Shown piece by piece: positions 1-64,000 of a stretch of 64,000 nt of DNA; position 1 is the stretch's first letter, and every line of letters begins with the position of its first letter. Position numbers and translations under genes: made by a program. Source of the DNA: Gimesia sp. (GTDB lineage Bacteria > Planctomycetota > Planctomycetia > Planctomycetales > Planctomycetaceae); NCBI GenBank assembly GCA_002706765.1, contig PAJV01000005.1:6462-70461 (forward strand), read 5' to 3'. Below the pieces are notes generated by a model that worked only from the letters and a program-made list of their open reading frames with translations, had not been told where the DNA came from and searched no databases.

Positions 1-1078
1 CTGCCACCGGCTGGTCTGTTCTCTGGCAGGCTTTTTTCAGATTGGCGGCAATAGAACTGTGCGTATCCCAGATCTGGCTGTTGATAAAGAGTTGAATGAA
101 CCGCACCCCTCGCTCGACCAGACGCCGGGCAATCAGGCAGCGTCGGCCATACGATTCGGTCACCGACTGATCGATGCCATACATCTGCTGAGTCTCCTGC
201 GTTTCCTGCGACAGATCCAGGGCATCGGAAGCAGCGACCTGCATCCGGGCCGCCAGTGCATAAGAGGCAAGCCGCGCTTCCAGTTGATGGTGGTGTGCTC
301 GTTTTCGCTGATGAATTCGATCCAGGCGGGTAATCAGATCGCGTTCCAGTTGTGTCACGGCGGAAGGTTGTTCGTAGTCGGGTTTGAGATTGAGTACGGG
401 CGAACCGGTGGCGCGAAAACGGGTGCCCTGATGTTGTGCCGGGAGAAAACCGGCCTGCCAGTTCTCAATCCCGTTCACGGGCAGGCCGCGTGGATCATCC
501 AGCACGACATACGTAGGCAGATTCTGGTTTTCACTTCCCAGTCCGTAAGAAACCCAGGCGCCCAGGGAAGGGTGTCCCGTGAATTCACTGCCCGATTGAA
601 TTTTATAAAGCGCCGGTTCATGGGTTAAATTGGTCGTATACATCGAGCGGATCATGGTGATTTCATCGACCTGCTTTGCCAGGTGAGGCATAATATCCGA
701 AACCCACATCCCCGATTCACCATGCCGGGCAAACTGAAACGGGCTGCGCATGATGGCGCCCGCCTGGGCAGGGAATTCGACTTCACCGGCAATTTTTTGA
801 AAGTAATCCTGACCGTGATGCTTATCCAGGTAAGGCTTGGGATCAAACAGATCCATCTGGCTGGGACCGCCATTCATGAATAGATGGATCACCGATTTGG
901 CACGGGGCCGATGATGAGGACCGAATTTGGGAGTCTCACGAACGGGGTTCTGTTTTTCATCAGCGTACAGATCCTGTTGCAGCAACCAGGTGAGGGCGGC
1001 TCCCTGCAGACCGGTGGAAACCTGCTGGAAAAAGCTGCGTCGAGGCATCTGGCTCTGATCAGAAATTTCAGGGATCAT
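1..1078 (-). CDS. DUF1501 domain protein, 3' end beyond the left edge
   Basis: The minus strand is open from an ATG at 1078 to the window edge, giving at least 359 residues without a stop. The start carries a twin-arginine-like segment (PRRSFFQQ, residues 13-20), followed by a mature region with VIHLFMNGGPSQMDLFDPKP, FARHGESGMWVSDIMPHLA and IRSMYTTNLTHEPA. These are characteristic of the DUF1501 family, alkaline-phosphatase/sulfatase-fold secreted proteins abundant in planctomycetes whose biochemical role is not established. It lies 39 bp downstream of the PSCyt1/DUF1549/DUF1553 gene on the same strand, the usual pairing of these families, so the two are probably co-transcribed. The C-terminal part is missing only because the window ends. 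Confidence 0.9.
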   Translation of the reverse strand, partial: MIPEISDQSQMPRRSFFQQVSTGLQGAALTWLLQQDLYADEKQNPVRETPKFGPHHRPRAKSVIHLFMNGGPSQMDLFDPKPYLDKHHGQDYFQKIAGEVEFPAQAGAIMRSPFQFARHGESGMWVSDIMPHLAKQVDEITMIRSMYTTNLTHEPALYKIQSGSEFTGHPSLGAWVSYGLGSENQNLPTYVVLDDPRGLPVNGIENWQAGFLPAQHQGTRFRATGSPVLNLKPDYEQPSAVTQLERDLITRLDRIHQRKRAHHHQLEARLASYALAARMQVAASDALDLSQETQETQQMYGIDQSVTESYGRRCLIARRLVERGVRFIQLFINSQIWDTHSSIAANLKKACQRTDQPVA

Positions 1079-1117
1079 AGGTCATCTCTTTCTGCTGCAG
1101 TAACATGCTTAACAGAC

Positions 1118-3952
1118 TCAATCGATATATTGAAATTCGGCCAGATTGAAGATCGCGTGACAATAATTGGTCAGCGATTTCCGCGCTGCAGCGTCTGCTC
1201 CGGTTGCGGAATTTGTTTTCATCCATTCCTGCTTCAACGCATGCATTGTTTCCACGCCCAGCGACATTTCTTCCGGAGACGCCTCGCGGCCCAATGCCAG
1301 ACGGTAGATCTGTTTCAACTGATCGGCCGGTCTGTTGCCCGCCTGATTGTGGATTCGGTCAGCAAATTCAGTCGCCAGTCGATGCACCAGTTGATCGTTC
1401 AACATGTGTAAGGCCTGGGTGGCGACCAGCGAATCGCCGCGTCGAATGCAGTTTGGTCCCATCTGCGGGTAGTCAAAATTTTCCAGCAGTGTCGGTATCT
1501 GTGTGCGGCGCTGCAACACATAGATGCTTCTCCGCCAGCCTTGTTCGGAAGCCAGGGAAGTCACCAGTCCATCACGGCGCACGTCCACCGGATCAGCCGG
1601 GCCGTAAGGAGTTTCATCCAGCTGGCCTGACAGGTAGAGCAATGTATCACGGAGCACTTCGCCTTCCATTCTCCTTAAAGGCATCCGCGAGAGCAGGCTG
1701 CCATCCGGGTCTTTTCGCAAAGCCTCATCCGAGACCATTGAAGTCTGCCGATAGGTTTCTGAAGTCACCAGCAGTCGATGCAGGGACTTCAGTCTCCAGC
1801 CCTGTCGTACAAACTCCGTCGCCAGCCAGTCCAGCAGTTCCGGGTGAGAGGGGCGTTCTCCCGCCCGTCCAAAGTTCTCCGGTGTCTTGACAATTCCTCT
1901 GCCAAAATGATGCATCCAGATACGATTGACCATGACCCGCGCAGTCAGGGGATGATCCGGCTGAGTCAACCAGCGGGCAAACGCCAGACGTCGGCCGCCT
2001 TGACTCTCTTTCTGACTGCTCCGGGCAATTACTTCCAGCGGATTTTGGTTACGGGCGAGTACCGCGGGCACACCCGGTTCGACCGGACGTCCGGGTGTGA
2101 GATAATTGCCGCGTTTCAAAATATAACTGGGCGAAGGAGTACCCCTTGACCATAGTGCGCGAATCCGTGGTGCAGGCTGCTTTCTGGCTTGTATCGCCTT
2201 GATCTGTTGCTGTAACTGATCGCATTTCTGTTGATATTGCGGATCGGCTTCCTCTAATGATTTTGCCTGTTTCTCAATCTGCAATTTCCGAGCCTGCTCT
2301 GTCAGTGTTGCAATTTCCTGATTGATCTGTTGCACTTCGGCAGCCAGCTTCCGTTCCCGTTGATGATATTTGTCGCGCTCAGCCTGCGGGAGGTGAGCCA
2401 GGGTTCGCGGCCCCTGCGACTTCAGCCAGTCGTGTTCATCGTAGGCTTCTTTAAAGATCGCAGTCAGGCGATAGTAATCTCGTTGGGGAATCGGATCAAA
2501 CTTATGGGAATGACAGCGGGCACATTTCATGGTTAAACCCAGGACTGCTGAACCCAGGATGTCCATTTCGTCCGCAATCACTTCCAGTCGATCCGGGACA
2601 AAGTTCGTAATGTCCGCAAACGTACGGTCGGGAGCGGTCCGCAGGAAACCTGTTGCGACCAAACAATCATAAACTTCCGGTGTGATCTCGCCCGACTGGT
2701 AATCGACCAGTTCATCGCCGGCGATCTGCTCCATTAAAAAACGGGAGTACGGTTTGTCTTCATTCAGCGCCCGAATGACATAATCACGATAGCGGTACAT
2801 GTGGGGCCGCAGTTTGTCTTCATTCTGTGCCCCTTCAGAATCGGCATAGCCGGCGGCATCCAGCCAGTGTCGTGCCCAGCGTTCGCCATAGCGGCGGGAA
2901 GCGAGCAGGCGATCAACCAGCTTTTCATAAGCACGTGGATCGGTATCATTGAGAAACTGTTCGATTTCCTCAGGCAGCGGAGGCAACCCGGTCAGGTCGA
3001 AATAGAGGCGGCGAATTAACGTTCGTTTGCTGGCAGCTGGTGACAGGCTCAGGCCGTGTTGTTCCAGTCGCTGCAAAATAAATGCATCGATCGGATTCCG
3101 GGCCCGCTCCTGTCCCTTCACTACTGGTGGCGTCGGCTGCCGGGGAGGTTGAAATGACCAGAAATTTCGATCTGCTTCTGTGACCAGTTCTGTTTCCTCA
3201 GTTCGCAGTGATTCCACTTCCGGTAATTTCAGGGCAATCCACTGCGAAAGCAGTTCCCGCTCATTGTCCTGCATCGGTTTGACGCTGGCTGAAACCAGCT
3301 TACGCGGCGGGGGCATTTCGCCTGCGTGAATCCGTTTGATTAACAGGCTGCCCGACGGGTCGCCCGGTTTGATAGCCGGGCCGGACTTGCCTCCTTTCAG
3401 AATCGAAGCTTTGGTTCGCAGATCCAGGCTGGCTTCCTGGCGACGGCCTCCATGACAGGCAACACATCGCAGATGGAGCAGGGGGATAATGTCGTGCTGT
3501 GTGACCGCAGGCGCTGTTTTAACGGTCTCTCGAAAGCGGGCACCGGAATTGAGCCAGTGACGCAACTGCTGGAGTTCCTCCTGACTGAGATGATTTTTCT
3601 CCTCGGGCGGCATTTCTGCTGACTCGATCATCTGAAACAACAGACTGGCATCTGCGTCTCCCGCCTGGATGATTCGTCCCGACTCACTCCCTTTCAGAAT
3701 GCTTTCGGGAGAACTCAGATCCAGGCCCGCTTTCCTGGTTTTGGCATTGTGACAGCCGAGGCACTTCTCCTGGAAAAGCTGCTGGATATTGCTTTCATAG
3801 AAAACAGGTGTTTGCGCAGCAGCTTCTTCGACCTCTGCAGCGAGTGAGGGAATCGCGACGCAGAACAGGACCGCTATCAAACCTGTTCGCTGGAATAACA
3901 GCGTGCAATGTTCTCTGATCGATGCAGGGGGCTTCACAGGCGGAATCTCCAT
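1118..3952 (-). CDS. PSCyt1-PSCyt2(DUF1549)-PSD1(DUF1553) diheme exported protein
   Basis: Large planctomycete-type cytochrome protein of about 944 residues. A hydrophobic signal (GLIAVLFCVAIPSLAAE, about residues 24-40) is followed by two c-type heme sites: CLGCH at about residues 64-68 and CVACHGG about 100 residues later. Each is followed by the GLDLS/SLDLR...ILKGG...G pattern of the PSCyt1 domain. A third CxxCH (CARCHSH) lies in the DUF1549 region, then DUF1553 (WLTQPDHPLTARVMVNRIW) to the C-terminus. Such proteins are presumed periplasmic redox or polymer-processing factors; their substrate is unknown. The ATG at 3952 is preferred because longer versions run into the upstream transporter gene and put extra sequence before the signal peptide. 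It sits between that transporter and the DUF1501 gene in one minus-strand run. Confidence 0.9.
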   Translation of the reverse strand: MEIPPVKPPASIREHCTLLFQRTGLIAVLFCVAIPSLAAEVEEAAAQTPVFYESNIQQLFQEKCLGCHNAKTRKAGLDLSSPESILKGSESGRIIQAGDADASLLFQMIESAEMPPEEKNHLSQEELQQLRHWLNSGARFRETVKTAPAVTQHDIIPLLHLRCVACHGGRRQEASLDLRTKASILKGGKSGPAIKPGDPSGSLLIKRIHAGEMPPPRKLVSASVKPMQDNERELLSQWIALKLPEVESLRTEETELVTEADRNFWSFQPPRQPTPPVVKGQERARNPIDAFILQRLEQHGLSLSPAASKRTLIRRLYFDLTGLPPLPEEIEQFLNDTDPRAYEKLVDRLLASRRYGERWARHWLDAAGYADSEGAQNEDKLRPHMYRYRDYVIRALNEDKPYSRFLMEQIAGDELVDYQSGEITPEVYDCLVATGFLRTAPDRTFADITNFVPDRLEVIADEMDILGSAVLGLTMKCARCHSHKFDPIPQRDYYRLTAIFKEAYDEHDWLKSQGPRTLAHLPQAERDKYHQRERKLAAEVQQINQEIATLTEQARKLQIEKQAKSLEEADPQYQQKCDQLQQQIKAIQARKQPAPRIRALWSRGTPSPSYILKRGNYLTPGRPVEPGVPAVLARNQNPLEVIARSSQKESQGGRRLAFARWLTQPDHPLTARVMVNRIWMHHFGRGIVKTPENFGRAGERPSHPELLDWLATEFVRQGWRLKSLHRLLVTSETYRQTSMVSDEALRKDPDGSLLSRMPLRRMEGEVLRDTLLYLSGQLDETPYGPADPVDVRRDGLVTSLASEQGWRRSIYVLQRRTQIPTLLENFDYPQMGPNCIRRGDSLVATQALHMLNDQLVHRLATEFADRIHNQAGNRPADQLKQIYRLALGREASPEEMSLGVETMHALKQEWMKTNSATGADAAARKSLTNYCHAIFNLAEFQYID

Positions 3953-3990
3953 GATCCAATGAACACGGTATTTGTACAGTACAGTCTGGC

Positions 3991-5470
3991 TCATTGCAGC
4001 GATAAATACAAGTCCCATAACAGCGCCAGTGACAGGCAGCCATAGCAGATCGCGCACAAAATCAAAGCTCCGCGCCGCCAGAGGTGAGGTCGCAACTCTG
4101 GGGGAAGCAGTCTCGTGTTGACAATCAGAATCTGTATCGCAGCGATGGCCAGCACAGGTCCGGCGACAGCTCCCAGGATTTTGAACAGCGACAACGCATG
4201 CCCCCAGTTCACCGCCAGCAGTCCCCAGATCGTGGCCAGAAACAGGAAAAAGTAATAGAGCCGACTGATACTCATTCGGCGACGCGCGCGGACCTGCGGG
4301 CTGGCTACCCAGACGATATCGGTTACTGTGCGGATCAGAACATCGGTGTTACTTAAATGGGTCGACATCAGCACCCAGAACCCATTCAACAGCGCCAGCC
4401 ACCAGAAGCCCGACCAGAGCTGCTCTGCCATGTAACGGGCCTGGAAAGCGCCTGCCGCCAGATGGTCCATATTCGTATTCTCCGGGATGACGGCTGTCGC
4501 CAGGTTGACATTCAAAAACATGCCGACCAGGCAACCCATGCCCCAGAGCCAGATCTGGTCTGCAGAAACATACTTCCACCAGGCACGCCAGTGTTTCAGG
4601 TTCTCATCAGTAACAGGAAAAACCTGACCGGTCGCGGACAACTGGACTTCACTATGACTGAAGGCACTCGAGATCGAGCCAACCCTGCTGCCCATCCCAA
4701 AGCCCTTATCGCGATACCAGTTCGTGATCACCAGGTTTCCAATGCCCCCGGAGCCTGCTGTCGCAGCAAAGGCAGCCAGTAAGAGAATGTCGATATCCGC
4801 AGGGAGTTGGCCAAACTGAAAGAAACCACTTAACGTTTTCAGCCAGTGCTCAAGCGGCACAAAGAGCACATTCACGATGGTCAGAAACGAAAAAATGAAT
4901 GCGATCATCACCCACGAGAAATATTCCAGCATGCGCTCGATGGTCTTGCCGGAAAGCAGAATTCCTACCGTCACCAGGATAACAACATAAGTTAAATAAC
5001 TGAGGTACGTGGCATCACCATCACCGGCGATATGTCCGGCAAACGCAGCAAAGAGTACGGAAGCACAACCGGCTGCCAGTGCGGGAACTCCCAGCTGGGC
5101 AATGGTGGCGAAAATATAACCGCTGGCTGGCCCAGAAGCGGGAACCAGGGCGTAAGCGCATGATGCCCACCAGAATCGGCTCACCCGTATACAGCGTGTA
5201 GCGAATCGCTTCGAGGTTAAACAGCAACTGCAGTACAATCGCGACCGTGGCGATCCACAGGATGTCTAATCCGTATTTGACGGTAATGGTTGGCCCGACC
5301 AGCCACTCGCCTCCCCCGATCGAACCCGCCAGCAGGATTGCACCTGGACCAATCGTGCGAAATAAATTGCGAAGTGTAAAGGGGGGCGGTGCGGGCAGAT
5401 CACCGACTGTCCATGGTGCAAGATTCCCGCTGTGTATCGTCTGTGGCTCTTGCTCTGAATTCATGCTCAT
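3991..5470 (-). pseudogene. NRAMP-like membrane transporter, interrupted by a frameshift
   Basis: Two overlapping minus-strand frames together encode one polytopic membrane protein of about 490 residues. The first part (from about 5470) contains TIGPGAILLAGSIGGGEWLV, continues to LRPGSRFWAS, then goes out of frame. The second frame resumes at SGYIFATIAQLG and runs through many hydrophobic segments to a stop at 3991. The overall pattern resembles planctomycete proteins annotated as NRAMP-family divalent metal transporters, although the DPGN metal motif of true NRAMPs is not visible (GPGA instead). The shift coincides with a tandem 4-bp duplication at 5123-5130; deleting one copy joins WAS directly to GYIF. 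This may be a true inactivating mutation or a sequencing error. An ATG at 5470 or 5464 is the likely start. A sialidase-like gene diverges upstream. Confidence 0.7.
5123..5130. repeat. CTGG tandem duplication at the transporter frameshift
   Basis: CTGGCTGG on the plus strand lies exactly where the reading frame of the NRAMP-like gene changes. Removing one CTGG restores a continuous protein (W-A-S-G-Y-I). The position and the clean repair make this the likely cause of the frameshift. Confidence 0.6.
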
Positions 5471-5618
5471 CACGTATGGCTTTTCTCTGCAGTTCACTCA
5501 AAGTTTGTTACATCACCGCTTGTGACTGTTCTGAAACGACTCGATTCTGCATAATAAATAACGTTATAACAGACGGCATTCTTCAATTCATTGAAAACCC
5601 GGGAAAAGTAAGACTCAT

Positions 5619-8426
5619 ATGAAAATCGCGCTCACTTTTTGCTTCAACCTGTTTCTGATGGTATCGCTGGTCACGGCGTCGGAACCACTCGTTCCCGCTG
5701 ACTGGGATGCGGCACTCGCTGGAGACCAGGTTCTGGAACGGCTGATTCCTGTCACAGGTAAACAGGTGAAAGGGGCTCACGATGCGGAAATGGTGCTGGT
5801 GGAGGATCGTGCTTTTATCGTCGCAGAGGTGAACGATACCCGGGCCGGGGAAAGTGCCGGCTGGCCTGAAATCTACTGTGCCATGTCAATTGTGAATCTC
5901 AAGTCGTTAAAAGTCGAAGCCGTCATTCCCTTCGCACGCAGCAGTCAGAAATTCGAAAATGAAACTCTGCCCGTGGGTGCCTGTTTTGTTCCCCGGATTC
6001 TGACACACGATGAAAATACGCTGCGTTGTTTCTTCGCCAGTGAGCAACCCGGCGCGCGACAGGCACAAACCTGGTATATCGACTTCGATCTATCTTCGCA
6101 TACTTTTGAAAACAAAATCCATAAGCTCAAACTGAAAACAGCTGCCGGTACTTTTGACATGCAGCCACAGTTCTTTCATGCAGATGCCGCTGCCCGTGGA
6201 TTCAGAAAACCGGCCAAAGATTTCGGGCTCTACCTGTTTGATCGCTTCAAGAACTGGGACGGTCAGACTTATATCGCCATTAATAATTTCGCGACAAAAC
6301 AGAATGCGCTCGCCCGCATTAATGATCAGCACGATACCATTGAAGTGCTGGGCCATTATAACGAACCCCAGTCGGCACAACTGAGTGAATCGGCCGTCAA
6401 TCGCCTCCCCGATGGCACCTGGATGGCCATTTGTCGCAACGATGGCGGTAATCGCAATTACTATTTCACCACGAGTCAGAATAGACGTGACTGGACAGAA
6501 GCAACGCCCATCACCGCGGTTCCCAATGGGACCAGTTCAAAACCAACCTTCGACAGATTTGGAGACGTGTATTATCTGGGCTGGCAGGAAGCCACCCGCG
6601 TCGAGGGTGTGAATCGCAGTGTCTTTAATATTGACGTCTCCCGGGACGGAAAGACGTGGCAGCGGAAGTATCGGTTTGAGACACCCCGGTCTTTTCAATA
6701 TCCGGCATTCGCAGAACATGCGGGTGTAATCTGGCTCTGCGTCACTCAGGGAGATGCTTCTCCCAGTCGCAAAGAGCGGATCATGTTTGGCAAACTGGAA
6801 GAGACGGGCGTGTTTGCTTCACAAGCGGGCATGCAGCGAAAGCCAAAACCAGAACCAGTGGTTCCGACTGCCGTCATGCAGCCGGGAGTAGAACTCTTTA
6901 CCGATCGCCAGTATCAGCTTCAGGAAGTCCCCGGATTGTTGAAAGGGCTGAAGTTCCTCAAAACAACCATTGAAGGATACACGGCGGTCTGCAAAGAAGC
7001 CGGGACTCTCTATGCCCTGACTCCCGCCAGACGTCCCGGAGCGGCGAGCCGGGAACTTGATCTGATCCGACAGGGATTTGAAAAAGTTGATCTGCCTGAG
7101 TTTCCGCTCTTTCCAGGTGAGATCAATCGTGTGACGACGTGGCGTAAACAGGTTAAACAAGGGGCGCATTTGCGGTTTCAGAAACTGGTACTGCTTGTAT
7201 TGGGATCAGGCACAAGCGTGGAAGTGACCGAAGCGACTCCCGAATCAAAGTCAGAAAAACAGGCCCAGATTCAGAATATGGAACGGCTCGCGGACCTGGC
7301 CCTGGTTCCTCCCGTAGTCAATACATCCCCCCTTCCGGAATATGACTATGACAAACTTGATTATGGCATGACGATTGGCATCGAACGAACGCCGGGCGGA
7401 CGTCTCTGGGCCTGCTGGGTGGCTGGTGGCGACAGTCCGAAAGCATTCTTTGTTCTGGCTTCCAGTGATGATGACGGCGCGCACTGGTCTAAGCCGCGAG
7501 TGGTGCTCGATTCTCATTCTCCCGATCTACCCATCGATCGCAGCATCCTGGTCGGAAATCTCTGGACCGATCCCCTGGGGCGCTTGTGGCTGATCTTTGA
7601 TCAATCACTGCATATGTTTGACGGGAGAGCCGGTGTCTGGGCGACGATTTGTGAAAATCCCGATGCCGATCAACCAGAATGGTCCCCGCCACGCCGAATC
7701 TGGCATGGTGTCACGTTAAACAAACCAACCGTTCTCGCCAGCGGAGAATGGATGCTGCCCGTTTCATTGGATCAGCGGAGCGGCTTCGGTCCGTTCAAGG
7801 GCTGCTTTCAGGAACTGGATCCCCTGCGTGGTGCCAATGTGTTTGTTTCGACCGATCAGGGAGCCACCTGGCAACGCCGGGGAGCGGCAGTCTTTCCGAA
7901 TCCGGACTGGCACGAACATATGATCGTGGAACGCAACGATGGTTCCCTCTGGATGCTGGCAAGGACCGCGAAAGGCATCATGCAGACCACTTCCACTGAC
8001 GGCGGTCGAACCTGGGCAACGCCTTCTCAGCCGCCGCAAATCCGTCAGCCCAACGCGCGTTTCCATATCCGCCGTCTGGCTTCGGGACGCCTGCTGCTGG
8101 TGAAACATGGAGACCGGATTGATGCCCACCAGGGGCGCGTGCAGTTAAGCGCCTGGCTTTCAGACGATGATGGCCAAACCTGGCAGGGGGGACTGGTCAT
8201 TGATGAGCGAAAAGGGATTTCGTACCCCGACGGGTTTCAGGCTCCGGATGGATCCATTTACATTTCGTATGATCGAAATCGCGCCACGGATGGCGAAATC
8301 TTGCTGGCGAAGTTTACCGAGCAGGATATCCTGGCGAAAAAACTGGTGAGCCCGCAGTCAAAGTTGAAGCAGCTCATCAGTCAAGCAACCCACGCGCAGA
8401 AAAAGGCAAAGCAGAAGCCAGAGTAA
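5619..8426 (+). CDS. Secreted sialidase-like (BNR/Asp-box) protein
   Basis: A 935-residue protein with a signal peptide (FNLFLMVSLVTASEP, residues about 8-22). It carries several Asp-box (SxDxGxTW) motifs: SRDGKTW near residue 340, SSDDDGAHW near 614, STDQGATW near 743, STDGGRTW near 791 and SDDDGQTW near 847. These are the turns of sialidase-type beta-propellers. The motifs fall in two blocks (before about 430 and after about 570), suggesting two propeller modules joined by a linker; the C-terminal block looks most like a canonical exo-sialidase. Family members hydrolyse terminal sialic acid or other sugars outside the cytoplasm; the substrate cannot be read here. The ATG at 5619 directly precedes the signal peptide. 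The gene diverges from the transporter across a 148-bp gap and ends facing a cytochrome gene. Confidence 0.8.
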   Translation: MKIALTFCFNLFLMVSLVTASEPLVPADWDAALAGDQVLERLIPVTGKQVKGAHDAEMVLVEDRAFIVAEVNDTRAGESAGWPEIYCAMSIVNLKSLKVEAVIPFARSSQKFENETLPVGACFVPRILTHDENTLRCFFASEQPGARQAQTWYIDFDLSSHTFENKIHKLKLKTAAGTFDMQPQFFHADAAARGFRKPAKDFGLYLFDRFKNWDGQTYIAINNFATKQNALARINDQHDTIEVLGHYNEPQSAQLSESAVNRLPDGTWMAICRNDGGNRNYYFTTSQNRRDWTEATPITAVPNGTSSKPTFDRFGDVYYLGWQEATRVEGVNRSVFNIDVSRDGKTWQRKYRFETPRSFQYPAFAEHAGVIWLCVTQGDASPSRKERIMFGKLEETGVFASQAGMQRKPKPEPVVPTAVMQPGVELFTDRQYQLQEVPGLLKGLKFLKTTIEGYTAVCKEAGTLYALTPARRPGAASRELDLIRQGFEKVDLPEFPLFPGEINRVTTWRKQVKQGAHLRFQKLVLLVLGSGTSVEVTEATPESKSEKQAQIQNMERLADLALVPPVVNTSPLPEYDYDKLDYGMTIGIERTPGGRLWACWVAGGDSPKAFFVLASSDDDGAHWSKPRVVLDSHSPDLPIDRSILVGNLWTDPLGRLWLIFDQSLHMFDGRAGVWATICENPDADQPEWSPPRRIWHGVTLNKPTVLASGEWMLPVSLDQRSGFGPFKGCFQELDPLRGANVFVSTDQGATWQRRGAAVFPNPDWHEHMIVERNDGSLWMLARTAKGIMQTTSTDGGRTWATPSQPPQIRQPNARFHIRRLASGRLLLVKHGDRIDAHQGRVQLSAWLSDDDGQTWQGGLVIDERKGISYPDGFQAPDGSIYISYDRNRATDGEILLAKFTEQDILAKKLVSPQSKLKQLISQATHAQKKAKQKPE

Positions 8427-8480
8427 ACCAACTGCATCGGAAGATTCAGTCGGCATTAAATATGTCGTTCCCTGAAATTA

Positions 8481-8512
8481 CCGCCTGCTGCCCGGTGAAG
8501 GCAGACAGGCGG
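8481..8512. terminator. Strong stem-loop between convergent genes
   Basis: CCGCCTGCTGCC pairs with GGCAGACAGGCGG around a CGGTGAA loop, giving 12 base pairs with one bulged base. It lies between the ends of the sialidase-like gene (8426) and the cytochrome gene (8542), so it could serve both strands. No uridine tract follows, so intrinsic termination is uncertain. Confidence 0.45.
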
Positions 8513-8541
8513 CAGTCAGTGATCCGGGACCGGTCTGGAGA

Positions 8542-9021
8542 TCAGGGTTTTAACTGATGTTCGCCGTCCGCAAACTGCTGATGGCAGGCATTACAGTTTT
8601 TCAGCATGGATTGATAGTGCATCTGAGCTGCTTTAAAATCTTTTGCTTTCGCGGCTTGATAAAGCTGACCACCTGCTTTGCGTACTTCGATACTGTGGGC
8701 GTCCCACGCTTTGCGGTTCTCTTCGGGTTTATGCAGAAGCAGCAGGTTGCCCCCTTCTGCGAGAATCAGCGAGTCCGCTTTGATCGATTTCCAGGCATTT
8801 CTATCAGCAGGTTCTGATGCCATTGCCTGCTTGAGCCGTTTGTAAGTCGGTTGGAAAACGTATTCCATAAATTCATGCATATCCGGCTCGACCGGTTCGC
8901 CAACGGCGGTCTTTTCGTTCTCTGGTTCTGCCAGAACAGTCGAAGATGAATCGAGTGTCAGCATGAGACCGACAAACAGTATGAAACAGAGTGAAAACAG
9001 GGTTTTACCATACAGGTTCAT
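8542..9021 (-). CDS. Small secreted cytochrome c'-like heme protein
   Basis: 159 residues with a signal peptide (residues about 8-32, ending in a VLA-like cleavage site). A single heme-binding CNACH motif lies near the C-terminus (about residue 147). A mostly helical body followed by a C-terminal CxxCH is the layout of class II cytochromes (cytochrome c' and c-556). Such proteins carry electrons or bind small gases in the periplasm; the partner is not evident. The start is supported by AAGGAA about 8 bp upstream of the ATG. It converges with the sialidase-like gene, and a small hypothetical gene lies upstream on the same strand. Confidence 0.8.
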   Translation of the reverse strand: MNLYGKTLFSLCFILFVGLMLTLDSSSTVLAEPENEKTAVGEPVEPDMHEFMEYVFQPTYKRLKQAMASEPADRNAWKSIKADSLILAEGGNLLLLHKPEENRKAWDAHSIEVRKAGGQLYQAAKAKDFKAAQMHYQSMLKNCNACHQQFADGEHQLKP

Positions 9022-9099
9022 TGTGAGATTTCCTTAAAAGAATCAATATCAGTTAGATCTATGTGAAAATTAAAAAGGTTCAGTTGGGTTCTGTCAGGC

Positions 9100-9513
9100 T
9101 TAAATCAGCAGAATCTGAAGACACAGATAAATCGGTGTACTTTGACCATGGGATGCAATGCTTCCGAAACCAGATCGCTGCAGGAAGTGCTGATTCCGGA
9201 GTGTCATAATTTCCGAATCAACTGTTTCAAAGTCATTCTGCCTCTTCAGAAGCAGGAAGTAAAAACTGGTTTCCTGATAACCGCTATGGAGAAAGGAACG
9301 GTCGTTCTCTTCCAGAACCATGCCGGGGAAGATGGTATGTGAGTGCCAGTCTGAAGGCAGGGGCAGATTTTGGAAAGGGGGATGAAAGCACTTCAGGTGC
9401 TGGAACAGCTGTTGTCCCTGCAGACTGTCATGGCTATGGCTCCAGCGCACAGGAAGACAGACTGCAATCAGGATGAGCGGGAATATCAGGAGTCTGTATA
9501 AATGATGCCGCAT
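9100..9513 (-). CDS. Hypothetical small exported protein
   Basis: A 137-residue open frame whose N-terminus (residues 1-22) is a good signal peptide or membrane anchor with a positively charged start and hydrophobic core (LLIFPLILIAVCLPV). The rest is rich in His, Phe and Gln, with no recognisable domain. It sits 78 bp upstream of the cytochrome c'-like gene on the same strand and could be co-transcribed with it. The Shine-Dalgarno sequence is weak (GGAAAA about 5 bp before the ATG). I do not recognise the family, and it may not be expressed. Confidence 0.45.
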   Translation of the reverse strand: MRHHLYRLLIFPLILIAVCLPVRWSHSHDSLQGQQLFQHLKCFHPPFQNLPLPSDWHSHTIFPGMVLEENDRSFLHSGYQETSFYFLLLKRQNDFETVDSEIMTLRNQHFLQRSGFGSIASHGQSTPIYLCLQILLI

Positions 9514-9753
9514 TCAGTTTTCCGGAGCAGGTGATCACCGGGGAGAATTCGTGTTAAAGAAACAGAGGATTGATTGTAATGTCTTTAATGCGACTCAGCA
9601 ATCCAGGGGAACGGTCCCTCTAAAATGAACCGGGACAGGGCCGTTTCAAAATCCCTGCAAGAAAGAATCGTGTATTTTGATTTGAAAAATGTTATAATTG
9701 CATTTGTTGTGTCTTACTGAATATTAACTGTCTAAGCAGCAGGAGAAACGGTG

Positions 9754-10275
9754 ATGACCGATAAACGATATCAGACAGAAATCGCAAATCCACAGGTCGC
9801 GGAGTGGATCCTTCAGCTTGGCAGTTCTGACAGCGAACAGAGACAGGCTGCACGAAAGAACCTGACTCAAATCGGGAAACCCGTGGTCTCTGCGTTGGCG
9901 ATAGCATTGGAAGATGAGTCGGAAATGCGCCGCTGGGAAGCTGCGAAAACACTGGAATCCATCCGTGATCCGTCTGCCATCCCCGTCTTGATTGAAGCGT
10001 TGGCCGATGATACCAGTGTAAAATGGGTTGCCGGAGATGCGTTGATCGCATTGAATGAAAAGGGAGTGCCCGAGATTCTGCACGCATTGATCAACGAAAC
10101 CGCGGAAATCAGGGATGGGGCCTGTTTTGTACTGCATCATCTGGCATCTGATAACCCCGATTTGCGCGACATTCTGACCCCCGTAGTGCATGCATTAAAA
10201 TCACCGGAGTCCTCCTTGACAGTTCCCGTACGAGCGCTTGAGGCACTCTCAAAATTATCAGCTGTGGATTCCTGA
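9754..10275 (+). CDS. HEAT-repeat (PBS-lyase-like) protein
   Basis: About 173 residues formed almost entirely of alpha-helical HEAT repeats: RRWEAAKTLESIRDPSAIPV, then SVKWVAGDALIALNEKGVPE, then EIRDGACFVLHHLASDNPDL. The conserved pattern places an Arg or Lys and a double Ala in one helix and I-x-x-L in the next. Such scaffolds mediate protein-protein contacts; no enzymatic residues are visible. AGGAG at 9741-9745 sits 8 bp before the ATG at 9754; a GTG three bases earlier is possible but less well spaced. No signal peptide, so cytoplasmic. The PQQ-propeller membrane protein follows after 51 bp on the same strand and may share its transcript. Confidence 0.8.
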   Translation: MTDKRYQTEIANPQVAEWILQLGSSDSEQRQAARKNLTQIGKPVVSALAIALEDESEMRRWEAAKTLESIRDPSAIPVLIEALADDTSVKWVAGDALIALNEKGVPEILHALINETAEIRDGACFVLHHLASDNPDLRDILTPVVHALKSPESSLTVPVRALEALSKLSAVDS

Positions 10276-10326
10276 CATTTCTGATTTTCGATTCTGCTTC
10301 GTTTTCATTTTTTTAATGAGCAGCCA

Positions 10327-12366
10327 GTGGCAAATGAGTCATCACCCCCTCTGCGAGGGATTATCGTTCAGCTGCGTCAGGCAGTGCCCCTGGTGTTGTT
10401 TTTCCTGCTCCTGACGATTCCCGATTCTTTACACGCACAGTCGGACGTATCGAATCCATTTCTGCCAGCAGGTGTTAGTGAAGACGGTTGGCCTGCCGTC
10501 CGCGGTCGTCATTATGATGCACATTCTCCTGAAATTCATATTGCCGATACCTGGCCCGCTGCAGGGCCACCGGTTCTCTGGGTGAAAGAACTGGGGCAGG
10601 GGTACTCCGCTTTTGTGGCGGAAGGAGATCGCGTTTATACGCAGGGGCAGAATCTGCAGGGACAGTATGTGTATTGTCTGGATGCCCGTTCGGGGAAAGA
10701 GATCTGGAAGTACTGGTATGACTGGCCATATGAGCTGGCGGGAGTCTACCCGGGACCGCGTGCTACTCCGACTCTGATCGAGGGGCGTCTGTTATTTGCT
10801 GCTCCCAGCGGACTGCTCGGGTGTCTGGATGCAACGACGGGAAAATTGCTCTGGTCGCGAAATCTGGTCAGTGAATTCAAGGGGGACGGGGGCACGGGCT
10901 TTGGTTACGCCTGTTCGCCTGTAGTCGTCGATCAACTGGTTCTTATGCCTGTCGGCGGACCGGATGCCAGCATGGTTGCCCTGCATCTGCCGGATGGCAA
11001 GACAGCCTGGCAGGCGGGGAGTCAACCAGCCAGTTATACGCCTGCCATGCCGATAACCCGCGATGGGCGAAAGCTGGTTGTGGGTTATCTGGAAAATGCA
11101 CTCGTGCTTCACGATCTGAAAACCGGTGAATTACTGCTGGAACATGAGTTGTCAGACGGGTATGACGAACACTCTTCCTGGCCACTCTACCGGGAACCTT
11201 ATTTATGGATCGCCGCTCCCTTCAGGGCAGGTTCTCAACTGTTTGAAATCCCCTCCGAATTTGAAAAAGACACCAGGCTTAAAAATATCTGGCGGTCACG
11301 AATTTTATCGAACGATGTCCTTTCGAGTGTGCTGGTGGGCGACCAGATTTATGGCTTTGACATTTTTGATCAACAGTCCAAAACACAACGGCCCTCGCGG
11401 GGAAAATTTCGCTGCATTGAATTTCTCACAGGAGACGAATTATGGGAGCAGGGGTCTGGCAGACCGGAACGTTCTCAGAATGATACTTCAGATGAAATCG
11501 GTCAGGCGGGGATCATTGTTGCAGACGATAAACTGATCATGCTCAATGAACGTGGCGAGCTGATTTTGTTAAGAATCAATCCGGCGGAATGCGAAATCCT
11601 GGCGCGGTGTTCTGTCTTGTCGGGCGAATTGACGTGGACGCCTCCGATTCTACACCGCGGGTGTGTTTATATCCGCAATCAGTCACGGGCCGCCTGTATC
11701 TATGTGGGAAAACCGGAATTACTGCCGCGACAGCAACAGACATTACGCGTCGATGAAATTCCCCAGGAGCAATACGTGGACTGGGCCGGGCAAATCCTGT
11801 CCATCGAACCGGAATATGCGTTTGACCTGCCTTCCAATGCCTGGCTCTGGAACTGGTTCTTCTGGTCTGCGGGATTGCTGCTGGCCAGTCTGCTGTTGGC
11901 GTTGATCCCGGCAAGCCTGGTGCGGGTTGAGCATCGGCTCTTGACCTGGACCGTCTGTTATCGAACGCTTGCCTTTTTATGCGGTGCGCTGGGGACAACC
12001 TGGATCAGTGCCTGGACCCGGGAGTTTGTATTTACCTGGCCGCTCTGTCTGTATATTGCCTTTGATGCAGTGATGGCTGTTGTCCAGTTTCGAAGATCCA
12101 GGCAACGTTCTCGCTGGCGTGACTATCTGCCTTTGCTCGTTTTTGTCGGCATAACGACATTCTATTTTCTATTATGTCGTCGTCTCAGTCTGGTTTTCGA
12201 ATGGGCGTTTCTGGCAGGACCCATCGGAGCCCTCTTGCCGGGTTTGCTGGATGCTCAGTTACCTAAAGAAAGGTTCAGCGGAATTGGTATCTCTGTCCTC
12301 TTAAAGCTGGTGACGTACGCCGGGTTCTATGGAAGTGGAATCGTGGTGTTCTGGCTCAAATACTGA
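10327..12366 (+). CDS. PQQ-type beta-propeller protein with C-terminal membrane domain
   Basis: 679 residues. Residues about 18-36 form a signal or anchor (VPLVLFFLLLTIPDSLHAQ). Residues about 55-480 contain PQQ-like blades such as GDRVYTQG...YVYCLDARSGKEIWKYWYD and GLLGCLDATTGKLLWSRNL. After residue 505 come five or six hydrophobic helices to the end (WFFWSAGLLLASLLLALIPA onward). A lumenal propeller followed by a multi-pass membrane domain is uncommon; ordinary PQQ-like outer-membrane or quinoprotein members lack such a tail. No dehydrogenase active site was recognised, so a structural or assembly role is as likely as redox. The start is GTG at 10327; a nearby ATG at 10316 is out of frame. 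It follows the HEAT-repeat gene. Confidence 0.75.
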   Translation: MANESSPPLRGIIVQLRQAVPLVLFFLLLTIPDSLHAQSDVSNPFLPAGVSEDGWPAVRGRHYDAHSPEIHIADTWPAAGPPVLWVKELGQGYSAFVAEGDRVYTQGQNLQGQYVYCLDARSGKEIWKYWYDWPYELAGVYPGPRATPTLIEGRLLFAAPSGLLGCLDATTGKLLWSRNLVSEFKGDGGTGFGYACSPVVVDQLVLMPVGGPDASMVALHLPDGKTAWQAGSQPASYTPAMPITRDGRKLVVGYLENALVLHDLKTGELLLEHELSDGYDEHSSWPLYREPYLWIAAPFRAGSQLFEIPSEFEKDTRLKNIWRSRILSNDVLSSVLVGDQIYGFDIFDQQSKTQRPSRGKFRCIEFLTGDELWEQGSGRPERSQNDTSDEIGQAGIIVADDKLIMLNERGELILLRINPAECEILARCSVLSGELTWTPPILHRGCVYIRNQSRAACIYVGKPELLPRQQQTLRVDEIPQEQYVDWAGQILSIEPEYAFDLPSNAWLWNWFFWSAGLLLASLLLALIPASLVRVEHRLLTWTVCYRTLAFLCGALGTTWISAWTREFVFTWPLCLYIAFDAVMAVVQFRRSRQRSRWRDYLPLLVFVGITTFYFLLCRRLSLVFEWAFLAGPIGALLPGLLDAQLPKERFSGIGISVLLKLVTYAGFYGSGIVVFWLKY

Positions 12367-12642
12367 TGCGAGGTTGAATCGGAAAGAAACCGCTTTCACT
12401 GCCTGGTGCAGCAGGTTATTCCTTAAAACTGATCCTTTTACTATGAATGTCCATGAGATCCTGTTGAAGTTTTAAACAACCTGTTTCCAAAGCCAGGTTT
12501 ACTGCATAGAATATATGTAAACGCATACGATGCAATCAATTGCAGTTTGCAGTCGTCAGACGGTTGCAGAGAAATTACCTCGCAGGGAGAGAGGGCAGGC
12601 AGCCACTTTTTCCCAATGCGGGTATCGTAATGCGACAGTGTC

Positions 12643-12650
12643 AGGAAGGA
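12643..12650 (+). promoter_or_regulatory. Ribosome binding site fixing the hybrid-kinase start
   Basis: AGGAAGGA lies 8 bp before the ATG at 12659. The open frame extends upstream to 12530, but no comparable site precedes that codon and the additional residues show no domain. The 292 bp between the PQQ gene end and this start otherwise show nothing I can name. Confidence 0.65.
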
Positions 12651-12658
12651 ACAGCTCC

Positions 12659-15600
12659 ATGTGTGCTTCCACTGATCAGGAACAGGTTGCTCCCGCAGAA
12701 AAACAACATCGATTCACAAATGAGCCGCCTGCTTTCTGGCGATCACTGTTGTTGAAAAATACTCTGTTTGTGGCAGCCGTCGTGGTACTCAGTGGCGGGG
12801 TCCTCGGTCATCTGGCTTATGTTGCCGCTCGTGAGATTATTCACGACAACATTCATCTCCGACTGCAGCTGGTTGTGACAGACCGGGCCGCCCTGTTCGA
12901 AGAATATGTCAAACAGCAGCTGGAACGTTCAGCGCTGGTGACGAATCGTACCAGCCTGCATGAATTGATCCACAGGTTCAACCAGGGAGAGATCGACCTG
13001 GATTCATTTCGCGAGCAATCGCAGCGTATTCTGGAGGACACCAAATTTGGAAGTTCATCGGGTTTCCGTGATCTATGGATTGTCAACCCGCAGGGAACCG
13101 TGATTACCGCGACCAATGCTGATTATTTGAGTAAGACCTACGCCGGCGATCCTGGTTTTCTTGAAGGCAAAGAGCATCCCCGCCTGGATCTGCCCCAGGA
13201 AGTAAATGGCCGCGCTCTGACTTATCTGGTGGCCCCCATGAATGATGAAGCGGGCAACCTGCTGGGGGTGCTCATGGTCTGGCTCGATGTGACCCCGCTC
13301 AAAGACATTTTGATGAATCGAGTGGGCTTGCAGGAAACCGGTGATTTACTGGTGGCGACCAAGCAGGGAGATCACGTTCGCTATCTCTTCCAGCCGCGCG
13401 ACAGTGATGCCTGGTCGGTTCCGATCTCGGAAGTACCGGCGATGGCCAAAGCCCTGCAGGACGAGAGTGGATCAGAGGTGATGGATTACAGTGGTGAGCG
13501 GGTCCTGGTCTCTTATCGCCCCGTGAATTATCAGCCGGACCTGGAAGCACCCTGGGGAATGGTAGCCAAAATCAACCTGGATGAAGCTTACGCACCTGTG
13601 ACGTATCTCCGTAAACATCTGTTGTTGATACAGCTGGGGCTGGTGTTTTTCGGTATGGCTGCTTCCTTTCTCGTTGCCCGTCGTTTTACCCGACCGGTGC
13701 TGGGGCTGGCGACTTCTGCTGCGAAAATTGCCAAAGGGAATCTGGATGTCCGGGTTCCCAGCACCTCTTCCGATGAAGTAGGTTTGCTCGGAGCCGCTTT
13801 TAACCACATGGCAGAGGAACTGTCGGCTTCTCGTGATGAACTGGAAGACAGGATTGATCAACGGACGGCTGAATTAAAAGCATCGCAGAAACAGCTCAGA
13901 CGGCAGTCTCAGATTCTGCAGTCCATTCTGGACAGTATGGGCGATGGTGTGATCGTAGCGGACCAGGACGGGAATTCGGTCTTCTGGAATCCGGCGGCAG
14001 AGCAGATCGTCGGCATTGGTCCGCAGAATGTTGATCCCGACAAGTGGTCACAGATTTATGGATGTTACCTGGCTGATGGGAAAACCATGTGCCCCTCCCA
14101 GGATCTGCCCCTGGCCCGGGCGATGCGGGGAGAATCGCTGGATGGAGTTGTGCTGTACCTGGAGAATCCGGATATCCCGGAAGGGACCTGGATCAGCGTT
14201 ACAGCGCGTCCTCTCCGGAATGACCGTGGCGAATTGCGCGGCGGCGTCATTGTGATGCGGGATATTACCGAGACGCGGGCCAACCAGGAAGAGCTGGAAT
14301 CACGGGATAAGAAGAACCGTGCCATCCTGGCGACCACGCATGAAGCGTTTGTGGGGATCAATGAAAAGAGCATTATCTGTGAGTGGAATGATCAGGCTGA
14401 GGTGACATTTGGCTGGTCTCCTGCTGAAGCGATCGGGCGCTCCCTGGAAGAGACGATTATTCCCGAACGCTACTGGCTGCAGCACATGCATGGAATCGAA
14501 CATTATCTCCGGTCAGGTGAAGGCCCTTTCCTCAACAGGCGACTGGAACTCTCAGCCATGCATCGGGACGGTCACGAATTTCCTGTTGAACTGACGATTA
14601 CACCGGTGCCCCAGGGAAATGGATTTCTGTTCGCCGCCTTTGTGCATGATATCACCGAAGAAAAAAGGGCGGGGGAAGAGCTCAGACAGGCGAAAGAAGC
14701 AGCCGAGGCCGCCAGCCGTGCGAAAAGTGCTTTCCTGGCAACCATGAGCCACGAAATCCGCACTCCCATGAATGCCGTCATCGGGATGACGCAACTGCTG
14801 CTTGATACGAAACTCGATTCTACACAACATGAGTATCTGACGATGGTGCAGGAGTCCGGAGAATCGCTGCTTTCCGTGATCAATGATATTCTTGATTTCT
14901 CGAAAATCGAGGCAGGGCGGTTTGATCTTGAGAAGACGCCGTTCCATCTGCGGGAAAATCTGGGAGATACCATGAAGTCTCTCGCAGTCCGCGCGCATCA
15001 CAAACATCTGGAACTCGCTTTTCACCTTGACGCGGATGTCCCGGATACGCTTGTCGGCGATCGTTTCCGACTGCGTCAGATCATCGTTAACCTGGTTGGT
15101 AACGCCATTAAATTCACCGAGGAAGGTGAAATTGTTCTGGATGTGAAACTGGATTTCCGGTCAAAGAAAGAACTGCAACTGCACTTTATTGTTCGCGATA
15201 CCGGAATCGGCATTCCGGAGGACAAACAGCAGCAGATCTTTCAGGCATTTGAACAGGTCGATGAATCGATAACCCGTCGCTTCAGTGGCACGGGGCTGGG
15301 GCTGGCAATTTCCTCACGTCTGATTGAAATGATGGGGGGACAGATCTGGGTTCACAGTGAAGTCGGCAAAGGAAGTGAATTTCATTTTACTGCCCGCTTC
15401 GGATTGACAGAGGCCGAAATTCCACTGAATGACCCCCTGATGAAAGTAGACCTTGATGGTTTACGGGTGCTGATTGTAGATGACAATCACACCAACTGCC
15501 AGATTCTTGAAGAGATGCTGAAGAGCTGGAACATGCAGACACAGTCCATCAATCGTGGTAGCGATACCCTGGATGTCATGCGCGCCGGCCAACAGGCGGG

Positions 15601-16753
15601 GCAACCGTTTGATCTGGTGCTGGTCGATGCCAATATGCCGATCATGGATGGCTATTCTGTCGCAAAATCCATCAAGCAGGATGCCGCGCTGGGTAGTGCA
15701 GTCATCATGATGATTACATCCAGTGATCGCCAGGGAGAAATAGCTCGCTGCAAAGAACTCGGGATCGCCGCTCATCTGATAAAACCGTTAAAGCAATCTG
15801 AACTGTACAACTCGATTGCAGAGACGCTGGGAATGAACGGAGAACCGCAACACAATACGCGCACTGCAACCTCTGAGCTGGCACGGCGGATTCCACCACT
15901 CAATATTCTGCTGGCGGAAGACAGCCTGGTGAATCAGAAACTGGCGCTGGCGCTATTGGAACCCCATGGTCATGATGTGGCTGTTGTGCTGAATGGCAAA
16001 GACGCCGTTGAAGAACGGAAAAAACGCGATTTTGATCTGGTGCTCATGGATGTGCAGATGCCTGAGATGGACGGCCTGGAAGCGACGCGCCTGATTCGGG
16101 AATACGAGCAGGAAACGGGTGAGCATGTTCCCATTGTCGCGATGACCGCCCACGCCATGAAGGGAGACCGCGAGCGTTGCCTGGAAGCGGGCATGGATGG
16201 TTACGTTTCCAAACCGGTTCGCGTCAGAGAATTGTATTCGACCATCGAAGACTGTCTGCACCTGAATCCGGCAGCAGCTCTGACGGACGAAATACCAGTT
16301 TACGAAATGCATGAAGAGGGGGAGGGGGAAGCCATGAGTGAATCCAGCAACGATTCAGCAGACAGAGAACCGGAAAAAGATCACGCTGCAGATACAGAGA
16401 GCATTATTGACTGGCAGCAGGCGATGGAAAAATCAGAAATTCCCGTTGAATCACTCAATGAACTGGGCCAGATCTTTCTGACAGAGGCGCCTCGCTTATT
16501 GTCAGAAATCAGGGAAGCTTTGAAAGACAATGATGCCCAGTCACTCAGACGTGCTGCCCATACCCTTAAAAGTTCGGCAGCCCTGTTTGAAGCACATCCT
16601 GCCGCCGCCGCAGCCCTGAAACTGGAACTGCTGGGGAAGGAAAAAAAACTGAGCGAAGCCAGGGAGGCATTAGAGAATCTGGACAGGGAATTCGATCGAT
16701 TGCTACCGGCGGTCGCAGCGCAGATTGATTCCACGACTTCTGAAAAGGAATGA
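12659..16753 (+). CDS. Hybrid sensor histidine kinase (sensor-HAMP-PAS-PAS-HisKA-HATPase-REC-REC-HPt)
   Basis: About 1364 residues, an inner-membrane sensor and full phosphorelay in one chain. TM1 at about 29-56, a periplasmic Cache-like sensor region to about 320, TM2 near 325-345 and HAMP at about 340-400. Two PAS domains start near 419 and 554. HisKA has SHEIRTP with the phospho-His near residue 697; the ATPase has an N box near 810, DTGIGIP near 846 and GTGLGL near 877. Receivers 1 and 2 carry phospho-Asp in LVDANMP (about 986) and LMDVQMP (about 1127); the HPt has AAHTLKSS (about 1299). All key residues are present, so it should be active. It ends 3 bp before the receiver-glutamate dehydrogenase gene, which makes that fusion its most likely phosphorylation target. 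The sensed signal is unknown. Confidence 0.95.
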   Translation: MCASTDQEQVAPAEKQHRFTNEPPAFWRSLLLKNTLFVAAVVVLSGGVLGHLAYVAAREIIHDNIHLRLQLVVTDRAALFEEYVKQQLERSALVTNRTSLHELIHRFNQGEIDLDSFREQSQRILEDTKFGSSSGFRDLWIVNPQGTVITATNADYLSKTYAGDPGFLEGKEHPRLDLPQEVNGRALTYLVAPMNDEAGNLLGVLMVWLDVTPLKDILMNRVGLQETGDLLVATKQGDHVRYLFQPRDSDAWSVPISEVPAMAKALQDESGSEVMDYSGERVLVSYRPVNYQPDLEAPWGMVAKINLDEAYAPVTYLRKHLLLIQLGLVFFGMAASFLVARRFTRPVLGLATSAAKIAKGNLDVRVPSTSSDEVGLLGAAFNHMAEELSASRDELEDRIDQRTAELKASQKQLRRQSQILQSILDSMGDGVIVADQDGNSVFWNPAAEQIVGIGPQNVDPDKWSQIYGCYLADGKTMCPSQDLPLARAMRGESLDGVVLYLENPDIPEGTWISVTARPLRNDRGELRGGVIVMRDITETRANQEELESRDKKNRAILATTHEAFVGINEKSIICEWNDQAEVTFGWSPAEAIGRSLEETIIPERYWLQHMHGIEHYLRSGEGPFLNRRLELSAMHRDGHEFPVELTITPVPQGNGFLFAAFVHDITEEKRAGEELRQAKEAAEAASRAKSAFLATMSHEIRTPMNAVIGMTQLLLDTKLDSTQHEYLTMVQESGESLLSVINDILDFSKIEAGRFDLEKTPFHLRENLGDTMKSLAVRAHHKHLELAFHLDADVPDTLVGDRFRLRQIIVNLVGNAIKFTEEGEIVLDVKLDFRSKKELQLHFIVRDTGIGIPEDKQQQIFQAFEQVDESITRRFSGTGLGLAISSRLIEMMGGQIWVHSEVGKGSEFHFTARFGLTEAEIPLNDPLMKVDLDGLRVLIVDDNHTNCQILEEMLKSWNMQTQSINRGSDTLDVMRAGQQAGQPFDLVLVDANMPIMDGYSVAKSIKQDAALGSAVIMMITSSDRQGEIARCKELGIAAHLIKPLKQSELYNSIAETLGMNGEPQHNTRTATSELARRIPPLNILLAEDSLVNQKLALALLEPHGHDVAVVLNGKDAVEERKKRDFDLVLMDVQMPEMDGLEATRLIREYEQETGEHVPIVAMTAHAMKGDRERCLEAGMDGYVSKPVRVRELYSTIEDCLHLNPAAALTDEIPVYEMHEEGEGEAMSESSNDSADREPEKDHAADTESIIDWQQAMEKSEIPVESLNELGQIFLTEAPRLLSEIREALKDNDAQSLRRAAHTLKSSAALFEAHPAAAAALKLELLGKEKKLSEAREALENLDREFDRLLPAVAAQIDSTTSEKE

Positions 16754-16756
16754 ACC

Positions 16757-18415
16757 ATGAATACAGCATCAGGGAATACAGTAAAGGTACTTCTGATCGA
16801 GGATAATCCGATTCATGTCGGGTTGGTGAAAACCTTACTCGCAGAATCAAAAACGCCCGTCTTTCAACTCCAGTATGCAGGGACGTTACAGGCGGGATTG
16901 AATCAACTGGATTCGTCTGCCGTGGACGTGGTACTCCTCGACCTGACACTGCCTGACAGTGAGGACCTGGATACTTTTATCAGGGTACGTTCCTTTGCCC
17001 CCGCGATCCCCATTGTGATTGTGACCAGTCTGGATGATGTCAAACTGGCTGCCAAAGCGGTGGAAGCGGGAGCGCAAGATTACATGGTGAAGACGCAGCT
17101 CAGCCGAACTTCGCTGATTCGTTCGCTCCGCTATGCGATTGAACGGACCAGGGTACGCGATGCGGAATGGGATTCACCCATGTTTCGACTGGCCCAGCGA
17201 CAGTTTCTGAAAGCCGCTCAATTCATGGGCCTGGATGATAATATCAGGCAGCGGCTGTTATTCCCCCAGCGAACCCTGGTAGTCACATTACCTTTTCGAC
17301 GGGATCATTATACTGAAGTCGAGACAGTCTTCGGATATCGAGTCCAGCACATTCTGACGATGGGGCCAACAAAGGGGGGGATCCGGTATCACCAGGATGT
17401 GAGCCTGGGAGAAGTCTCAGCCCTGGCGATGTGGATGAGCTGGAAATGTGCACTGGTGCATCTCCCATTTGGGGGAGCGAAAGGGGGCGTGCGTATCGAC
17501 CCGACCGGATTAACCAGCCACGAACTGCAGCGTTTGACGAGACGGTTCGCTACAGAGATCAGCCCGATCATCGGCCCTGATAAAGATATTCCTGCGCCCG
17601 ATATGGGAACGAATGAGCGGGTGATGGCGTGGATTATGGATACCTACAGCCAGGAAGTGGGTTATACCGTACCCGCCGTGGTTACCGGAAAACCGGTGGT
17701 ACTGGGGGGAGCCCGGGGCAGAAATGAAGCAACAGGCCGCGGTGTGGTTTACCTGATTCAGGAAGCGGCGAAGCACCTGAAAATGAACCTGAGTGAATGC
17801 ACGGCAGTGGTTCAGGGGTTTGGAAATGTCGGCAGCCATGCGGCTCTGTTTTTGAGTGAACTGGGAGTTAAAATCATTGGTGTAAGCGATGCCACAACCG
17901 GCATTCACAATCGGCATGGATTATCCATTCCCTCTTTGCTGGAATATGTCGCCGAAAACCGGTTTCTGGAAGGGTATCCCGAGGGAGATCACATCAGCAA
18001 TGAGGAATTGCTGGAGTTGAAGTGCGATATCCTGGTTCCTGCCGCGCTGCAGAATCAGATTACAGCAGAGAATGCCGACCGGATTCAATGCAAGCTGCTG
18101 GCAGAAGGTGCGAACGGACCGACGACTCTGGAAGCGGATGAAGTACTCAATGAAAAAGGGGTCTTTATCCTGCCCGATATTCTGGCAAACGCCGGGGGTG
18201 TGACGGTATCTTATTTTGAATGGGTGCAGGATACGCAGAATTATATGTGGAGCCTGGACGAAGTGAATGAGCGGCTGCACCGGATTCTTAAAGACGCCTT
18301 TCACAGGACGCTGAATCGGGCAGAGAAGCATCAGTTTGATATGCGGACCGCCGCCATGATCGAAGGGGTCGAACGTGTCGCCCAGGCCAAACTGGCCAGG
18401 GGACTATATCCCTGA
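16757..18415 (+). CDS. Response-regulator receiver fused to glutamate dehydrogenase
   Basis: A single 552-residue frame. Residues about 9-130 are a complete CheY-like receiver: acidic pair E15/D16, phospho-acceptor D62 (VLLDLTLPD), T90 and K112. After a short linker, residues about 142-552 are a full-length Glu/Leu/Phe/Val dehydrogenase: GPTKGGIRYH (K206), K230, LPFGGAKGG (catalytic-type K242), DIPAPDMGT (D282) and a GFGNVG dinucleotide loop at 354-359. The enzyme family interconverts glutamate and 2-oxoglutarate plus ammonia in the cytoplasm. AAGGA lies 7 bp upstream of the ATG, and only 3 bp separate it from the hybrid kinase, so the two are almost certainly translated together. Phosphorylation probably adjusts dehydrogenase activity or assembly, but this is inference. 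M142 could be an internal start for a free dehydrogenase. Confidence 0.95.
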   Translation: MNTASGNTVKVLLIEDNPIHVGLVKTLLAESKTPVFQLQYAGTLQAGLNQLDSSAVDVVLLDLTLPDSEDLDTFIRVRSFAPAIPIVIVTSLDDVKLAAKAVEAGAQDYMVKTQLSRTSLIRSLRYAIERTRVRDAEWDSPMFRLAQRQFLKAAQFMGLDDNIRQRLLFPQRTLVVTLPFRRDHYTEVETVFGYRVQHILTMGPTKGGIRYHQDVSLGEVSALAMWMSWKCALVHLPFGGAKGGVRIDPTGLTSHELQRLTRRFATEISPIIGPDKDIPAPDMGTNERVMAWIMDTYSQEVGYTVPAVVTGKPVVLGGARGRNEATGRGVVYLIQEAAKHLKMNLSECTAVVQGFGNVGSHAALFLSELGVKIIGVSDATTGIHNRHGLSIPSLLEYVAENRFLEGYPEGDHISNEELLELKCDILVPAALQNQITAENADRIQCKLLAEGANGPTTLEADEVLNEKGVFILPDILANAGGVTVSYFEWVQDTQNYMWSLDEVNERLHRILKDAFHRTLNRAEKHQFDMRTAAMIEGVERVAQAKLARGLYP

Positions 18416-18484
18416 TTTCGACCCGAAGCGACTGGTAATGACGGCAGCAGACTGCATCTGCTAGACTGTGTCCAGTTTTACTGT

Positions 18485-18534
18485 TAGCGTCTCCAGAGGC
18501 ATTTGAATCGAGTATAATAGATTGAGAGACGCTA
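18485..18534. repeat. Perfect 9-bp inverted repeat between convergent signalling operons
   Basis: TAGCGTCTC at 18485-18493 and GAGACGCTA at 18526-18534 are exact inverted copies separated by 32 bp. They lie in the 171-bp space where the receiver-dehydrogenase gene and the minus-strand kinase gene converge. No T tract follows, so this could be a weak bidirectional terminator, a transcript stabiliser or chance. Confidence 0.35.
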
Positions 18535-18586
18535 TGGTTAAATGTGATGCGCTCTAGAATTCGGAATGAGAGAGTTCAAAGACAGT

Positions 18587-21121
18587 TTACTGTGTGTAAC
18601 GCGCCACAATTTCTATCAGTTCTTTGGTGTTGATCGGCTTACTGAGAAATGCATCACAGCCACTGGCGAGACACCGGTTCATATCACCGTGCATGGCGTC
18701 CGCAGTAAGTGCAATAATCGGTCTGTTAAAGCCGAGGCTACGCAGCCGTTCTGCCGTCTGGTATCCATCCAGCCTTGGCATCTGCATGTCCAGCAGAATC
18801 ATATCAAACGAGTTTTGTCCCTGTTCTACCCGTTCGATGGCTTCCAGACCATCATTGACCGATTCGACTTCTGCTCCCGACTTTGTCAGAAACTGTTTGA
18901 CGAGATAACGGATATCACGACGGTCGTCGACGACCAGCACATTGCAGGACAAAGCGGGTTGCGTATCCAGTGATTTGGATGTGTCAGGCGTTGATTTGTG
19001 TTTTTTCTCCGGGTGGACCATCGGAACAGAGTCGACCTGTCCGGCACTGATTTTACAGGTGAAAGTGGTGCCGATTCCGGGTTGGCTGGTGACCTCGATA
19101 TTTCCACCCAGCATGCGGGCCAGACGCGCGCTGATGGCCAGCCCCAGTCCGGTTCCTCCAAAAGAGCGGGTTACGGAAGTGTCACCTTGTGAGAATTCCT
19201 GGAAGAGCTGGGAAAGCTGTGCCTCTGTGATCCCGATACCGGTATCAATCACATCAAACTGAATGACCGGACACTCGCCCGAGGCATCGTAGGAGATGAC
19301 CAGTCGAATTGAACCTCTGGATGTGAATTTAACCGCATTGCCAATCAGGTTGACTAAGATCTGCCTTAGACATTTCGGGTCACTTTCAATCTGGCTGGGG
19401 ATGGTGGTCGCGTATTCGACACTGAAATCGAGTTGCTTTTCTACAGCGCGAACCTGCATCATCGAAAACACGTCTGCGATCAGCTCATCCGCGGCAAACC
19501 GTTCCGTCACGCATTCCATCTTACCCGCTTCGATTTTGGAGAGGTCCAGAATATCATTGATGATATCCAGCAGGAAACTCCCGTTTTTCTGAATCATGCG
19601 CAGGTGTTTCAATTTTTCCGGATCATTCTCGGCACCGGCAAGCAGGTCGGCGTAACCCAGAACGGCTGTCATCGGGGTGCGTATTTCATGACTCATGTTG
19701 GCAACAAATTCACTCTTGGCAGCACTCGCCTGTTGTCCGATTTTATACAGGCGGGCATTGTCGATCGCGATGGATGCCCGCCGCGCCAGTTCTTCGGCTG
19801 TCTTGAAGTCAATGATTTTGTGACGCAGTGCAGGGTCGGTCTGAATCAGAGATAAAACACCAAACTGCTGATCACGGATACCCAGGGAGACGACAATCAA
19901 TGATTGAGCGCCAAGCTTCCGCAGTGCAGGGAGATGCTCCGGTGTCTGGACGATTTCACCGAGTAACTCAGCTGTCAGGTTCTCTACAAAAATGGTTTCA
20001 TCGCCAAACAGATGTGGGCTGGAAGACCGATCTTTCTGTCGGGGATCGGAATCAGTTTTCATCAGCTGATCTGCCAGCACCGAGTCACCTGGATCTGCAT
20101 GTGCAATTTTCATACGCCGGACTGTATGGTCATCACTGATCAGTTCCAGGATCGCCCAGTCTCCTAACGTGGGGACACATAACGACGTGACACTTTCCAG
20201 TGTCGTTTCAAAATCGAGCGATGATGCGAGCGTCATGGTTGCTTCACTCAGAAACCGTTCGATTTCGGCTGTACGCTGTTCGAGTTTTTCCTGAACTTTT
20301 TCTGCGGTAATATCCCAGAAGAGTCCGGCAAAATGACTGGGATTCCCCATTTCCCATTCCACAGATTCCCCCATCAACTCCATCCACCTCGGTTCTTTAC
20401 CGGAATGGATGATGCGAAATTCTTCTTGAAAAGCCTGCCTTTTCCTGACGGATGTTTCCCAGACTTCCCGGAGCTTCGGTAAATCCTCGGGGTGGATCGT
20501 GGAATAAAATCGTTCCAGCGTGACAGGTTCTCCCGCAGGTATCCCCAGCAGATCGTAGATTGCATCGGACCAGTACAGGTTATCGTATTGCAACTCCCAG
20601 GCTGCCATACCTCCTGCCTTCAGTGCCAGAGAAAAACGTCTTTGCTGAATCTCCAGGTTCTGATTGACTTCATGCCGCTCTTTCAGCAGATTACGCACGC
20701 TATATTGGCGTTGCCGGTCTCGAAGATTGGCCCGGATCGTATTAATAAAGACTGCTATCCGAACGGGTCGCCGAATCAGGGTGATGTTCCCCAGTTCCTG
20801 CAGCTGATTGAGTGAAGGCGAGGCATGCTCACCAGCTATCAGTAAGACGACAATGGGAAGATCAGACCATGCCGGTTGATGCGACAGTAATTCCGGTATC
20901 AGACCAGTATGGTCAGTTTGCAGATATTCTTCTGCGATCAAAGCGACGGCAGCATTGCCCTGCTTCACCTGTTGGCAAAGATCCTGCAGGCTGGTGCAAA
21001 CGTGCGTTTCAATTCTGGCATCTCCCAGAACATTCACGCAAAACTCATTGTCTTTCGGGGTCGGAGCCAGAATCAGTACACAGAGACTGTCGGAATCCTC
21101 TGCCACTGATTCTTTATTCAT
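18587..21121 (-). CDS. Hybrid histidine kinase with N-terminal pseudo-receiver (PsR-PAS-GAF-HisKA-HATPase-REC)
   Basis: About 844 residues, cytoplasmic, with no membrane segment. Residues about 13-145 have the shape of a receiver (CVLILAPTPKDNEF ... WSDLPIVVLLIAG ... RRPVR), but the phospho-acceptor strand reads ALIAEEYL without Asp, so it is a pseudo-receiver. A PAS domain (about 165-290, ending FAGLFWDITAEK) and a GAF domain (about 310-470) follow. HisKA is at MSHEIRTP near 477, the ATPase has DTGIGI and GTGLGLAIS, and a C-terminal REC has LLDMQMP near 777. GGGGAGAG precedes the ATG at 21121, and the coding region overlaps the end of the KaiC-like gene by 8 bp, so translation is coupled. 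An interaction with the KaiC-like ATPase is probable. Confidence 0.93.
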   Translation of the reverse strand: MNKESVAEDSDSLCVLILAPTPKDNEFCVNVLGDARIETHVCTSLQDLCQQVKQGNAAVALIAEEYLQTDHTGLIPELLSHQPAWSDLPIVVLLIAGEHASPSLNQLQELGNITLIRRPVRIAVFINTIRANLRDRQRQYSVRNLLKERHEVNQNLEIQQRRFSLALKAGGMAAWELQYDNLYWSDAIYDLLGIPAGEPVTLERFYSTIHPEDLPKLREVWETSVRKRQAFQEEFRIIHSGKEPRWMELMGESVEWEMGNPSHFAGLFWDITAEKVQEKLEQRTAEIERFLSEATMTLASSLDFETTLESVTSLCVPTLGDWAILELISDDHTVRRMKIAHADPGDSVLADQLMKTDSDPRQKDRSSSPHLFGDETIFVENLTAELLGEIVQTPEHLPALRKLGAQSLIVVSLGIRDQQFGVLSLIQTDPALRHKIIDFKTAEELARRASIAIDNARLYKIGQQASAAKSEFVANMSHEIRTPMTAVLGYADLLAGAENDPEKLKHLRMIQKNGSFLLDIINDILDLSKIEAGKMECVTERFAADELIADVFSMMQVRAVEKQLDFSVEYATTIPSQIESDPKCLRQILVNLIGNAVKFTSRGSIRLVISYDASGECPVIQFDVIDTGIGITEAQLSQLFQEFSQGDTSVTRSFGGTGLGLAISARLARMLGGNIEVTSQPGIGTTFTCKISAGQVDSVPMVHPEKKHKSTPDTSKSLDTQPALSCNVLVVDDRRDIRYLVKQFLTKSGAEVESVNDGLEAIERVEQGQNSFDMILLDMQMPRLDGYQTAERLRSLGFNRPIIALTADAMHGDMNRCLASGCDAFLSKPINTKELIEIVARYTQ

Positions 21122-22625
21122 GCTCTCTCCCCAGCAGGTTTGAGATTTTGCCGGTGTAAGTGGGGGTACCACTGAGAATTCCCTGGAATTCGTCTAAAGG
21201 ATCACCCACCCGAATAATGCCATCACGCATCTGAAATTCACGTATCGTCCGCTCATGAGAGCCCGTTCGTTTCTTTACCACTGAAATCGCCTGTCGTAAC
21301 TCGCCCCCTGCTTCAAAATAACGAAACAGGATGACCGCATCTGCCAGGTAACTGGCATCGACGGGGGAAGCCATGGTCCCCAGCATCCCATGCTGGGCGA
21401 CGACCAGAAACGTGAGGATTTTCTGTCTGGCCAGTGTCTTGAGGATTTCGTGCATTTGCACGATCAGAAAACGCTCATGGGGCATCGCGTTCATATACCC
21501 GTTTAAACTGTCGATAACCACGACAGAAACTCGTCTGCCATCTTCGCTGGGGCGGATGGCTTCGCGTATCTGGCAGGCAAATTCACCCGGCAGTAACTCT
21601 CCTGGATCCTGTTGATGGATGACAATGTTTCCAGAATCGAGATGTTCCTGGAGTGGCATATTCAAACTGTCAGCACGCTCCATGAGGACTTCACGAGTTT
21701 CATCGAAGATAAAAAAGACCGCTTTTTCGCCACGGGTCGCCGCGGAAATCGCATACAGCATGGCAGTCGATGATTTACCGACTCCTGCCGGCCCCATGAG
21801 CAGGGTACTTGTTCCGGGGGAGAGTCCGCCGCCAACCAGTTGGTCTAAAGATTCGTTTCCACTCAAAACGAGCGGGAAACTGGAACTTTCAACTGGTTGT
21901 TCCTGGCCTTTACGGGGAAACAGGTTTATGCCTCCCGTCAACAACTGAAAGTCGTGATTTCCGCCCTGGAACTTCTGGCCTCGATGTTTAATCACCCTCA
22001 GCCGACGACGTTCCCCCCCGTAATCTCCCATCATGTGTTCCAGACGGATCACGCCATGCGCAATACTTTGTAACTGCTGATCGGCATCATGGGCGGTATT
22101 ATCGTCGAGCATGAGTACCGTGCAGCTGCGTCCGGTAAAAAAATGTTTGAGGGCCAGGATCTGGCGGCGATAACGCAGGGGACTCTGAGCCAGCAGCCTC
22201 ATTTCCGAAAGCGAATCGAAGGCAACACGCATGGGCTTGCTGCGTTCAACATGTTCCAGCACCCCGCGTATTGTTTTACTTAATTCCACTTCGGATGGTT
22301 CGAACATGGAATACTGTGACTCATTGGAATCTACCAGATCTTTTGCATCTACGAGTTCGTAAACATCAAGATCTTTCATACTCCAGCCGTGCGAAGCAGC
22401 AACCGCTTCCAACTCCTCTTTGGTTTCAGACAGTGTTACGTATAAACCCGTCTCTCCCTTTCTGGCCCCTTCCAGCAGAAACTGGAGGGCGAGGGTGGTC
22501 TTGCCCGTCCCCGGGTCACCTTCGATTAAATAAACACGACCGGATGTGAGTCCACCTTCAAGAATGGTGTCTAGTGCATGATTTCCTGTCTGCACCATCT
22601 GGTCACGATTTGAATCTTTCATCAT
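21114..22625 (-). CDS. KaiC-like double RecA-domain ATPase
   Basis: About 503 residues with two KaiC-type ATPase domains. Domain 1 has GDPGTGKTT (about residue 38) with LYVTLSETKEEL; domain 2 has GPAGVGKSS (about 280) with VFFIFDETREVL and VVVIDSLNG (about 368). KaiC proteins are hexameric ATPases; the cyanobacterial clock protein autophosphorylates on adjacent Ser and Thr in domain 2. Aligned by eye, that site reads DASYLADAV here, keeping the Ser but with Tyr for Thr. No kaiA or kaiB is in the window. The frame extends upstream to 22745, but the ATG at 22625 directly precedes the conserved start of domain 1. The hybrid kinase gene begins inside its last codons. Confidence 0.92.
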   Translation of the reverse strand: MMKDSNRDQMVQTGNHALDTILEGGLTSGRVYLIEGDPGTGKTTLALQFLLEGARKGETGLYVTLSETKEELEAVAASHGWSMKDLDVYELVDAKDLVDSNESQYSMFEPSEVELSKTIRGVLEHVERSKPMRVAFDSLSEMRLLAQSPLRYRRQILALKHFFTGRSCTVLMLDDNTAHDADQQLQSIAHGVIRLEHMMGDYGGERRRLRVIKHRGQKFQGGNHDFQLLTGGINLFPRKGQEQPVESSSFPLVLSGNESLDQLVGGGLSPGTSTLLMGPAGVGKSSTAMLYAISAATRGEKAVFFIFDETREVLMERADSLNMPLQEHLDSGNIVIHQQDPGELLPGEFACQIREAIRPSEDGRRVSVVVIDSLNGYMNAMPHERFLIVQMHEILKTLARQKILTFLVVAQHGMLGTMASPVDASYLADAVILFRYFEAGGELRQAISVVKKRTGSHERTIREFQMRDGIIRVGDPLDEFQGILSGTPTYTGKISNLLGREHE

Positions 22626-23260
22626 CGTTCTCTCGCATTCACTTAACTGTTTTATTCGAAAAGTAATCAGGTTGAGTGTGATGTCTGGTTCTGTAGTCCC
22701 ACAGAAAAAAGCATCCGCCGGACCACTTTCTGGATCTATCTTCACAATAAGGTGAGGTAGCTCCTCAGGTTAAATACACCCACGCCTGTTAATTTATTAT
22801 CAGCAGGTCGATACTTTCTGTCTACAGGCTTCCAGGGAAAAGCCACTATACCATAGAGACATTCTGGGAAAAAAACAGGACATGCGATATTTTTTCGCAG
22901 TGACTTCAGAGGATGGGAAAGCAGAGATAATAATGCTCCCGGTAACCTGTTTTTTGGAAGCCTGCGGGATGAGAACTCCTGAAAAACAAGGGGAAATAAC
23001 GTCCTGAGAATCCCCACGTCATCCCTGTCACGATTTAAGAACAGAATTGAAAAATGTACTCTTCGGCATCAGTTGCATTTCAGCCGTAGACATTTTGTCG
23101 CAGTCTCGGAAATATAAGGCAAAGTGGCATGCACAGTTTCGACATCGAAAAGGAAGGGGAGGGAAAACGAATCAGGAAAGCAGGATCGATCAGTTGGCAC
23201 TTCGAAAAATCCGATGCGCCGCTCGAAATGCCGTGGGCCTCAATAAGTGGAATCGGCGGA
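22626..23260. other. 635-bp intergenic region upstream of the KaiC-like gene
   Basis: No convincing gene is present; short open frames on both strands lack ribosome sites, family motifs or codon bias. It must contain the promoter of the KaiC-like/kinase operon and the 3' end signal of the PPC-domain gene, but I could not identify either with confidence. Confidence 0.5.
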
Positions 23261-25699
23261 TTATTTATTTTCAGAGGGAGGGGTCACATTGACGGTGATC
23301 AGCTTGGACCAGGCGGCAAATTTGCTGTCTGCTGGCGTCGCTTTCTTTTCTGCTGAATTCGCCCTGGTTGTCGCTTGCGTCAGCGCGGTCTCCGCCCGTT
23401 TCAACCGATCGGCATTCTGTTTTACCTGTTCTGCCGACTTCGATTTCTCAGCGGTCGCATTCGTGGTTTCGATATCGGATTTGATTGTGCTGACGAGCGC
23501 TTCGAGGCGTTTCACTTCGGCAGCTGCGGCATTGCTGGCAGGAACATTGTGGCGATATTGTGTGACCCCCACCCCCATCAAGGCAAACTGATACTGGCCT
23601 GGTTCGATCTTGAAGTTTCCGTTGGGCTTGAAATCAATGACCAGCGTTCCCTCTGTCTCTTTTTCTCCAATATTCACTGTCGGAGGCCGGCGTAACATCC
23701 CGAACAACTCGTTCGGCTCAATTGTCAGGCTTCCTTTGCGTGTTCCCGTGTCTTTCAATTGAATCGGAATTTCCAGCTTCTGGTTCAGTCCGACAGTCCA
23801 GACTTTCTCCTCGGTCGGTATGATTTCCACGGGCGCTGCTTCATCTTCATTGATGGCGAGAGGAATACGTGTTGTCAGGCGAGAGCGTACCCGAATGGCA
23901 TCTGAGAAAATATGTCCCCAGATCAGTGAGGCAAACCTGGCTTCACGGACTTCCTGTTTATTGTTGATCTGTGCTTTCCCTACGATTTTAAATTCACCGG
24001 CCCAGCGTTTTGCCGTGGAATCTGCGGAAAGGACCAGCAGACCGCGATCTGTTTTTCCACTGAGGACCAGTGGTTTTGCCGTGACACCTGGTGGCAGTCC
24101 TTCTGCGGTCACGACAATTTCTCCCGTAAAGCCATCCTGCCGAGGGGCCACGATTCGCACGCCCCAGTTTGCACCACGTCTGAGCAGGGGAGTGACAGAG
24201 TAGCCTGTTCGGTTCGTAGGTAAAGTTCGTTCGGTCGAAGCGAGCAACTGAAAATCGGGCGTGGGTTCCCTGATCGCCAGTCGATAGAGATGAGCCGGAC
24301 TGCCTCCTCCAAACTGGTTTAAAACGACAACTTCATATAGTCCCGCTTCCTTAGCTGTAAACGAAGCCGCCGCATCCACGGTATCGAAATTAATCGCATC
24401 CTTATTGTCGGCACTGAAAAATGAAGGCAGGTCATCGTTTTCGGCTACTTTTTTTCGTGTGACTTCACCTGCTTTTGTTTTGGTGATCTGAAAAACTTCC
24501 AGGTAAGGATCCACTTTCGATTTCATTCGGTCTGCAATGACTTCAATGCAATACGTTTTGCCTTTGGTGGCCTGAAACTGATAGACATCCTCTTCATGAG
24601 GCTCGTTGAACTGGCCGGCAATTTCGACGGGAACCGAGACCGTTTGTATTTTCGGGGACACCGATTCCCGTATCACAGGCGCGGTAGCAAAACCAATGTT
24701 GACGGTATTCGAATGCTCCAGCTGGAATTCATGGCCGTTCAGAATTCCCTGCCGAGGCTTCCAGGGCTGGAAACTCGCGGGGGGTGTAGCCACTTCGGGC
24801 AACTGGATTTCCACTTCGATCGATTCCAGTTTCTGTCCATTTAATGAGACGGCATTTCCCAGGCTGCCCCCCGGTAAATTGCGTCCATAAACAGTATAGA
24901 CATTCCGGGATCCAGGTTCTCCTGCAGGGGGGAAAACGAAATCGATGTGAGGTCGATCAGAGATATTCAGACGATAAAAGTGTTCTGAGCCACCCCGGTA
25001 CAGGATATCGGAAATCGCCAGAAAATACTCCTGATCCTGTTCGGACTGGAGTTCGAGAAAAGGATCGCGGCCAAACCAGTCCCGGTTACGGGTGATTTCG
25101 CGTCCTTCGGAATCATAAACCACGATCTGACCATCCAGGCGGGAATCAACTCGTTCCGCAATCAACTCGACGAGCACGCGTTGCCCCCCGCGTGCTTGAA
25201 AACGGTACCAGTCGATGCCCCGAGCAGGAACACTACCTGTCACAGTCGAATTCACTTCCACAGCTTGTGCTGTCTCTCGACTGTCATGGTTACCTGTTTC
25301 ATCGATTTCCCTGCTGTCAGCAGGAGCAACCACAAACGGTCGGGCCGTGGACAGTCCAAAATAGGAGACGGCGCGGACTTCATAGATTCCGGGTGGCACA
25401 TCTTTCGCGACACTGACTTCAAACCGGGAGTCCTGTCTTCGTGGTTCCGGGTAGATGTCATCGGCGGGCAGCATCACCGGTTTGGCTGTGATTCCCGGAT
25501 GTGAAAAACGAAGTTCGCTGGCGTCGTCCAGATTCGAACCGAGGATTGACAGTTCGACTGTTTTTCCTGCAGCTGCTGCGAACGGTTTAATCTGTCTGAG
25601 ATCCGCTGTGGGCAACTGTGCACAAACCAGCTGCTGAAATGACAGCAACAGCAGCGCGATTAAACAGACGCGTGTCTTCCAATGCTTGATCGACTTCAT
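23261..25699 (-). CDS. Exported protein with pre-peptidase C-terminal (PPC) domains
   Basis: 812 residues. Signal peptide at 11-27 (CLIALLLLSFQQLVCAQ). An Ig-like/IPT segment (about 35-125) is followed by two PPC-type beta-sandwiches: DWYRFQARGGQRVLVELIAE near 163-185 and EDVYQFQATKGKTYCIEVIA near 365-390. A third beta-rich region and a C-terminal coiled coil (about 735-800, rich in Ala, Lys and Glu) complete it. PPC domains usually assist secreted proteases, but no protease domain exists here. In planctomycetes this protein type commonly accompanies DUF1549/DUF1553 and DUF1501 genes, as here: it lies 20 bp downstream of such a gene. A surface or periplasmic accessory role is likely; the exact job is unknown. 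Confidence 0.8.
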   Translation of the reverse strand: MKSIKHWKTRVCLIALLLLSFQQLVCAQLPTADLRQIKPFAAAAGKTVELSILGSNLDDASELRFSHPGITAKPVMLPADDIYPEPRRQDSRFEVSVAKDVPPGIYEVRAVSYFGLSTARPFVVAPADSREIDETGNHDSRETAQAVEVNSTVTGSVPARGIDWYRFQARGGQRVLVELIAERVDSRLDGQIVVYDSEGREITRNRDWFGRDPFLELQSEQDQEYFLAISDILYRGGSEHFYRLNISDRPHIDFVFPPAGEPGSRNVYTVYGRNLPGGSLGNAVSLNGQKLESIEVEIQLPEVATPPASFQPWKPRQGILNGHEFQLEHSNTVNIGFATAPVIRESVSPKIQTVSVPVEIAGQFNEPHEEDVYQFQATKGKTYCIEVIADRMKSKVDPYLEVFQITKTKAGEVTRKKVAENDDLPSFFSADNKDAINFDTVDAAASFTAKEAGLYEVVVLNQFGGGSPAHLYRLAIREPTPDFQLLASTERTLPTNRTGYSVTPLLRRGANWGVRIVAPRQDGFTGEIVVTAEGLPPGVTAKPLVLSGKTDRGLLVLSADSTAKRWAGEFKIVGKAQINNKQEVREARFASLIWGHIFSDAIRVRSRLTTRIPLAINEDEAAPVEIIPTEEKVWTVGLNQKLEIPIQLKDTGTRKGSLTIEPNELFGMLRRPPTVNIGEKETEGTLVIDFKPNGNFKIEPGQYQFALMGVGVTQYRHNVPASNAAAAEVKRLEALVSTIKSDIETTNATAEKSKSAEQVKQNADRLKRAETALTQATTRANSAEKKATPADSKFAAWSKLITVNVTPPSENK

Positions 25700-25719
25700 T
25701 TTAATTCATTCACTATCGT

Positions 25720-28233
25720 TTAATGGTTGAACAAAAATTCTTTAGTGTTGATGACTACCCAGATGATGTCTTCGTAGGCTTCTTTGACGGCCTGTTCCTC
25801 GGACAGCTTTTTGGGGTCAGCTGCCGCCTGTTGACGTTTTTTAGCCAGATGTGCCAGAGCCGTATCGATTTCGCCCTGATCAGGTTCTCGCGACATGGTG
25901 AGCAGGTAGAGTTCTGTAATGTGAGTCCGGTCATCTTTTGATTTATCGCGTGCCATTTGTAACGCTCTGCCATTCGGGGCGGACAGGATATTCTGGATGG
26001 TGTCGGAGTTAATCAGATGCAGGCTCTGTGCCAGGTCCGCATTTGCCGTTCGTTCACATTCACAGGCTGTATCCATCTGGGGACGACCAAAGACACGCAG
26101 GAAGAACGATTCCACATTCGCCGAGTCATCGGGCAACGCGACTGCGCGAACACCCACGGGTTGATGATTGAAATTATTCTTTGCGCCCGCAGCATCATTC
26201 ATGGCGTCCAGCATGATTTCCGCTGACAGTCTGCGTGGATAGTAACGGGCATAGTTCTGATCGTCATCCTGGTTATATTCGTTGGGAAACGAACTGAACT
26301 GATAGGTGCGGCTGTTACAGATCACGCGGCACAGCTGTTTCAGATCATAGTTTGATTTCACGAATGACTCAGCCAGCTTATCCAGTAGTTCCGGATGCGT
26401 TGCCGGGTTGGTAATCCGAATATCGTCTTCCGGCTCGACCAGACCCCGGCCTGAGAAATGTTTCCAGTACCGGTTAACCAGCATCCTGGCGAAGAACGGA
26501 TTCTCGGGTGAGGAGATCCAGTCAGCCAGGTCAATGCGAGGGTCGCGGCGGGCAGGAATCTCTAACGCTTCCCCATCGAGTGGCGTTGGTTTGAGTTCGC
26601 GGTCGGTATTGGGATTTTTCGCAACAGCAATCATGCGTTGATGGTAGACCGTGTCGTCTTCCGGCAGCTTGTAAACTTCTTTACGTCCAATCGTCGTGAA
26701 GAATGCCTGGAAGCCATAGAAGTCGTCCTGGCTCCATTTTTCATACGGATGATGATGACACTGGGCACACTGAATTCGCACACCCAGGAAAACCTGGGCA
26801 ATGTCAGACATCTGGTCTTTGGGGTCTTTCACAGCCCGATACCATGAGACAGCCGGATTGGTTCCCGATTTGCCACGCGCCGTTACCAGTTCTGTGACAA
26901 ACTGATCGTAAGGTTTATTGGTGGAGAGACTGGTGCGTATCCAGGAATGGAACCCGAAGGTTTCCCGCGCCACCTGTTCCAGGTTTCCCCCCGCTTTGTT
27001 TCGCAGGATTCCCGCCCACTTGGCTGCGAACAGATCAGCGTATCCGGGACTGTCCAGCAGTTCGTCAATTTTTCGAGACCGTTTGTCCGGACGCGTGTCA
27101 GCCAGAAACGCGCGGGTCTGTTCCAGAGTCGGAATTCTTCCCGTGATATCGAGAGTGACGCGTCGCAGAAAGGTAGAGTCGTCACAATCATCCGAAGGCG
27201 GAAGACCCAGAACTTTCAGCTTGGCAAAAATATGCTTGTCGATAAAGTTCGTCGGTTCAGGCAGATCGGGAGTCGGCCTTCCTAAGGGGATGGTTGCCAT
27301 GAAGACGGCAACGTGTTCCTGAAAGCGAACCATGACTGATGTGGTGCCCGTCATGTCTTTGAGTGTTACCAGTCCATGATGATCTACTTCAGACATCTTG
27401 GGCTGGTTCGGCTTGTACTCTGCGACACGGGTAATATCCTGTGTTGTTCCATCTGAAAAGTAAGCGGTGACTGTCAACTGCTGCTGCGCCTGCAACGGCA
27501 ACACGCGATTCTGAGGATAGATTTCAATGTGTTTGACAGTCCGACTGGTCTCAGGATCATATTGCATGCCTTCCTGAATCCAGCGCCGGATGAGCTCGTA
27601 TTCTGCACCCCCTTTTTTAAAGCGACTTCCCCCGCCGTGAGGAAGTTCTCCTGTCGCTTTCCGCAGCAGTAAGCTTGTTTCGGGTGCCGCGGGAGAAACG
27701 CGGCGTCCCAGTGATTCTTTGGTGAGGTATTCAAAATCATTGTCTGGTTCATAACCCAGCAGGGAAAGATGAAAATTATTTTTTCCGGAAGGCGTGCCAT
27801 GACAGGCCCCACTGTTACAGCCGCCGCGCGTCAGTTGAGGAATCACATCGTTATAAAAATTGACCGGCCGCTGCTGTTCAAAAGAGGAAACCACTACAGG
27901 AAATTTCACCGTCAGTTTCTCATTCAACCGGCCTGTGATACGGGCACTGCCGTTGGACAGCGGCGTCACAAAACCCGTGGAACTGACTTCGACAATTCCT
28001 GCAGGAAGGGTTTCATATTTCACTTCCCGTGTCACATCACGCTGACTCCCTGTTTGATCCTCCTTCAGAGTCACCAGCAGTTGTTGACAGGCATCGGGAT
28101 CAGTGAGCTGAATTGTCTGTGCCTGTCGGGGAAGGTAGCCGACCAGCTCCGCCGATTCAGCAGAACCAGAAGACGACATGCAGACAGAAGTCAGACAGAA
28201 AACCTGCAACAGTAAAAGAGAAATCGATTTCAT
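25720..28233 (-). CDS. Big_2/PSCyt-DUF1549-DUF1553 exported protein
   Basis: About 837 residues. A signal peptide (SISLLLLQVFCLTSVCMSSS) precedes a bacterial Ig-like region, then GGCNSGACHGTPSGKNNFHL, a heme-like site with four residues between the cysteines that is typical of this subfamily. A second Ig-like Big_2 domain follows, then DUF1549 with a canonical CAQCHHHPYEKW heme site and DUF1553 (WISSPENPFFARMLVNRYW). The start at 28233 was chosen because it opens directly on the signal peptide; the frame extends a further 29 codons upstream. It is the second such gene in the window and differs from the 1118-3952 copy by the Ig-like domains. It diverges from a DUF1501 gene and is followed by the PPC-domain gene. 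Confidence 0.9.
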   Translation of the reverse strand: MKSISLLLLQVFCLTSVCMSSSGSAESAELVGYLPRQAQTIQLTDPDACQQLLVTLKEDQTGSQRDVTREVKYETLPAGIVEVSSTGFVTPLSNGSARITGRLNEKLTVKFPVVVSSFEQQRPVNFYNDVIPQLTRGGCNSGACHGTPSGKNNFHLSLLGYEPDNDFEYLTKESLGRRVSPAAPETSLLLRKATGELPHGGGSRFKKGGAEYELIRRWIQEGMQYDPETSRTVKHIEIYPQNRVLPLQAQQQLTVTAYFSDGTTQDITRVAEYKPNQPKMSEVDHHGLVTLKDMTGTTSVMVRFQEHVAVFMATIPLGRPTPDLPEPTNFIDKHIFAKLKVLGLPPSDDCDDSTFLRRVTLDITGRIPTLEQTRAFLADTRPDKRSRKIDELLDSPGYADLFAAKWAGILRNKAGGNLEQVARETFGFHSWIRTSLSTNKPYDQFVTELVTARGKSGTNPAVSWYRAVKDPKDQMSDIAQVFLGVRIQCAQCHHHPYEKWSQDDFYGFQAFFTTIGRKEVYKLPEDDTVYHQRMIAVAKNPNTDRELKPTPLDGEALEIPARRDPRIDLADWISSPENPFFARMLVNRYWKHFSGRGLVEPEDDIRITNPATHPELLDKLAESFVKSNYDLKQLCRVICNSRTYQFSSFPNEYNQDDDQNYARYYPRRLSAEIMLDAMNDAAGAKNNFNHQPVGVRAVALPDDSANVESFFLRVFGRPQMDTACECERTANADLAQSLHLINSDTIQNILSAPNGRALQMARDKSKDDRTHITELYLLTMSREPDQGEIDTALAHLAKKRQQAAADPKKLSEEQAVKEAYEDIIWVVINTKEFLFNH

Positions 28234-28517
28234 AGAGCTTCCCGGATTTTCAGTCTCAGAAGGTTCACTGTCAGACTGGTGTAGCAACCATCGCAGATAA
28301 TCAGGTTCGAGCAGAATCACCCGGCTTAAACAGGTCTAAACTGGCTACTGAACCGGATTTATCGATCGTTTTTCTTCAATCAGTCCAAATTGTGGAAGTT
28401 TCTCAATTAAATTGAACTTGTATTTCCATTCTAAACGATGCAAGATACATTACAATACGTTGATGCGTACTGGTTTTCAAAACGCATCGAGTTTTTTTAC
28501 CGATTGGGGTGATTGCA
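28234..28517. promoter_or_regulatory. Divergent promoter region of the second DUF1549/DUF1501 pair
   Basis: 284 bp separate the two divergent starts, so both promoters should lie here. The best element seen is TACAAT at 28451-28456 on the plus strand, a near match to a -10 box, but no good -35 box lies at the normal distance. Confidence 0.35.
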
Positions 28518-29945
28518 ATGGGTGTGAAATCCACAACAGGTCGCTGTGCAGGTCCGATGAAGCGTCGAACATTTCTGGAGTTCGGCGGGGCCAGCCTGCT
28601 GGGACTGGGAATGAATGATCTGCTGCGTCAGCAGGCACTGGCGAAAGCGATGGGCGATTCACTTGAAGACACCTCTGTGATTTTCGTCTGGCTTCCCGGC
28701 GGTCCTCCCCATATGGAAACCTATGATATGAAGCCTGGTGCACCGGCAGAGTATCGGGGAGAATTCCGACCGATTCATACGAACGTTCCCGGTCTGGATG
28801 TCTGCGAAATGCTTCCCCAGCATGCCAAAGTCGCAGACAGGTTTAATCTGATTCGTTCCATTCACCACGAATTTGCAGACCATGGTGGCGGGCACAAACG
28901 CTTGATGACCGGTCGGGTTCCCGCCACACCTGTCGGCACCATCAATGATGCACCCGCTGTAAGCACGATTGTTAAAAAGATGCTCGAGAAAAACGGGAAC
29001 GAAATGCCGGTCTGCGTTTCCGAAGTCGATGCTTCCCGTGCTTCCATCGATACCTTCGCGATGGGGCCCGCTTACCTGGGACCCGCCTCAACTCCCTTTA
29101 TGGTCGCCGGTGATCCCAGCGATCCCGATTTCAAAGTCCAGAACATCGGCGTCAAGTCCTCAATGGAAACGCGACTCGATGACCGGATTGCCATGTTGAA
29201 AGGCATAGATGATTTCCGCCGCGATGTCGACAAGAGTGGCTCAATGAAAGCGATGGACAGTTTCAATCGCCAGGCCATCGACATGCTGACCAGCGAAAAA
29301 GTCCGCAGTGCATTCGATCTTTCGCAGGAACCCAAAGAACTGCGCGACCGTTATGGCTGGAACGCTTATGGGCAGCGCGCCATTCTGGGACGACGCCTGG
29401 TAGAATCGGGTGTCCGTTTCGTGACGATGGTCTGGGAACATCCTTATCCGGGCAAACCCACTCCCAAGACAGCCGCCTATAACTGGGATTCCCATGCAGT
29501 CAACGCGCATCTGTTCAAAGACTGTGACTGGCGTCTGCCTCCGTATGATCAAGCCGTTTCTGCTTTGATTGAAGACTTGTACCAGCGTGGCCTGGACCGA
29601 CGGGTCCTGCTGGTGGTCACGGGAGAATTTGGTCGGACTCCCAAAATTTCGGTTCAACGCGGAACACAGACCGGCGTGATGCAGCCCGGCCGCGATCACT
29701 GGCCGAAAGCGATGTCCGTATTGGTCTCAGGAGGCGGAATGCGAACCGGCCAGGTGATTGGTGCGACGAATCCCAAAGGGGAATACCCGGTTGAACGACG
29801 GATGACCCCCAACGATCTGTGGGCCACTGTCTATCGTCATCTGGGGATCGACTATGAGCATGTCCTGCACGACCTGCAGGGACGCCCGGTTGCCATTCTT
29901 CCCTTTGGGCAACCCATTCCTGAACTCGCACCAGTGTCTGCCTGA
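28518..29945 (+). CDS. DUF1501 domain exported protein (Tat signal)
   Basis: About 475 residues. A twin-arginine signal KRRTFLEFGGASLLGLG lies near residues 15-31, so export as a folded protein is likely. The core has FVWLPGGPPHMETYDMKPGA, IRSIHHEFADHGGGHKRLM, a late VVTGEFGRTPKI motif and a terminal region with HDLQGRPV. These mark the DUF1501 family (alkaline phosphatase-like fold, function unproven). The ATG at 28518 is weakly supported by GGGG upstream; ATG 28557, just before KRRTF, is the alternative. It diverges from the Big_2/DUF1549/DUF1553 gene, in the common genomic association of these families, and an FAD oxidoreductase follows 190 bp downstream. Confidence 0.9.
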   Translation: MGVKSTTGRCAGPMKRRTFLEFGGASLLGLGMNDLLRQQALAKAMGDSLEDTSVIFVWLPGGPPHMETYDMKPGAPAEYRGEFRPIHTNVPGLDVCEMLPQHAKVADRFNLIRSIHHEFADHGGGHKRLMTGRVPATPVGTINDAPAVSTIVKKMLEKNGNEMPVCVSEVDASRASIDTFAMGPAYLGPASTPFMVAGDPSDPDFKVQNIGVKSSMETRLDDRIAMLKGIDDFRRDVDKSGSMKAMDSFNRQAIDMLTSEKVRSAFDLSQEPKELRDRYGWNAYGQRAILGRRLVESGVRFVTMVWEHPYPGKPTPKTAAYNWDSHAVNAHLFKDCDWRLPPYDQAVSALIEDLYQRGLDRRVLLVVTGEFGRTPKISVQRGTQTGVMQPGRDHWPKAMSVLVSGGGMRTGQVIGATNPKGEYPVERRMTPNDLWATVYRHLGIDYEHVLHDLQGRPVAILPFGQPIPELAPVSA

Positions 29946-30025
29946 AATCCGGATCGGTGCTCATGAATCTGAAGCAAGAGAATAGAGAGCCTGCGCAGAC
30001 CTGATCAATCCAACTCTGGTATCTC

Positions 30026-30050
30026 GCGCAGTTCAGAATTCAGAACGCGC
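30026..30050. repeat. Imperfect inverted repeat after the DUF1501 gene
   Basis: GCGC-A-GTTC is mirrored by GAACGCGC around AGAATTCA, giving 8 base pairs with one bulge. It sits between the DUF1501 gene and the FAD oxidoreductase. It lacks a T tract, so its role as a terminator or operator is undecided. Confidence 0.3.
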
Positions 30051-30135
30051 AGTGTCTGTGTTGCGACCCGCGTGAGTGATTGCTATTTTGGGGGTTGCAC
30101 TGATAGCCTGACTCACTCCCGCCGGATCGACCATC

Positions 30136-31512
30136 ATGACGACAGAGACCGAATTCATTACCAAAACCTGGGATATTCCACTCCGAGCCAGTATTGATGT
30201 TGCCGTGATTGGCGGCGGTTCTGCCGGGGTCGCAGCCGCTTCTGCAGCGGCCCGCAACGGAGCATCGACGATTCTCGTAGAACGCTACGGTTTTCTGGGG
30301 GGAACCTCCACGGCCGGTATGGTAGGGCCCTTTATGACGTCCTACACTCCCGATGGAAAACGACAGCTCGTCGCCGGGCTGTTTCAGGAAGTCATCGACC
30401 GCATGGTGGCGATGGGGGGTGCCGTAGATCCATCCACAACAGAAGCCGGCTCTGCCTGGGGTTCATTTATCGAACTCGGACATGCCAACGTGACTCCCTT
30501 TCATGTGGAAGCACTCAAGATGGCAGCCCTGGAAATGGTCTGCGATTCCGGCGCGCAAATTCGTTTTCATACTTCGTTCGTTGATGTCATCATGGATGGC
30601 GATCGCATTTCTGATATTGTGATTCTGGATAAAGCCGGCCTCGGACTGCTGCGACCGAAAATCGTCATTGATACGTCAGGTGATGGCGACATCGCAGCGA
30701 AAGCAGGGGCTCCTTTCGAAGTGGGACGCCGTGAAGACGGCAAGATGATGCCAGTCACGTTATTTCTGACGATCGGTAATGTAGACGATGAGCGTGTCAT
30801 CGCCTGGATGCGTGAGCATGAAAAACTGCATCCGGGAGAACGCCTGTTTGAGTGTATTGTCAAAGAGGCACGCGAAACGGGCGACTGGACTCTGGAACGC
30901 GAGTTTCTGAATATCTATCGCGAGCCGACCCCCGGTCAGTGGCGTGTGAATACGACCCGCGTTCAGAATGTCGATGGAACAAATCCGGATGACCTGTCTC
31001 GCGCCGAAATCGAAAGTCGGCGGCAGGCCTGGGATCTGATTCGCTTTTTCCGTTCGCATTGTCCCGGTCTGGAAAACACACAACTGCTGGCCACGGGCAG
31101 CCAGGTGGGCATCAGGGAAACGCGTCATATTCTTGGCGACTACGTACTCAACGGTCAGGATGTTCTGGAAGGACGCAAGTTCGAAGATGGGATCGCCCAG
31201 TGTTCCTATCCGATTGATATCCATGATCCCCAGGGACCCCGCGGACGCCTGGAAGGCATTCACGCCGATCATTACGAAATTCCCTATCGCTGCCTCGTAC
31301 CACGAGAGGTCAGTAATCTCCTGGTGGCAGGACGCCCCATTTCCGCAGATCACGAAGGGGCCGCTTCAGCGCGCGTGATTCCCCCCTGTTATGCCACAGG
31401 TCAGGCTGCAGGAACCGCAGCCAGTCTTTCTCTGAAACAGCGTGTCACCCCCCGCGAAGTTGATATCGAACAGTTGCGAACGACTCTGCAGGAGCAGGGG
31501 GCCGTTGTTTAG
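30136..31512 (+). CDS. FAD-dependent oxidoreductase (FAD_oxidored family)
   Basis: 458 residues. An N-terminal Rossmann FAD site VAVIGGGSAGVAAASAAARN (about 16-35) is followed by ILVERYGFLGGTSTAGMVGP, and the C-terminal FAD-contact segment reads LLVAGRPISADHEGAASARV with CYATGQAAG. These patterns match the family of FAD-dependent dehydrogenases annotated as FAD_oxidored, common in planctomycetes and often linked to carbohydrate catabolism; the substrate is unknown. There is no signal peptide, so it is cytoplasmic. The ATG at 30136 gives a normal N-terminus. It is co-directional with the DUF1501 gene 190 bp upstream, but an independent promoter is possible. Confidence 0.85.
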   Translation: MTTETEFITKTWDIPLRASIDVAVIGGGSAGVAAASAAARNGASTILVERYGFLGGTSTAGMVGPFMTSYTPDGKRQLVAGLFQEVIDRMVAMGGAVDPSTTEAGSAWGSFIELGHANVTPFHVEALKMAALEMVCDSGAQIRFHTSFVDVIMDGDRISDIVILDKAGLGLLRPKIVIDTSGDGDIAAKAGAPFEVGRREDGKMMPVTLFLTIGNVDDERVIAWMREHEKLHPGERLFECIVKEARETGDWTLEREFLNIYREPTPGQWRVNTTRVQNVDGTNPDDLSRAEIESRRQAWDLIRFFRSHCPGLENTQLLATGSQVGIRETRHILGDYVLNGQDVLEGRKFEDGIAQCSYPIDIHDPQGPRGRLEGIHADHYEIPYRCLVPREVSNLLVAGRPISADHEGAASARVIPPCYATGQAAGTAASLSLKQRVTPREVDIEQLRTTLQEQGAVV

Positions 31513-31885
31513 CCTGTCTCCCGTTTTTACTTTCGTGTCTTCAGTGCCAATTGACAGTCGATTTAAAACTGGCTGTCTGATGAAAAAAAGAAGATCACAG
31601 ACCGGATGTGTTACTGGTTACGGCTCTTGTTGATTCTGGTATGAGAGTTCGGACTGTGAACTGTCTGGAAGGGCGTGAGATTCACACGATTCAGGCTCAG
31701 TAAAAATGGAAATATCGGTCCACACCGCGTTTCTGATGTGGGTTGCATTCCCGTTTCAGTGAGCTAGAGTAGAGGAATGTCATCAGTAATTAGTTACTTG
31801 ATTGAGCTTCCCGCGCTGATTAGTGTACTGTTCGTTTCGTTCGGTTTCCACTGCATCAGACTGTTTTAAAGAAAGTATCTCTGCC
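31513..31885 (+). promoter_or_regulatory. Leader region of hflK-hflC with a possible promoter
   Basis: 373 bp without a gene. TTGCAT at 31743-31748 and TAGAGT at 31765-31770, separated by 16 bp, form a weak sigma-70-like pair pointing towards hflK. Nothing else recognisable is present. Confidence 0.3.
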
Positions 31886-32893
31886 ATGAGACATTCCAGA
31901 GAGCGAAGTCCGTTCGATGAATGGTTGACCGACATCGACGGATCGCACGTCATGTGGATCGTCCTGTCTGTCATCCTGGGACTGATCATCCTCTGGGGCA
32001 TTTTCACGTCCTACTATACTGTCCAGCCGGAAGGTCAAGCCGTAGTCAAACGGTTTGGCGCAGTGATCGCGATCAAAGATCCGGGCCTGCACTTCAAACT
32101 CCCCTTCGGCATCGACGAGCAGGAATTCGTGCCGACGGCTCGCGTGCTTAAACAGGAATTCGGTTTTCGGACCGCCGTTCAGCAAGACACCTCCGCCGTT
32201 TATCGTAAATCCGAGGAACATCGCGATGAATCGTTGATGCTGACCGGTGATTTGAAAGTTGTCGACGTGGAGTGGGTTGTGCAATACCGCGTGGACGACC
32301 CGAACAAGTATCTGCACCGGGTTGAACAGGTCGACAAGACGATTCGGGATATTTCCGAAGCGGTGATGCGGAGAATTGTCGGCAATAACCTGGGAAGTGA
32401 CGTTTTGACAATCAAGCGTGTCGAAATCGCCCTGAACGCCAAGGAAGAAATCCAGCGACTGCTCGATTCCTTCGACATGGGAGTTCGGATCGGGACCGTG
32501 GAATTGCAGGATGTGAACCCACCGGATTCGGTCAAACCGGCATTCAACGAAGTCAACCAGGCCGAACAGGAAAAGGAGCAGTTGATCAACGAAGCCGAGA
32601 AAAAACAGAATCAGCAAATCCCGGCCGCGCGAGGCAAAGCGAAGCAGGTCGTCGAAACGGCAGAAGGTTATCGGGCTGAACGCGTCAACGGGGCGCTGGG
32701 GGAGACATCCCGCTTCAAAGCGATCCTGAAAGAATACAAAGTTGCTCCCGAAGTGACACGGCGACGGATGTACCTGGAAACACTCGATAAGGTGCTCCCC
32801 TCGCTCGGCAAAATTTATGTCATTGAACCGGGAGGACAATCTCCTATTCCATTGCTCAATCTGGACAAGAACAATCCTGTCCAGAATCGCTAA
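31886..32893 (+). CDS. hflK: FtsH-protease modulator HflK (SPFH family)
   Basis: About 335 residues. A single membrane helix (VMWIVLSVILGLIILWGIF, about residues 24-42) is followed by an SPFH/band-7 domain (QAVVKRFGAVI...PGLHFKLPFGID, about 55-240). A charged coiled coil follows (NEVNQAEQEKEQLINEAEKK). HflK and HflC form a membrane cage around FtsH and restrain its proteolysis. The ATG at 31886 is preferred over the GTG at 31823, which would add an unsupported 21-residue extension before the membrane anchor. hflC follows after 45 bp, the classical pair order, so the two are one operon. The assignment as HflK over HflC rests on this order and the longer C-terminal coil. Confidence 0.9.
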   Translation: MRHSRERSPFDEWLTDIDGSHVMWIVLSVILGLIILWGIFTSYYTVQPEGQAVVKRFGAVIAIKDPGLHFKLPFGIDEQEFVPTARVLKQEFGFRTAVQQDTSAVYRKSEEHRDESLMLTGDLKVVDVEWVVQYRVDDPNKYLHRVEQVDKTIRDISEAVMRRIVGNNLGSDVLTIKRVEIALNAKEEIQRLLDSFDMGVRIGTVELQDVNPPDSVKPAFNEVNQAEQEKEQLINEAEKKQNQQIPAARGKAKQVVETAEGYRAERVNGALGETSRFKAILKEYKVAPEVTRRRMYLETLDKVLPSLGKIYVIEPGGQSPIPLLNLDKNNPVQNR

Positions 32894-32938
32894 CGCGATT
32901 TATTATTATCGATTTATCATTCCTGTGAGAGGCTTTCC

Positions 32939-33976
32939 ATGTCAATTTCATTTCGGCGCTCCGGCGGATTTCGACAGTACCTCATTCCGTTGATGTTTGT
33001 TCTGGTTATCGTCGTTGTCATTGTCGCTCGCGCTTCGGTATTTACCATCGATGAAGCGACCCAGGCGATTGTCGTACAATTCGGCGCCCCCGTCGGCGAT
33101 CCGGTCACCGAGCCCGGTCTTCATTTCCGAATTCCCTTCATTCAGGAAGTACGCAAGTTCGACAAACGCCTGCTTTCCTGGGATGGTGATCCGAATCAGG
33201 TTCCCACCGTTGAAGAACAGTTCATTTCGGTCGATACCACCGCCCGCTGGAAGATTGTCGATCCCCTCAAATTCCTGCAAAGCGTGCAGGACGAAGCGGG
33301 AGGCCGGAACCGGCTCAATGATATCCTCGATTCGGTCGTTCGCGACAAAATCGCCTCCAGTCCGCTGGTCAATATCGTCCGCTCCAAAGATTGGGAGGTC
33401 ACGGAAGAAGATCTGCAACGGACCATGACTGGAGAACGGGAAGAAGAGATCCTGCTTCAGAAAGTGGAAACGGGGCGGGGCGAAATGGTCCGAGATATTC
33501 TCAAAACCGCACAGCAGCAGATGCCTCAGTATGGGATCGAACTGGTCGACATCCAGATCAAACGGCTCGACTACGTTGAGTCGGTCCAACAGCAGGTCTT
33601 CGAGCGCATGATTGCGGAACGGCAACGGATCGCCGAACAATTCCGGAGTGAAGGGCAGGGCCGCGCCTCGGAGATTGAAGGAGAAACCGAACGCATGCTT
33701 GCCGAGATTAAAAGTGAAGCCCAAAAGGAAGCGGAGATCATTCGTGGAGAAGCCGACGCGGAAGTGACCCGCATCTACAGTGAAGCCTTCGGCAGTGACC
33801 CCGAGTTCTACAGTTTTCTACGCACACTGGAAAGCTATTCGGCATCCCTCGGCGCAGGCGTCACCGCCATACTCAGCAGCGACTCCGATTACTTCCGCTA
33901 CCTCAAATCGGAAGCCCCGGCACCGGTTCCGGCAGTGGAGCAGGAGCCCAATGAAACAGAAACTGATAAGCAATAG
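32939..33976 (+). CDS. hflC: FtsH-protease modulator HflC (SPFH family)
   Basis: 345 residues. A membrane helix at about 15-33 (LIPLMFVLVIVVVIVARASV) is followed by an SPFH domain (QAIVVQFGAPVGDPVTEPGL...RIPFIQEVRKFDKRLLSWDG). The coiled coil contains VQQQVFERMIAERQRIAEQF, and the conserved HflC C-terminal motif reads ADAEVTRIYSEAFGSDPEFY with SFLRTLESY. GAGAGG lies 7 bp upstream of the ATG. It partners HflK in the FtsH-controlling membrane complex. Its 3' end borders the decayed integrase remnant, but the C-terminal motif is intact, so any insertion nearby did not damage it. Confidence 0.93.
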   Translation: MSISFRRSGGFRQYLIPLMFVLVIVVVIVARASVFTIDEATQAIVVQFGAPVGDPVTEPGLHFRIPFIQEVRKFDKRLLSWDGDPNQVPTVEEQFISVDTTARWKIVDPLKFLQSVQDEAGGRNRLNDILDSVVRDKIASSPLVNIVRSKDWEVTEEDLQRTMTGEREEEILLQKVETGRGEMVRDILKTAQQQMPQYGIELVDIQIKRLDYVESVQQQVFERMIAERQRIAEQFRSEGQGRASEIEGETERMLAEIKSEAQKEAEIIRGEADAEVTRIYSEAFGSDPEFYSFLRTLESYSASLGAGVTAILSSDSDYFRYLKSEAPAPVPAVEQEPNETETDKQ

Positions 33977-33997
33977 AATTAGAAGACAAGTCGGCGT

Positions 33998-34428
33998 TTA
34001 CGCTTCGATCGCCATTAAATTATCATGCTCCGCGAGATCCCGTCTGATTCGGACAGGCTCCTGGGGGGCCAAAGTTGCTAATGTAAGATCCTGGAGTACA
34101 ACTGGTGTTGTGGCTTCAGTGCATTGGAGATGCAGTTGTATTCGCTGATGGTCACGCCGTCGTTGACATAATACTCGACAGCATAGTCCAGGTAAGAGCC
34201 GGCCAGCTCGGCCAGAGACAGCTCTGCGTCGGGGGCCGTCTGAGGCAGCCTGCGGCCATTGGAAATCCATTCCGCAATGAGGCGGTCGTATTCCTGTCTG
34301 CTCTCTGCCATTTTCCATTTACTAAGATAGAAGTCATGCGCATTGAGGGTAACAACTGTCTGATCGGAGGGCCTGTGGTGACGATAAGAGGGGATGGAAA
34401 CAGACATAGTGGATATCCTTTCTGCCAC
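33998..34428 (-). pseudogene. Decayed planctomycete-type tyrosine integrase (N-terminal remnant)
   Basis: The frame starting near 34428 (or M at 34407) encodes SYRHHRPSDQTVVTLNAHDF YLSKWK, then SRQEYDRLIAEWISNGRRLP and, near the end, ISNALKPQHQLYS before a stop at 34078. This is the arm and core-binding start of the integrases found in planctomycete prophages and islands, which normally exceed 350 residues. Beyond the stop, related pieces continue in other frames (NFGPP, then PVRIRRDLAEHD) down to about 33998, so the gene has suffered frameshifts. The catalytic domain is absent. It sits just 3' of tRNA-Arg, the normal attachment site type, indicating a relic of an integrated element. Confidence 0.7.
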
Positions 34429-34432
34429 GGAC

Positions 34433-34444
34433 CGGTAATTACCG
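34433..34444. promoter_or_regulatory. 12-bp palindrome upstream of the integrase remnant
   Basis: CGGTAATTACCG is a perfect palindrome 5 bp from the upstream end of the remnant frame. It could be an operator of the lost element, but there is no supporting copy. Confidence 0.3.
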
Positions 34445-34488
34445 TATCCACCGTAGTGTCAGGACCTGGAATTGTTGATCCAGCTGTT

Positions 34489-34511
34489 GAAGTAAACCTA
34501 CTATTTACTTC
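34489..34511 (-). terminator. Stem-loop just 3' of tRNA-Arg
   Basis: GAAGTAAA at 34489-34496 and TTTACTTC at 34504-34511 form a perfect 8-bp hairpin with a 7-nt loop, 14 bp beyond the tRNA 3' end. It is probably the tRNA transcript terminator, although the U tract is poor; an attachment-site role is possible. Confidence 0.4.
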
Positions 34512-34524
34512 AGTTTATGTCTAA

Positions 34525-34598
34525 TACACCCGGAGGGATTCGAACCCCCAACCCCCGGTTCCGAAGACCGGTGCTCTATCCAGTTGAGCTACGGGTGC
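34525..34598 (-). tRNA. tRNA-Arg (anticodon UCG)
   Basis: A cloverleaf is readable on the minus strand. Acceptor arms are GCACCCG and CGGGTGT plus discriminator A; the D stem is GCTC/GAGC with GG in the loop. The anticodon stem is CCGGT/ACCGG around CTTCGGA, giving anticodon TCG at 34562-34564. The T loop is TTCGAAT. No CCA is encoded. It would read CGA codons. The G1-U72 pair is a wobble. The integrase remnant lies about 100 bp from its 3' end. Confidence 0.95.
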
Positions 34599-35071
34599 CT
34601 GTCAGAATAGTGGACTATCCTGAGATGTTTCAGGTTCCTCAAAAAATTCAGATGTTTCCGGATTCTGAGAGCGCCTGGCACAGTGCTGCAAGTGCAACCT
34701 GTTGTGAGCATTTATGTTACTAAAATCAGTAACAGATGCAACTGTTGCGGGCTGCGATTCTAGCATTCCCCGCATAAATTACAAGTCGTCCCGCGCGGGG
34801 AATTTCCATCGGCTGATTGAGGCTCGTATTCGTATTCCTGCGATTTTTCCGTTCGCAACTAGAAACGTTTCACTTACCCGACTCTATTGCCCTGCCATTT
34901 GCCGGCAACTTGACTATTGACGCTGTTTCGGTTGTGATAGTGGAATTACGAAAGAAAGTTAAGCTGGTGTGGTTTCACCAGTCGGAATTGCATTTTGATA
35001 TGAATGACGGTTTCACCAAAGCCGTTTTCTTCCTGCCCCGTATTTCTGAGTTGAGAGAGGTCCTGCCTGTT
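34599..35071. other. 473-bp intergenic region with inverted repeats and a possible tRNA promoter
   Basis: No gene is seen. On the minus strand, TTGAGG (34637-34642) and GATAGT (34614-34619) with a 17-bp spacer could be the tRNA promoter. GTTACT/AGTAAC (34716-34733) and ATTCCCCGC (34765-34773) with GCGGGGAAT (34795-34803) are perfect inverted repeats of unknown role. The downstream frame is open from 34817, but its first 85 codons lack family features. Confidence 0.4.
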
Positions 35072-36343
35072 ATGAAAAGTTCTCACACTGCCGTTAAGTT
35101 TTCGATGTTGGCCCTGGCGTTCCTGATTTCTTTGAATTCAGGATTCGTGATCGCCGGTCAGGAAAAAGAGGGAGCGAAAAGTAAAGCCCGCCTGCCTGGC
35201 GCACGACCTGTGATCCACGCGATCAATTATGAATCGATTCAACAGGCTTTGGATGCACTTCCCGCAGAAGGGGGAGTGGTAATGCTGCCTCCTGGTCATT
35301 TTGAGATTGATCAGCCATTGGTCATTAATAAAGGTGATGTGTTGTTAATGGGTGCTGGCTCTGCAACACACATTCATAATAAAAATGAAGAAGGGAAAGA
35401 TGCGATCGCCATTCATCCTCCCGAAGACGCCAAACTTCCAGACGGAAAGCCTGATCCGAAGCCCCGTATCTGGCGTGTGCAGTTGCAGAACTTTCGCGTG
35501 ACGGGAAATGAGAAGAGCGGACGGGGCATCAATGCCAAATGGGTACAGGAAATTTACATCCATGGAGTCACCTGCAGCTATCACGGCAGCGACGGGATTT
35601 TTCTGGACTTCTGTTTTGAAGATCCCCGCGTTTCCGATTGTCTGATCACCTACAACAAGGCCACCGGGTTGAACCTGATTGGCTGTCATGACATTGTCGT
35701 CTCGGCAAATCATTTTGAAGAAAACCTGGATGCTCTGCGGTGTGCAGACGGGTATAACCTGTGCATGAGTGGCAATAACCTGGATGACCATTTACGCGAT
35801 GGTGTGATCATTGAAAATACGTATGGTTCCATCGTCTGCGCTAATATGATTGAAGAATGCAAAGGCCGGGCAATTACCCTGGATAAGGAATGTTACGGCA
35901 TTACACTCTCTGCCAATGTGATTGCGCACAATGGTAGCGGCATTATTCTGGATGATGCCCATGGCTGTGCGGTCAGTGCGAATACGTTTACGCTGCTGGC
36001 AGCTGACGCTTTAAAGATTGGTCCGAAATCGGGGCGGATCACAGTGACTGGCAATAACTTTTCCAACAGTTATATAGGGAACGGACAGGTCAAACGCCGC
36101 ACCAATGATCTCAAAGCAGCCGGCCTGACTCTTGATAAAACCCGTGGAGTCACCGTTTCGGGAAATCTGTTTTCTTCCGTGCGTCCCAAAGCTGTAGAGG
36201 TCATCGAGCCTACGTCGCATGTGCTTTTCGGGAACAACCTGTTGATCGATGTCGAATCCGATCATGAAAAGTTGACCGATTCAATCATCAAAAATACGCT
36301 GGTCGCGCCCGCAGAACCAGTCTCGAAACCAGCTGAAAAATAA
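35072..36343 (+). CDS. Exported right-handed beta-helix protein (pectate-lyase-like fold)
   Basis: About 423 residues. Signal peptide at about 9-29 (FSMLALAFLISLNSGFVIAG). The body has AINYESIQQALDALPAEGGV, typical of the first coil of a pectate-lyase superfamily beta-helix. Repeated short coils follow with N-H/N-N-F patterns (GCHDIVVSANHFEENLDALR, GITLSANVIAHNGSGIILDD, RITVTGNNFSNSY). The fold is used by polysaccharide lyases, epimerases and hydrolases, but no catalytic residues can be assigned. The ATG at 35072 follows AGAGAGG and opens on the signal peptide; the longer frame from 34817 is rejected. An alpha/beta hydrolase follows 30 bp downstream, so the pair probably forms an operon acting on an external carbohydrate. 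Confidence 0.85.
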   Translation: MKSSHTAVKFSMLALAFLISLNSGFVIAGQEKEGAKSKARLPGARPVIHAINYESIQQALDALPAEGGVVMLPPGHFEIDQPLVINKGDVLLMGAGSATHIHNKNEEGKDAIAIHPPEDAKLPDGKPDPKPRIWRVQLQNFRVTGNEKSGRGINAKWVQEIYIHGVTCSYHGSDGIFLDFCFEDPRVSDCLITYNKATGLNLIGCHDIVVSANHFEENLDALRCADGYNLCMSGNNLDDHLRDGVIIENTYGSIVCANMIEECKGRAITLDKECYGITLSANVIAHNGSGIILDDAHGCAVSANTFTLLAADALKIGPKSGRITVTGNNFSNSYIGNGQVKRRTNDLKAAGLTLDKTRGVTVSGNLFSSVRPKAVEVIEPTSHVLFGNNLLIDVESDHEKLTDSIIKNTLVAPAEPVSKPAEK

Positions 36344-36373
36344 TCAGCGATATCATTTAAGAAAGGTGCTGCT

Positions 36374-37480
36374 GTGATTTTAAGAATCGTCAGTATCTTC
36401 GTCTGTCTCTCTGCCTGTTTTTCAGCTTTATACAGTGCTGAAAAGACTGAGAAAGCAACGCCAGATGCTCCCGTTTACCAGGAGCATCTGGATCTCTCCT
36501 ATTATCTTGATCCTGCCGGAAAAAAGCAGCCTGTTCAATCCTGGGAAGACTGGGAAATCCGTCGCGGGCATATTCTGTCGAACATGCAGACGGTGATGGG
36601 GGAGGTTCCCCGTCCTGATCAACCGGTTCCCCTGGATATGAAAGTCCTGGAAGAGGCCACTGTGGATTCAGTGAAACGATTGAAAATATCGTATCATACC
36701 GATGATCCCCAGATGCGGGTCAAGGCATATTTGTTTGTGCCGAAAACAGCAACAGCAGAGCATCCTGTTCCCGCGATACTCTGTCTGCATCAGACGAATT
36801 CCAGTACGGGCAAACAGGAGCCTGCAGGAATCAAAGGGCTGCCGAATCTGAAATATGCGCTGGAACTGGCAGAGCGGGGCTACGTGACACTCGCGCCGGA
36901 TTATCCTTCGTTTGGTGAATATCCTTACGATTTCAAAGCACACCCTGAATACCGTAGTGGCACGATGAAAGCCGTCTATGACAATAAACGCTCCCTCGAT
37001 CTGTTGCAGTCCCTGAAGTATGTGCAAGGGGATCGCATTGGCTGCATCGGGCATTCCCTGGGAGGGCACAACACAATGTTCACGGCTGCCTTTGATCCCC
37101 GGATCAAAGCACTGGTCTCCAGTTGTGGGTTTACCCGCTTTCATAAATATTATGGGGGTCAACTCAAAGGCTGGACCAGTGATCGCTATATGCCTGTCAT
37201 CAACGGCAAGTATCAGAACAACCCGGATCTGGTTCCTTTTGATTTTACGGAAATCGTAGCCAGCTTCGCCCCCCGTGCATTTCTGGCGTGCGCGCCCGTC
37301 AGCGACAGTAATTTTGAAGTATCCGGAGTGAAAGATGTCATACGCATTGCGCAACCTGTTTACCGATTATCAGGGCATCCGGAAAATCTGAAAGCCTTGT
37401 ACCCGGAAGCAAAACATGATTTTCCCCCGGAGACCCGCGAATCGGCTTACCAGTTTTTTGATCATCATCTCAAGAAGTGA
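36374..37480 (+). CDS. Exported alpha/beta hydrolase (acetyl-xylan-esterase/dienelactone-hydrolase-like)
   Basis: 368 residues beginning at a GTG preceded by AAGGTG. Residues 1-20 form a short signal peptide (VSIFVCLSACFSALYSAE). The core shows a strand-helix region PVPAILCLHQTN, a nucleophile elbow GCIGHSLGGHNTMF (Ser near residue 222) and a late HDFPPETR that supplies the probable catalytic His; an acid in SDSNFEV precedes it. The fold and order fit esterases that remove acyl groups from carbohydrates, which agrees with its position 30 bp after the beta-helix gene. The substrate is unproven. Its end lies 7 bp from the convergent beta-lactamase-like gene, leaving no room for a separate terminator. 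Confidence 0.85.
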   Translation: MILRIVSIFVCLSACFSALYSAEKTEKATPDAPVYQEHLDLSYYLDPAGKKQPVQSWEDWEIRRGHILSNMQTVMGEVPRPDQPVPLDMKVLEEATVDSVKRLKISYHTDDPQMRVKAYLFVPKTATAEHPVPAILCLHQTNSSTGKQEPAGIKGLPNLKYALELAERGYVTLAPDYPSFGEYPYDFKAHPEYRSGTMKAVYDNKRSLDLLQSLKYVQGDRIGCIGHSLGGHNTMFTAAFDPRIKALVSSCGFTRFHKYYGGQLKGWTSDRYMPVINGKYQNNPDLVPFDFTEIVASFAPRAFLACAPVSDSNFEVSGVKDVIRIAQPVYRLSGHPENLKALYPEAKHDFPPETRESAYQFFDHHLKK

Positions 37481-37487
37481 ACTGGTA

Positions 37488-39557
37488 TTATTTCTGTTTG
37501 AACTGATCCTTGGCAGGCCAGCGTTCGATGCGGTTCATCCAGGTATGCATGGGCGCATCAATCAGTGACGACAATCGTTTATCATCGACCCCGTTCCGCT
37601 TGTTGAACAGAATGGCCCAGTTGATCCGATCGAGCCTTCTGACGAGGAGCGTCGAAGTTCCTTCCAGGGAACCGGTGTGCCATTGATTGGAGTTTCCTGC
37701 GGTGTCGATGGGGCGCACCATCCAGCCACAGGCGTAATAAGTGGCCTTGGGTTCGCCATTCTCATCGAATCCGGCGCGCCCCGGCGGGCGTTCCAACATC
37801 TTTGAAATCGTCGTTGCCTTCAGAAGCGGACAGCGGTCTGGAATATTAAACGCTGTCGCGAAACGTACCAGATCTGGTGCTGAGGAAATCCACCCGCCAT
37901 TAGCGTCCATGGCTTCCAGGTTCCAGGCACCGTAAGGGGAGGGGACCTGCTCGCGTAAATTCGCAGCGAAAACAGAGCTCCCCTGCAGTGGACTGTGGTA
38001 CTTGACTTCTTTCTCACTGCGACCCTCCAGAAGTGTTTTTCCCAGCTGTGTCTCACTCATGTGCAGTGGTTCGCAGATTGCCTGTTGGATGTAATCCTCA
38101 TAGGTCTGACCACTGACCTCTTCAATGATCCGCCCCAGTAAACAGTAACCGAAATTGGAGTAGGCAAAGCGTTCGCCCGGCTTAAAATCGAGTGGCTGTT
38201 CCAGCATGATGCGAATAATGTCATCGCTGTCCACGGGGGAGGGTTTACCCAGCTGTTCTGCAAAAGTAACCGAACGAAACATCGGGTCAAATGAATCTTT
38301 AGAATCCCAGCCGGCTGTGTGATTCAGCAGCTGTTGAATGGTAATGTCTTTCAGGCGTGGATCAACGTTCTTTTGAATGAGCAGACGCTGATACTGTTTC
38401 AGTACATCAAATACGCGGCTGTCGAGTTGCAGTTTACCCTGTTCTACCAGCTTCAGAATGGCGACAGCGGTGATCGGCTTGGATAGACTGGCAATTCGAA
38501 ATTGACTGTCGGGCTGTACCAGTTCTTCGGTCTCTTTATCTGCATATCCAAAACCGCGTGCATAAACGAGTCGACCACGGTAGCTGACTGCGACGGCCAT
38601 CCCCGGCGGGTTATGCAGCATCATGAAGTCTTTGATCGATTCATCCAGTGAAGCGAATTCTTTTTGATCCAGGCCCGTCATGGGAATCGCATCGGGAGAT
38701 TTCCAGAGTGGTAATTCAATCCGTTTCTCCGGGGAGATCTTCTCCCAGATTCCTGTAAAAAATGGCTGGTCATTGAGGGAGTACGCATCGAGACTGGTCA
38801 ATTCATATTGTTCGGCGAGTCTTTCTTTGTTGGCTTGCTGAAACTGATCCGGAGTGAGGTGGAATTGAGACTTCCATGACGGCCCGGCTGCCTTCGACCA
38901 GATAGCATGATAAACGGCCGTCCCGTTTTCACCATAGCCAGACAGGTCAACGAGTCGGAATCCTTTCGAGGTGTAATCATCAAAGGTTGCTTGAAACTGG
39001 CTGGACGGGATCTGGCAGGTGGCCTCCCAGGCGGTCTCCCCCTGTTTTTTCCAGATGCCCGCGTGGAACGTCTGGTTATCAATAGTGTAGCCATCCAGTT
39101 GACTTGGCGCGTAGCCCTCTTCCTGCAGGGATTTCAGAGTGTCTTGAAGTTGAGCACCCGAAAGTGAATGCTTGAGAACCGGGCTGGCTTCCGCTGACTT
39201 TTTAAGTATGACGGCGAACCTTGGTTCCCCTCTTTTCTCATAGCCGCTGATGACCTGCGGGTGAAATCCCTCTGCGGCATGCTGTTTCAGTCGGCTCTCC
39301 AGCTGCTTTTCATCCAGCCCATGCAAGGCCCTCCAGTCTTTCGATTCAGGCTGTTTGATTCCCATGAGGGCAAATCGCTCTGATCGCTGGCCTGCATAGA
39401 CACTCAGGTCAGTTGCTGTAAAACCCTGTTTGCTCAATCGCGTAATCTGTCGCTGATAGATGAAGGGGTTCAACTGCAGTTGAATCTCAGGCTCTTCAGC
39501 AGAAACTGCGGCGGGCAAATAAGAGAAGCAGATAACAAGTAGCACACGCAAAGCCAT
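37488..39557 (-). CDS. Class C beta-lactamase-like serine hydrolase with N-terminal tandem repeats
   Basis: About 689 residues. Signal peptide at about 1-22 (LLVICFSYLPAAVSAEE). Residues about 30-290 hold five or so repeats of about 50 residues built on [LI]xxxGFxxxxLSGYxxxGxxxFxxIWxK (for example YTSKGFRLVDLSGYGENGTA), as in the bacterial tandem repeat domain (BTRD1). The C-terminal half is a beta-lactamase/transpeptidase-like domain with SLSK (about 356) and YSN (about 465), the catalytic Ser-Lys and Tyr motifs, and HTGS near the end. Esterases, peptidases and lactamases share this fold; the repeats hint at a polymer-binding peptidase. GAGGA 8 bp before the ATG at 39557 fixes the start. Confidence 0.85.
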   Translation of the reverse strand: MALRVLLVICFSYLPAAVSAEEPEIQLQLNPFIYQRQITRLSKQGFTATDLSVYAGQRSERFALMGIKQPESKDWRALHGLDEKQLESRLKQHAAEGFHPQVISGYEKRGEPRFAVILKKSAEASPVLKHSLSGAQLQDTLKSLQEEGYAPSQLDGYTIDNQTFHAGIWKKQGETAWEATCQIPSSQFQATFDDYTSKGFRLVDLSGYGENGTAVYHAIWSKAAGPSWKSQFHLTPDQFQQANKERLAEQYELTSLDAYSLNDQPFFTGIWEKISPEKRIELPLWKSPDAIPMTGLDQKEFASLDESIKDFMMLHNPPGMAVAVSYRGRLVYARGFGYADKETEELVQPDSQFRIASLSKPITAVAILKLVEQGKLQLDSRVFDVLKQYQRLLIQKNVDPRLKDITIQQLLNHTAGWDSKDSFDPMFRSVTFAEQLGKPSPVDSDDIIRIMLEQPLDFKPGERFAYSNFGYCLLGRIIEEVSGQTYEDYIQQAICEPLHMSETQLGKTLLEGRSEKEVKYHSPLQGSSVFAANLREQVPSPYGAWNLEAMDANGGWISSAPDLVRFATAFNIPDRCPLLKATTISKMLERPPGRAGFDENGEPKATYYACGWMVRPIDTAGNSNQWHTGSLEGTSTLLVRRLDRINWAILFNKRNGVDDKRLSSLIDAPMHTWMNRIERWPAKDQFKQK

Positions 39558-39662
39558 GGAGATGTCCTCGGCAGAAAATCGGGGGAGCAATAGACCCATC
39601 CGATCATAGATGCTGGCAGACGCTATCTCAAGGATTTTCTGTTTGCCGCTGCTTCTTAAGGC

Positions 39663-40511
39663 TCATTTTCGATTAAAAGCGTGGGCGATCAGGGTTTTAT
39701 CGAACTCCTGCGGCGCTTCCCCTTCGGCTGCGAAGAGATAAATCGCGGCAATCAGAATGGCATGGACTGCAGAAGAGACCAGGGAGATCAACAGAATTGA
39801 CAGTATTCCACAACCAAGGAGGACTCCTCCCCACATTACATTTCCCGCAGCGATCAGCATGCCGCCACCAGCGAGTACGAGAAAAACGGGAATCATGATC
39901 AGGAACATGATTGCTCCGATTCCAAAGTTGGCCACCAGAGATTCACCCCATGTTTCGCGTAAAATTCCTACCGAGCGTTTCATGGATTCGATGGGATTCT
40001 TTTTTTCCACAACGAGTACAGGGATGACAAAGTAGGTGGTGATCGACCAGGCCATTCCCAGCAGACCGGCGACAATCTGCCCGACTCGTTCGGACCGTGA
40101 TTCGATCATTTTCAGAATGAAACCGACCGTCGCGCTGACCAGAGCCCAGCCTGCAATTTGAGGCAGTCGATTCAGTGCGGCGTTGAACCCGTCACTCACA
40201 CCGGGATTGCCTCCCTTCAGACGGATAATCGCACAGGCCATCAAAGCGGAGTTGAAGAAAATGATCACAAAATAATTGACAAAATAGAAGGCGAATAAAA
40301 TCACGTAAGCCAGGGGGTCCTGCGGGGCCTGCTGCTCATTCATAATGGTGTCGAAGTATTTACTGCCCCAGAGTGGCAATGCAAAGCTGGCTAAAACCAG
40401 CAGGCAGGAAATGCCGCTCATGATGGGGAACAGCAGCAGTTCTTTATCCAGCATTAACACCCGAAAGCTCTGCTTCGATAATGCCCAGCCATTAGCAATA
40501 CGTTCAAACAT
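39663..40511 (-). CDS. DUF6159-like polytopic membrane protein
   Basis: 282 residues with about six membrane helices. The N-terminus FERIANGWALSKQSFRVLML followed by DKELLLFPIMSGISCLLVLA is the signature opening of DUF6159 proteins as I recall them. Helices follow near 70-95, 125-150, 155-180, 200-235 and 235-265. The function of the family is unknown; no transporter motif is visible. No clear ribosome site precedes the ATG. It lies between the toroid heme-motif gene and the serine hydrolase on the same strand, with gaps of about 100-140 bp, so its link with neighbours is weak. Confidence 0.75.
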   Translation of the reverse strand: MFERIANGWALSKQSFRVLMLDKELLLFPIMSGISCLLVLASFALPLWGSKYFDTIMNEQQAPQDPLAYVILFAFYFVNYFVIIFFNSALMACAIIRLKGGNPGVSDGFNAALNRLPQIAGWALVSATVGFILKMIESRSERVGQIVAGLLGMAWSITTYFVIPVLVVEKKNPIESMKRSVGILRETWGESLVANFGIGAIMFLIMIPVFLVLAGGGMLIAAGNVMWGGVLLGCGILSILLISLVSSAVHAILIAAIYLFAAEGEAPQEFDKTLIAHAFNRK

Positions 40512-40649
40512 GTTCTGTCAGCCTTCTGATATGATTCTGAATCTGAGTGGAAAAGAGTCGCCATTGACTTCCCTGTGTTTTCAACAGGAAGTATTCAGGC
40601 TGAGGTTATATCAGAAAAATCGGTATGAGCGAAACGGGAATCCTGGCCT

Positions 40650-41666
40650 TCAATCCACTTTTGGCAGAGTCAGTAGTAGAGCGACGGTGGCCCAGCTGCT
40701 GGCTGTGACCGAGATAAACTGATCTTTTCCATAAGGAAAGCCGGTTTCATAATAAGTTTGAAAGGGTTTCGCATGGCTGATTACCTGCCACGAACCATCC
40801 TGCTGCTGGGTATCAATCAGATATTGAATGCCTTTACGGATGGCACCGTGGTCAGCATCAACCAGATGGGAACGCAATAAAGCGACCAGAACGGTTCCCG
40901 TCGCATAGGCATCACTCTGCATGTCGGGCAATTGAGACCAGCCACCATCGGCATTCTGCAGCTTCAATAATTCGTTCACGGATGTTTGATGAATCGTATT
41001 GTCAATACTGAGCAACTGAAAGCAGCGTAACTGAAAAGCACGTTCTTCTGTCGAAGCAGGTTTCAGATCGAGGAGCCACTGCCGGGCCTTCGTGATGCGG
41101 GCGGTGATTTCAGGTTGCTGCGATTCACTGCCAAAGGTCTGCAGTGCCCTGATGACGAAATAACTGGTGTTCGTATCTGAAGACATGGAAGGAGGCCGCG
41201 TGGAATTCCGGTTCCAGTGCGTGTGGTTCTTGTCGCGTTCCAGCAGATAACCTGTGACAGCCTTCGTCACTTCATCAGGCGTTTGTCCTGCCATTTCGAG
41301 TGTCCATAACGCATAGCTGGCCGTATCGGGTCCGCCTCCCTGTCCTTTGCCGGCGCGATAATTTTCCAGCCCTCGTTTCAGGTGATTCCTTGTATGATCG
41401 ACCTGCAGCTGGAAATTGGATTCATCGATGGTGAATCCCCGCTGGCGGGCTTCATCCAGGACCAGAACCGCCAGCGCCTGGTTGTGGCAGGTAAAGCACT
41501 TTCGTTCGCGTGCTGATCCTGCGGACGCTGTTTCAATCAGTGGCAGGGATTTCCGGATCGCATTTTTGATCTGAAGCGTATTTTCAACCGACTCATCTGC
41601 CTGTGATACGATGGGAACGTACAGAGCCAGAGAGAGGATTGAAGCGAGTAATCCGATTCGGGCCAT
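40650..41666 (-). CDS. Exported alpha/alpha-toroid (prenyltransferase/squalene-cyclase-like) protein with CxxCH
   Basis: About 338 residues. Signal peptide at about 5-22 (GLLASILSLALYVPIVSQAD). KCFTCHNQA (near residue 58) is a c-heme motif. The rest consists of helical toroid repeats with Gln-Trp-type turns: LLKLQNADGGWSQLPDMQSD, then GIQYLIDTQQQDGSWQVISH, as in prenyltransferase and squalene-oxidase repeats. The DXDD acid motif of true squalene-hopene cyclases is not evident, so terpene cyclase activity is doubtful. A sensory or redox role is possible. AGGAAA lies 8 bp before the ATG at 41666; the earlier ATG at 41735 is rejected because it would bury the signal peptide. Confidence 0.8.
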   Translation of the reverse strand: MARIGLLASILSLALYVPIVSQADESVENTLQIKNAIRKSLPLIETASAGSARERKCFTCHNQALAVLVLDEARQRGFTIDESNFQLQVDHTRNHLKRGLENYRAGKGQGGGPDTASYALWTLEMAGQTPDEVTKAVTGYLLERDKNHTHWNRNSTRPPSMSSDTNTSYFVIRALQTFGSESQQPEITARITKARQWLLDLKPASTEERAFQLRCFQLLSIDNTIHQTSVNELLKLQNADGGWSQLPDMQSDAYATGTVLVALLRSHLVDADHGAIRKGIQYLIDTQQQDGSWQVISHAKPFQTYYETGFPYGKDQFISVTASSWATVALLLTLPKVD

Positions 41667-41803
41667 TGTTGATTTCCTGGTATCACGTTGAGAATGATTC
41701 TGGTCCGGGATCAAACCTGCCGAACCAGTAATCATTTTAACAATACGGGAAATAAAAGGGCAGAATCTTTTCTGTTTTCTGAGTCCACGCAGAAGTTTGA
41801 GGC

Positions 41804-43081
41804 TTACGGAGCGACGGGAGTGCTGTTTTTCGCCGCCCGTTCCGGAGTCTGAATATGCTCAGGCAGAAATCCCATACCAATCAGCTTGCCGGCGGTCCGC
41901 TTCAGAATCGGGGCTAACAGTCGGGCAGTCTTTCTGATTCCCCAGGCGACGGAGACCGGTTTTCCTGGCGCGGAGTGTCCGCCAAACAGCCGCTGATGGG
42001 CAAAGACCTGCATCCGTTGTGTTTTCAGGGCGGGGCGTTCGCGGCGGTGTTGTACCGCTTGCAGATCGGCCAGAGTGACTCTCCCTTCATACAGTTTGTC
42101 TGCCAGCAGATTGGCGGTCGCGACCGCATCCTGCACTGCCAGGTTCACCCCGACTCCACCGACCGGTGACATGGCATGGGCGGCGTCACCAATTAACAAC
42201 AGACCAGGCTGCGCCCAGTTGGTGATGTGATTCAGTTGCACGGTCAGCAGCCTGACTTTGTCCCAGCTGTCAATTTCTGCCACTCCTTCTCCCAGTTCGG
42301 GAAGAATCTCCTGTATTCTGTTGCGGAAGGCTTCCAGGCCTTCCTGTTTTATTTCGTCGAAAAAACCTTTATGGATAATCAGACCCGCCTGGAAATAGTC
42401 TCCGCGATCGATGGTAATCAGCATCCGGCCATTTTTGATGCGGGCCAGGGTGTTATCATCGATGTTTCCCTGTTTTCCCACACGAAACCAGAGGACGTCG
42501 ATGGGGATTCCCTTTTCAATAATCTCCACGCCGGCGTCTATTCGCATCTGCGAGCCACGACCATCCGCGCCGACAACCAGGTCGGAAAAGATTTCATATT
42601 CTCCGTCCAGACCATTCACTTTTACCCCGATGACATGCTCTCCATCACGTATCAGTTGTTTCGCTTCGGCCTGCAGATGCAGCTGGAAGTTGGGATATTC
42701 ACTGGCATGCCTGGCAATCATATTCAGAAAGTCCCACTGGGGAGCAAACGTGATAAACTTACACTCGGTTGGCAGATGGGTGAAATAAGGTCCGGAAATC
42801 TGCTGGCCTTCGAAGTTCAGGTTCAGCGATTCAAAGTGTTTGTCAGCGATTTTGAGAAACTCATCCAGTAGTCCCAGTTCGTGCAATAATTGCAGCGTGG
42901 AGGGATGAATGGTATCGCCGCGAAAATCACGCAGAAAATCTTTGTGCTTTTCCAGAACGATGACTTCCACACCAGTACGCGCCAACAGGTAACCCAGAAA
43001 GAGACCGGCAGGACCTCCGCCGACAATACAGCACCGTGTGCGGATTTGTGATCCAGAGAGAGGGGCGTGGGATTCACTCAC
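41804..43081 (-). CDS. FAD-dependent aromatic monooxygenase (PHBH/UbiH fold)
   Basis: 425 residues. The N-terminal dinucleotide site CCIVGGGPAGLFLGYLLA (about 17-34) and the DG motif LVVGADGRGSQMR (about 168-180) precede the second FAD motif LLLIGDAAHAMSPVGGVGVN (about 295-314). This trio defines flavin monooxygenases related to p-hydroxybenzoate and ubiquinone hydroxylases, which add one oxygen to an aromatic or similar substrate using NAD(P)H. The substrate is not identifiable. The start is GTG at 43081 with a strong AGGAGGT 8 bp upstream. Cytoplasmic. A 40-residue membrane peptide gene lies 87 bp upstream. Confidence 0.9.
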   Translation of the reverse strand: MSESHAPLSGSQIRTRCCIVGGGPAGLFLGYLLARTGVEVIVLEKHKDFLRDFRGDTIHPSTLQLLHELGLLDEFLKIADKHFESLNLNFEGQQISGPYFTHLPTECKFITFAPQWDFLNMIARHASEYPNFQLHLQAEAKQLIRDGEHVIGVKVNGLDGEYEIFSDLVVGADGRGSQMRIDAGVEIIEKGIPIDVLWFRVGKQGNIDDNTLARIKNGRMLITIDRGDYFQAGLIIHKGFFDEIKQEGLEAFRNRIQEILPELGEGVAEIDSWDKVRLLTVQLNHITNWAQPGLLLIGDAAHAMSPVGGVGVNLAVQDAVATANLLADKLYEGRVTLADLQAVQHRRERPALKTQRMQVFAHQRLFGGHSAPGKPVSVAWGIRKTARLLAPILKRTAGKLIGMGFLPEHIQTPERAAKNSTPVAP

Positions 43082-43168
43082 TGCGTGTTACCTCCTGTAA
43101 GACTGGTGTTGATGAATCGCAATTTCAGGGAGCGCGACGCCGCAGCATAGGATTCTCAGCCTGTTGAT

Positions 43169-43291
43169 TCAAGATGAATCTTCGGTTTCGTTCGCTTGCC
43201 GTTTCGCTTTGTGTTTCCGATAGCGATGTGAAAAAATCACGATCACAAACACAATCATGACTCCCCCAAAGACTTCGGCGATACCTTCCAT
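43169..43291 (-). CDS. 40-residue single-pass membrane peptide
   Basis: A short frame with an ATG at 43291 and a good AGGAAG ribosome site a few bases upstream. The peptide has one hydrophobic stretch (FGGVMIVFVIVIF, about residues 8-20) followed by a basic tail (HRYRKHKAKRQ) and an acidic end. The topology would be N-out, C-in. Similar tiny membrane proteins are often missed in annotation. It lies between glgX (73 bp) and the monooxygenase (87 bp) on the same strand. The family is unknown; the ribosome site and charge pattern support it as real. Confidence 0.65.
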   Translation of the reverse strand: MEGIAEVFGGVMIVFVIVIFSHRYRKHKAKRQANETEDSS

Positions 43292-43308
43292 TGTACTTCC
43301 TCATCTGA

Positions 43309-43338
43309 TTTGCAGAAAACTCGTTTGCAGAAAACCCG
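43309..43338. repeat. Two-copy 15-bp tandem repeat
   Basis: TTTGCAGAAAACTCG is followed directly by TTTGCAGAAAACCCG; they differ at one base. It occupies the gap between glgX and the small membrane peptide gene. Confidence 0.5.
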
Positions 43339-43364
43339 TCTATGATTTCAGCACAGTATCCAGT

Positions 43365-45425
43365 TTAACCGTGCTGTCTGATCAGTACCACCACAGAACG
43401 AGCCTGTACATCATAAGTATCCTGTGTGATGTCTTGCAGGGCATCTGTTTCCAGGATGTCCTGCGGGCTGTTCCGGGCAGTATCAACAATTCGTTTCCAT
43501 TCCCCCGGAGTGCCTTCATGAATTCCAAAGCAGCAGGTATTGGCGGCGGAATTGATCATCACATACATGTCAGCATCCTGTTCTTCTCTGCCGTGCAGAC
43601 AGAAGGCCAGCGTTCTCGAGGACGGGCTGAGATCGACATAGCGTGTGACGCCGTACCATTTGATGTCTTCCCGCCAGAAATGGGAACGGCACAGAGAGGA
43701 ATGCGCTTTGCGAAATGCGATCAACTGTTTTACAAAACGGAACAGATCCTGGTTTGCTTCCAGGCGACTCCAGTCCAGCCAGCTGGTTTCATTATCCTGA
43801 TTATAGGGATTGTTGTTTCCTTCCTGGGTCTGCAGAAATTCATCCCCCATCCGGAACATGGGAGTGCCATTCGAAACCATCAGGAGGGTGAAAAAGTTTT
43901 TGACCTGCTGCTTTCTCAGTTGGATCACCTCTGCGGGAGCGTCCGTCCCCTCCCAGCCACAGTTCCAGCTGTAATCGTGAGTCCCATCTTCATTGTGCTG
44001 GCCGTTTTCCCAGTTCCGCTTCTGATTGAATGACACCATGTCATACAGGGAGAAGCCGTCATGCGAAGTGATATAATTGATGCTCTGATAGGGCCTGAGT
44101 GCGTGCAGACAGTCATCGGGGAACAGATCGCAACTGCCGTACAGTCGCGTCATCAGATCCGCTATCTGTCCCTCGTCGCCGCGGACAAATTTTTGCAGCG
44201 TATCCCGATAGGCGGCATTCCACTGCATCCAGCGATGTCCGGGAAAACGAGAGCCCAGCTGAAAGGCACCCCCGGCGTCCCACGGTTCCGCGATAAATCG
44301 TCTGCCGGCCAATCCGGAGTCGGAACCGATCTGTCCAAGGGTTGTCGGGTTTGAGTCTTCAATGCTGCCATCTGCTTTCCTGGTGAGCACGCTGGCCAGA
44401 TCAAAACGAAAACCGTCCACATGCATTTCTTTGACCCAGTAATGCAGACTGTCGACGATCATTTTACGGACAGCCCGGTTGGCTGTGTGCAGCGTATTTC
44501 CTGCTCCCGAGTAATTGGCGAACGGCGCTTCCGGGTCGCCGGTCAACGTGTAGTAGGTTGTATTATCGATGCCTTTAAAGTTGTAGGTTGGTCCGTCCTC
44601 GTTGCCTTCACCCGTATGATTGTAGACAACATCAAGAATGACCTCGATCCCCGCCCGATGCAGGGCCTTGACCATCTCACAAAATTCAATGTGTCGTTCA
44701 CAGGTATCTGTGGACATGCAGTATCCATCGTGTGGCGCGAAGAATCCCAGGGGCATGTATCCCCAGTAATTGCCGTCGCGTGTGTCGAACTGATAAACGG
44801 GCAGCAGTTCGACGGCAGTGATTCCCAGTTCCTGCAGGTAGGGAATTTTTTCGATCACTCCTGCAAAGGTTCCCCGTGCCGCCTCTGAGACTCCCGAGTT
44901 ATCACGCCTGGTGAATCCACGCACGTGCATTTCATAGATAATCAAATCAGAAGTATGGTGAATCGGCTGATCATCGTCCCAGTTGAATGCACACTCGATC
45001 GACTGTAATACGGACAGGGGAGCGCGTCCGATATTGCTTCCGGGATGGCAGGCTGCTTCTCTTTCAAATCCGGGAGGGAAGTAGATGTTACGGGAGTAAG
45101 GATCAATCAACAGTTTTTCGGCATCAAATGCATGCCAGTGGTACGGGGCTGCAGGGGAAGGACCATCTACCTGGTAGGCATAGTACCTGGCGGGGCGTAT
45201 TTTCGCAGCCGGGATCCGACAATGCCAGATTTCTGCTGTTTTGTTGCGATGGGGCTCAAAATCAAAAACATAAACCGGATGATACAGGTCGTCTTCCGTG
45301 AAAAAGAGCAGGGAGACCTGTTTAGCGTGTTTGGAATAAATCGCAAAATTATAGGCATCTTCAGAAGCAACCCAGGTCTCCCCCAGTTGTACAGGCGATC
45401 CTTCGATTTTATCCCAGTGGTCCAT
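43365..45425 (-). CDS. glgX: Glycogen debranching enzyme GlgX (isoamylase-type, GH13)
   Basis: About 686 residues. An N-terminal CBM48-like sandwich (about 10-130) is followed by the GH13 barrel: conserved region I DVVYNHTGEG, region II GFRFDLAS (nucleophile Asp), region III RFIAEPWDAGG (acid/base Glu) and region IV ITSHDG. These order and contexts match GlgX, which removes alpha-1,6 branches of phosphorylase-limited glycogen. It is cytoplasmic. The ATG at 45425 falls 4 bp after the stop of the mprF gene, so translation is coupled; the frame extends into mprF but that part is not used. No ribosome site is evident, consistent with coupling. This gene neighbourhood is unusual for a glycogen enzyme. 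Confidence 0.93.
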   Translation of the reverse strand: MDHWDKIEGSPVQLGETWVASEDAYNFAIYSKHAKQVSLLFFTEDDLYHPVYVFDFEPHRNKTAEIWHCRIPAAKIRPARYYAYQVDGPSPAAPYHWHAFDAEKLLIDPYSRNIYFPPGFEREAACHPGSNIGRAPLSVLQSIECAFNWDDDQPIHHTSDLIIYEMHVRGFTRRDNSGVSEAARGTFAGVIEKIPYLQELGITAVELLPVYQFDTRDGNYWGYMPLGFFAPHDGYCMSTDTCERHIEFCEMVKALHRAGIEVILDVVYNHTGEGNEDGPTYNFKGIDNTTYYTLTGDPEAPFANYSGAGNTLHTANRAVRKMIVDSLHYWVKEMHVDGFRFDLASVLTRKADGSIEDSNPTTLGQIGSDSGLAGRRFIAEPWDAGGAFQLGSRFPGHRWMQWNAAYRDTLQKFVRGDEGQIADLMTRLYGSCDLFPDDCLHALRPYQSINYITSHDGFSLYDMVSFNQKRNWENGQHNEDGTHDYSWNCGWEGTDAPAEVIQLRKQQVKNFFTLLMVSNGTPMFRMGDEFLQTQEGNNNPYNQDNETSWLDWSRLEANQDLFRFVKQLIAFRKAHSSLCRSHFWREDIKWYGVTRYVDLSPSSRTLAFCLHGREEQDADMYVMINSAANTCCFGIHEGTPGEWKRIVDTARNSPQDILETDALQDITQDTYDVQARSVVVLIRQHG

Positions 45426-45429
45426 GCTG

Positions 45430-47976
45430 TTACGTCCGATTTGAATTTGACTGGTTTTTACCAATGATCGCGACCACATCAGATAAAATCTGAGGCAATG
45501 CCATTCCGCCGGGAGACGCCAGGTATTTGGGAGTCCACACAGGATCAAACTTCTCTTTATAACTTCTCAATCCCTCAAAGCCATAAAAATGATCGCCATA
45601 CCGAAAAATAAGATTTGCCGTCCGGTTCCAGATCGGGGACAGGTGACGGTTGTCAATACCGGACAGGGGAGCCATACCGAAGTTGAACCACTGATAACCC
45701 TCCTGCCTGCCCCAGAGAAGTAATTCTGCAAACAGGTATTCCATGACTCCCGGCGGCGCTTCGGGGAGATGTCGCATCAGGTCGGCTGAGAGTTCCTCTT
45801 TACCTGCTCCTTCCAGCACATTGGCAAACGCGATGAGGCGTCCCTGCTGTCTGACGACGGCGATGGGAAACTGCTTGAGATAAGCTTCATCAAAATAACC
45901 AAGCGAAAAGCCTTTTTCATTTACCCCTTTGGCATGGAGCCAGGCATCGGAAATCAGCCTGAGTTCATCGAGTATTTCAGGGACACCGTCCCGGGGAACC
46001 AGCCCAAACTCACACAGGTCTTTTTCACAATGGTTGATGGCCTGCCTGAGCTTCCGTCGCTTGCCCCCCTGCAGATCAAACGAATCGAGGGGGACGCGTG
46101 CTTCTTCTCCCAGTTTGAGGATCGTCAGTCCCTGGTCGAGATACAGCGGTAGATTTTCAGGCTTAACCTGATAAAAGACGGGCCAGCCGTCATAACAGTC
46201 GACCAGCTCCCGGAACTGCCAGATCAGCTCTCCCCTTTCTGTCTCTGCCCCGATGGGATCGCCGAGTGAGATCCAGGAACGATTTTGCACGCCATACATA
46301 ATGCAGGCTGTCTGCTGAGCATTAAACAGCAGGGATTTGTCACCCAGCAATGCGAGTTGCGTTGAAGTCTGAGGTGATGACCGAACCAGCTGTTTCACAA
46401 CTTCCAGTTCAGAGGGAGTGGGCGGCAGCGCACGAGGTTTGTGGGCTGCGACCAGTCGGGAAAATGCAAACAGGAGAATGACGGCAATGGCGCCGACGCT
46501 GCCTCGCAGAAAACGGGAGGCATTCCCTTTGACCGTAAAAGCCCACCAGAGTTCGTCGGAGTATTCGACATGGCGATAGGCAAACATGCCCAGCCAGATT
46601 GAACAGACCACGATTGTCAGAATCGTCCCTGCCCAGCCCGGGCTGAAGCGGGCATGGATCAAAGCGCCTTTTCGATAATACTGTTTGCGACTGATCAGTA
46701 AGGCAAACAGCAGTATGCCCAGCAGGATTGCTTCCTCAAAATCAAAGCCTTTCATCAGGGAGACCACAATTCCTACACTTAACAGTGAAGTAATCAGCCA
46801 CCAGGCTGAGTCCAGGCGGCGTTGCAGGCCCCGGGCCAGGACCAGCAGGGCAGCTCCGGTCAGGCTTCCCACGAAATGCGAAACTTCAATGAGAGGCAAT
46901 GGGAGCGTCTGTTGCAGGGATCCGATGCGGGCGGTGACGATCGGAGTGGCTCCGGAAATCAGCAGAGCGGCACCAGCCAGCAGGGTACACCAGGAGAGGA
47001 TCAATGGGGCAATCGCATTCGACCAGCGGCTCGTTTCCTGTATGACCCGTGAAGCCAGCCCTCGATTGAGTGACAGTTCATGTAATCCCAGCAGAATGAC
47101 AGCGGCAAACAGAGGGATCAGGTAATAAATCACTCGAAATACCAAAAGACAGGCGAGGATTTGTCCTGAATCGGGAGACGCGAGTAAAGACAGCATGACC
47201 AGTTCAAACACACCCACTCCGCCGGGGACATGTGAGAGGACAACCGTGACTGTCGCCATCAGGAAGATTCCCAGAAATTCACCGTATCCAATGGAAATGT
47301 CACCTGCGAGCAACGTATATACAATGAATGCGACCAGAATCAGATCAATGGCGGAGACTGCCAGCTGCAGTAACGTCATCCCGGTGCCGGGGAGTTTGAG
47401 TTGAATTCCTTTGATGCTGACTGGTTTCGTGCGAATTAAAGTCAGCGAAGTATAACAGGCGGCGACCGCCAGCAGGATATATCCCACCGGTTGCACATTT
47501 TCAAAAGGCAGATGTAACGAGGCAGGGATCGGGAAGGGGTGGGAGACGAAGACGATTCCGGCTAAAGCAAACACGCCAATCCAGTAAGTGGTTCCCAGCA
47601 TGATCACCAGTTGCAGTATTTCCACTGCTGAGAGTCCCCAGGTGGAATACAGGCGATAGCGGACAGAAGTCCCTCCCAGCACTGCGCCGAAATTGTAACT
47701 GGTTACGAAACCGGTAAAAGAAGCCAGGGAGATTTTTCCTAGAGAGAGCGGATGCTGTATGGCGCGGACCGCCAGATAGTCATAACCGATCAGGACCAGG
47801 TAATTAATGACCGTCAGTCCGCCCGCTGCCCAGAGTCTCCAGGCGGGAATGTGGGTAATGGCCTTGCGGATATCGTGTATATTGTAATGTTTCAATTCCC
47901 GGGACAGCAGCCAGATTGCCCCCATGAAAATGGCAATCACCGCCAGGGGAGCAAGTTGTTTAAGACGATGAAGCAT
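45430..47976 (-). CDS. mprF: MprF-like lysylphosphatidylglycerol synthase/flippase
   Basis: 848 residues. The N-terminal about 500 residues hold a dozen or more hydrophobic helices, with NYLVLIGYDYLAVRAIQHPL and SFTGFVTSYNFGAVLGGTSV as in the LPG-synthase/UPF0104 membrane domain. The C-terminal about 340 residues are a DUF2156 (GNAT-like) domain with WISLGDPIGAE, GGKRRKLRQAINHCEK and FNFGMAPLSG. MprF moves an aminoacyl group from tRNA to phosphatidylglycerol and flips the product to the outer leaflet, lowering membrane negative charge. Lysine specificity is assumed from the family. ATG 47976 is preferred over TTG 47979. glgX follows 4 bp downstream. A SnoaL-like gene diverges upstream. Confidence 0.93.
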   Translation of the reverse strand: MLHRLKQLAPLAVIAIFMGAIWLLSRELKHYNIHDIRKAITHIPAWRLWAAGGLTVINYLVLIGYDYLAVRAIQHPLSLGKISLASFTGFVTSYNFGAVLGGTSVRYRLYSTWGLSAVEILQLVIMLGTTYWIGVFALAGIVFVSHPFPIPASLHLPFENVQPVGYILLAVAACYTSLTLIRTKPVSIKGIQLKLPGTGMTLLQLAVSAIDLILVAFIVYTLLAGDISIGYGEFLGIFLMATVTVVLSHVPGGVGVFELVMLSLLASPDSGQILACLLVFRVIYYLIPLFAAVILLGLHELSLNRGLASRVIQETSRWSNAIAPLILSWCTLLAGAALLISGATPIVTARIGSLQQTLPLPLIEVSHFVGSLTGAALLVLARGLQRRLDSAWWLITSLLSVGIVVSLMKGFDFEEAILLGILLFALLISRKQYYRKGALIHARFSPGWAGTILTIVVCSIWLGMFAYRHVEYSDELWWAFTVKGNASRFLRGSVGAIAVILLFAFSRLVAAHKPRALPPTPSELEVVKQLVRSSPQTSTQLALLGDKSLLFNAQQTACIMYGVQNRSWISLGDPIGAETERGELIWQFRELVDCYDGWPVFYQVKPENLPLYLDQGLTILKLGEEARVPLDSFDLQGGKRRKLRQAINHCEKDLCEFGLVPRDGVPEILDELRLISDAWLHAKGVNEKGFSLGYFDEAYLKQFPIAVVRQQGRLIAFANVLEGAGKEELSADLMRHLPEAPPGVMEYLFAELLLWGRQEGYQWFNFGMAPLSGIDNRHLSPIWNRTANLIFRYGDHFYGFEGLRSYKEKFDPVWTPKYLASPGGMALPQILSDVVAIIGKNQSNSNRT

Positions 47977-48337
47977 CAATGATTCTTACTGACAGAGGTG
48001 CTGGTGGCTCAAAAGAAACTGATTCGGGTTCACTGATCTGTCCTGCTGAATCAAAGTCATTTCCGTGATCAGCAGGGAAGAACTCTGGTATTTAGATGAA
48101 TTATTTAATCATGTTACGCATTGGTGATGCAGGAATCCGGGAATGTTGCCGTCAGTGTTAAACTGGTCTCGTTACATGAAACGGCTCGTGAATTTTCTGA
48201 AAGAGATCATAAATTATGCGTGCAATATTGAACAGACAGGAATAGAATAAAACCACGGACTGTGGCTTTTGGAGCAGTCTGTCGACTCTCTCACACAACG
48301 CATGCGAATTTCAAAACCATATCTGAAAGATGTCAGA
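47977..48337. other. Divergent intergenic region, mprF to SnoaL-like gene
   Basis: 361 bp that should carry both promoters. A small hairpin CCAC-GGACT-GTGG flanked by A and T runs (48249-48270) lies in the leader of the SnoaL-like gene and could attenuate it; otherwise I see nothing I can support. Confidence 0.35.
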
Positions 48338-49306
48338 ATGAATCTTCTACCGCGATTGACCCGCTCTGGTCTTACCGTATCTGCTTTCTCGTTATTTTTC
48401 TTGTGGGACAGTGCTGCACTGCAGGCACAGTTTCAGAGGACGCCACTCGCTTCAGGCGGGGAGCCGGAGGTTGTAGAAGTTCAGGAAAAACAATCTCCCT
48501 CCGGCGCACAGGCAGCAGTTAAAAAAGTGGCAGAGAAGTTTAAACAGGCTTTTGATGCCGGGGATGCAGAACAGGTTGCTGGATTCTGGGCTCCCGAGGG
48601 GGAATATGTCGATGGCAGTGGGAAACGTCTGGCGGGTCGCTCTGAAATTCAGAAAATGTATACGGAATACTTCAAAAACAACAAAGGCGCAAAAATTCAG
48701 ATCTCCGTCGATGCGGTCCGTGAAATCGGTGATCGCCTGGCGATAGAAGAGGGGCGGACCGTTGTGACCGTCCCTGAGACTCCTCCCGCTTTCAGCCGCT
48801 ATACCGCGACCCATTTGAAACAGGATGGACAGTGGAAGATGGTCAGCGTGAATGAATCGGTGGCTACCCCTTCCGCGGCACAAATTAACCTGAAGGATCT
48901 GGAATGGTTGATTGGAACCTGGACGACAGAGGACGAAGGGGTCACATTGAAGACCATTTATCGCTGGTTGCCAGGCAAGAAATTCATCGAACGAACTTTT
49001 GTTACCAATTCCGGAAAAAAATCACAGCAGAGGGGTGTGCAGATCATCGGAATTGATCCCTTGACTGGTGACATCATGTCCTGGACCTTCAATGCAGATG
49101 GCAGTCATGCCATCGGAATCTGGATGCCGGTGGAAAATGGCTGGGCGATTGAATCTCGCGGCGTGATGGCGAATGGTATGCTCACCAGCGCGAATAATAT
49201 CGTTACAAAAATCGATCATAACGGCTGTCGCTGGCAGTCGGTCAATCGGTTCGTCAATGGCACTGAATTACCAGATGCACTTGAAGTGGTCTCGAAGCGA
49301 GATTGA
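48338..49306 (+). CDS. Exported SnoaL/DUF4440-like protein
   Basis: About 322 residues. Signal peptide at about 9-32 (SGLTVSAFSLFFLWDSAALQAQ). Residues about 55-180 have KKVAEKFKQAFDAGDAEQVA, FWAPEGEYVDGSGKRLAGRS and KMVSVNES, the cone-shaped NTF2-like fold of SnoaL/DUF4440/SgcJ-type domains. The second half (about 190-320) is a beta-rich region with LKDLEWLIGTWTTEDEG and GVMANGMLTSANNI, which also recalls lipocalin-like DUF1579-type domains. Function unknown; binding of a small ligand is plausible. The start at 48338 was chosen because the signal peptide follows directly; an ATG at 48302 is possible. Confidence 0.75.
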   Translation: MNLLPRLTRSGLTVSAFSLFFLWDSAALQAQFQRTPLASGGEPEVVEVQEKQSPSGAQAAVKKVAEKFKQAFDAGDAEQVAGFWAPEGEYVDGSGKRLAGRSEIQKMYTEYFKNNKGAKIQISVDAVREIGDRLAIEEGRTVVTVPETPPAFSRYTATHLKQDGQWKMVSVNESVATPSAAQINLKDLEWLIGTWTTEDEGVTLKTIYRWLPGKKFIERTFVTNSGKKSQQRGVQIIGIDPLTGDIMSWTFNADGSHAIGIWMPVENGWAIESRGVMANGMLTSANNIVTKIDHNGCRWQSVNRFVNGTELPDALEVVSKRD

Positions 49307-49377
49307 TTTGCAATCTGACTCGCTCTTCCCGGTATAAAATATAAACTGACAAAATTTGAAATTTGGGGATATCAGAC

Positions 49378-51252
49378 ATGAAACTATTCATCACACTGAT
49401 CGCTGTTACAGCAGTCGGCTTATTCAATCCCGAACTGTCTCAAACCTGGGCGCGTGGCGGGTTTGGAGGCGGGGGCGGTGGTTTCCGCGGCGGCGGAGGG
49501 GGCGGCTTCGGAGGTGGCGGCGGCGGCTTTGGAGGCGGTGGAGGTGGTGGCAGTTTCCGCGGTGGCGGAGGAGGCTTCGGCGGTGCTGGCGGCGGTGCTG
49601 GCGGCGGTGGTTTTAGTGGTGGTGGAGGCTTTAACGGCGGAGGTTCCCGTGGTTCCGGTGGCCTTGGTGGATTCGGCGGCGGTGGCGATGCCGGTGGTCG
49701 TAACTTTGGCGGCGGTGATACAGGCGGACGTAGCTTTGGTGGAGATGGCCTCAACGGTGGTGCTGGAAATCTGGGTGGGGGAGGTTTTGATGGCAGCCGG
49801 TTTTCCAACTATGGCAGCCGCTTCGATACCACCAGTCGCTTTAACGATAAGAGCGGATTTGATTCTAATTTTACGAATCAGGCACGATCCTTTGATCAAT
49901 CTCGAGGAAACAACTTTGATCGCGGAAATCTGAACCAGGGCGGCGGTAATGGAGACCGTGGTTTTCGGAATTCGGGTTCACTTGATGTCGGCGATATGAA
50001 TTTCAACAAGCGGCCCACTCAGCAGGGTTTGAATAATTTCCTGGGGCTGCCCTCCGATGCCGGACACAATGCGGTGACCAATTCTCATCCTCAGGTGCAG
50101 GATTTTACAGGACGAGATACGATCAATCGCTCCAGCGGCTCTGGTTCCGGTAATATCTATCATGGTCCAGACGGTGGCGTCGCAGGTGGTGGCACATATA
50201 CAGGGCCGAGAGGAAATACAGTAACCGGTGGTGGGGCCATTGGCCCCGATGGTGGACACGCTGCCGGAGGAACGGTTGACGGGAAGAACGGCGGTACGGC
50301 AACCGGGGGACGCGTGGTCGGTCCCGATGGCGGATCTGCTGCTGGTGGCCGAGTTGTCGGTCCCGATGGTGGAACAGCTGCCGGGGGACGTGTCGTCGGA
50401 CGGGATGGAGGCAGCGCTGCCGGAGGTCGTGTTGTCGGCCCCGATGGCGGGAAAGCTGCTGGTGGCATTGTCCGCGGACCCAATGGCGGAGGTACGGCAG
50501 GGGGTGTCGTGCGGGGACCGGATGGAGGTTATGCTGCCGGATTTGTGCATGTTCCCCCTTCCACACGGTATTATCATGGCGCTGTGATTCGCGGTGGCTT
50601 TGCAGGCTACGGGATGTATTATCCCGGCTGGTATGCCGCCCATCCGGGAGTCTGGTACGCGCCGGGCTGGCCAGCAGGGTATGCCTGGAGTGTCTGTACG
50701 TGGGATTCGATGATGGCCTGGTTGACTTTGGCCAATTCGCAGCCGCTGTATTATGACTATGGGAATAACGTGGTCTATCAGGACAACAGTGTTTACGTGA
50801 ATAATCAGGATGTCGGTACTGCAGCAGAATACACCCAGCAGGCCAGCCAGCTGGCTTCTCAAGGTGCTTCTGCCGATGTCAGCGATCAGAAAAACTGGAT
50901 GCCGCTGGGCGTATTCGCCCTCTCACCGAGCGGACAAACGAAATCCGATTCCGTTGTGGAACTGGCCGTTGATGCGAATGGTATCATCCGGGGTAATTAC
51001 ACTGATACGAAAACCAATAAAACTCAACAGGTGCAGGGCTCCGTGGATAAGAAAACACAACGGGCCGCCTGGACCGTCGGCGATGACAAAAATACCGTTT
51101 ATGATACAGGCATCTATAACCTGACCAAAGACGAAGCGCCCCTGCTGGTGCATACCGGTAAAGATGAGACGCAGCAATGGCTCATGGTTCGCATCACTCA
51201 GAAGGACAAGGACAAAGATAAGACTTCCAGTCCACCTCCTCCCAGCGAGTAG
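49378..51252 (+). CDS. Glycine-rich exported surface protein with 13-residue repeats
   Basis: About 624 residues. Signal peptide at 1-24 (LFITLIAVTAVGLFNPE). Residues about 25-150 are almost pure Gly with Phe, Arg and Ser, a flexible low-complexity stretch. A middle region is rich in Asn, Phe, Arg and Asp. Eight 13-residue repeats follow, at about 284-387 with consensus GGRVVGPDGGxAA. A Tyr/Trp-rich segment (YGMYYPGWYAAHPGVWYAPG) and a beta-rich C-terminal domain (about 490-615) end it. Proteins of this build are annotated in planctomycetes as putative cell-surface proteins (mu-protocadherin-like). The Gly-rich and repeated parts suggest a matrix or wall role; no enzyme domain is visible. GGGGA lies 9 bp before the ATG. 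A strong terminator follows. Confidence 0.8.
   Translation: MKLFITLIAVTAVGLFNPELSQTWARGGFGGGGGGFRGGGGGGFGGGGGGFGGGGGGGSFRGGGGGFGGAGGGAGGGGFSGGGGFNGGGSRGSGGLGGFGGGGDAGGRNFGGGDTGGRSFGGDGLNGGAGNLGGGGFDGSRFSNYGSRFDTTSRFNDKSGFDSNFTNQARSFDQSRGNNFDRGNLNQGGGNGDRGFRNSGSLDVGDMNFNKRPTQQGLNNFLGLPSDAGHNAVTNSHPQVQDFTGRDTINRSSGSGSGNIYHGPDGGVAGGGTYTGPRGNTVTGGGAIGPDGGHAAGGTVDGKNGGTATGGRVVGPDGGSAAGGRVVGPDGGTAAGGRVVGRDGGSAAGGRVVGPDGGKAAGGIVRGPNGGGTAGGVVRGPDGGYAAGFVHVPPSTRYYHGAVIRGGFAGYGMYYPGWYAAHPGVWYAPGWPAGYAWSVCTWDSMMAWLTLANSQPLYYDYGNNVVYQDNSVYVNNQDVGTAAEYTQQASQLASQGASADVSDQKNWMPLGVFALSPSGQTKSDSVVELAVDANGIIRGNYTDTKTNKTQQVQGSVDKKTQRAAWTVGDDKNTVYDTGIYNLTKDEAPLLVHTGKDETQQWLMVRITQKDKDKDKTSSPPPPSE
50227..50538 (+). 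repeat. Eight tandem 39-bp coding repeats
   Basis: The repeats are in frame within the glycine-rich protein and encode GGxxxGPDGGxAA-type units. Units 3-6 (GGRVVG[PR]DGG[STK]AA) are nearly identical; the outer units have diverged. The pattern favours growth or loss of units by slippage. Confidence 0.85.
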
Positions 51253-51264
51253 TCACTGCCTGGC

Positions 51265-51280
51265 TTTTCAAATTTGAAAA
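51265..51280. promoter_or_regulatory. 16-bp perfect palindrome after the glycine-rich gene
   Basis: TTTTCAAATTTGAAAA is a perfect AT-rich palindrome 13 bp beyond the stop codon. It precedes the terminator, so it may stabilise the mRNA end or bind a protein. Confidence 0.35.
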
Positions 51281-51290
51281 ACTTATGCGA

Positions 51291-51323
51291 ACAGAGCTGG
51301 TTGTATTCAATCAGCTCTGTTTT
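51291..51323 (+). terminator. Intrinsic terminator of the glycine-rich gene
   Basis: ACAGAGCTGGTTG pairs with CAATCAGCTCTGT around a TATT loop: 13 bp including one G-U pair, followed by TTT. The stem is among the strongest in the window, although the U tract is short. The rest of 51253-51701 holds no gene. Confidence 0.75.
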
Positions 51324-51701
51324 GCGTTCCGGGCAACTCTATTTCGTTAATGGTGCCAGGTAATCAATGCGTTTTCTGTCGGAAAGGGCAGTGCAAGATC
51401 TGCTATCTGGATTTCAGTTTCTCATGCGGTGGCTTGAACCCTCAGCTTACAGGTTCTGGGACTCTGGTTCCAGAAAGCGTTTTCAATTTCTACTCAGCCT
51501 GAACTGGTGAAAATAGGGGAGTCTGAGGATGTTGCGAATAATCATCAGAATTCGATTTCCGTATTTGACAAGGTATATGCGTAAGCTAGGATAGGGTAAA
51601 TGCGTTGAGTGCGTCAATTGTTGAATTGTCGTGGAAAGAGAAGCTCCGCAGCCAGAAATATCATGTATCATGTACATATTTTGAGATAAAGGGTTACTAA
51701 G

Positions 51702-52442
51702 ATGAAATTGCAGAAGTCTATAACGAGCAAGGGCTTGCTTTGTCTTCTCACACTCTTTTTGGTCGTGAATTATGAATCACAGGCTCAAGAAGCTCCTGCC
51801 GCTAAACAAGATGGTTCGACCGCGCGTCAGAAGTACGCGGCTCTGATGAGTGACGCTCACAAGGCCCGGCTGAATCAACATTATTCAAAATATTATAAAG
51901 CTACCCTGGGCGTGGTTTGTACGGATGCTTCTGGCCCCCTGGCAGCGCATCTGACAAATGGTGCGCCAGACTGGTGGACCGGAGTAGGCACCAATCTGGA
52001 TGGAAATCCCGGTTATGGTGTGGTCATTATGCATGTTGCTCCCGGATCTCCTGCTGAGAAGGCCGGTTTGATGAAGTACGATATCATTCTGTCTTTCGGC
52101 AGTCATCGCCTGGCTTCTGTTCGTCAGTTAAATTCTTTACTGGCTAAAGCGCAACCGGGTCAGGACGTCAAGCTTTCTGTCATCCAGGTGGGAGAACAGG
52201 GCGCTGTCAGCACCGTTGATGTCACTTTGGGCTGGTCAGAGCGAATTAACGCTCCTGCTGGGGGGAATCCCTCGCGGACGTTTGCACCACAGTATCCGTC
52301 TGCCTCTAATTTCGGTAACGATGATGAATACCTCATCAATCCCAAAGCACCTTTGAAATATCAGTATGCGGCACCTTACGAATATGCTCCCAAACTGGAT
52401 CCGTCAGTTCCCATGGACTTCGGTACGAGCCCGATGAACTAA
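51702..52442 (+). CDS. Exported PDZ-domain protein
   Basis: 246 residues. Signal peptide at about 8-28 (SKGLLCLLTLFLVVNYESQAQ). A single PDZ domain occupies about 100-180: GNPGYGVVIMHVAPGSPAEK, AGLMKYDIILSFGSHRLASV and LNSLLAKAQPGQDVKLSVIQ. There is no trypsin-like protease domain, so this is not a DegP/HtrA enzyme; it may be a peptide-binding adaptor. The C-terminal tail is rich in Pro, Tyr and Asn. It is transcribed alone: a terminator lies on each side. The ATG is at 51702, with a modest AAGGG upstream. Confidence 0.85.
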   Translation: MKLQKSITSKGLLCLLTLFLVVNYESQAQEAPAAKQDGSTARQKYAALMSDAHKARLNQHYSKYYKATLGVVCTDASGPLAAHLTNGAPDWWTGVGTNLDGNPGYGVVIMHVAPGSPAEKAGLMKYDIILSFGSHRLASVRQLNSLLAKAQPGQDVKLSVIQVGEQGAVSTVDVTLGWSERINAPAGGNPSRTFAPQYPSASNFGNDDEYLINPKAPLKYQYAAPYEYAPKLDPSVPMDFGTSPMN

Positions 52443-52470
52443 TCAAGGAAGCAATTTACTAATAAGATTG

Positions 52471-52507
52471 ACAGGCGATGCCACATACCGGTATCGCCTG
52501 TTTTTTT
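52471..52507 (+). terminator. Rho-independent terminator of the PDZ gene
   Basis: ACAGGCGAT at 52471-52479 pairs perfectly with ATCGCCTGT at 52493-52501, followed by seven T residues. It is the clearest intrinsic terminator in the window. Confidence 0.88.
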
Positions 52508-52705
52508 ATGCGCTGTGGGTTCGTGTTGATCTGACTGTTCAGGCAGCCTGGTTAGCAGTTAGTGAACTGGATGCCATGAGCCGGGGGAGCCGTAATCAGT
52601 CAGAGAATCAGTGAAAACAGGTTACTGTACTGGTATCAGAGGCTAATTTGATGTAAACTCAGGTTCTCTAACTTGAAAGAGAGCAAAGGAGGCCATGCAG
52701 CAAAC

Positions 52706-53197
52706 GTGACGAGAACACTGCAGAATGAAAAAAGACGGAAAACTGGTCTGCCTGTCATTGGCTGGCGAGAATGGATCAGCCTGCCGGACCTGGGAATTGA
52801 GAGCATTAAAGCAAAAGTAGACACCGGCGCCCGGTCGTCGTCTCTGCATGCTTATGATTTGCATCAGTTTGAGCGCGACAATGAAAAATGGATTCGATTT
52901 AAGGTCCATCCCGTGCAACGGAAAACGCGCGAGGTCGTTGTTGCAGAAGCCCGGATCTTTGAATTTCGATCTGTACGCAGTTCCAGTGGCAAGGCGAGTT
53001 TGCGGCCTGTCATCGTGACGAATATTAAGCTGCTGGGGGTCAGCTGGCCCGTTGAATTAACGCTCGCCAATCGAGATGAAATGGGCTTCCGAATGCTGCT
53101 CGGTCGTGAAGCATTCCGACGACGTTTTTTAGTTGACGCCGGGAAGTCCTACTATGGTGGAACTCCACAACAACCAAAAAAGCCAAAACGCGTGTAG
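52706..53197 (+). CDS. rimB: Retropepsin-like aspartic protease (DUF785, RimB-type)
   Basis: About 163 residues. PVIGWREWISLPDLGIESI and KAKVDTGARSSSLHA form the family signature; DTGA is the aspartic active-site loop shared with retropepsins. The second half has VELTLANRDEMGFRMLLGRE. Databases often label this family ATP-dependent zinc protease, a name not supported by the motif. In Pseudomonas the equivalent RimB works with the RimK ligase. Here it lies 42 bp before the RimK-type gene. The start is unclear: AGGAGG at 52687-52692 lies 13 bp before GTG 52706 but also precedes a four-codon ATG frame whose stop overlaps that GTG; TTG 52673 is the alternative. Confidence 0.85.
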   Translation: MTRTLQNEKRRKTGLPVIGWREWISLPDLGIESIKAKVDTGARSSSLHAYDLHQFERDNEKWIRFKVHPVQRKTREVVVAEARIFEFRSVRSSSGKASLRPVIVTNIKLLGVSWPVELTLANRDEMGFRMLLGREAFRRRFLVDAGKSYYGGTPQQPKKPKRV

Positions 53198-53239
53198 CAG
53201 GATCTCACTGCAGCCGTTCAGGCGACAAAAGGATATTTC

Positions 53240-54490
<1,251 letters not shown>

Positions 54491-54498
54491 CGCCGCAC

Positions 54499-55659
54499 AT
54501 GACAAAACCGCGACAACGTAAGCCAATCGACCGATGGAACGGAGACTCTATTCCGGCTGGACAGTCGCGTGACGTCAAGCTGGCTGTCAGCGAAAGCTAC
54601 AGCAGTATGAATGTCAAAATTCCCATTCACATCCGCCGGGCACAGGAAGACGGACCGGTTGTCTTTGTGACTGCTGCCCTGCACGGCGATGAAATCAATG
54701 GCACCGGCGCGATTCGTGAACTGATTCAGGACGCGAATTTTCATCTGTTGAGAGGATCAGTCATCCTGGTGCCGGTCCTCAATATCCTGGCCTTTGATCG
54801 CCACTCCCGCTATCTGCCTGACCGGCGCGATTTGAACCGTTCCTTCCCGGGCTCATCAAATGGAAGTCTTGCCAGTCGCATGGCGAGAATCATTTTTGAC
54901 GAAATTGTATCCCGCTGTGATTACGGCATCGATCTGCATACCGCTTCGGTGCGTCGCACGAATTATCCGAATGTCCGCGGGGATCTGAGTAACCCTGAAG
55001 TAAGTCGTCTGGCGAAAGCTTTCGGCTCGGAAATCATCATGAATGGCAAGGGACCTGCGGGCGCGTTTCGGCGTGAAGCCTGCAACAGCGGTTGTCCCAC
55101 GATCATCATGGAAGGGGGCGAAGTCTGGAAAGTCGAACCGGGGATCGTTGAGTCTGCAGCCCGCGGGGTCAGGAATGTCCTGCGCGACCTGAAAATGCTG
55201 GACGGCGAACCCGAACATCCCGACTACCAGGTAATCGTTGATAAATCGACCTGGGTCCGAGCAGAGCGGGGGGGCTTTCTCAAGTTTCACGTCAAGCCGG
55301 GCGACATCATCGAAAAAGATCAGCCCCTGGCGACCAACACCACACTGCTCGGCAGAGAACGCAGCATGCTGTATGCACCTTATGACTCGGTTGTGATTGG
55401 GATGACCACTCTGCCCGCCATCAGTCCGGGGGAACCCATCTGTAACCTGGGCATGCTGCCGGAAGGGACCAAACCCTCACAAATCCGGCGGTATCGACGT
55501 GAAGAAGACGGACTGGAAGGCCAGGTCGTGGATGAGCTTTCGACGAATCTGGTCGTGGTCGAACCCTGCGACGAGGCGGCACAATTGAAGCTGAATCCGA
55601 ATCACCAGGGGGCATCGAATTCTGCTCCCGGCACCGGGGAACCAGCGGCCGCTGAATAA
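54499..55659 (+). CDS. Succinylglutamate desuccinylase/aspartoacylase-family (M14-like) hydrolase
   Basis: About 386 residues. Zinc ligands are visible in ALHGDEINGTG (His and Glu, about 67-70) and in DLHTAS (His about 155), with DLNRSFPGS between them. An EGGEVW segment follows. A C-terminal beta-barrel (about 265-330: FLKFHVKPGDIIEKDQPLAT) resembles a lipoyl-type domain. The family removes acyl or amino-acid groups from amide bonds. With the protease and RimK-type ligase it completes a three-gene unit that could add and remove glutamate-like tags. The ATG at 54499 is chosen; TTG 54487 overlaps the rimK stop and lies directly on the AGGAAGGGA ribosome site. Confidence 0.9.
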   Translation: MTKPRQRKPIDRWNGDSIPAGQSRDVKLAVSESYSSMNVKIPIHIRRAQEDGPVVFVTAALHGDEINGTGAIRELIQDANFHLLRGSVILVPVLNILAFDRHSRYLPDRRDLNRSFPGSSNGSLASRMARIIFDEIVSRCDYGIDLHTASVRRTNYPNVRGDLSNPEVSRLAKAFGSEIIMNGKGPAGAFRREACNSGCPTIIMEGGEVWKVEPGIVESAARGVRNVLRDLKMLDGEPEHPDYQVIVDKSTWVRAERGGFLKFHVKPGDIIEKDQPLATNTTLLGRERSMLYAPYDSVVIGMTTLPAISPGEPICNLGMLPEGTKPSQIRRYRREEDGLEGQVVDELSTNLVVVEPCDEAAQLKLNPNHQGASNSAPGTGEPAAAE

Positions 55660-55690
55660 AATCAGCTTCTGGAAGCACAGTCCTGTTTCA

Positions 55691-55720
55691 CCCGGAGGTT
55701 CTCTGCAGAGATCTCCCGGG
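55691..55720. terminator. Long imperfect stem-loop between convergent genes
   Basis: CCCGGAGGTTCTCTGC pairs with GCAGAGATCTCCCGGG with a bulge or two; its core is the palindrome TCTCTGCAGAGA. It lies between the hydrolase gene and the minus-strand lipoprotein gene. Lacks a T tract. Confidence 0.4.
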
Positions 55721-55750
55721 ATCGCTGTAGCAAGACTTCAAATCGTAAAG

Positions 55751-55773
55751 CGGGCTGATTGGAATCCAGCCCG
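55751..55773. repeat. Second stem-loop in the same convergent gap
   Basis: CGGGCTG and CAGCCCG form a perfect 7-bp hairpin with a 9-nt loop. Together with the structure at 55691-55720 it may end transcription from both sides. Confidence 0.35.
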
Positions 55774-55801
55774 GAATACTTACGATAAGATTCGTCAGGC
55801 A

Positions 55802-56332
55802 TTATTTCGATGTTAACTCAAAGTCGAATGAGTTCTTGCCATCCACGACTTCTTTTTTCAGATCTGATTTTGTGTTATAGCGTTCAGGAATCGGATCTTT
55901 TTTGAAAGTTCCTTTGGGTAGCTTGATCGCAGCGACGCCATTGTTCTCGCCTGGAGAAGTGTCGATGGGCAAAGTCTGGGAGATTCCCCCATCGTCATCG
56001 GGGTTCTGGGAAGCAACTGGTCCACCGGTAATAATGCTGACTCTATGGGGACCAGGGATCGCGCCCTGCACATTTTCTTTGAATATGAGGGAATAATTTC
56101 CGGAGGAGTCGGTCCGCCCCGAGGAAGGATTCCCTTTTTCCGGGGCAAAAATGACTACCGCGTCAGCCAGAGGCTTCCCATCCATGGTGACAACACCTGA
56201 AACGGGAGCGAGTTTCACTTCATCACCCCCGCCTGAGCATCCCGTGCAGCAGGCCAGTAAGGCAGCTGCGGAGAACTGGAAAAAGAAACCTGTCTGCGGT
56301 AATTGTCGAGTTAATTTCGTTCCTGTCAGCAT
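55802..56332 (-). CDS. Lipoprotein with transthyretin/carboxypeptidase-regulatory-like domain
   Basis: 176 residues. A lipoprotein signal ends in LLACCTGC (modified Cys probably at 28). The mature part APVSGVVTMDGKPLADAVVI, FAPEKGNPSSGRTDSSGNYS and GAIPGPHRVSI fits the carboxypeptidase regulatory-like beta-sandwich. Similar small lipoproteins are found in many copies in planctomycete genomes, typically next to a DUF1559 protein, as here: the DUF1559 gene lies 90 bp upstream. Its role may be in surface assembly; no enzyme residues are visible. Confidence 0.85.
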   Translation of the reverse strand: MLTGTKLTRQLPQTGFFFQFSAAALLACCTGCSGGGDEVKLAPVSGVVTMDGKPLADAVVIFAPEKGNPSSGRTDSSGNYSLIFKENVQGAIPGPHRVSIITGGPVASQNPDDDGGISQTLPIDTSPGENNGVAAIKLPKGTFKKDPIPERYNTKSDLKKEVVDGKNSFDFELTSK

Positions 56333-56422
56333 TAAAGTCAGCTTCCGGTCATAAAAAAATCAGAAACCCGATTTCACCAGAAATGATGAAATCGGGGTAT
56401 AAAACATTCACAATGCAGAATA

Positions 56423-57361
56423 TTAGAATTCGCCGATCACGTTTTTGTCATTGATGGAAGCCAGATAAATCAGGGTCTCGCCGTCAATATTTTCGCTGAC
56501 GAATTGCACGCGTCCATCACCCAGCAGGAAATGGCAGCCGCCAGTATGGGAACTGCTTAACGTCCACTCATATTTCAGGCCGTTGGTCTGGTTAATACCG
56601 TTGATCAGGTAAATTGTGGAAGGGATGGGAGCCGTCGAGGATCCCTGCCAGTTTCGGACCAGCGCCGTGTGCCAGTACCAGTCTGCATAATTACCCCCTG
56701 TAGCAGTATTCGTAGGTACGGCGCCAATCCAGATGGAACCTGCAGCACGGTCTTCGGTTGTACGTTCACCCAGGATCAGCACATTGCTGACGCCATCGGT
56801 AATATCACGGATTCTGATAGAAGCGTGGTTATTCCAGGCAGCCGAATATCCCTGCGTGGTGGAAGTCGTCAAAATGCGGGAAGGAGAATACAAGGCGGGA
56901 TAGTTTGATTTTCCATAGGAGTTGATATTCGTATTCACACCATCCATCGGATCCGAAGGGCAGTTAAATGCGGGGATCACAAGATTGACCACGGTGGGCT
57001 GCAAAACGACACCCGCCTGGGTGCGCCAGGGACCATTCATATTGATCTGATTATAAATGTTGGTCTGATCCATAAATGGCAGCAGCATGACACTCCAGCT
57101 CAAATAACTTTCCGTGGGGATTTCACCTGCCAGATTACGGATACCTTCAACCTGCATCTGCGGAAAACAGCGGTGAGTTTCGTGGTAGTTGTGTAGCGCC
57201 AGTCCGAGCTGCTTCAGATTGTTTTTGCAGGAACTGCGGCGTGCGGCTTCCCGTGCCTGTTGAACAGCCGGCAACAGGAGAGCAATTAAAATGGCAATGA
57301 TCGCAATCACCACCAGAAGTTCGATCAGGGTAAAACCCCGTTTTCCATACAGCTGTCTCAT
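56423..57361 (-). CDS. DUF1559 protein with type IV pilin-like N-terminus
   Basis: 312 residues. The start [20 protein letters not shown] is a prepilin-peptidase site with a hydrophobic helix (G|FTLIE), then [20 protein letters not shown] and [19 protein letters not shown], the DUF1559 signature; the C-terminus has [23 protein letters not shown]1559 proteins are pseudopilin-like surface proteins highly amplified in planctomycetes; their role is not settled. GGAG about 6 bp before the ATG at 57361 fixes the start; the frame extends 17 more residues upstream. The small lipoprotein gene follows 90 bp downstream, probably in the same transcript. Confidence 0.93.
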
Positions 57362-57932
57362 CTTCGTCTCCGAAAGGCTTAAAAAGAAAAAAAGAAAAGG
57401 AAAAAACCACAATCTTGAATTCTTATCAGGCTTTCAGAATCGCGGAAAGCAGATGTATACACAGCAGGGTTGAGACAGAACGATGTTAAAAAGACTTGCC
57501 CATAAGGGGCTTTCAGGAAGCTGCCGGATACCGCATCTCGTGATAAGAGCGCAAAACTCGTGAACTGGAAAAAGAATCAACAGCAAAGAATTACGAGTCG
57601 GCTATCAGAGATTATGGGGCAGGGAGAAGGCCGTTGATACTGCTTTATTCAAGTTGACAGAATATTTAACACTCAATTATTCAAATAGCAACGGAGAAAA
57701 ATTGAAAAATATTTTGTTTCGATGATTAAACAGGGAGGTGAAAACATGCATTTCCATATCTGATATGGATTTAGGAAAGCAAAAAATATTAAAAAATTTA
57801 CACGACGGTACGGATGAAAGTCTCGTAATCATCGTAGCTTGCCTCTGACAGAATCACTTTGACGAAACGCATGAGATGGGGTATCGTGGGATCAGTCACG
57901 GGAGTTGAATCTCATTTCTCCAGGAGCCGTCG
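57362..57932. other. 571-bp AT-rich divergent intergenic region
   Basis: It separates the DUF1559 gene from the DUF2071-like gene. No gene is seen. An exact TTGACA (57654-57659) on the plus strand is not followed by a good -10 box at 16-18 bp. The stretch around 57640-57800 is clearly richer in A and T than the coding DNA. Confidence 0.4.
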
Positions 57933-58673
57933 ATGAAAATTCCTGCGATTGAAGGCGTGATAGACCGTCGTATTCTCGCCAATTTCCGGGTCGATCCGGA
58001 AGCCATGGCGCGGGTCCTGCCAGCTCCGTTCCGCCCCCAGCTGATTCAAGGCTATGCCATTGGTGGCGTGTGTCTCATCCGCCTGACGAAGGTCCGCCCC
58101 CGTTGTGCCCCCTTTTCCTGGGGAATTCGTTCGGAAAACGCCGCCCATCGGTTCGCCGTCGAATGGGTATCGGACGGACAGACGCAACAGGGGGTCTATG
58201 TGAACCGCCGCGATACCGATTCCTGTCTGAATGCCCTGGCGGGAGGACGAATCTTTCCCGGCACCCATCATCATGCCCGTTTTACAGTCGAAGAGACGGA
58301 CACGCATTTCTCGGTTGCAATGCAGGCCAGAGATGGTCAGGCACAGATACAGGTGACAGGCTCTGTGACGGACCAACTGCCCGCATCGTCTGTTTTTGCC
58401 TCCGTGCAGGAAGCGTCTGACTTTTTCGAACAGGGTTCACTCGGCTATTCTGCCAGTAACAGGGCAGGGCACTTTGATGGTCTCGAGTTATGTTGTCAGG
58501 ACTGGAAAGCGGAGCCGCTGCAGGTGGAATCCATCACGTCCAGCTTCTTTGATGATCCAGACCGGTTTCCGCCAGGGACTGTGGAATTTGACTGTGCCCT
58601 GCTGATGCGGGGCATTCCCCACGAATGGCACAGCCGCCAGGATTTGTGTTGCCCGGAAACCCTCCCGACCTGA
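57933..58673 (+). CDS. DUF2071-like protein
   Basis: 246 residues, no signal peptide. PAIEGVIDRRILANFRVDPE, LPAPFRPQLIQGYAIGGVCL and GIRSENAAHRFAVEW match the DUF2071 pattern, a beta-rich fold related to acetoacetate decarboxylase. The function is not known. Cys-rich C-terminal part (ELCCQDW, DLCCPE) shows no metal motif I can name. CAGGAG lies 7 bp before the ATG. The TIGR03009-like gene begins 33 bp downstream. Confidence 0.75.
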   Translation: MKIPAIEGVIDRRILANFRVDPEAMARVLPAPFRPQLIQGYAIGGVCLIRLTKVRPRCAPFSWGIRSENAAHRFAVEWVSDGQTQQGVYVNRRDTDSCLNALAGGRIFPGTHHHARFTVEETDTHFSVAMQARDGQAQIQVTGSVTDQLPASSVFASVQEASDFFEQGSLGYSASNRAGHFDGLELCCQDWKAEPLQVESITSSFFDDPDRFPPGTVEFDCALLMRGIPHEWHSRQDLCCPETLPT

Positions 58674-58706
58674 TCGATTTATTTCATGCTTAAAAGGAAC
58701 ACTTGA

Positions 58707-59630
58707 ATGGATGCCCGTGTTTTTCTGACGTTGATCGTGTTCGGGCTGACTGAGACTCCCCTCAAAGCGGAATCGAAATCCCCTCCTGTCCATGAAACAG
58801 AGCAGCGGGCCCGGGAGGTTCTGCACGAATGGAGTGAAGAATGCCTGAGCTTCACAGGAGTACAAGGCGAGATTTTAAGAATCGATTACGATGATGTATT
58901 TCAGCAGCAAAAACATTCAGTGGGTACATTTGGCTATCTGGGACCTCAGTATGGTTTCTTTCGATACAACCCCGCACCGAATCAACCTGATCCTGACTCT
59001 CTGAAGAAAGCACCTGATGGGAGTCCTTATGAGTATAAAGAGGGTTTCAGCGAAGAATGGCGCTGGCAGAAATCATGGATCAGAAGCATCGATCACAGAG
59101 AAAAAAAGTACGAAGAGTTTAGAATTATTAAACGACCTCAGACTGAATCGGAGCCGAAATGGTATGATTTCGGTCGGTACTTCTCGGAAATGGACAACAT
59201 GGCACCTGTTCTGCCTGGCGTGCCTAATCAGGCAAAATTTGATGAGTTTATTTCTCATTCTTATCTGATGGTCATTCGGGAAAATGACACTCATATCACG
59301 ATTGCCGGTAAGCCAAAATTGCGGAGACATGCAGTTTTTTTTCAGGAATTCAAGCTCCATCTGGAGAAACGTCCCTGGAGATTGAAGGCCGTGCAATATA
59401 TTCAACAAGGGGGTCAAACGAGCACCGTTTATCTCTTTACGAATGTGGAGTTCAATCCGCTGGAGCGGGATGATGAACCCGATCTGAGCGACTACCAGAA
59501 CCTGAACGACCAGCCGATTGCCGCCCGATACCCCGAGAACGCAGAACGACAATCTTTCCAGAAAAAGGTGGGTTCACAGCCATCAGGTTCAGGATCGTTA
59601 ATGGATTTGATTTTTCATTTGTTATTCTAG
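58707..59630 (+). CDS. TIGR03009-like planctomycete exported protein
   Basis: 307 residues. A short signal (ARVFLTLIVFGLTETPLKAE, 3-22) precedes EQRAREVLHEWSEECLSFTG and an alternating charged/aromatic body with GTFGYLGPQYGFFRYNP and KPKLRRHAVFFQEFKLHLEK. This resembles planctomycete TIGR03009 proteins as I recall them, a family with a lipoprotein-carrier-like fold and unknown role. AAGGAA is 8 bp before the ATG. The gene follows the DUF2071-like gene and precedes two small membrane-protein genes. Confidence 0.55.
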   Translation: MDARVFLTLIVFGLTETPLKAESKSPPVHETEQRAREVLHEWSEECLSFTGVQGEILRIDYDDVFQQQKHSVGTFGYLGPQYGFFRYNPAPNQPDPDSLKKAPDGSPYEYKEGFSEEWRWQKSWIRSIDHREKKYEEFRIIKRPQTESEPKWYDFGRYFSEMDNMAPVLPGVPNQAKFDEFISHSYLMVIRENDTHITIAGKPKLRRHAVFFQEFKLHLEKRPWRLKAVQYIQQGGQTSTVYLFTNVEFNPLERDDEPDLSDYQNLNDQPIAARYPENAERQSFQKKVGSQPSGSGSLMDLIFHLLF

Positions 59631-59680
59631 ACTGAGTCCAATCTCGACTTATCAATCACTTCAAAGTCAGGTCGCAATAG

Positions 59681-60142
59681 ATGTCTGAACAGACAGACAA
59701 ATTCGAAAAACAGCTCAAAGTAGCCGGAGTGTTATTCATGGCTCTGGCCGGCCTCTGCCTGTTGGGGCTGTTGTTCCTGCCGCTCCATTACATGATGATG
59801 AAGTCGATGATGCAGTCATTTGAGCAGATTGAAATTCCGCAACCTCAACTTGGTCCTGACCCGCGCGAAATGTTCCAGACCATGCAGCCCCCCATTTATC
59901 TGATGTATGGCTTTATGGGGTTCCTGGGCCTGCTGTTTGGCGGCATGTCACTGGTCACCGGGATCAACCTTTACCGGAAAACCCACCGGACTGTCTGTAT
60001 TTTTGGATCAGCGGCAGTCTGCATCTGGTTCCCGATCGGGACCGCTCTGGGAGTCTGGACGCTGATGATCCTGTTTGATAAACAGTCCCGACCTCTCTTT
60101 GAAGAACCAGATCTACTCACGGATGACGACTTTTTGTCTTGA
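59681..60142 (+). CDS. Two-TM small membrane protein, paralog 1
   Basis: 153 residues. TM1 lies near 16-38 (MALAGLCLLGLLFLPLHYMM) and further hydrophobic segments near 68-90 and 103-125. The C-terminal motif HRTVCIFGSAAVCIWFPIGT ALGVWTL is shared with the next gene. Function unknown. It ends 54 bp before its paralog. Confidence 0.75.
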   Translation: MSEQTDKFEKQLKVAGVLFMALAGLCLLGLLFLPLHYMMMKSMMQSFEQIEIPQPQLGPDPREMFQTMQPPIYLMYGFMGFLGLLFGGMSLVTGINLYRKTHRTVCIFGSAAVCIWFPIGTALGVWTLMILFDKQSRPLFEEPDLLTDDDFLS

Positions 60143-60196
60143 ATTCCAAGAAGATCGATTTGAGTACCCTGTTATTTCAACCAAGGAAAGCCCCTG

Positions 60197-60619
60197 ATGA
60201 CAGACAAGAGAGCGAGCCAGTTGAATCTGATCGGCGCACTGTTTTTAGTTCTGGGTCTGATCTCAATATTCAGTCTTGTGATTTTGAGGAATATTGGCGA
60301 TCAGGTCAAAGAGAATGCGGAAGCAACAGCAAACCTGACATCCCTCGATGGGATGGAAAATGATCGCAGTGATCAATTTGATTCAATACAACGCAGTATG
60401 TTGCTGGGGATGTGGATCTGGACTGTTTTCTTCTCTCTGATCTGCTTTATGACTGGGGTATGCATTTTGAGGCGAATCAGTCATCGTTCCTGCCTCGTCG
60501 GTGCCGCTGTTATCTGTATCGTTTTTCCATTGGGGACGGTTCTGGGAGCCTGGACGCTGTTCGTATTAACTTCCAGGGAGACGAAGGCTTTATTTTCTGA
60601 AAATGGACATGATACCTGA
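60197..60619 (+). CDS. Two-TM small membrane protein, paralog 2
   Basis: 140 residues. Hydrophobic segments near 11-28, 72-90 and 97-120. HRSCLVGAAVICIVFPLGT VLGAWTL matches the preceding gene in order and spacing, so they are tandem duplicates that have diverged strongly at the N-terminal half. AAGGAAA lies before the ATG. Function unknown. Confidence 0.75.
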   Translation: MTDKRASQLNLIGALFLVLGLISIFSLVILRNIGDQVKENAEATANLTSLDGMENDRSDQFDSIQRSMLLGMWIWTVFFSLICFMTGVCILRRISHRSCLVGAAVICIVFPLGTVLGAWTLFVLTSRETKALFSENGHDT

Positions 60620-60773
60620 TCTGGAACTTTTGCTGATACGAAAAAATGCTGTCTGCCAGGTCATTGTCGGCATCTGTCGAGAAAAGGAATTACAAGCACT
60701 ATTCAAAATCGGTCACACAAACGATAATGGTGATCTGTAATGAAACTGCTACCGATTCACTTAAGGATGCCTC

Positions 60774-62333
60774 ATGGAACCGCTTGATCTGAAGGATTTT
60801 GAATGGAAAATTGAAGTCCGCCCTTTAACAATGGACGACTTTGATGCGTTAGTGGAAATGGAGCAACTCTGTTTTCCCGGCATGCAGACCTGGGGACGGG
60901 AGCATATCGAAAGCCAGCTCAAGCACTTTCCTGAAGGGCAGCTTTGTGTGGAAATCGATGGTCGCCTGGCGGCTTCCTCATCCAGTCTGATTCTGACGTT
61001 TGATCCCAGCATGGAATGGCATAACTGGAAAGCGGTCGCGGATGACGGGTTTATCCGCAATCATAATCCCAAGGGAGATACGCTGTACGGGATCGAAATC
61101 ATGGTCCACCCCGAGTTTCGAGGCATGAAACTCAGCCGACGGATGTATGACGCGCGGAAAGAACTGTGCCGACAGAAAAATCTGACCCAGATGATCATCG
61201 CCGGGCGGATTCCCGGATACCATCTGCATGCCGACAAAATGACGGCTCGCGAATATATTGACTGTGTGGTCGAAAAAGCGGTCTACGATCAGGTGTTGAC
61301 CGCGCAACTCGCGAACGGTTTTTCCGTGCAGGGGCTGATTCCGGACTATCTGCCTTCCGATACGGAATCCTGCGGCTATGCGACCTACCTGGAGTGGACG
61401 AATCTGGATTATAAGCGTGGCGCCAAACGGCGGTTTCATCATCCGGTCGAACCGATCCGTATTTGTGTCGTACAGTATCAGATGCGATCCATCAAAAATT
61501 TCGATGAGTTTGCTCAGCAGTGTGAATTCTTTCTCGATACCGCTTCTGATTATAAATGCGACTTCATCCTGTTCCCTGAGCTGTTTACCACGCAGTTGCT
61601 GTCCTGTGTGGAAGCGACCCGACCCGGTCAGGCGGCACGTCGACTGGCACAATTTACGCCCCAATACCTCGATTTCTTTACAGAAATGGCCGTCAAATAT
61701 AATGTCAACGTGATTGGGGGCTCCCAGTTTGTCGTTGAGCATGACACACTGTTTAACTCATCCTATTTATTTGGTCGGGATGGTACGATCGGGAAGCAGG
61801 ACAAAATTCACATCACTCCCAGTGAACGCAAGTGGTGGGGCGTCAGTTCGGGTAACCGGGTTGAAGTATTTGAGACAGACTGCGGCACCATCGCCATTCA
61901 GATCTGTTATGACATTGAATTCCCCGAACTGACCAGGATTGCCGCTCAGAAAGGGGCACAGATTGTCTTCGTTCCCTTCAATACGGACACGCGACACGGT
62001 TATCTGCGGGTCAGGCATTGTGCCCAGGCACGCTGTGTCGAAAATCACCTGTATGTGGCCATCTCAGGTTGTACGGGGAATCTGCCTTTCGTCGAAAATG
62101 CAGACATCCATTACGCACAGTCGGGTATTTTCACACCTTCCGACATGGAATTTGCCAGTGATGCAGTCGCCGCGGAGTGTAATCCGAACGTCGAAACCGT
62201 GATTATTCATGACCTCGATTTTGAACTCTTAAGGCGGCACCGTGAGTCGGGCAGCGTGCAGAACTGGAACGACCGTCGTACAGAGCTCTACCGGGTGGTT
62301 TATAAGGAAGATGGTAGCACGTTTGAGATTTAA
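60774..62333 (+). CDS. GNAT acetyltransferase-nitrilase-family amidohydrolase fusion
   Basis: 519 residues. Residues about 15-215 are a GNAT domain ([20 protein letters not shown] ... [20 protein letters not shown], the CoA-binding loop). Residues about 228-510 are a carbon-nitrogen hydrolase with the Glu-Lys-Cys triad: FPELF (E about 267), KQDKIHI (K about 342) and [10 protein letters not shown] (C about 378). The combination is a known bacterial architecture of unknown substrate; amide cleavage may be coupled to acyl transfer. TAAGGATG lies upstream of the ATG. Cytoplasmic. corA follows 127 bp downstream. Confidence 0.92.
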
Positions 62334-62460
62334 TCAATCGATCACCAGTCTGATCTCGCAGCCTGAGCCGTGATGTCTTAAAATCGGGCTCGGACTGCCT
62401 GTGGGATCGTTCGCAGGCGGAGTTACTGTTTCTCGCCCCGTTGATTTCAGGTGAGTGTGA

Positions 62461-63576
62461 ATGAGTGATGACAGCTTTTCAAGCGAGCCAATCTCCATGC
62501 TGGATGCCCATCGTAATACTGCCAAAAAAGCGGGCATGCCGCCCGGTTCTCTGATTCATGTTGCCGATTTCAATGAAGAAGATACCCGTATTTCCGTCAT
62601 CGACTACGGTCCGATTGATATTGAAGAACCCAGTGTAGAGACGGTCGAAGACCTGCTCAAATTTCGGGAGAAAGATTCGATCACCTGGGTCTGTCTGGAA
62701 GGGCTCAAGAATGTTGAAATTACTGAACTGATCGGCAAGTACTTCGATATTCATCCATTAGTACTGGAAGACATTCTTAATACGCATCAGCGGCCCAAGT
62801 TCGAAGAGTACGATGATTACCTGTATATCGTGCTGAAAGGTCTTTCCTTGGGAGAGGAAGAAGCGGAGCCAGGCGAGTTCAATGTTGATTATGAGCAGAT
62901 CAGCATTCTGGTACTCAATGACTTCGTCTTTACCTTTAAAGAGTGGAAAGATGAACTGTTTCTTCCCCTGATTCAGCGGATCCGGAGCAGCACGGGGCGG
63001 ATTCGTACCCTGGGATCCGATTATCTGACCTATGCGATATTGGATACGATTATCGATCAGAACTTTGTACTGCTCGACTCGATGGATGAGCGGATCGATG
63101 CGATCGAAGAAGAATTATTAACCGATCCCACATCTGATACTCTTGTCTCCATCCAGCGTCTGAAGCGGGAACTGATCAATATCCGTCGTTCGACATCCCC
63201 GCAGCGAGAACTGCTGTCAGCCATCCTGCGATCAGATCACGATCTGATCAGCGAGAAAATTCATATCTATTTCCGGGATGTGTTCGACCATGTCCTGAGA
63301 ATCTCAGAATCGGTCGACTCTTATCGTGATATGCTGGCAGGTCTGCTGGATATCTATGTTTCGAGTGTGAGTAACAAAATGAACGAGGTCATGAAAATTC
63401 TGACCGTGTTTGCCTCGATCTTTATTCCGCTGACTTTCATTGCGGGAATCTATGGCATGAACTTTGAATACATGCCCGAGCTCCGCTGGAAATGGTCGTA
63501 TCCGATGATCTGGGTGGTTTTCATCACACTGCCTGCGGTCCTGATAATCTATTTCAAAAAGAAAAAATGGTTGTAA
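62461..63576 (+). CDS. corA: Magnesium/cobalt transporter CorA
   Basis: 371 residues. The cytoplasmic funnel domain occupies residues 1-300 (EDILNTHQRPKFEEYDDYLY, RSTSPQRELLSAILRSD). Two C-terminal membrane helices follow; the first ends in YGMNFEYMPE with the GMN selectivity motif near 331-333, and the second ends in a basic KKKKW tail. This is the full CorA layout: a pentameric Mg2+ channel of the inner membrane. AGGTGAG precedes the ATG. No M-box riboswitch could be recognised in the 127-bp leader. Confidence 0.95.
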   Translation: MSDDSFSSEPISMLDAHRNTAKKAGMPPGSLIHVADFNEEDTRISVIDYGPIDIEEPSVETVEDLLKFREKDSITWVCLEGLKNVEITELIGKYFDIHPLVLEDILNTHQRPKFEEYDDYLYIVLKGLSLGEEEAEPGEFNVDYEQISILVLNDFVFTFKEWKDELFLPLIQRIRSSTGRIRTLGSDYLTYAILDTIIDQNFVLLDSMDERIDAIEEELLTDPTSDTLVSIQRLKRELINIRRSTSPQRELLSAILRSDHDLISEKIHIYFRDVFDHVLRISESVDSYRDMLAGLLDIYVSSVSNKMNEVMKILTVFASIFIPLTFIAGIYGMNFEYMPELRWKWSYPMIWVVFITLPAVLIIYFKKKKWL

Positions 63577-64000
63577 GCCGGCCTTGATGAGATGACCGAA
63601 TTAAACGGGACTTGAAGCCGCATGCTCTTATGGCTGGTTTTGGGGTTTTTGTGGTAGAAAAATCTGATGGGGATGTTTCATTCTGTGCCCATCGTATGCG
63701 ATGCCGGGTTGAACCTCGCCAGGCGGGCTGACACATGGGACAACCCCTGCGACAACCTCGAATTGCATTGGGGCTACCCAATTCTTTCTCGAAAATTAGC
63801 CGTACGGCGTTAGCCGCGGTTTTTTGCGCGCTGGGAAAAACGAGGCTAATCTGGGGTGTTCTATGGTGAATATCGATGACTCATTTTTTGGGTCATTCAG
63901 TGGTTCGGGATTTTCATCTGCGGGAGTTGGGTGCCGATCCTTATAATTCGTTGTGAACCGGGTAAGGGAGTCTTGATCACCTTCACCGTTGGGCAAACCG
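63577..64000. other. Noncoding right end of the window
   Basis: 424 bp with no supportable gene; short frames on the minus strand are out of context. It contains the hairpin CATCG-TATG-CGATG (63691-63704) and the larger repeat at 63796-63849. A neighbouring gene probably starts beyond the edge. Confidence 0.5.
63796..63849. repeat. Imperfect palindromic intergenic repeat (REP/MITE-like candidate)
   Basis: TTAGCCG is present twice (63796 and 63810), the first inside the palindrome GCCGTACGGC. TTAGCCGCGGTTTTTT pairs imperfectly with AAAAACGAGGCTAA around GCGCGCTGGG, giving a hairpin of about 14 bp. Its form recalls repeated intergenic palindromes of planctomycete genomes; only one copy is seen in this window, so repetition is inferred. 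Confidence 0.5.

Follow-up and report, generated by a model that had tools for sequence, protein, structure and literature searches.

Within the window, that is, the whole 64,000-nucleotide stretch of DNA that was analysed, a gene for a membrane hybrid histidine kinase is followed on the same strand by a single frame that joins a receiver domain (REC) to a glutamate dehydrogenase (GDH); the features are collected in Table 1. The kinase frame can be read from an ATG at 12530 (1407 aa). An alternative start, the ATG at 12659 (1364 aa), was chosen in the preliminary description of this DNA, and kinase residues are numbered from it here. Hydrophobic peaks are found near residues 30-57 and 320-341. 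All the parts by which a hybrid kinase with HPt (unorthodox or tripartite) is recognised were found, namely HisKA, HATPase, receivers, HPt and the phospho-residues, and the putative phosphorylation sites appear to be intact: H698, D990 in the first receiver, D1131 in the second and H1301 in the HPt domain. The preliminary description had recognised the REC-REC-HPt arrangement and the Cache-like domain correctly, but was incomplete in that it missed the HAMP and two PAS domains reported by Pfam. The 3 bp that it gave between the genes agrees with a kinase stop codon at 16751-16753 and a fusion ATG at 16757; AAGGA lies directly 5' of this ATG, within the 3' end of the kinase gene. The HisKA-HATPase-REC-...-HPt layout is shared with BarA/TorS-like hybrid kinases (NCBIfam BarA, 558 bits), from which the window kinase differs in its two receivers, its dCache sensor and a score short of the 890 bits required for BarA.

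Table 1. Coordinates in the window of the hybrid kinase, the REC-GDH fusion and their parts.
Feature	Position	Strand	Basis and remarks
Membrane hybrid histidine kinase, 1364 aa	12659..16753	+	TM-dCache_1-TM-HAMP-PAS-PAS-HisKA-HATPase-REC-REC-HPt; Pfam, hydrophobic peaks
dCache_1 sensor domain, probably extracytoplasmic	12836..13564	+	Pfam E 4.6e-20; between two hydrophobic peaks
HisKA, H-box H698 (14750-14752)	14720..14917	+	Pfam, residue inspection
HATPase_c	15056..15397	+	Pfam
Two intact receivers: REC1 (D941, D990, K1042), REC2 (D1088, D1131, K1185)	15461..16246	+	Pfam, two stretches; REC1 edges approximate
HPt with H1301 (16559-16561), proposed phosphodonor to fusion D62	16469..16702	+	Pfam E 2.1e-14
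REC-GDH fusion protein	16757-18415	+	552 aa, single frame; ORF list, translation, Pfam
Receiver domain (E15, D16, D62 at 16940-16942, T90, K112)	16787..17098	+	Pfam, conservation
Receiver alpha5 (117-135), 5-residue linker (136-140), first GDH helix (141-157)	17105..17227	+	AlphaFold2 model m300888a2e9c7
GDH domain I, ELFV_dehydrog_N (K206, K230, K242, D282)	17264..17650	+	Pfam, alignment
Dinucleotide-binding part of GDH, ELFV_dehydrog (GFGNVG 354-359, S485)	17705..18403	+	Pfam, alignment

In the fusion, Pfam places Response_reg at residues 11-114 (E 3.7e-16, 59.7 bits against a cut-off of 30.2), ELFV_dehydrog_N at residues 170-298 (E 2e-51) and ELFV_dehydrog at residues 317-549 (E 1.8e-84). 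The features of a response regulator are present (the receiver fold with its acidic pair, phospho-Asp, Thr/Ser and Lys), as are those of a small hexameric GDH of the ELFV type: both domains, three catalytic lysines, the aspartate, the serine and the dinucleotide motif. We take K206, K230, K242, D282, S485 and GFGNVG to be the catalytic and dinucleotide-binding residues. An intact receiver (D62, T90, K112) joined to a full-length GDH had been claimed, and these residues, together with K206, K230, K242, D282 and GFGNVG, all stand where the preliminary description put them, in agreement with Pfam. The fusion scores below the NCBIfam equivalog cut-offs for GdhA_Arch (482/750 bits), GdhB_Halo (481/620) and PRK09414 (281/536); judged by these scores, its GDH is related to all three but belongs to none of these equivalogs. 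With the hexameric small GDHs of known structure (T. maritima 1b26, B. subtilis RocG/GudB, plant GDH1) it shares the fold, the catalytic residues and 45-54% identity. These differ in that their best matching stretch starts at query residue 141 at the earliest, and no REC-GDH structure is present among the 60 listed of 106 matched PDB sequences.

The fusion occurs in 9/17 genomes of the window's genus. Full-length fusions with 90-96% identity were found in 8/16 of the other genomes of that genus, five of them being one-contig assemblies, and the receiver residues are conserved, which rules out an assembly error or a chance joining of frames. Of the outcomes that the preliminary description had held to be damaging, a junction produced by misassembly has not come about, and some close relatives do carry the fusion. 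Outside the genus, the same architecture turns up among further planctomycetes, among Gammaproteobacteria, in MAGs with the labels Gemmatimonadetes and Latescibacterota, and on plasmids of Sinorhizobium/Ensifer, including pNGR234b of Sinorhizobium fredii NGR234 and related plasmids. The plasmid search gave 13 records at E 1e-100 or better that cover 80% of the query, and the nine at 1e-150 were examined. Within the class of the L039 genome, E 1e-170 or better was reached by 1/369, the L039 genome alone. The fused enzyme is the sole PF00208 match in three genomes (G430, G431 and G432, for which completeness is not given). The window genome has two GDHs besides the fusion, so that the effect of the fusion at the level of the cell may be limited.

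Neither D62 nor K112 varies among 23 aligned fusions, of which the window's genus contributes nine; D62 being present in 23/23, an Asp-less receiver (ALR) can be set aside. E15/D16 are conserved in the 22/22 fusions that could be read at these positions, and the T90 position is occupied by T or S in 22/23, the remaining one (G396, L126) having V. K206, K230, K242 and D282 are likewise invariant among aligned fusions, and the nine plasmid fusions match at every one of these receiver and GDH positions. In a 24-row alignment without L126, the same four residues, S485 and, within GFGNVG, G354 and G356-G359 are all invariant; L126 itself has GFGNVA. Three genus pairs (dS 0.66-0.83) give a receiver dN/dS of 0.037-0.054, and the pair with dS 0.20 gives 0.017; the remaining pairs are near or beyond saturation. 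By these ratios the receiver is under purifying selection. Its dN exceeds that of the GDH in 18/21 pairs.

An HPt protein adjoins the fusion in 6/11 lineages, with differing sensors and gene orders: the window's genus, L035/L036, L038, L039, G240 and Sinorhizobium/Ensifer (9/9 records). In G240 a separate HPt sits between the kinase and the fusion; the 145-residue N-terminal extension of the fusion frame in this genome is antisense to the HPt gene and was treated as spurious. G431 and G432 each have a single PF01627 match genome-wide, the HPt beside the fusion. Around unfused GDHs, a kinase or HPt was found within three genes in 0/64 loci (64/74 could be read in the same way); outside this control set, G433 has an unfused GDH two genes from a REC-REC-HPt kinase. 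Within the genus, a kinase ortholog is present in 9/9 genomes with the fusion and 0/8 without it. In two of the four fusion-less genomes examined (G013 and G016), both flanks are kept, and kinase and fusion are absent as a unit. The question raised in the preliminary description, whether the upstream kinase is always adjacent, is answered in the negative: in five of the 11 lineages (the G049 group, G396, G027, L034 and L037) the fusion stands without a neighbouring kinase.

We consider it probable, from the intact parts, the conserved junction, the genetic linkage and the joint presence and absence in the genus, all of them read from sequence, that the two genes encode a complete phosphorelay in which the last receiver is fused to GDH and shifts the open/closed balance of the enzyme upon phosphorylation of D62. 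A ligand would act on the dCache domain and so bring about phosphorylation of H698, from which the phosphoryl group would pass via the internal receivers to H1301 of the HPt domain and finally reach D62 of REC-GDH. The resulting change in the receiver output face would be transmitted through the last receiver helix and the fixed 5-residue linker to the helix with which GDH domain I begins; the balance of the hexamer between its open and closed states would shift, and with it the rate of interconversion of glutamate and 2-oxoglutarate plus ammonia. As to the sign of the effect, we lean slightly towards phosphorylation raising rather than lowering GDH activity. For the path drawn in the preliminary description, from the HPt of the neighbouring kinase via D62 to GDH, the invariant receiver residues, the recurring linkage to HPt relays and the shared presence or absence of kinase and fusion in the genus are strong, though indirect, support. 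An AlphaFold2 model (m300888a2e9c7; pLDDT 85.1, pTM 0.82), which covers the REC-GDH chain and not the hexamer, connects receiver alpha5 via residues 136-140 to the first GDH helix, with modest confidence in the linker (block mean pLDDT 65). The junction is of fixed length, with zero indels across 14 aligned fusions. Receivers often dimerise or bind partners, and the phosphorylated receiver might instead set the location or binding of the GDH, not its catalysis, by docking a partner (the membrane kinase, another enzyme or a GOGAT-like complex) or by building higher assemblies. Complexes of related GDHs with partners do exist, and the fold search lists a counter-enzyme complex of glutamate synthase and GDH (7mfm), but the fixed-length linker and the conserved alpha5-to-helix junction are more readily reconciled with coupling inside the molecule than with a free tether, and we regard such a role as unlikely. 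In line with the proposed helix-to-helix route, the bend of the N-terminal helix of Arabidopsis GDH1 is reported to differ between the open and closed states (PMC7326016).

The present evidence is equally compatible with either direction of flow. HPt transfer is reversible, and the kinase carries a second receiver without an assigned role; the GDH might therefore report the glutamate/2-oxoglutarate/NADH state to its receiver, which would then draw phosphate from the kinase as a sink tuned by metabolism. Such a sink would be without a visible target nearby, however, since in those linked lineages that were read no further response regulator turned up directly next to the fusion and its kinase, and a reversed or two-way flow seems improbable to us.

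Sequence similarity is weak proof that kinase and fusion are partners. Best hits looked strong at first sight, in four of five genomes (not G240), as evidence for a unique kinase partner, but unlinked planctomycete kinases score equally: several match the window kinase as closely as some linked kinases do, and the linked kinase of G240 is absent from the matches altogether. Nor do the linked kinases form one clade (three changes on the kinase tree). The kinase tree tracks the GDH tree in two clades, one consisting of the window's genus and the best kinase of L034's genome, the other of L035/36, L039 and Sinorhizobium. On the GDH tree, kinase-fusion adjacency could trace to as few as two events. 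The clade of the fusion itself includes six unfused rows, at four distinct places, so that receiver-free forms of this GDH exist as well; no hidden receiver was recognised upstream of two close unfused relatives (G030 = L040 and G022 = L118). The G022 frame has a stop early in GDH, and this copy may be broken or misread. These same-clade unfused relatives, the five lineages lacking an adjacent kinase and the replacement of T90 in L126 would suit a receiver that is a relic, or a module for folding or oligomerisation, to which phosphorylation is irrelevant. That is quite improbable in view of the invariance of D62 and K112, the purifying selection on the receiver, and the linkage to HPt kinases, which are present or absent together with the fusion in the genus.

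The sensor heads of the linked kinases comprise dCache, PAS_7, YfiR-like and sub-threshold V4R domains; given this variation among lineages, it is probable that one GDH output answers to different signals. Taking up again the phosphorelay ending on GDH, we think it rather likely that a two-gene metabolic switch has moved between phyla, with interchangeable sensor heads, GDH as the terminal output and direct, fast, post-translational His-Asp control at a carbon/nitrogen branch point. Two-component systems are associated chiefly with control over transcription, motility and second messengers. Here the relay apparently ends on an enzyme at the junction of carbon and nitrogen metabolism, in versions found in several bacterial phyla, and an external signal seemingly switches GDH by phosphorylation and not via gene expression. 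If true, this would constitute a class of response-regulator output that reaches central metabolism with neither transcription nor second messengers in between. It raises the testable question of whether His-Asp relays control flux through a core metabolic enzyme, and the occurrence in S. fredii NGR234 places the system in a laboratory-tractable legume symbiont in which nitrogen economy matters.

Response regulators with enzymatic output (for example CheB methylesterase, GGDEF/EAL/HD-GYP and PP2C proteins) carry an N-terminal receiver on a catalytic domain, often with the kinase adjacent. The fusion resembles them in its N-terminal phospho-receiver and catalytic domain; the outputs of these examples act on proteins or second messengers, whereas that of the fusion is a central enzyme of nitrogen metabolism. 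The preliminary description knew of no characterised example, and our literature searches, which did not take in two response-regulator census papers, agree in finding no characterised REC-GDH fusion, but P2CS had already listed EC 1.4.1.3 (GDH) in 2009, as 'Probable', among the enzymes of two-component proteins; the section with the table concerned (Table 1 of PMC2716373) gives no description of it. Post-translational control of GDH in response to a signal is also a feature of mycobacterial PknG/GarA, where a signal about external amino acids is reported to control GDH and 2-oxoglutarate metabolism (PMC5448819, PMC8175468). There the control is exerted on a 180-kDa GDH by a Ser/Thr kinase together with FHA protein as a separate partner; here it would be exerted by a His-Asp relay through a receiver fused to a small GDH.

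The preliminary description had placed a receiver (REC) and a glutamate dehydrogenase (GDH) in one reading frame, 3 bp behind a hybrid kinase; both the frame and the spacing are seen in the window, and every receiver and GDH residue listed there is found in the fusion (receiver, residues 11–114; GDH domains, 170–298 and 317–549). The kinase consists of dCache_1, HAMP, two PAS, HisKA, HATPase, two receiver domains and HPt, with its phospho-residues intact, and it likely senses an external signal because two hydrophobic peaks border the dCache domain. Coordinates are collected in the table, in which, as in the text, G-numbers are genomes and L-numbers are loci compared.

Coordinates of the fusion, its linked genes and features at compared loci
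Feature	DNA	Position	Strand	Basis
Kinase upstream of the fusion	Window	start codon 12530 or 12659; stop 16751–16753
REC–GDH fusion, 552 aa, one frame	Window	16757–18415	+	ORF, Pfam
KaiC-like double ATPase (543 aa) and PAS-HisKA-HATPase-REC hybrid kinase (861 aa)	Window	18587–22745	-
Small free-standing HPt gene between hybrid kinase and REC–GDH of G240	L135	about 1710–2052	+
1270-aa kinase, UspA-like gene, 487-aa unfused GDH (G433)	L141	841–7768
REC–GDH/kinase pair and surroundings, Ensifer adhaerens pCTYH.Ch1_2	L158	1–7281

A search of planctomycete genomes for such fusions, proposed in the same description, found the full fusion in nine of 17 genomes of the genus and, at ≥63% identity, in 12 of 392 genomes of a phylum sample, the window's genome being counted in each; the phylum figure comprises listed matches extending into the receiver, with the best three candidates scored per genome. 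Two of the 12 (in G313 and G240) sit at contig ends. Four more genomes of the genus and G027, all five from the genus-level search, add fusions beyond this sample. Among 80 loci listed in a scan of the genome collection, there are at least six full fusions, in MAGs of Planctomycetaceae and Gammaproteobacteria, MAGs labelled Gemmatimonadetes and Latescibacterota, bacterium RI_301 and the isolate Aestuariicella hydrocarbonica; one of the two labels may be wrong because the fusions of those two MAGs resemble each other closely. Nine of 72 556 plasmid records carry the fusion over its whole length at 65.5–67.0% identity (S. fredii, seven; S. chiapasense; E. adhaerens). In the class to which the genome of L039 belongs, one of 369 genomes has it. 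In G430, G431 and G432 (completeness not given), the fused GDH is the sole match to PF00208 found, and glutamate/ammonia interconversion by this family may there be wholly receiver-controlled.

The sequences indicate that the receiver is kept in the fusions. D62 and K112 are invariant (23/23), E15 and D16 are present in all 22 readable fusions, position 90 is T or S in 22 of 23, and the stretch from K112 to the start of GDH is free of indels across 14 representative rows. For seven of the nine genus fusions (21 pairs, most with dS near or past saturation), REC dN/dS is 0.008–0.076 over pairs with finite values, being 0.037–0.054 in three pairs with dS of 0.66–0.83 and 0.017 in the pair with dS of 0.20; REC dN exceeds GDH dN in 18 of the 21 pairs, mostly two- to threefold.

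Within the genus, gene content indicates that kinase and fusion are a two-gene unit: an ortholog of the kinase occurs in all nine genomes with the fusion and in none of the eight without, two of which are just 74–76% complete. Four genomes lacking the pair and retaining the upstream PQQ-propeller gene were compared. In G013 and G016, this gene is also followed by the genes normally downstream of the fusion, with 68 bp between the flanks in the former and one ORF without a match in the window in the latter; in G004 and G011, different genes follow.

A single clade of a 121-row GDH tree, fully supported by SH-aLRT, contains 23 fused rows together with six unfused ones, the latter in four distinct places; on this tree, the fused label requires two changes. 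It again needs two in a 31-row tree that includes the plasmid rows, where a single fused clade appears in 3% of bootstrap trees and is not rejected (AU p 0.288). The simplest reading of these trees would be one fusion event followed by losses and transfer between phyla; two separate fusion events are an alternative compatible with the same trees.

Whether the kinase is always adjacent had been posed as a test, and it is not. Grouping the fusions into 11 lineages in which linkage can be judged, an HPt protein adjoins the fusion in six and none lies beside it in five (the G049/G057/G377/G421 group, G396, G027, L034 and L037). The kinase is upstream in the window's genus (9/9, one cut by a contig end) and in L039, downstream in L035/L036 and in Sinorhizobium/Ensifer (9/9, in split frames in two) and convergent in L038; in G240, a hybrid kinase and a small HPt gene lie on one side, with the contig end on the other. 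An N-terminal extension of the G240 fusion frame was rejected as spurious, the HPt gene running antisense to it. In G057, a receiver protein and a kinase lie four to five genes away, and the G313 fusion is at a contig edge. At control loci with unfused GDH, a kinase or HPt protein occurs within three genes in none of 64 readable (of 74), giving a hypergeometric p of 2.3e-6 against 6/11, taken naively as the lineages are not independent; on the GDH tree, HPt adjacency may trace to as few as two events. A counter-case outside the control set is G433, in which an unfused GDH lies two genes after a REC-REC-HPt kinase. This kinase has several PAS-like segments before its end (PAS and UspA being named from sequence reading), and a REC–GDH fusion is also present elsewhere in that genome. 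G431 and G432 have no PF01627 match other than the linked HPt; the other linked genomes tested have 5 to 12.

The linked kinases differ in their sensor parts: the window kinase has dCache-HAMP-PAS-PAS, those of Sinorhizobium and Ensifer have two PAS_7 domains, that of L039 has DUF4154 and that of G240 a V4R match below the cut-off, with no sensor domain recognized in L035, L036 or L038. A kinase-core tree shares two groupings with the GDH tree: one (96/95) holds Sinorhizobium, L039 and L035/36, and the other (92/88) joins the window's genus to the best kinase of the L034 genome, which is unlinked. The L038 kinase lies in neither, and three changes are required for the linked kinases taken together. 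The L039 kinase finds the window kinase as its best match in the window's own genome, and the window kinase finds the linked kinase as best match in G431, G432, G434 and G435, the linked kinase of G240 being absent from the matches listed. Partnership of kinase and fusion thus rests on linkage, not similarity, because equally close kinases exist in planctomycetes without linkage.

In an AlphaFold2 model of the fusion (24 rows, pLDDT 85.1, pTM 0.82), receiver helix α5 (117–135) leads through residues 136–140 to the first GDH helix (141–157), with a pLDDT of 65 over block 131–140; the closest solved structures among the matches listed are unfused GDHs (top identity 54%). In Arabidopsis GDH1, the open and closed states are reported to differ in how the N-terminal helix of domain I is bent, and catalysis to require closure (PMC7326016). 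Because of this bending with closure and the modelled junction, we propose that receiver phosphorylation would act via α5 on the first GDH helix.

Fusion of a receiver to an enzyme is in itself known. The earlier statement that no characterized receiver–GDH fusion is known stands for the literature searched, where no example was described or assayed (two response-regulator censuses lay outside its coverage), but the combination had already been catalogued, since EC 1.4.1.3 appears as ‘Probable’ in the P2CS (2009) list of enzymes in two-component proteins (PMC2716373). Its interest lies in an output in core metabolism and in its presence in a tractable symbiont.

Two further features of the surroundings may be mentioned. 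In the window, the KaiC-like/hybrid-kinase pair lies convergent with the fusion; the end of the ATPase overlaps the start of the kinase, and the latter has a GAF match below the cut-off; a similar pair, judged by position and length, is at the same place in G008 and G014 and not at the fusion locus in G001, G005, G009, G010 and G012. On pCTYH.Ch1_2, a fumarate hydratase gene lies ~0.7 kb before the REC–GDH/kinase pair, genes annotated as methylaspartate mutase and methylaspartate ammonia-lyase lie ~5 kb further upstream, and by these annotations the surroundings are a glutamate-degradation context.
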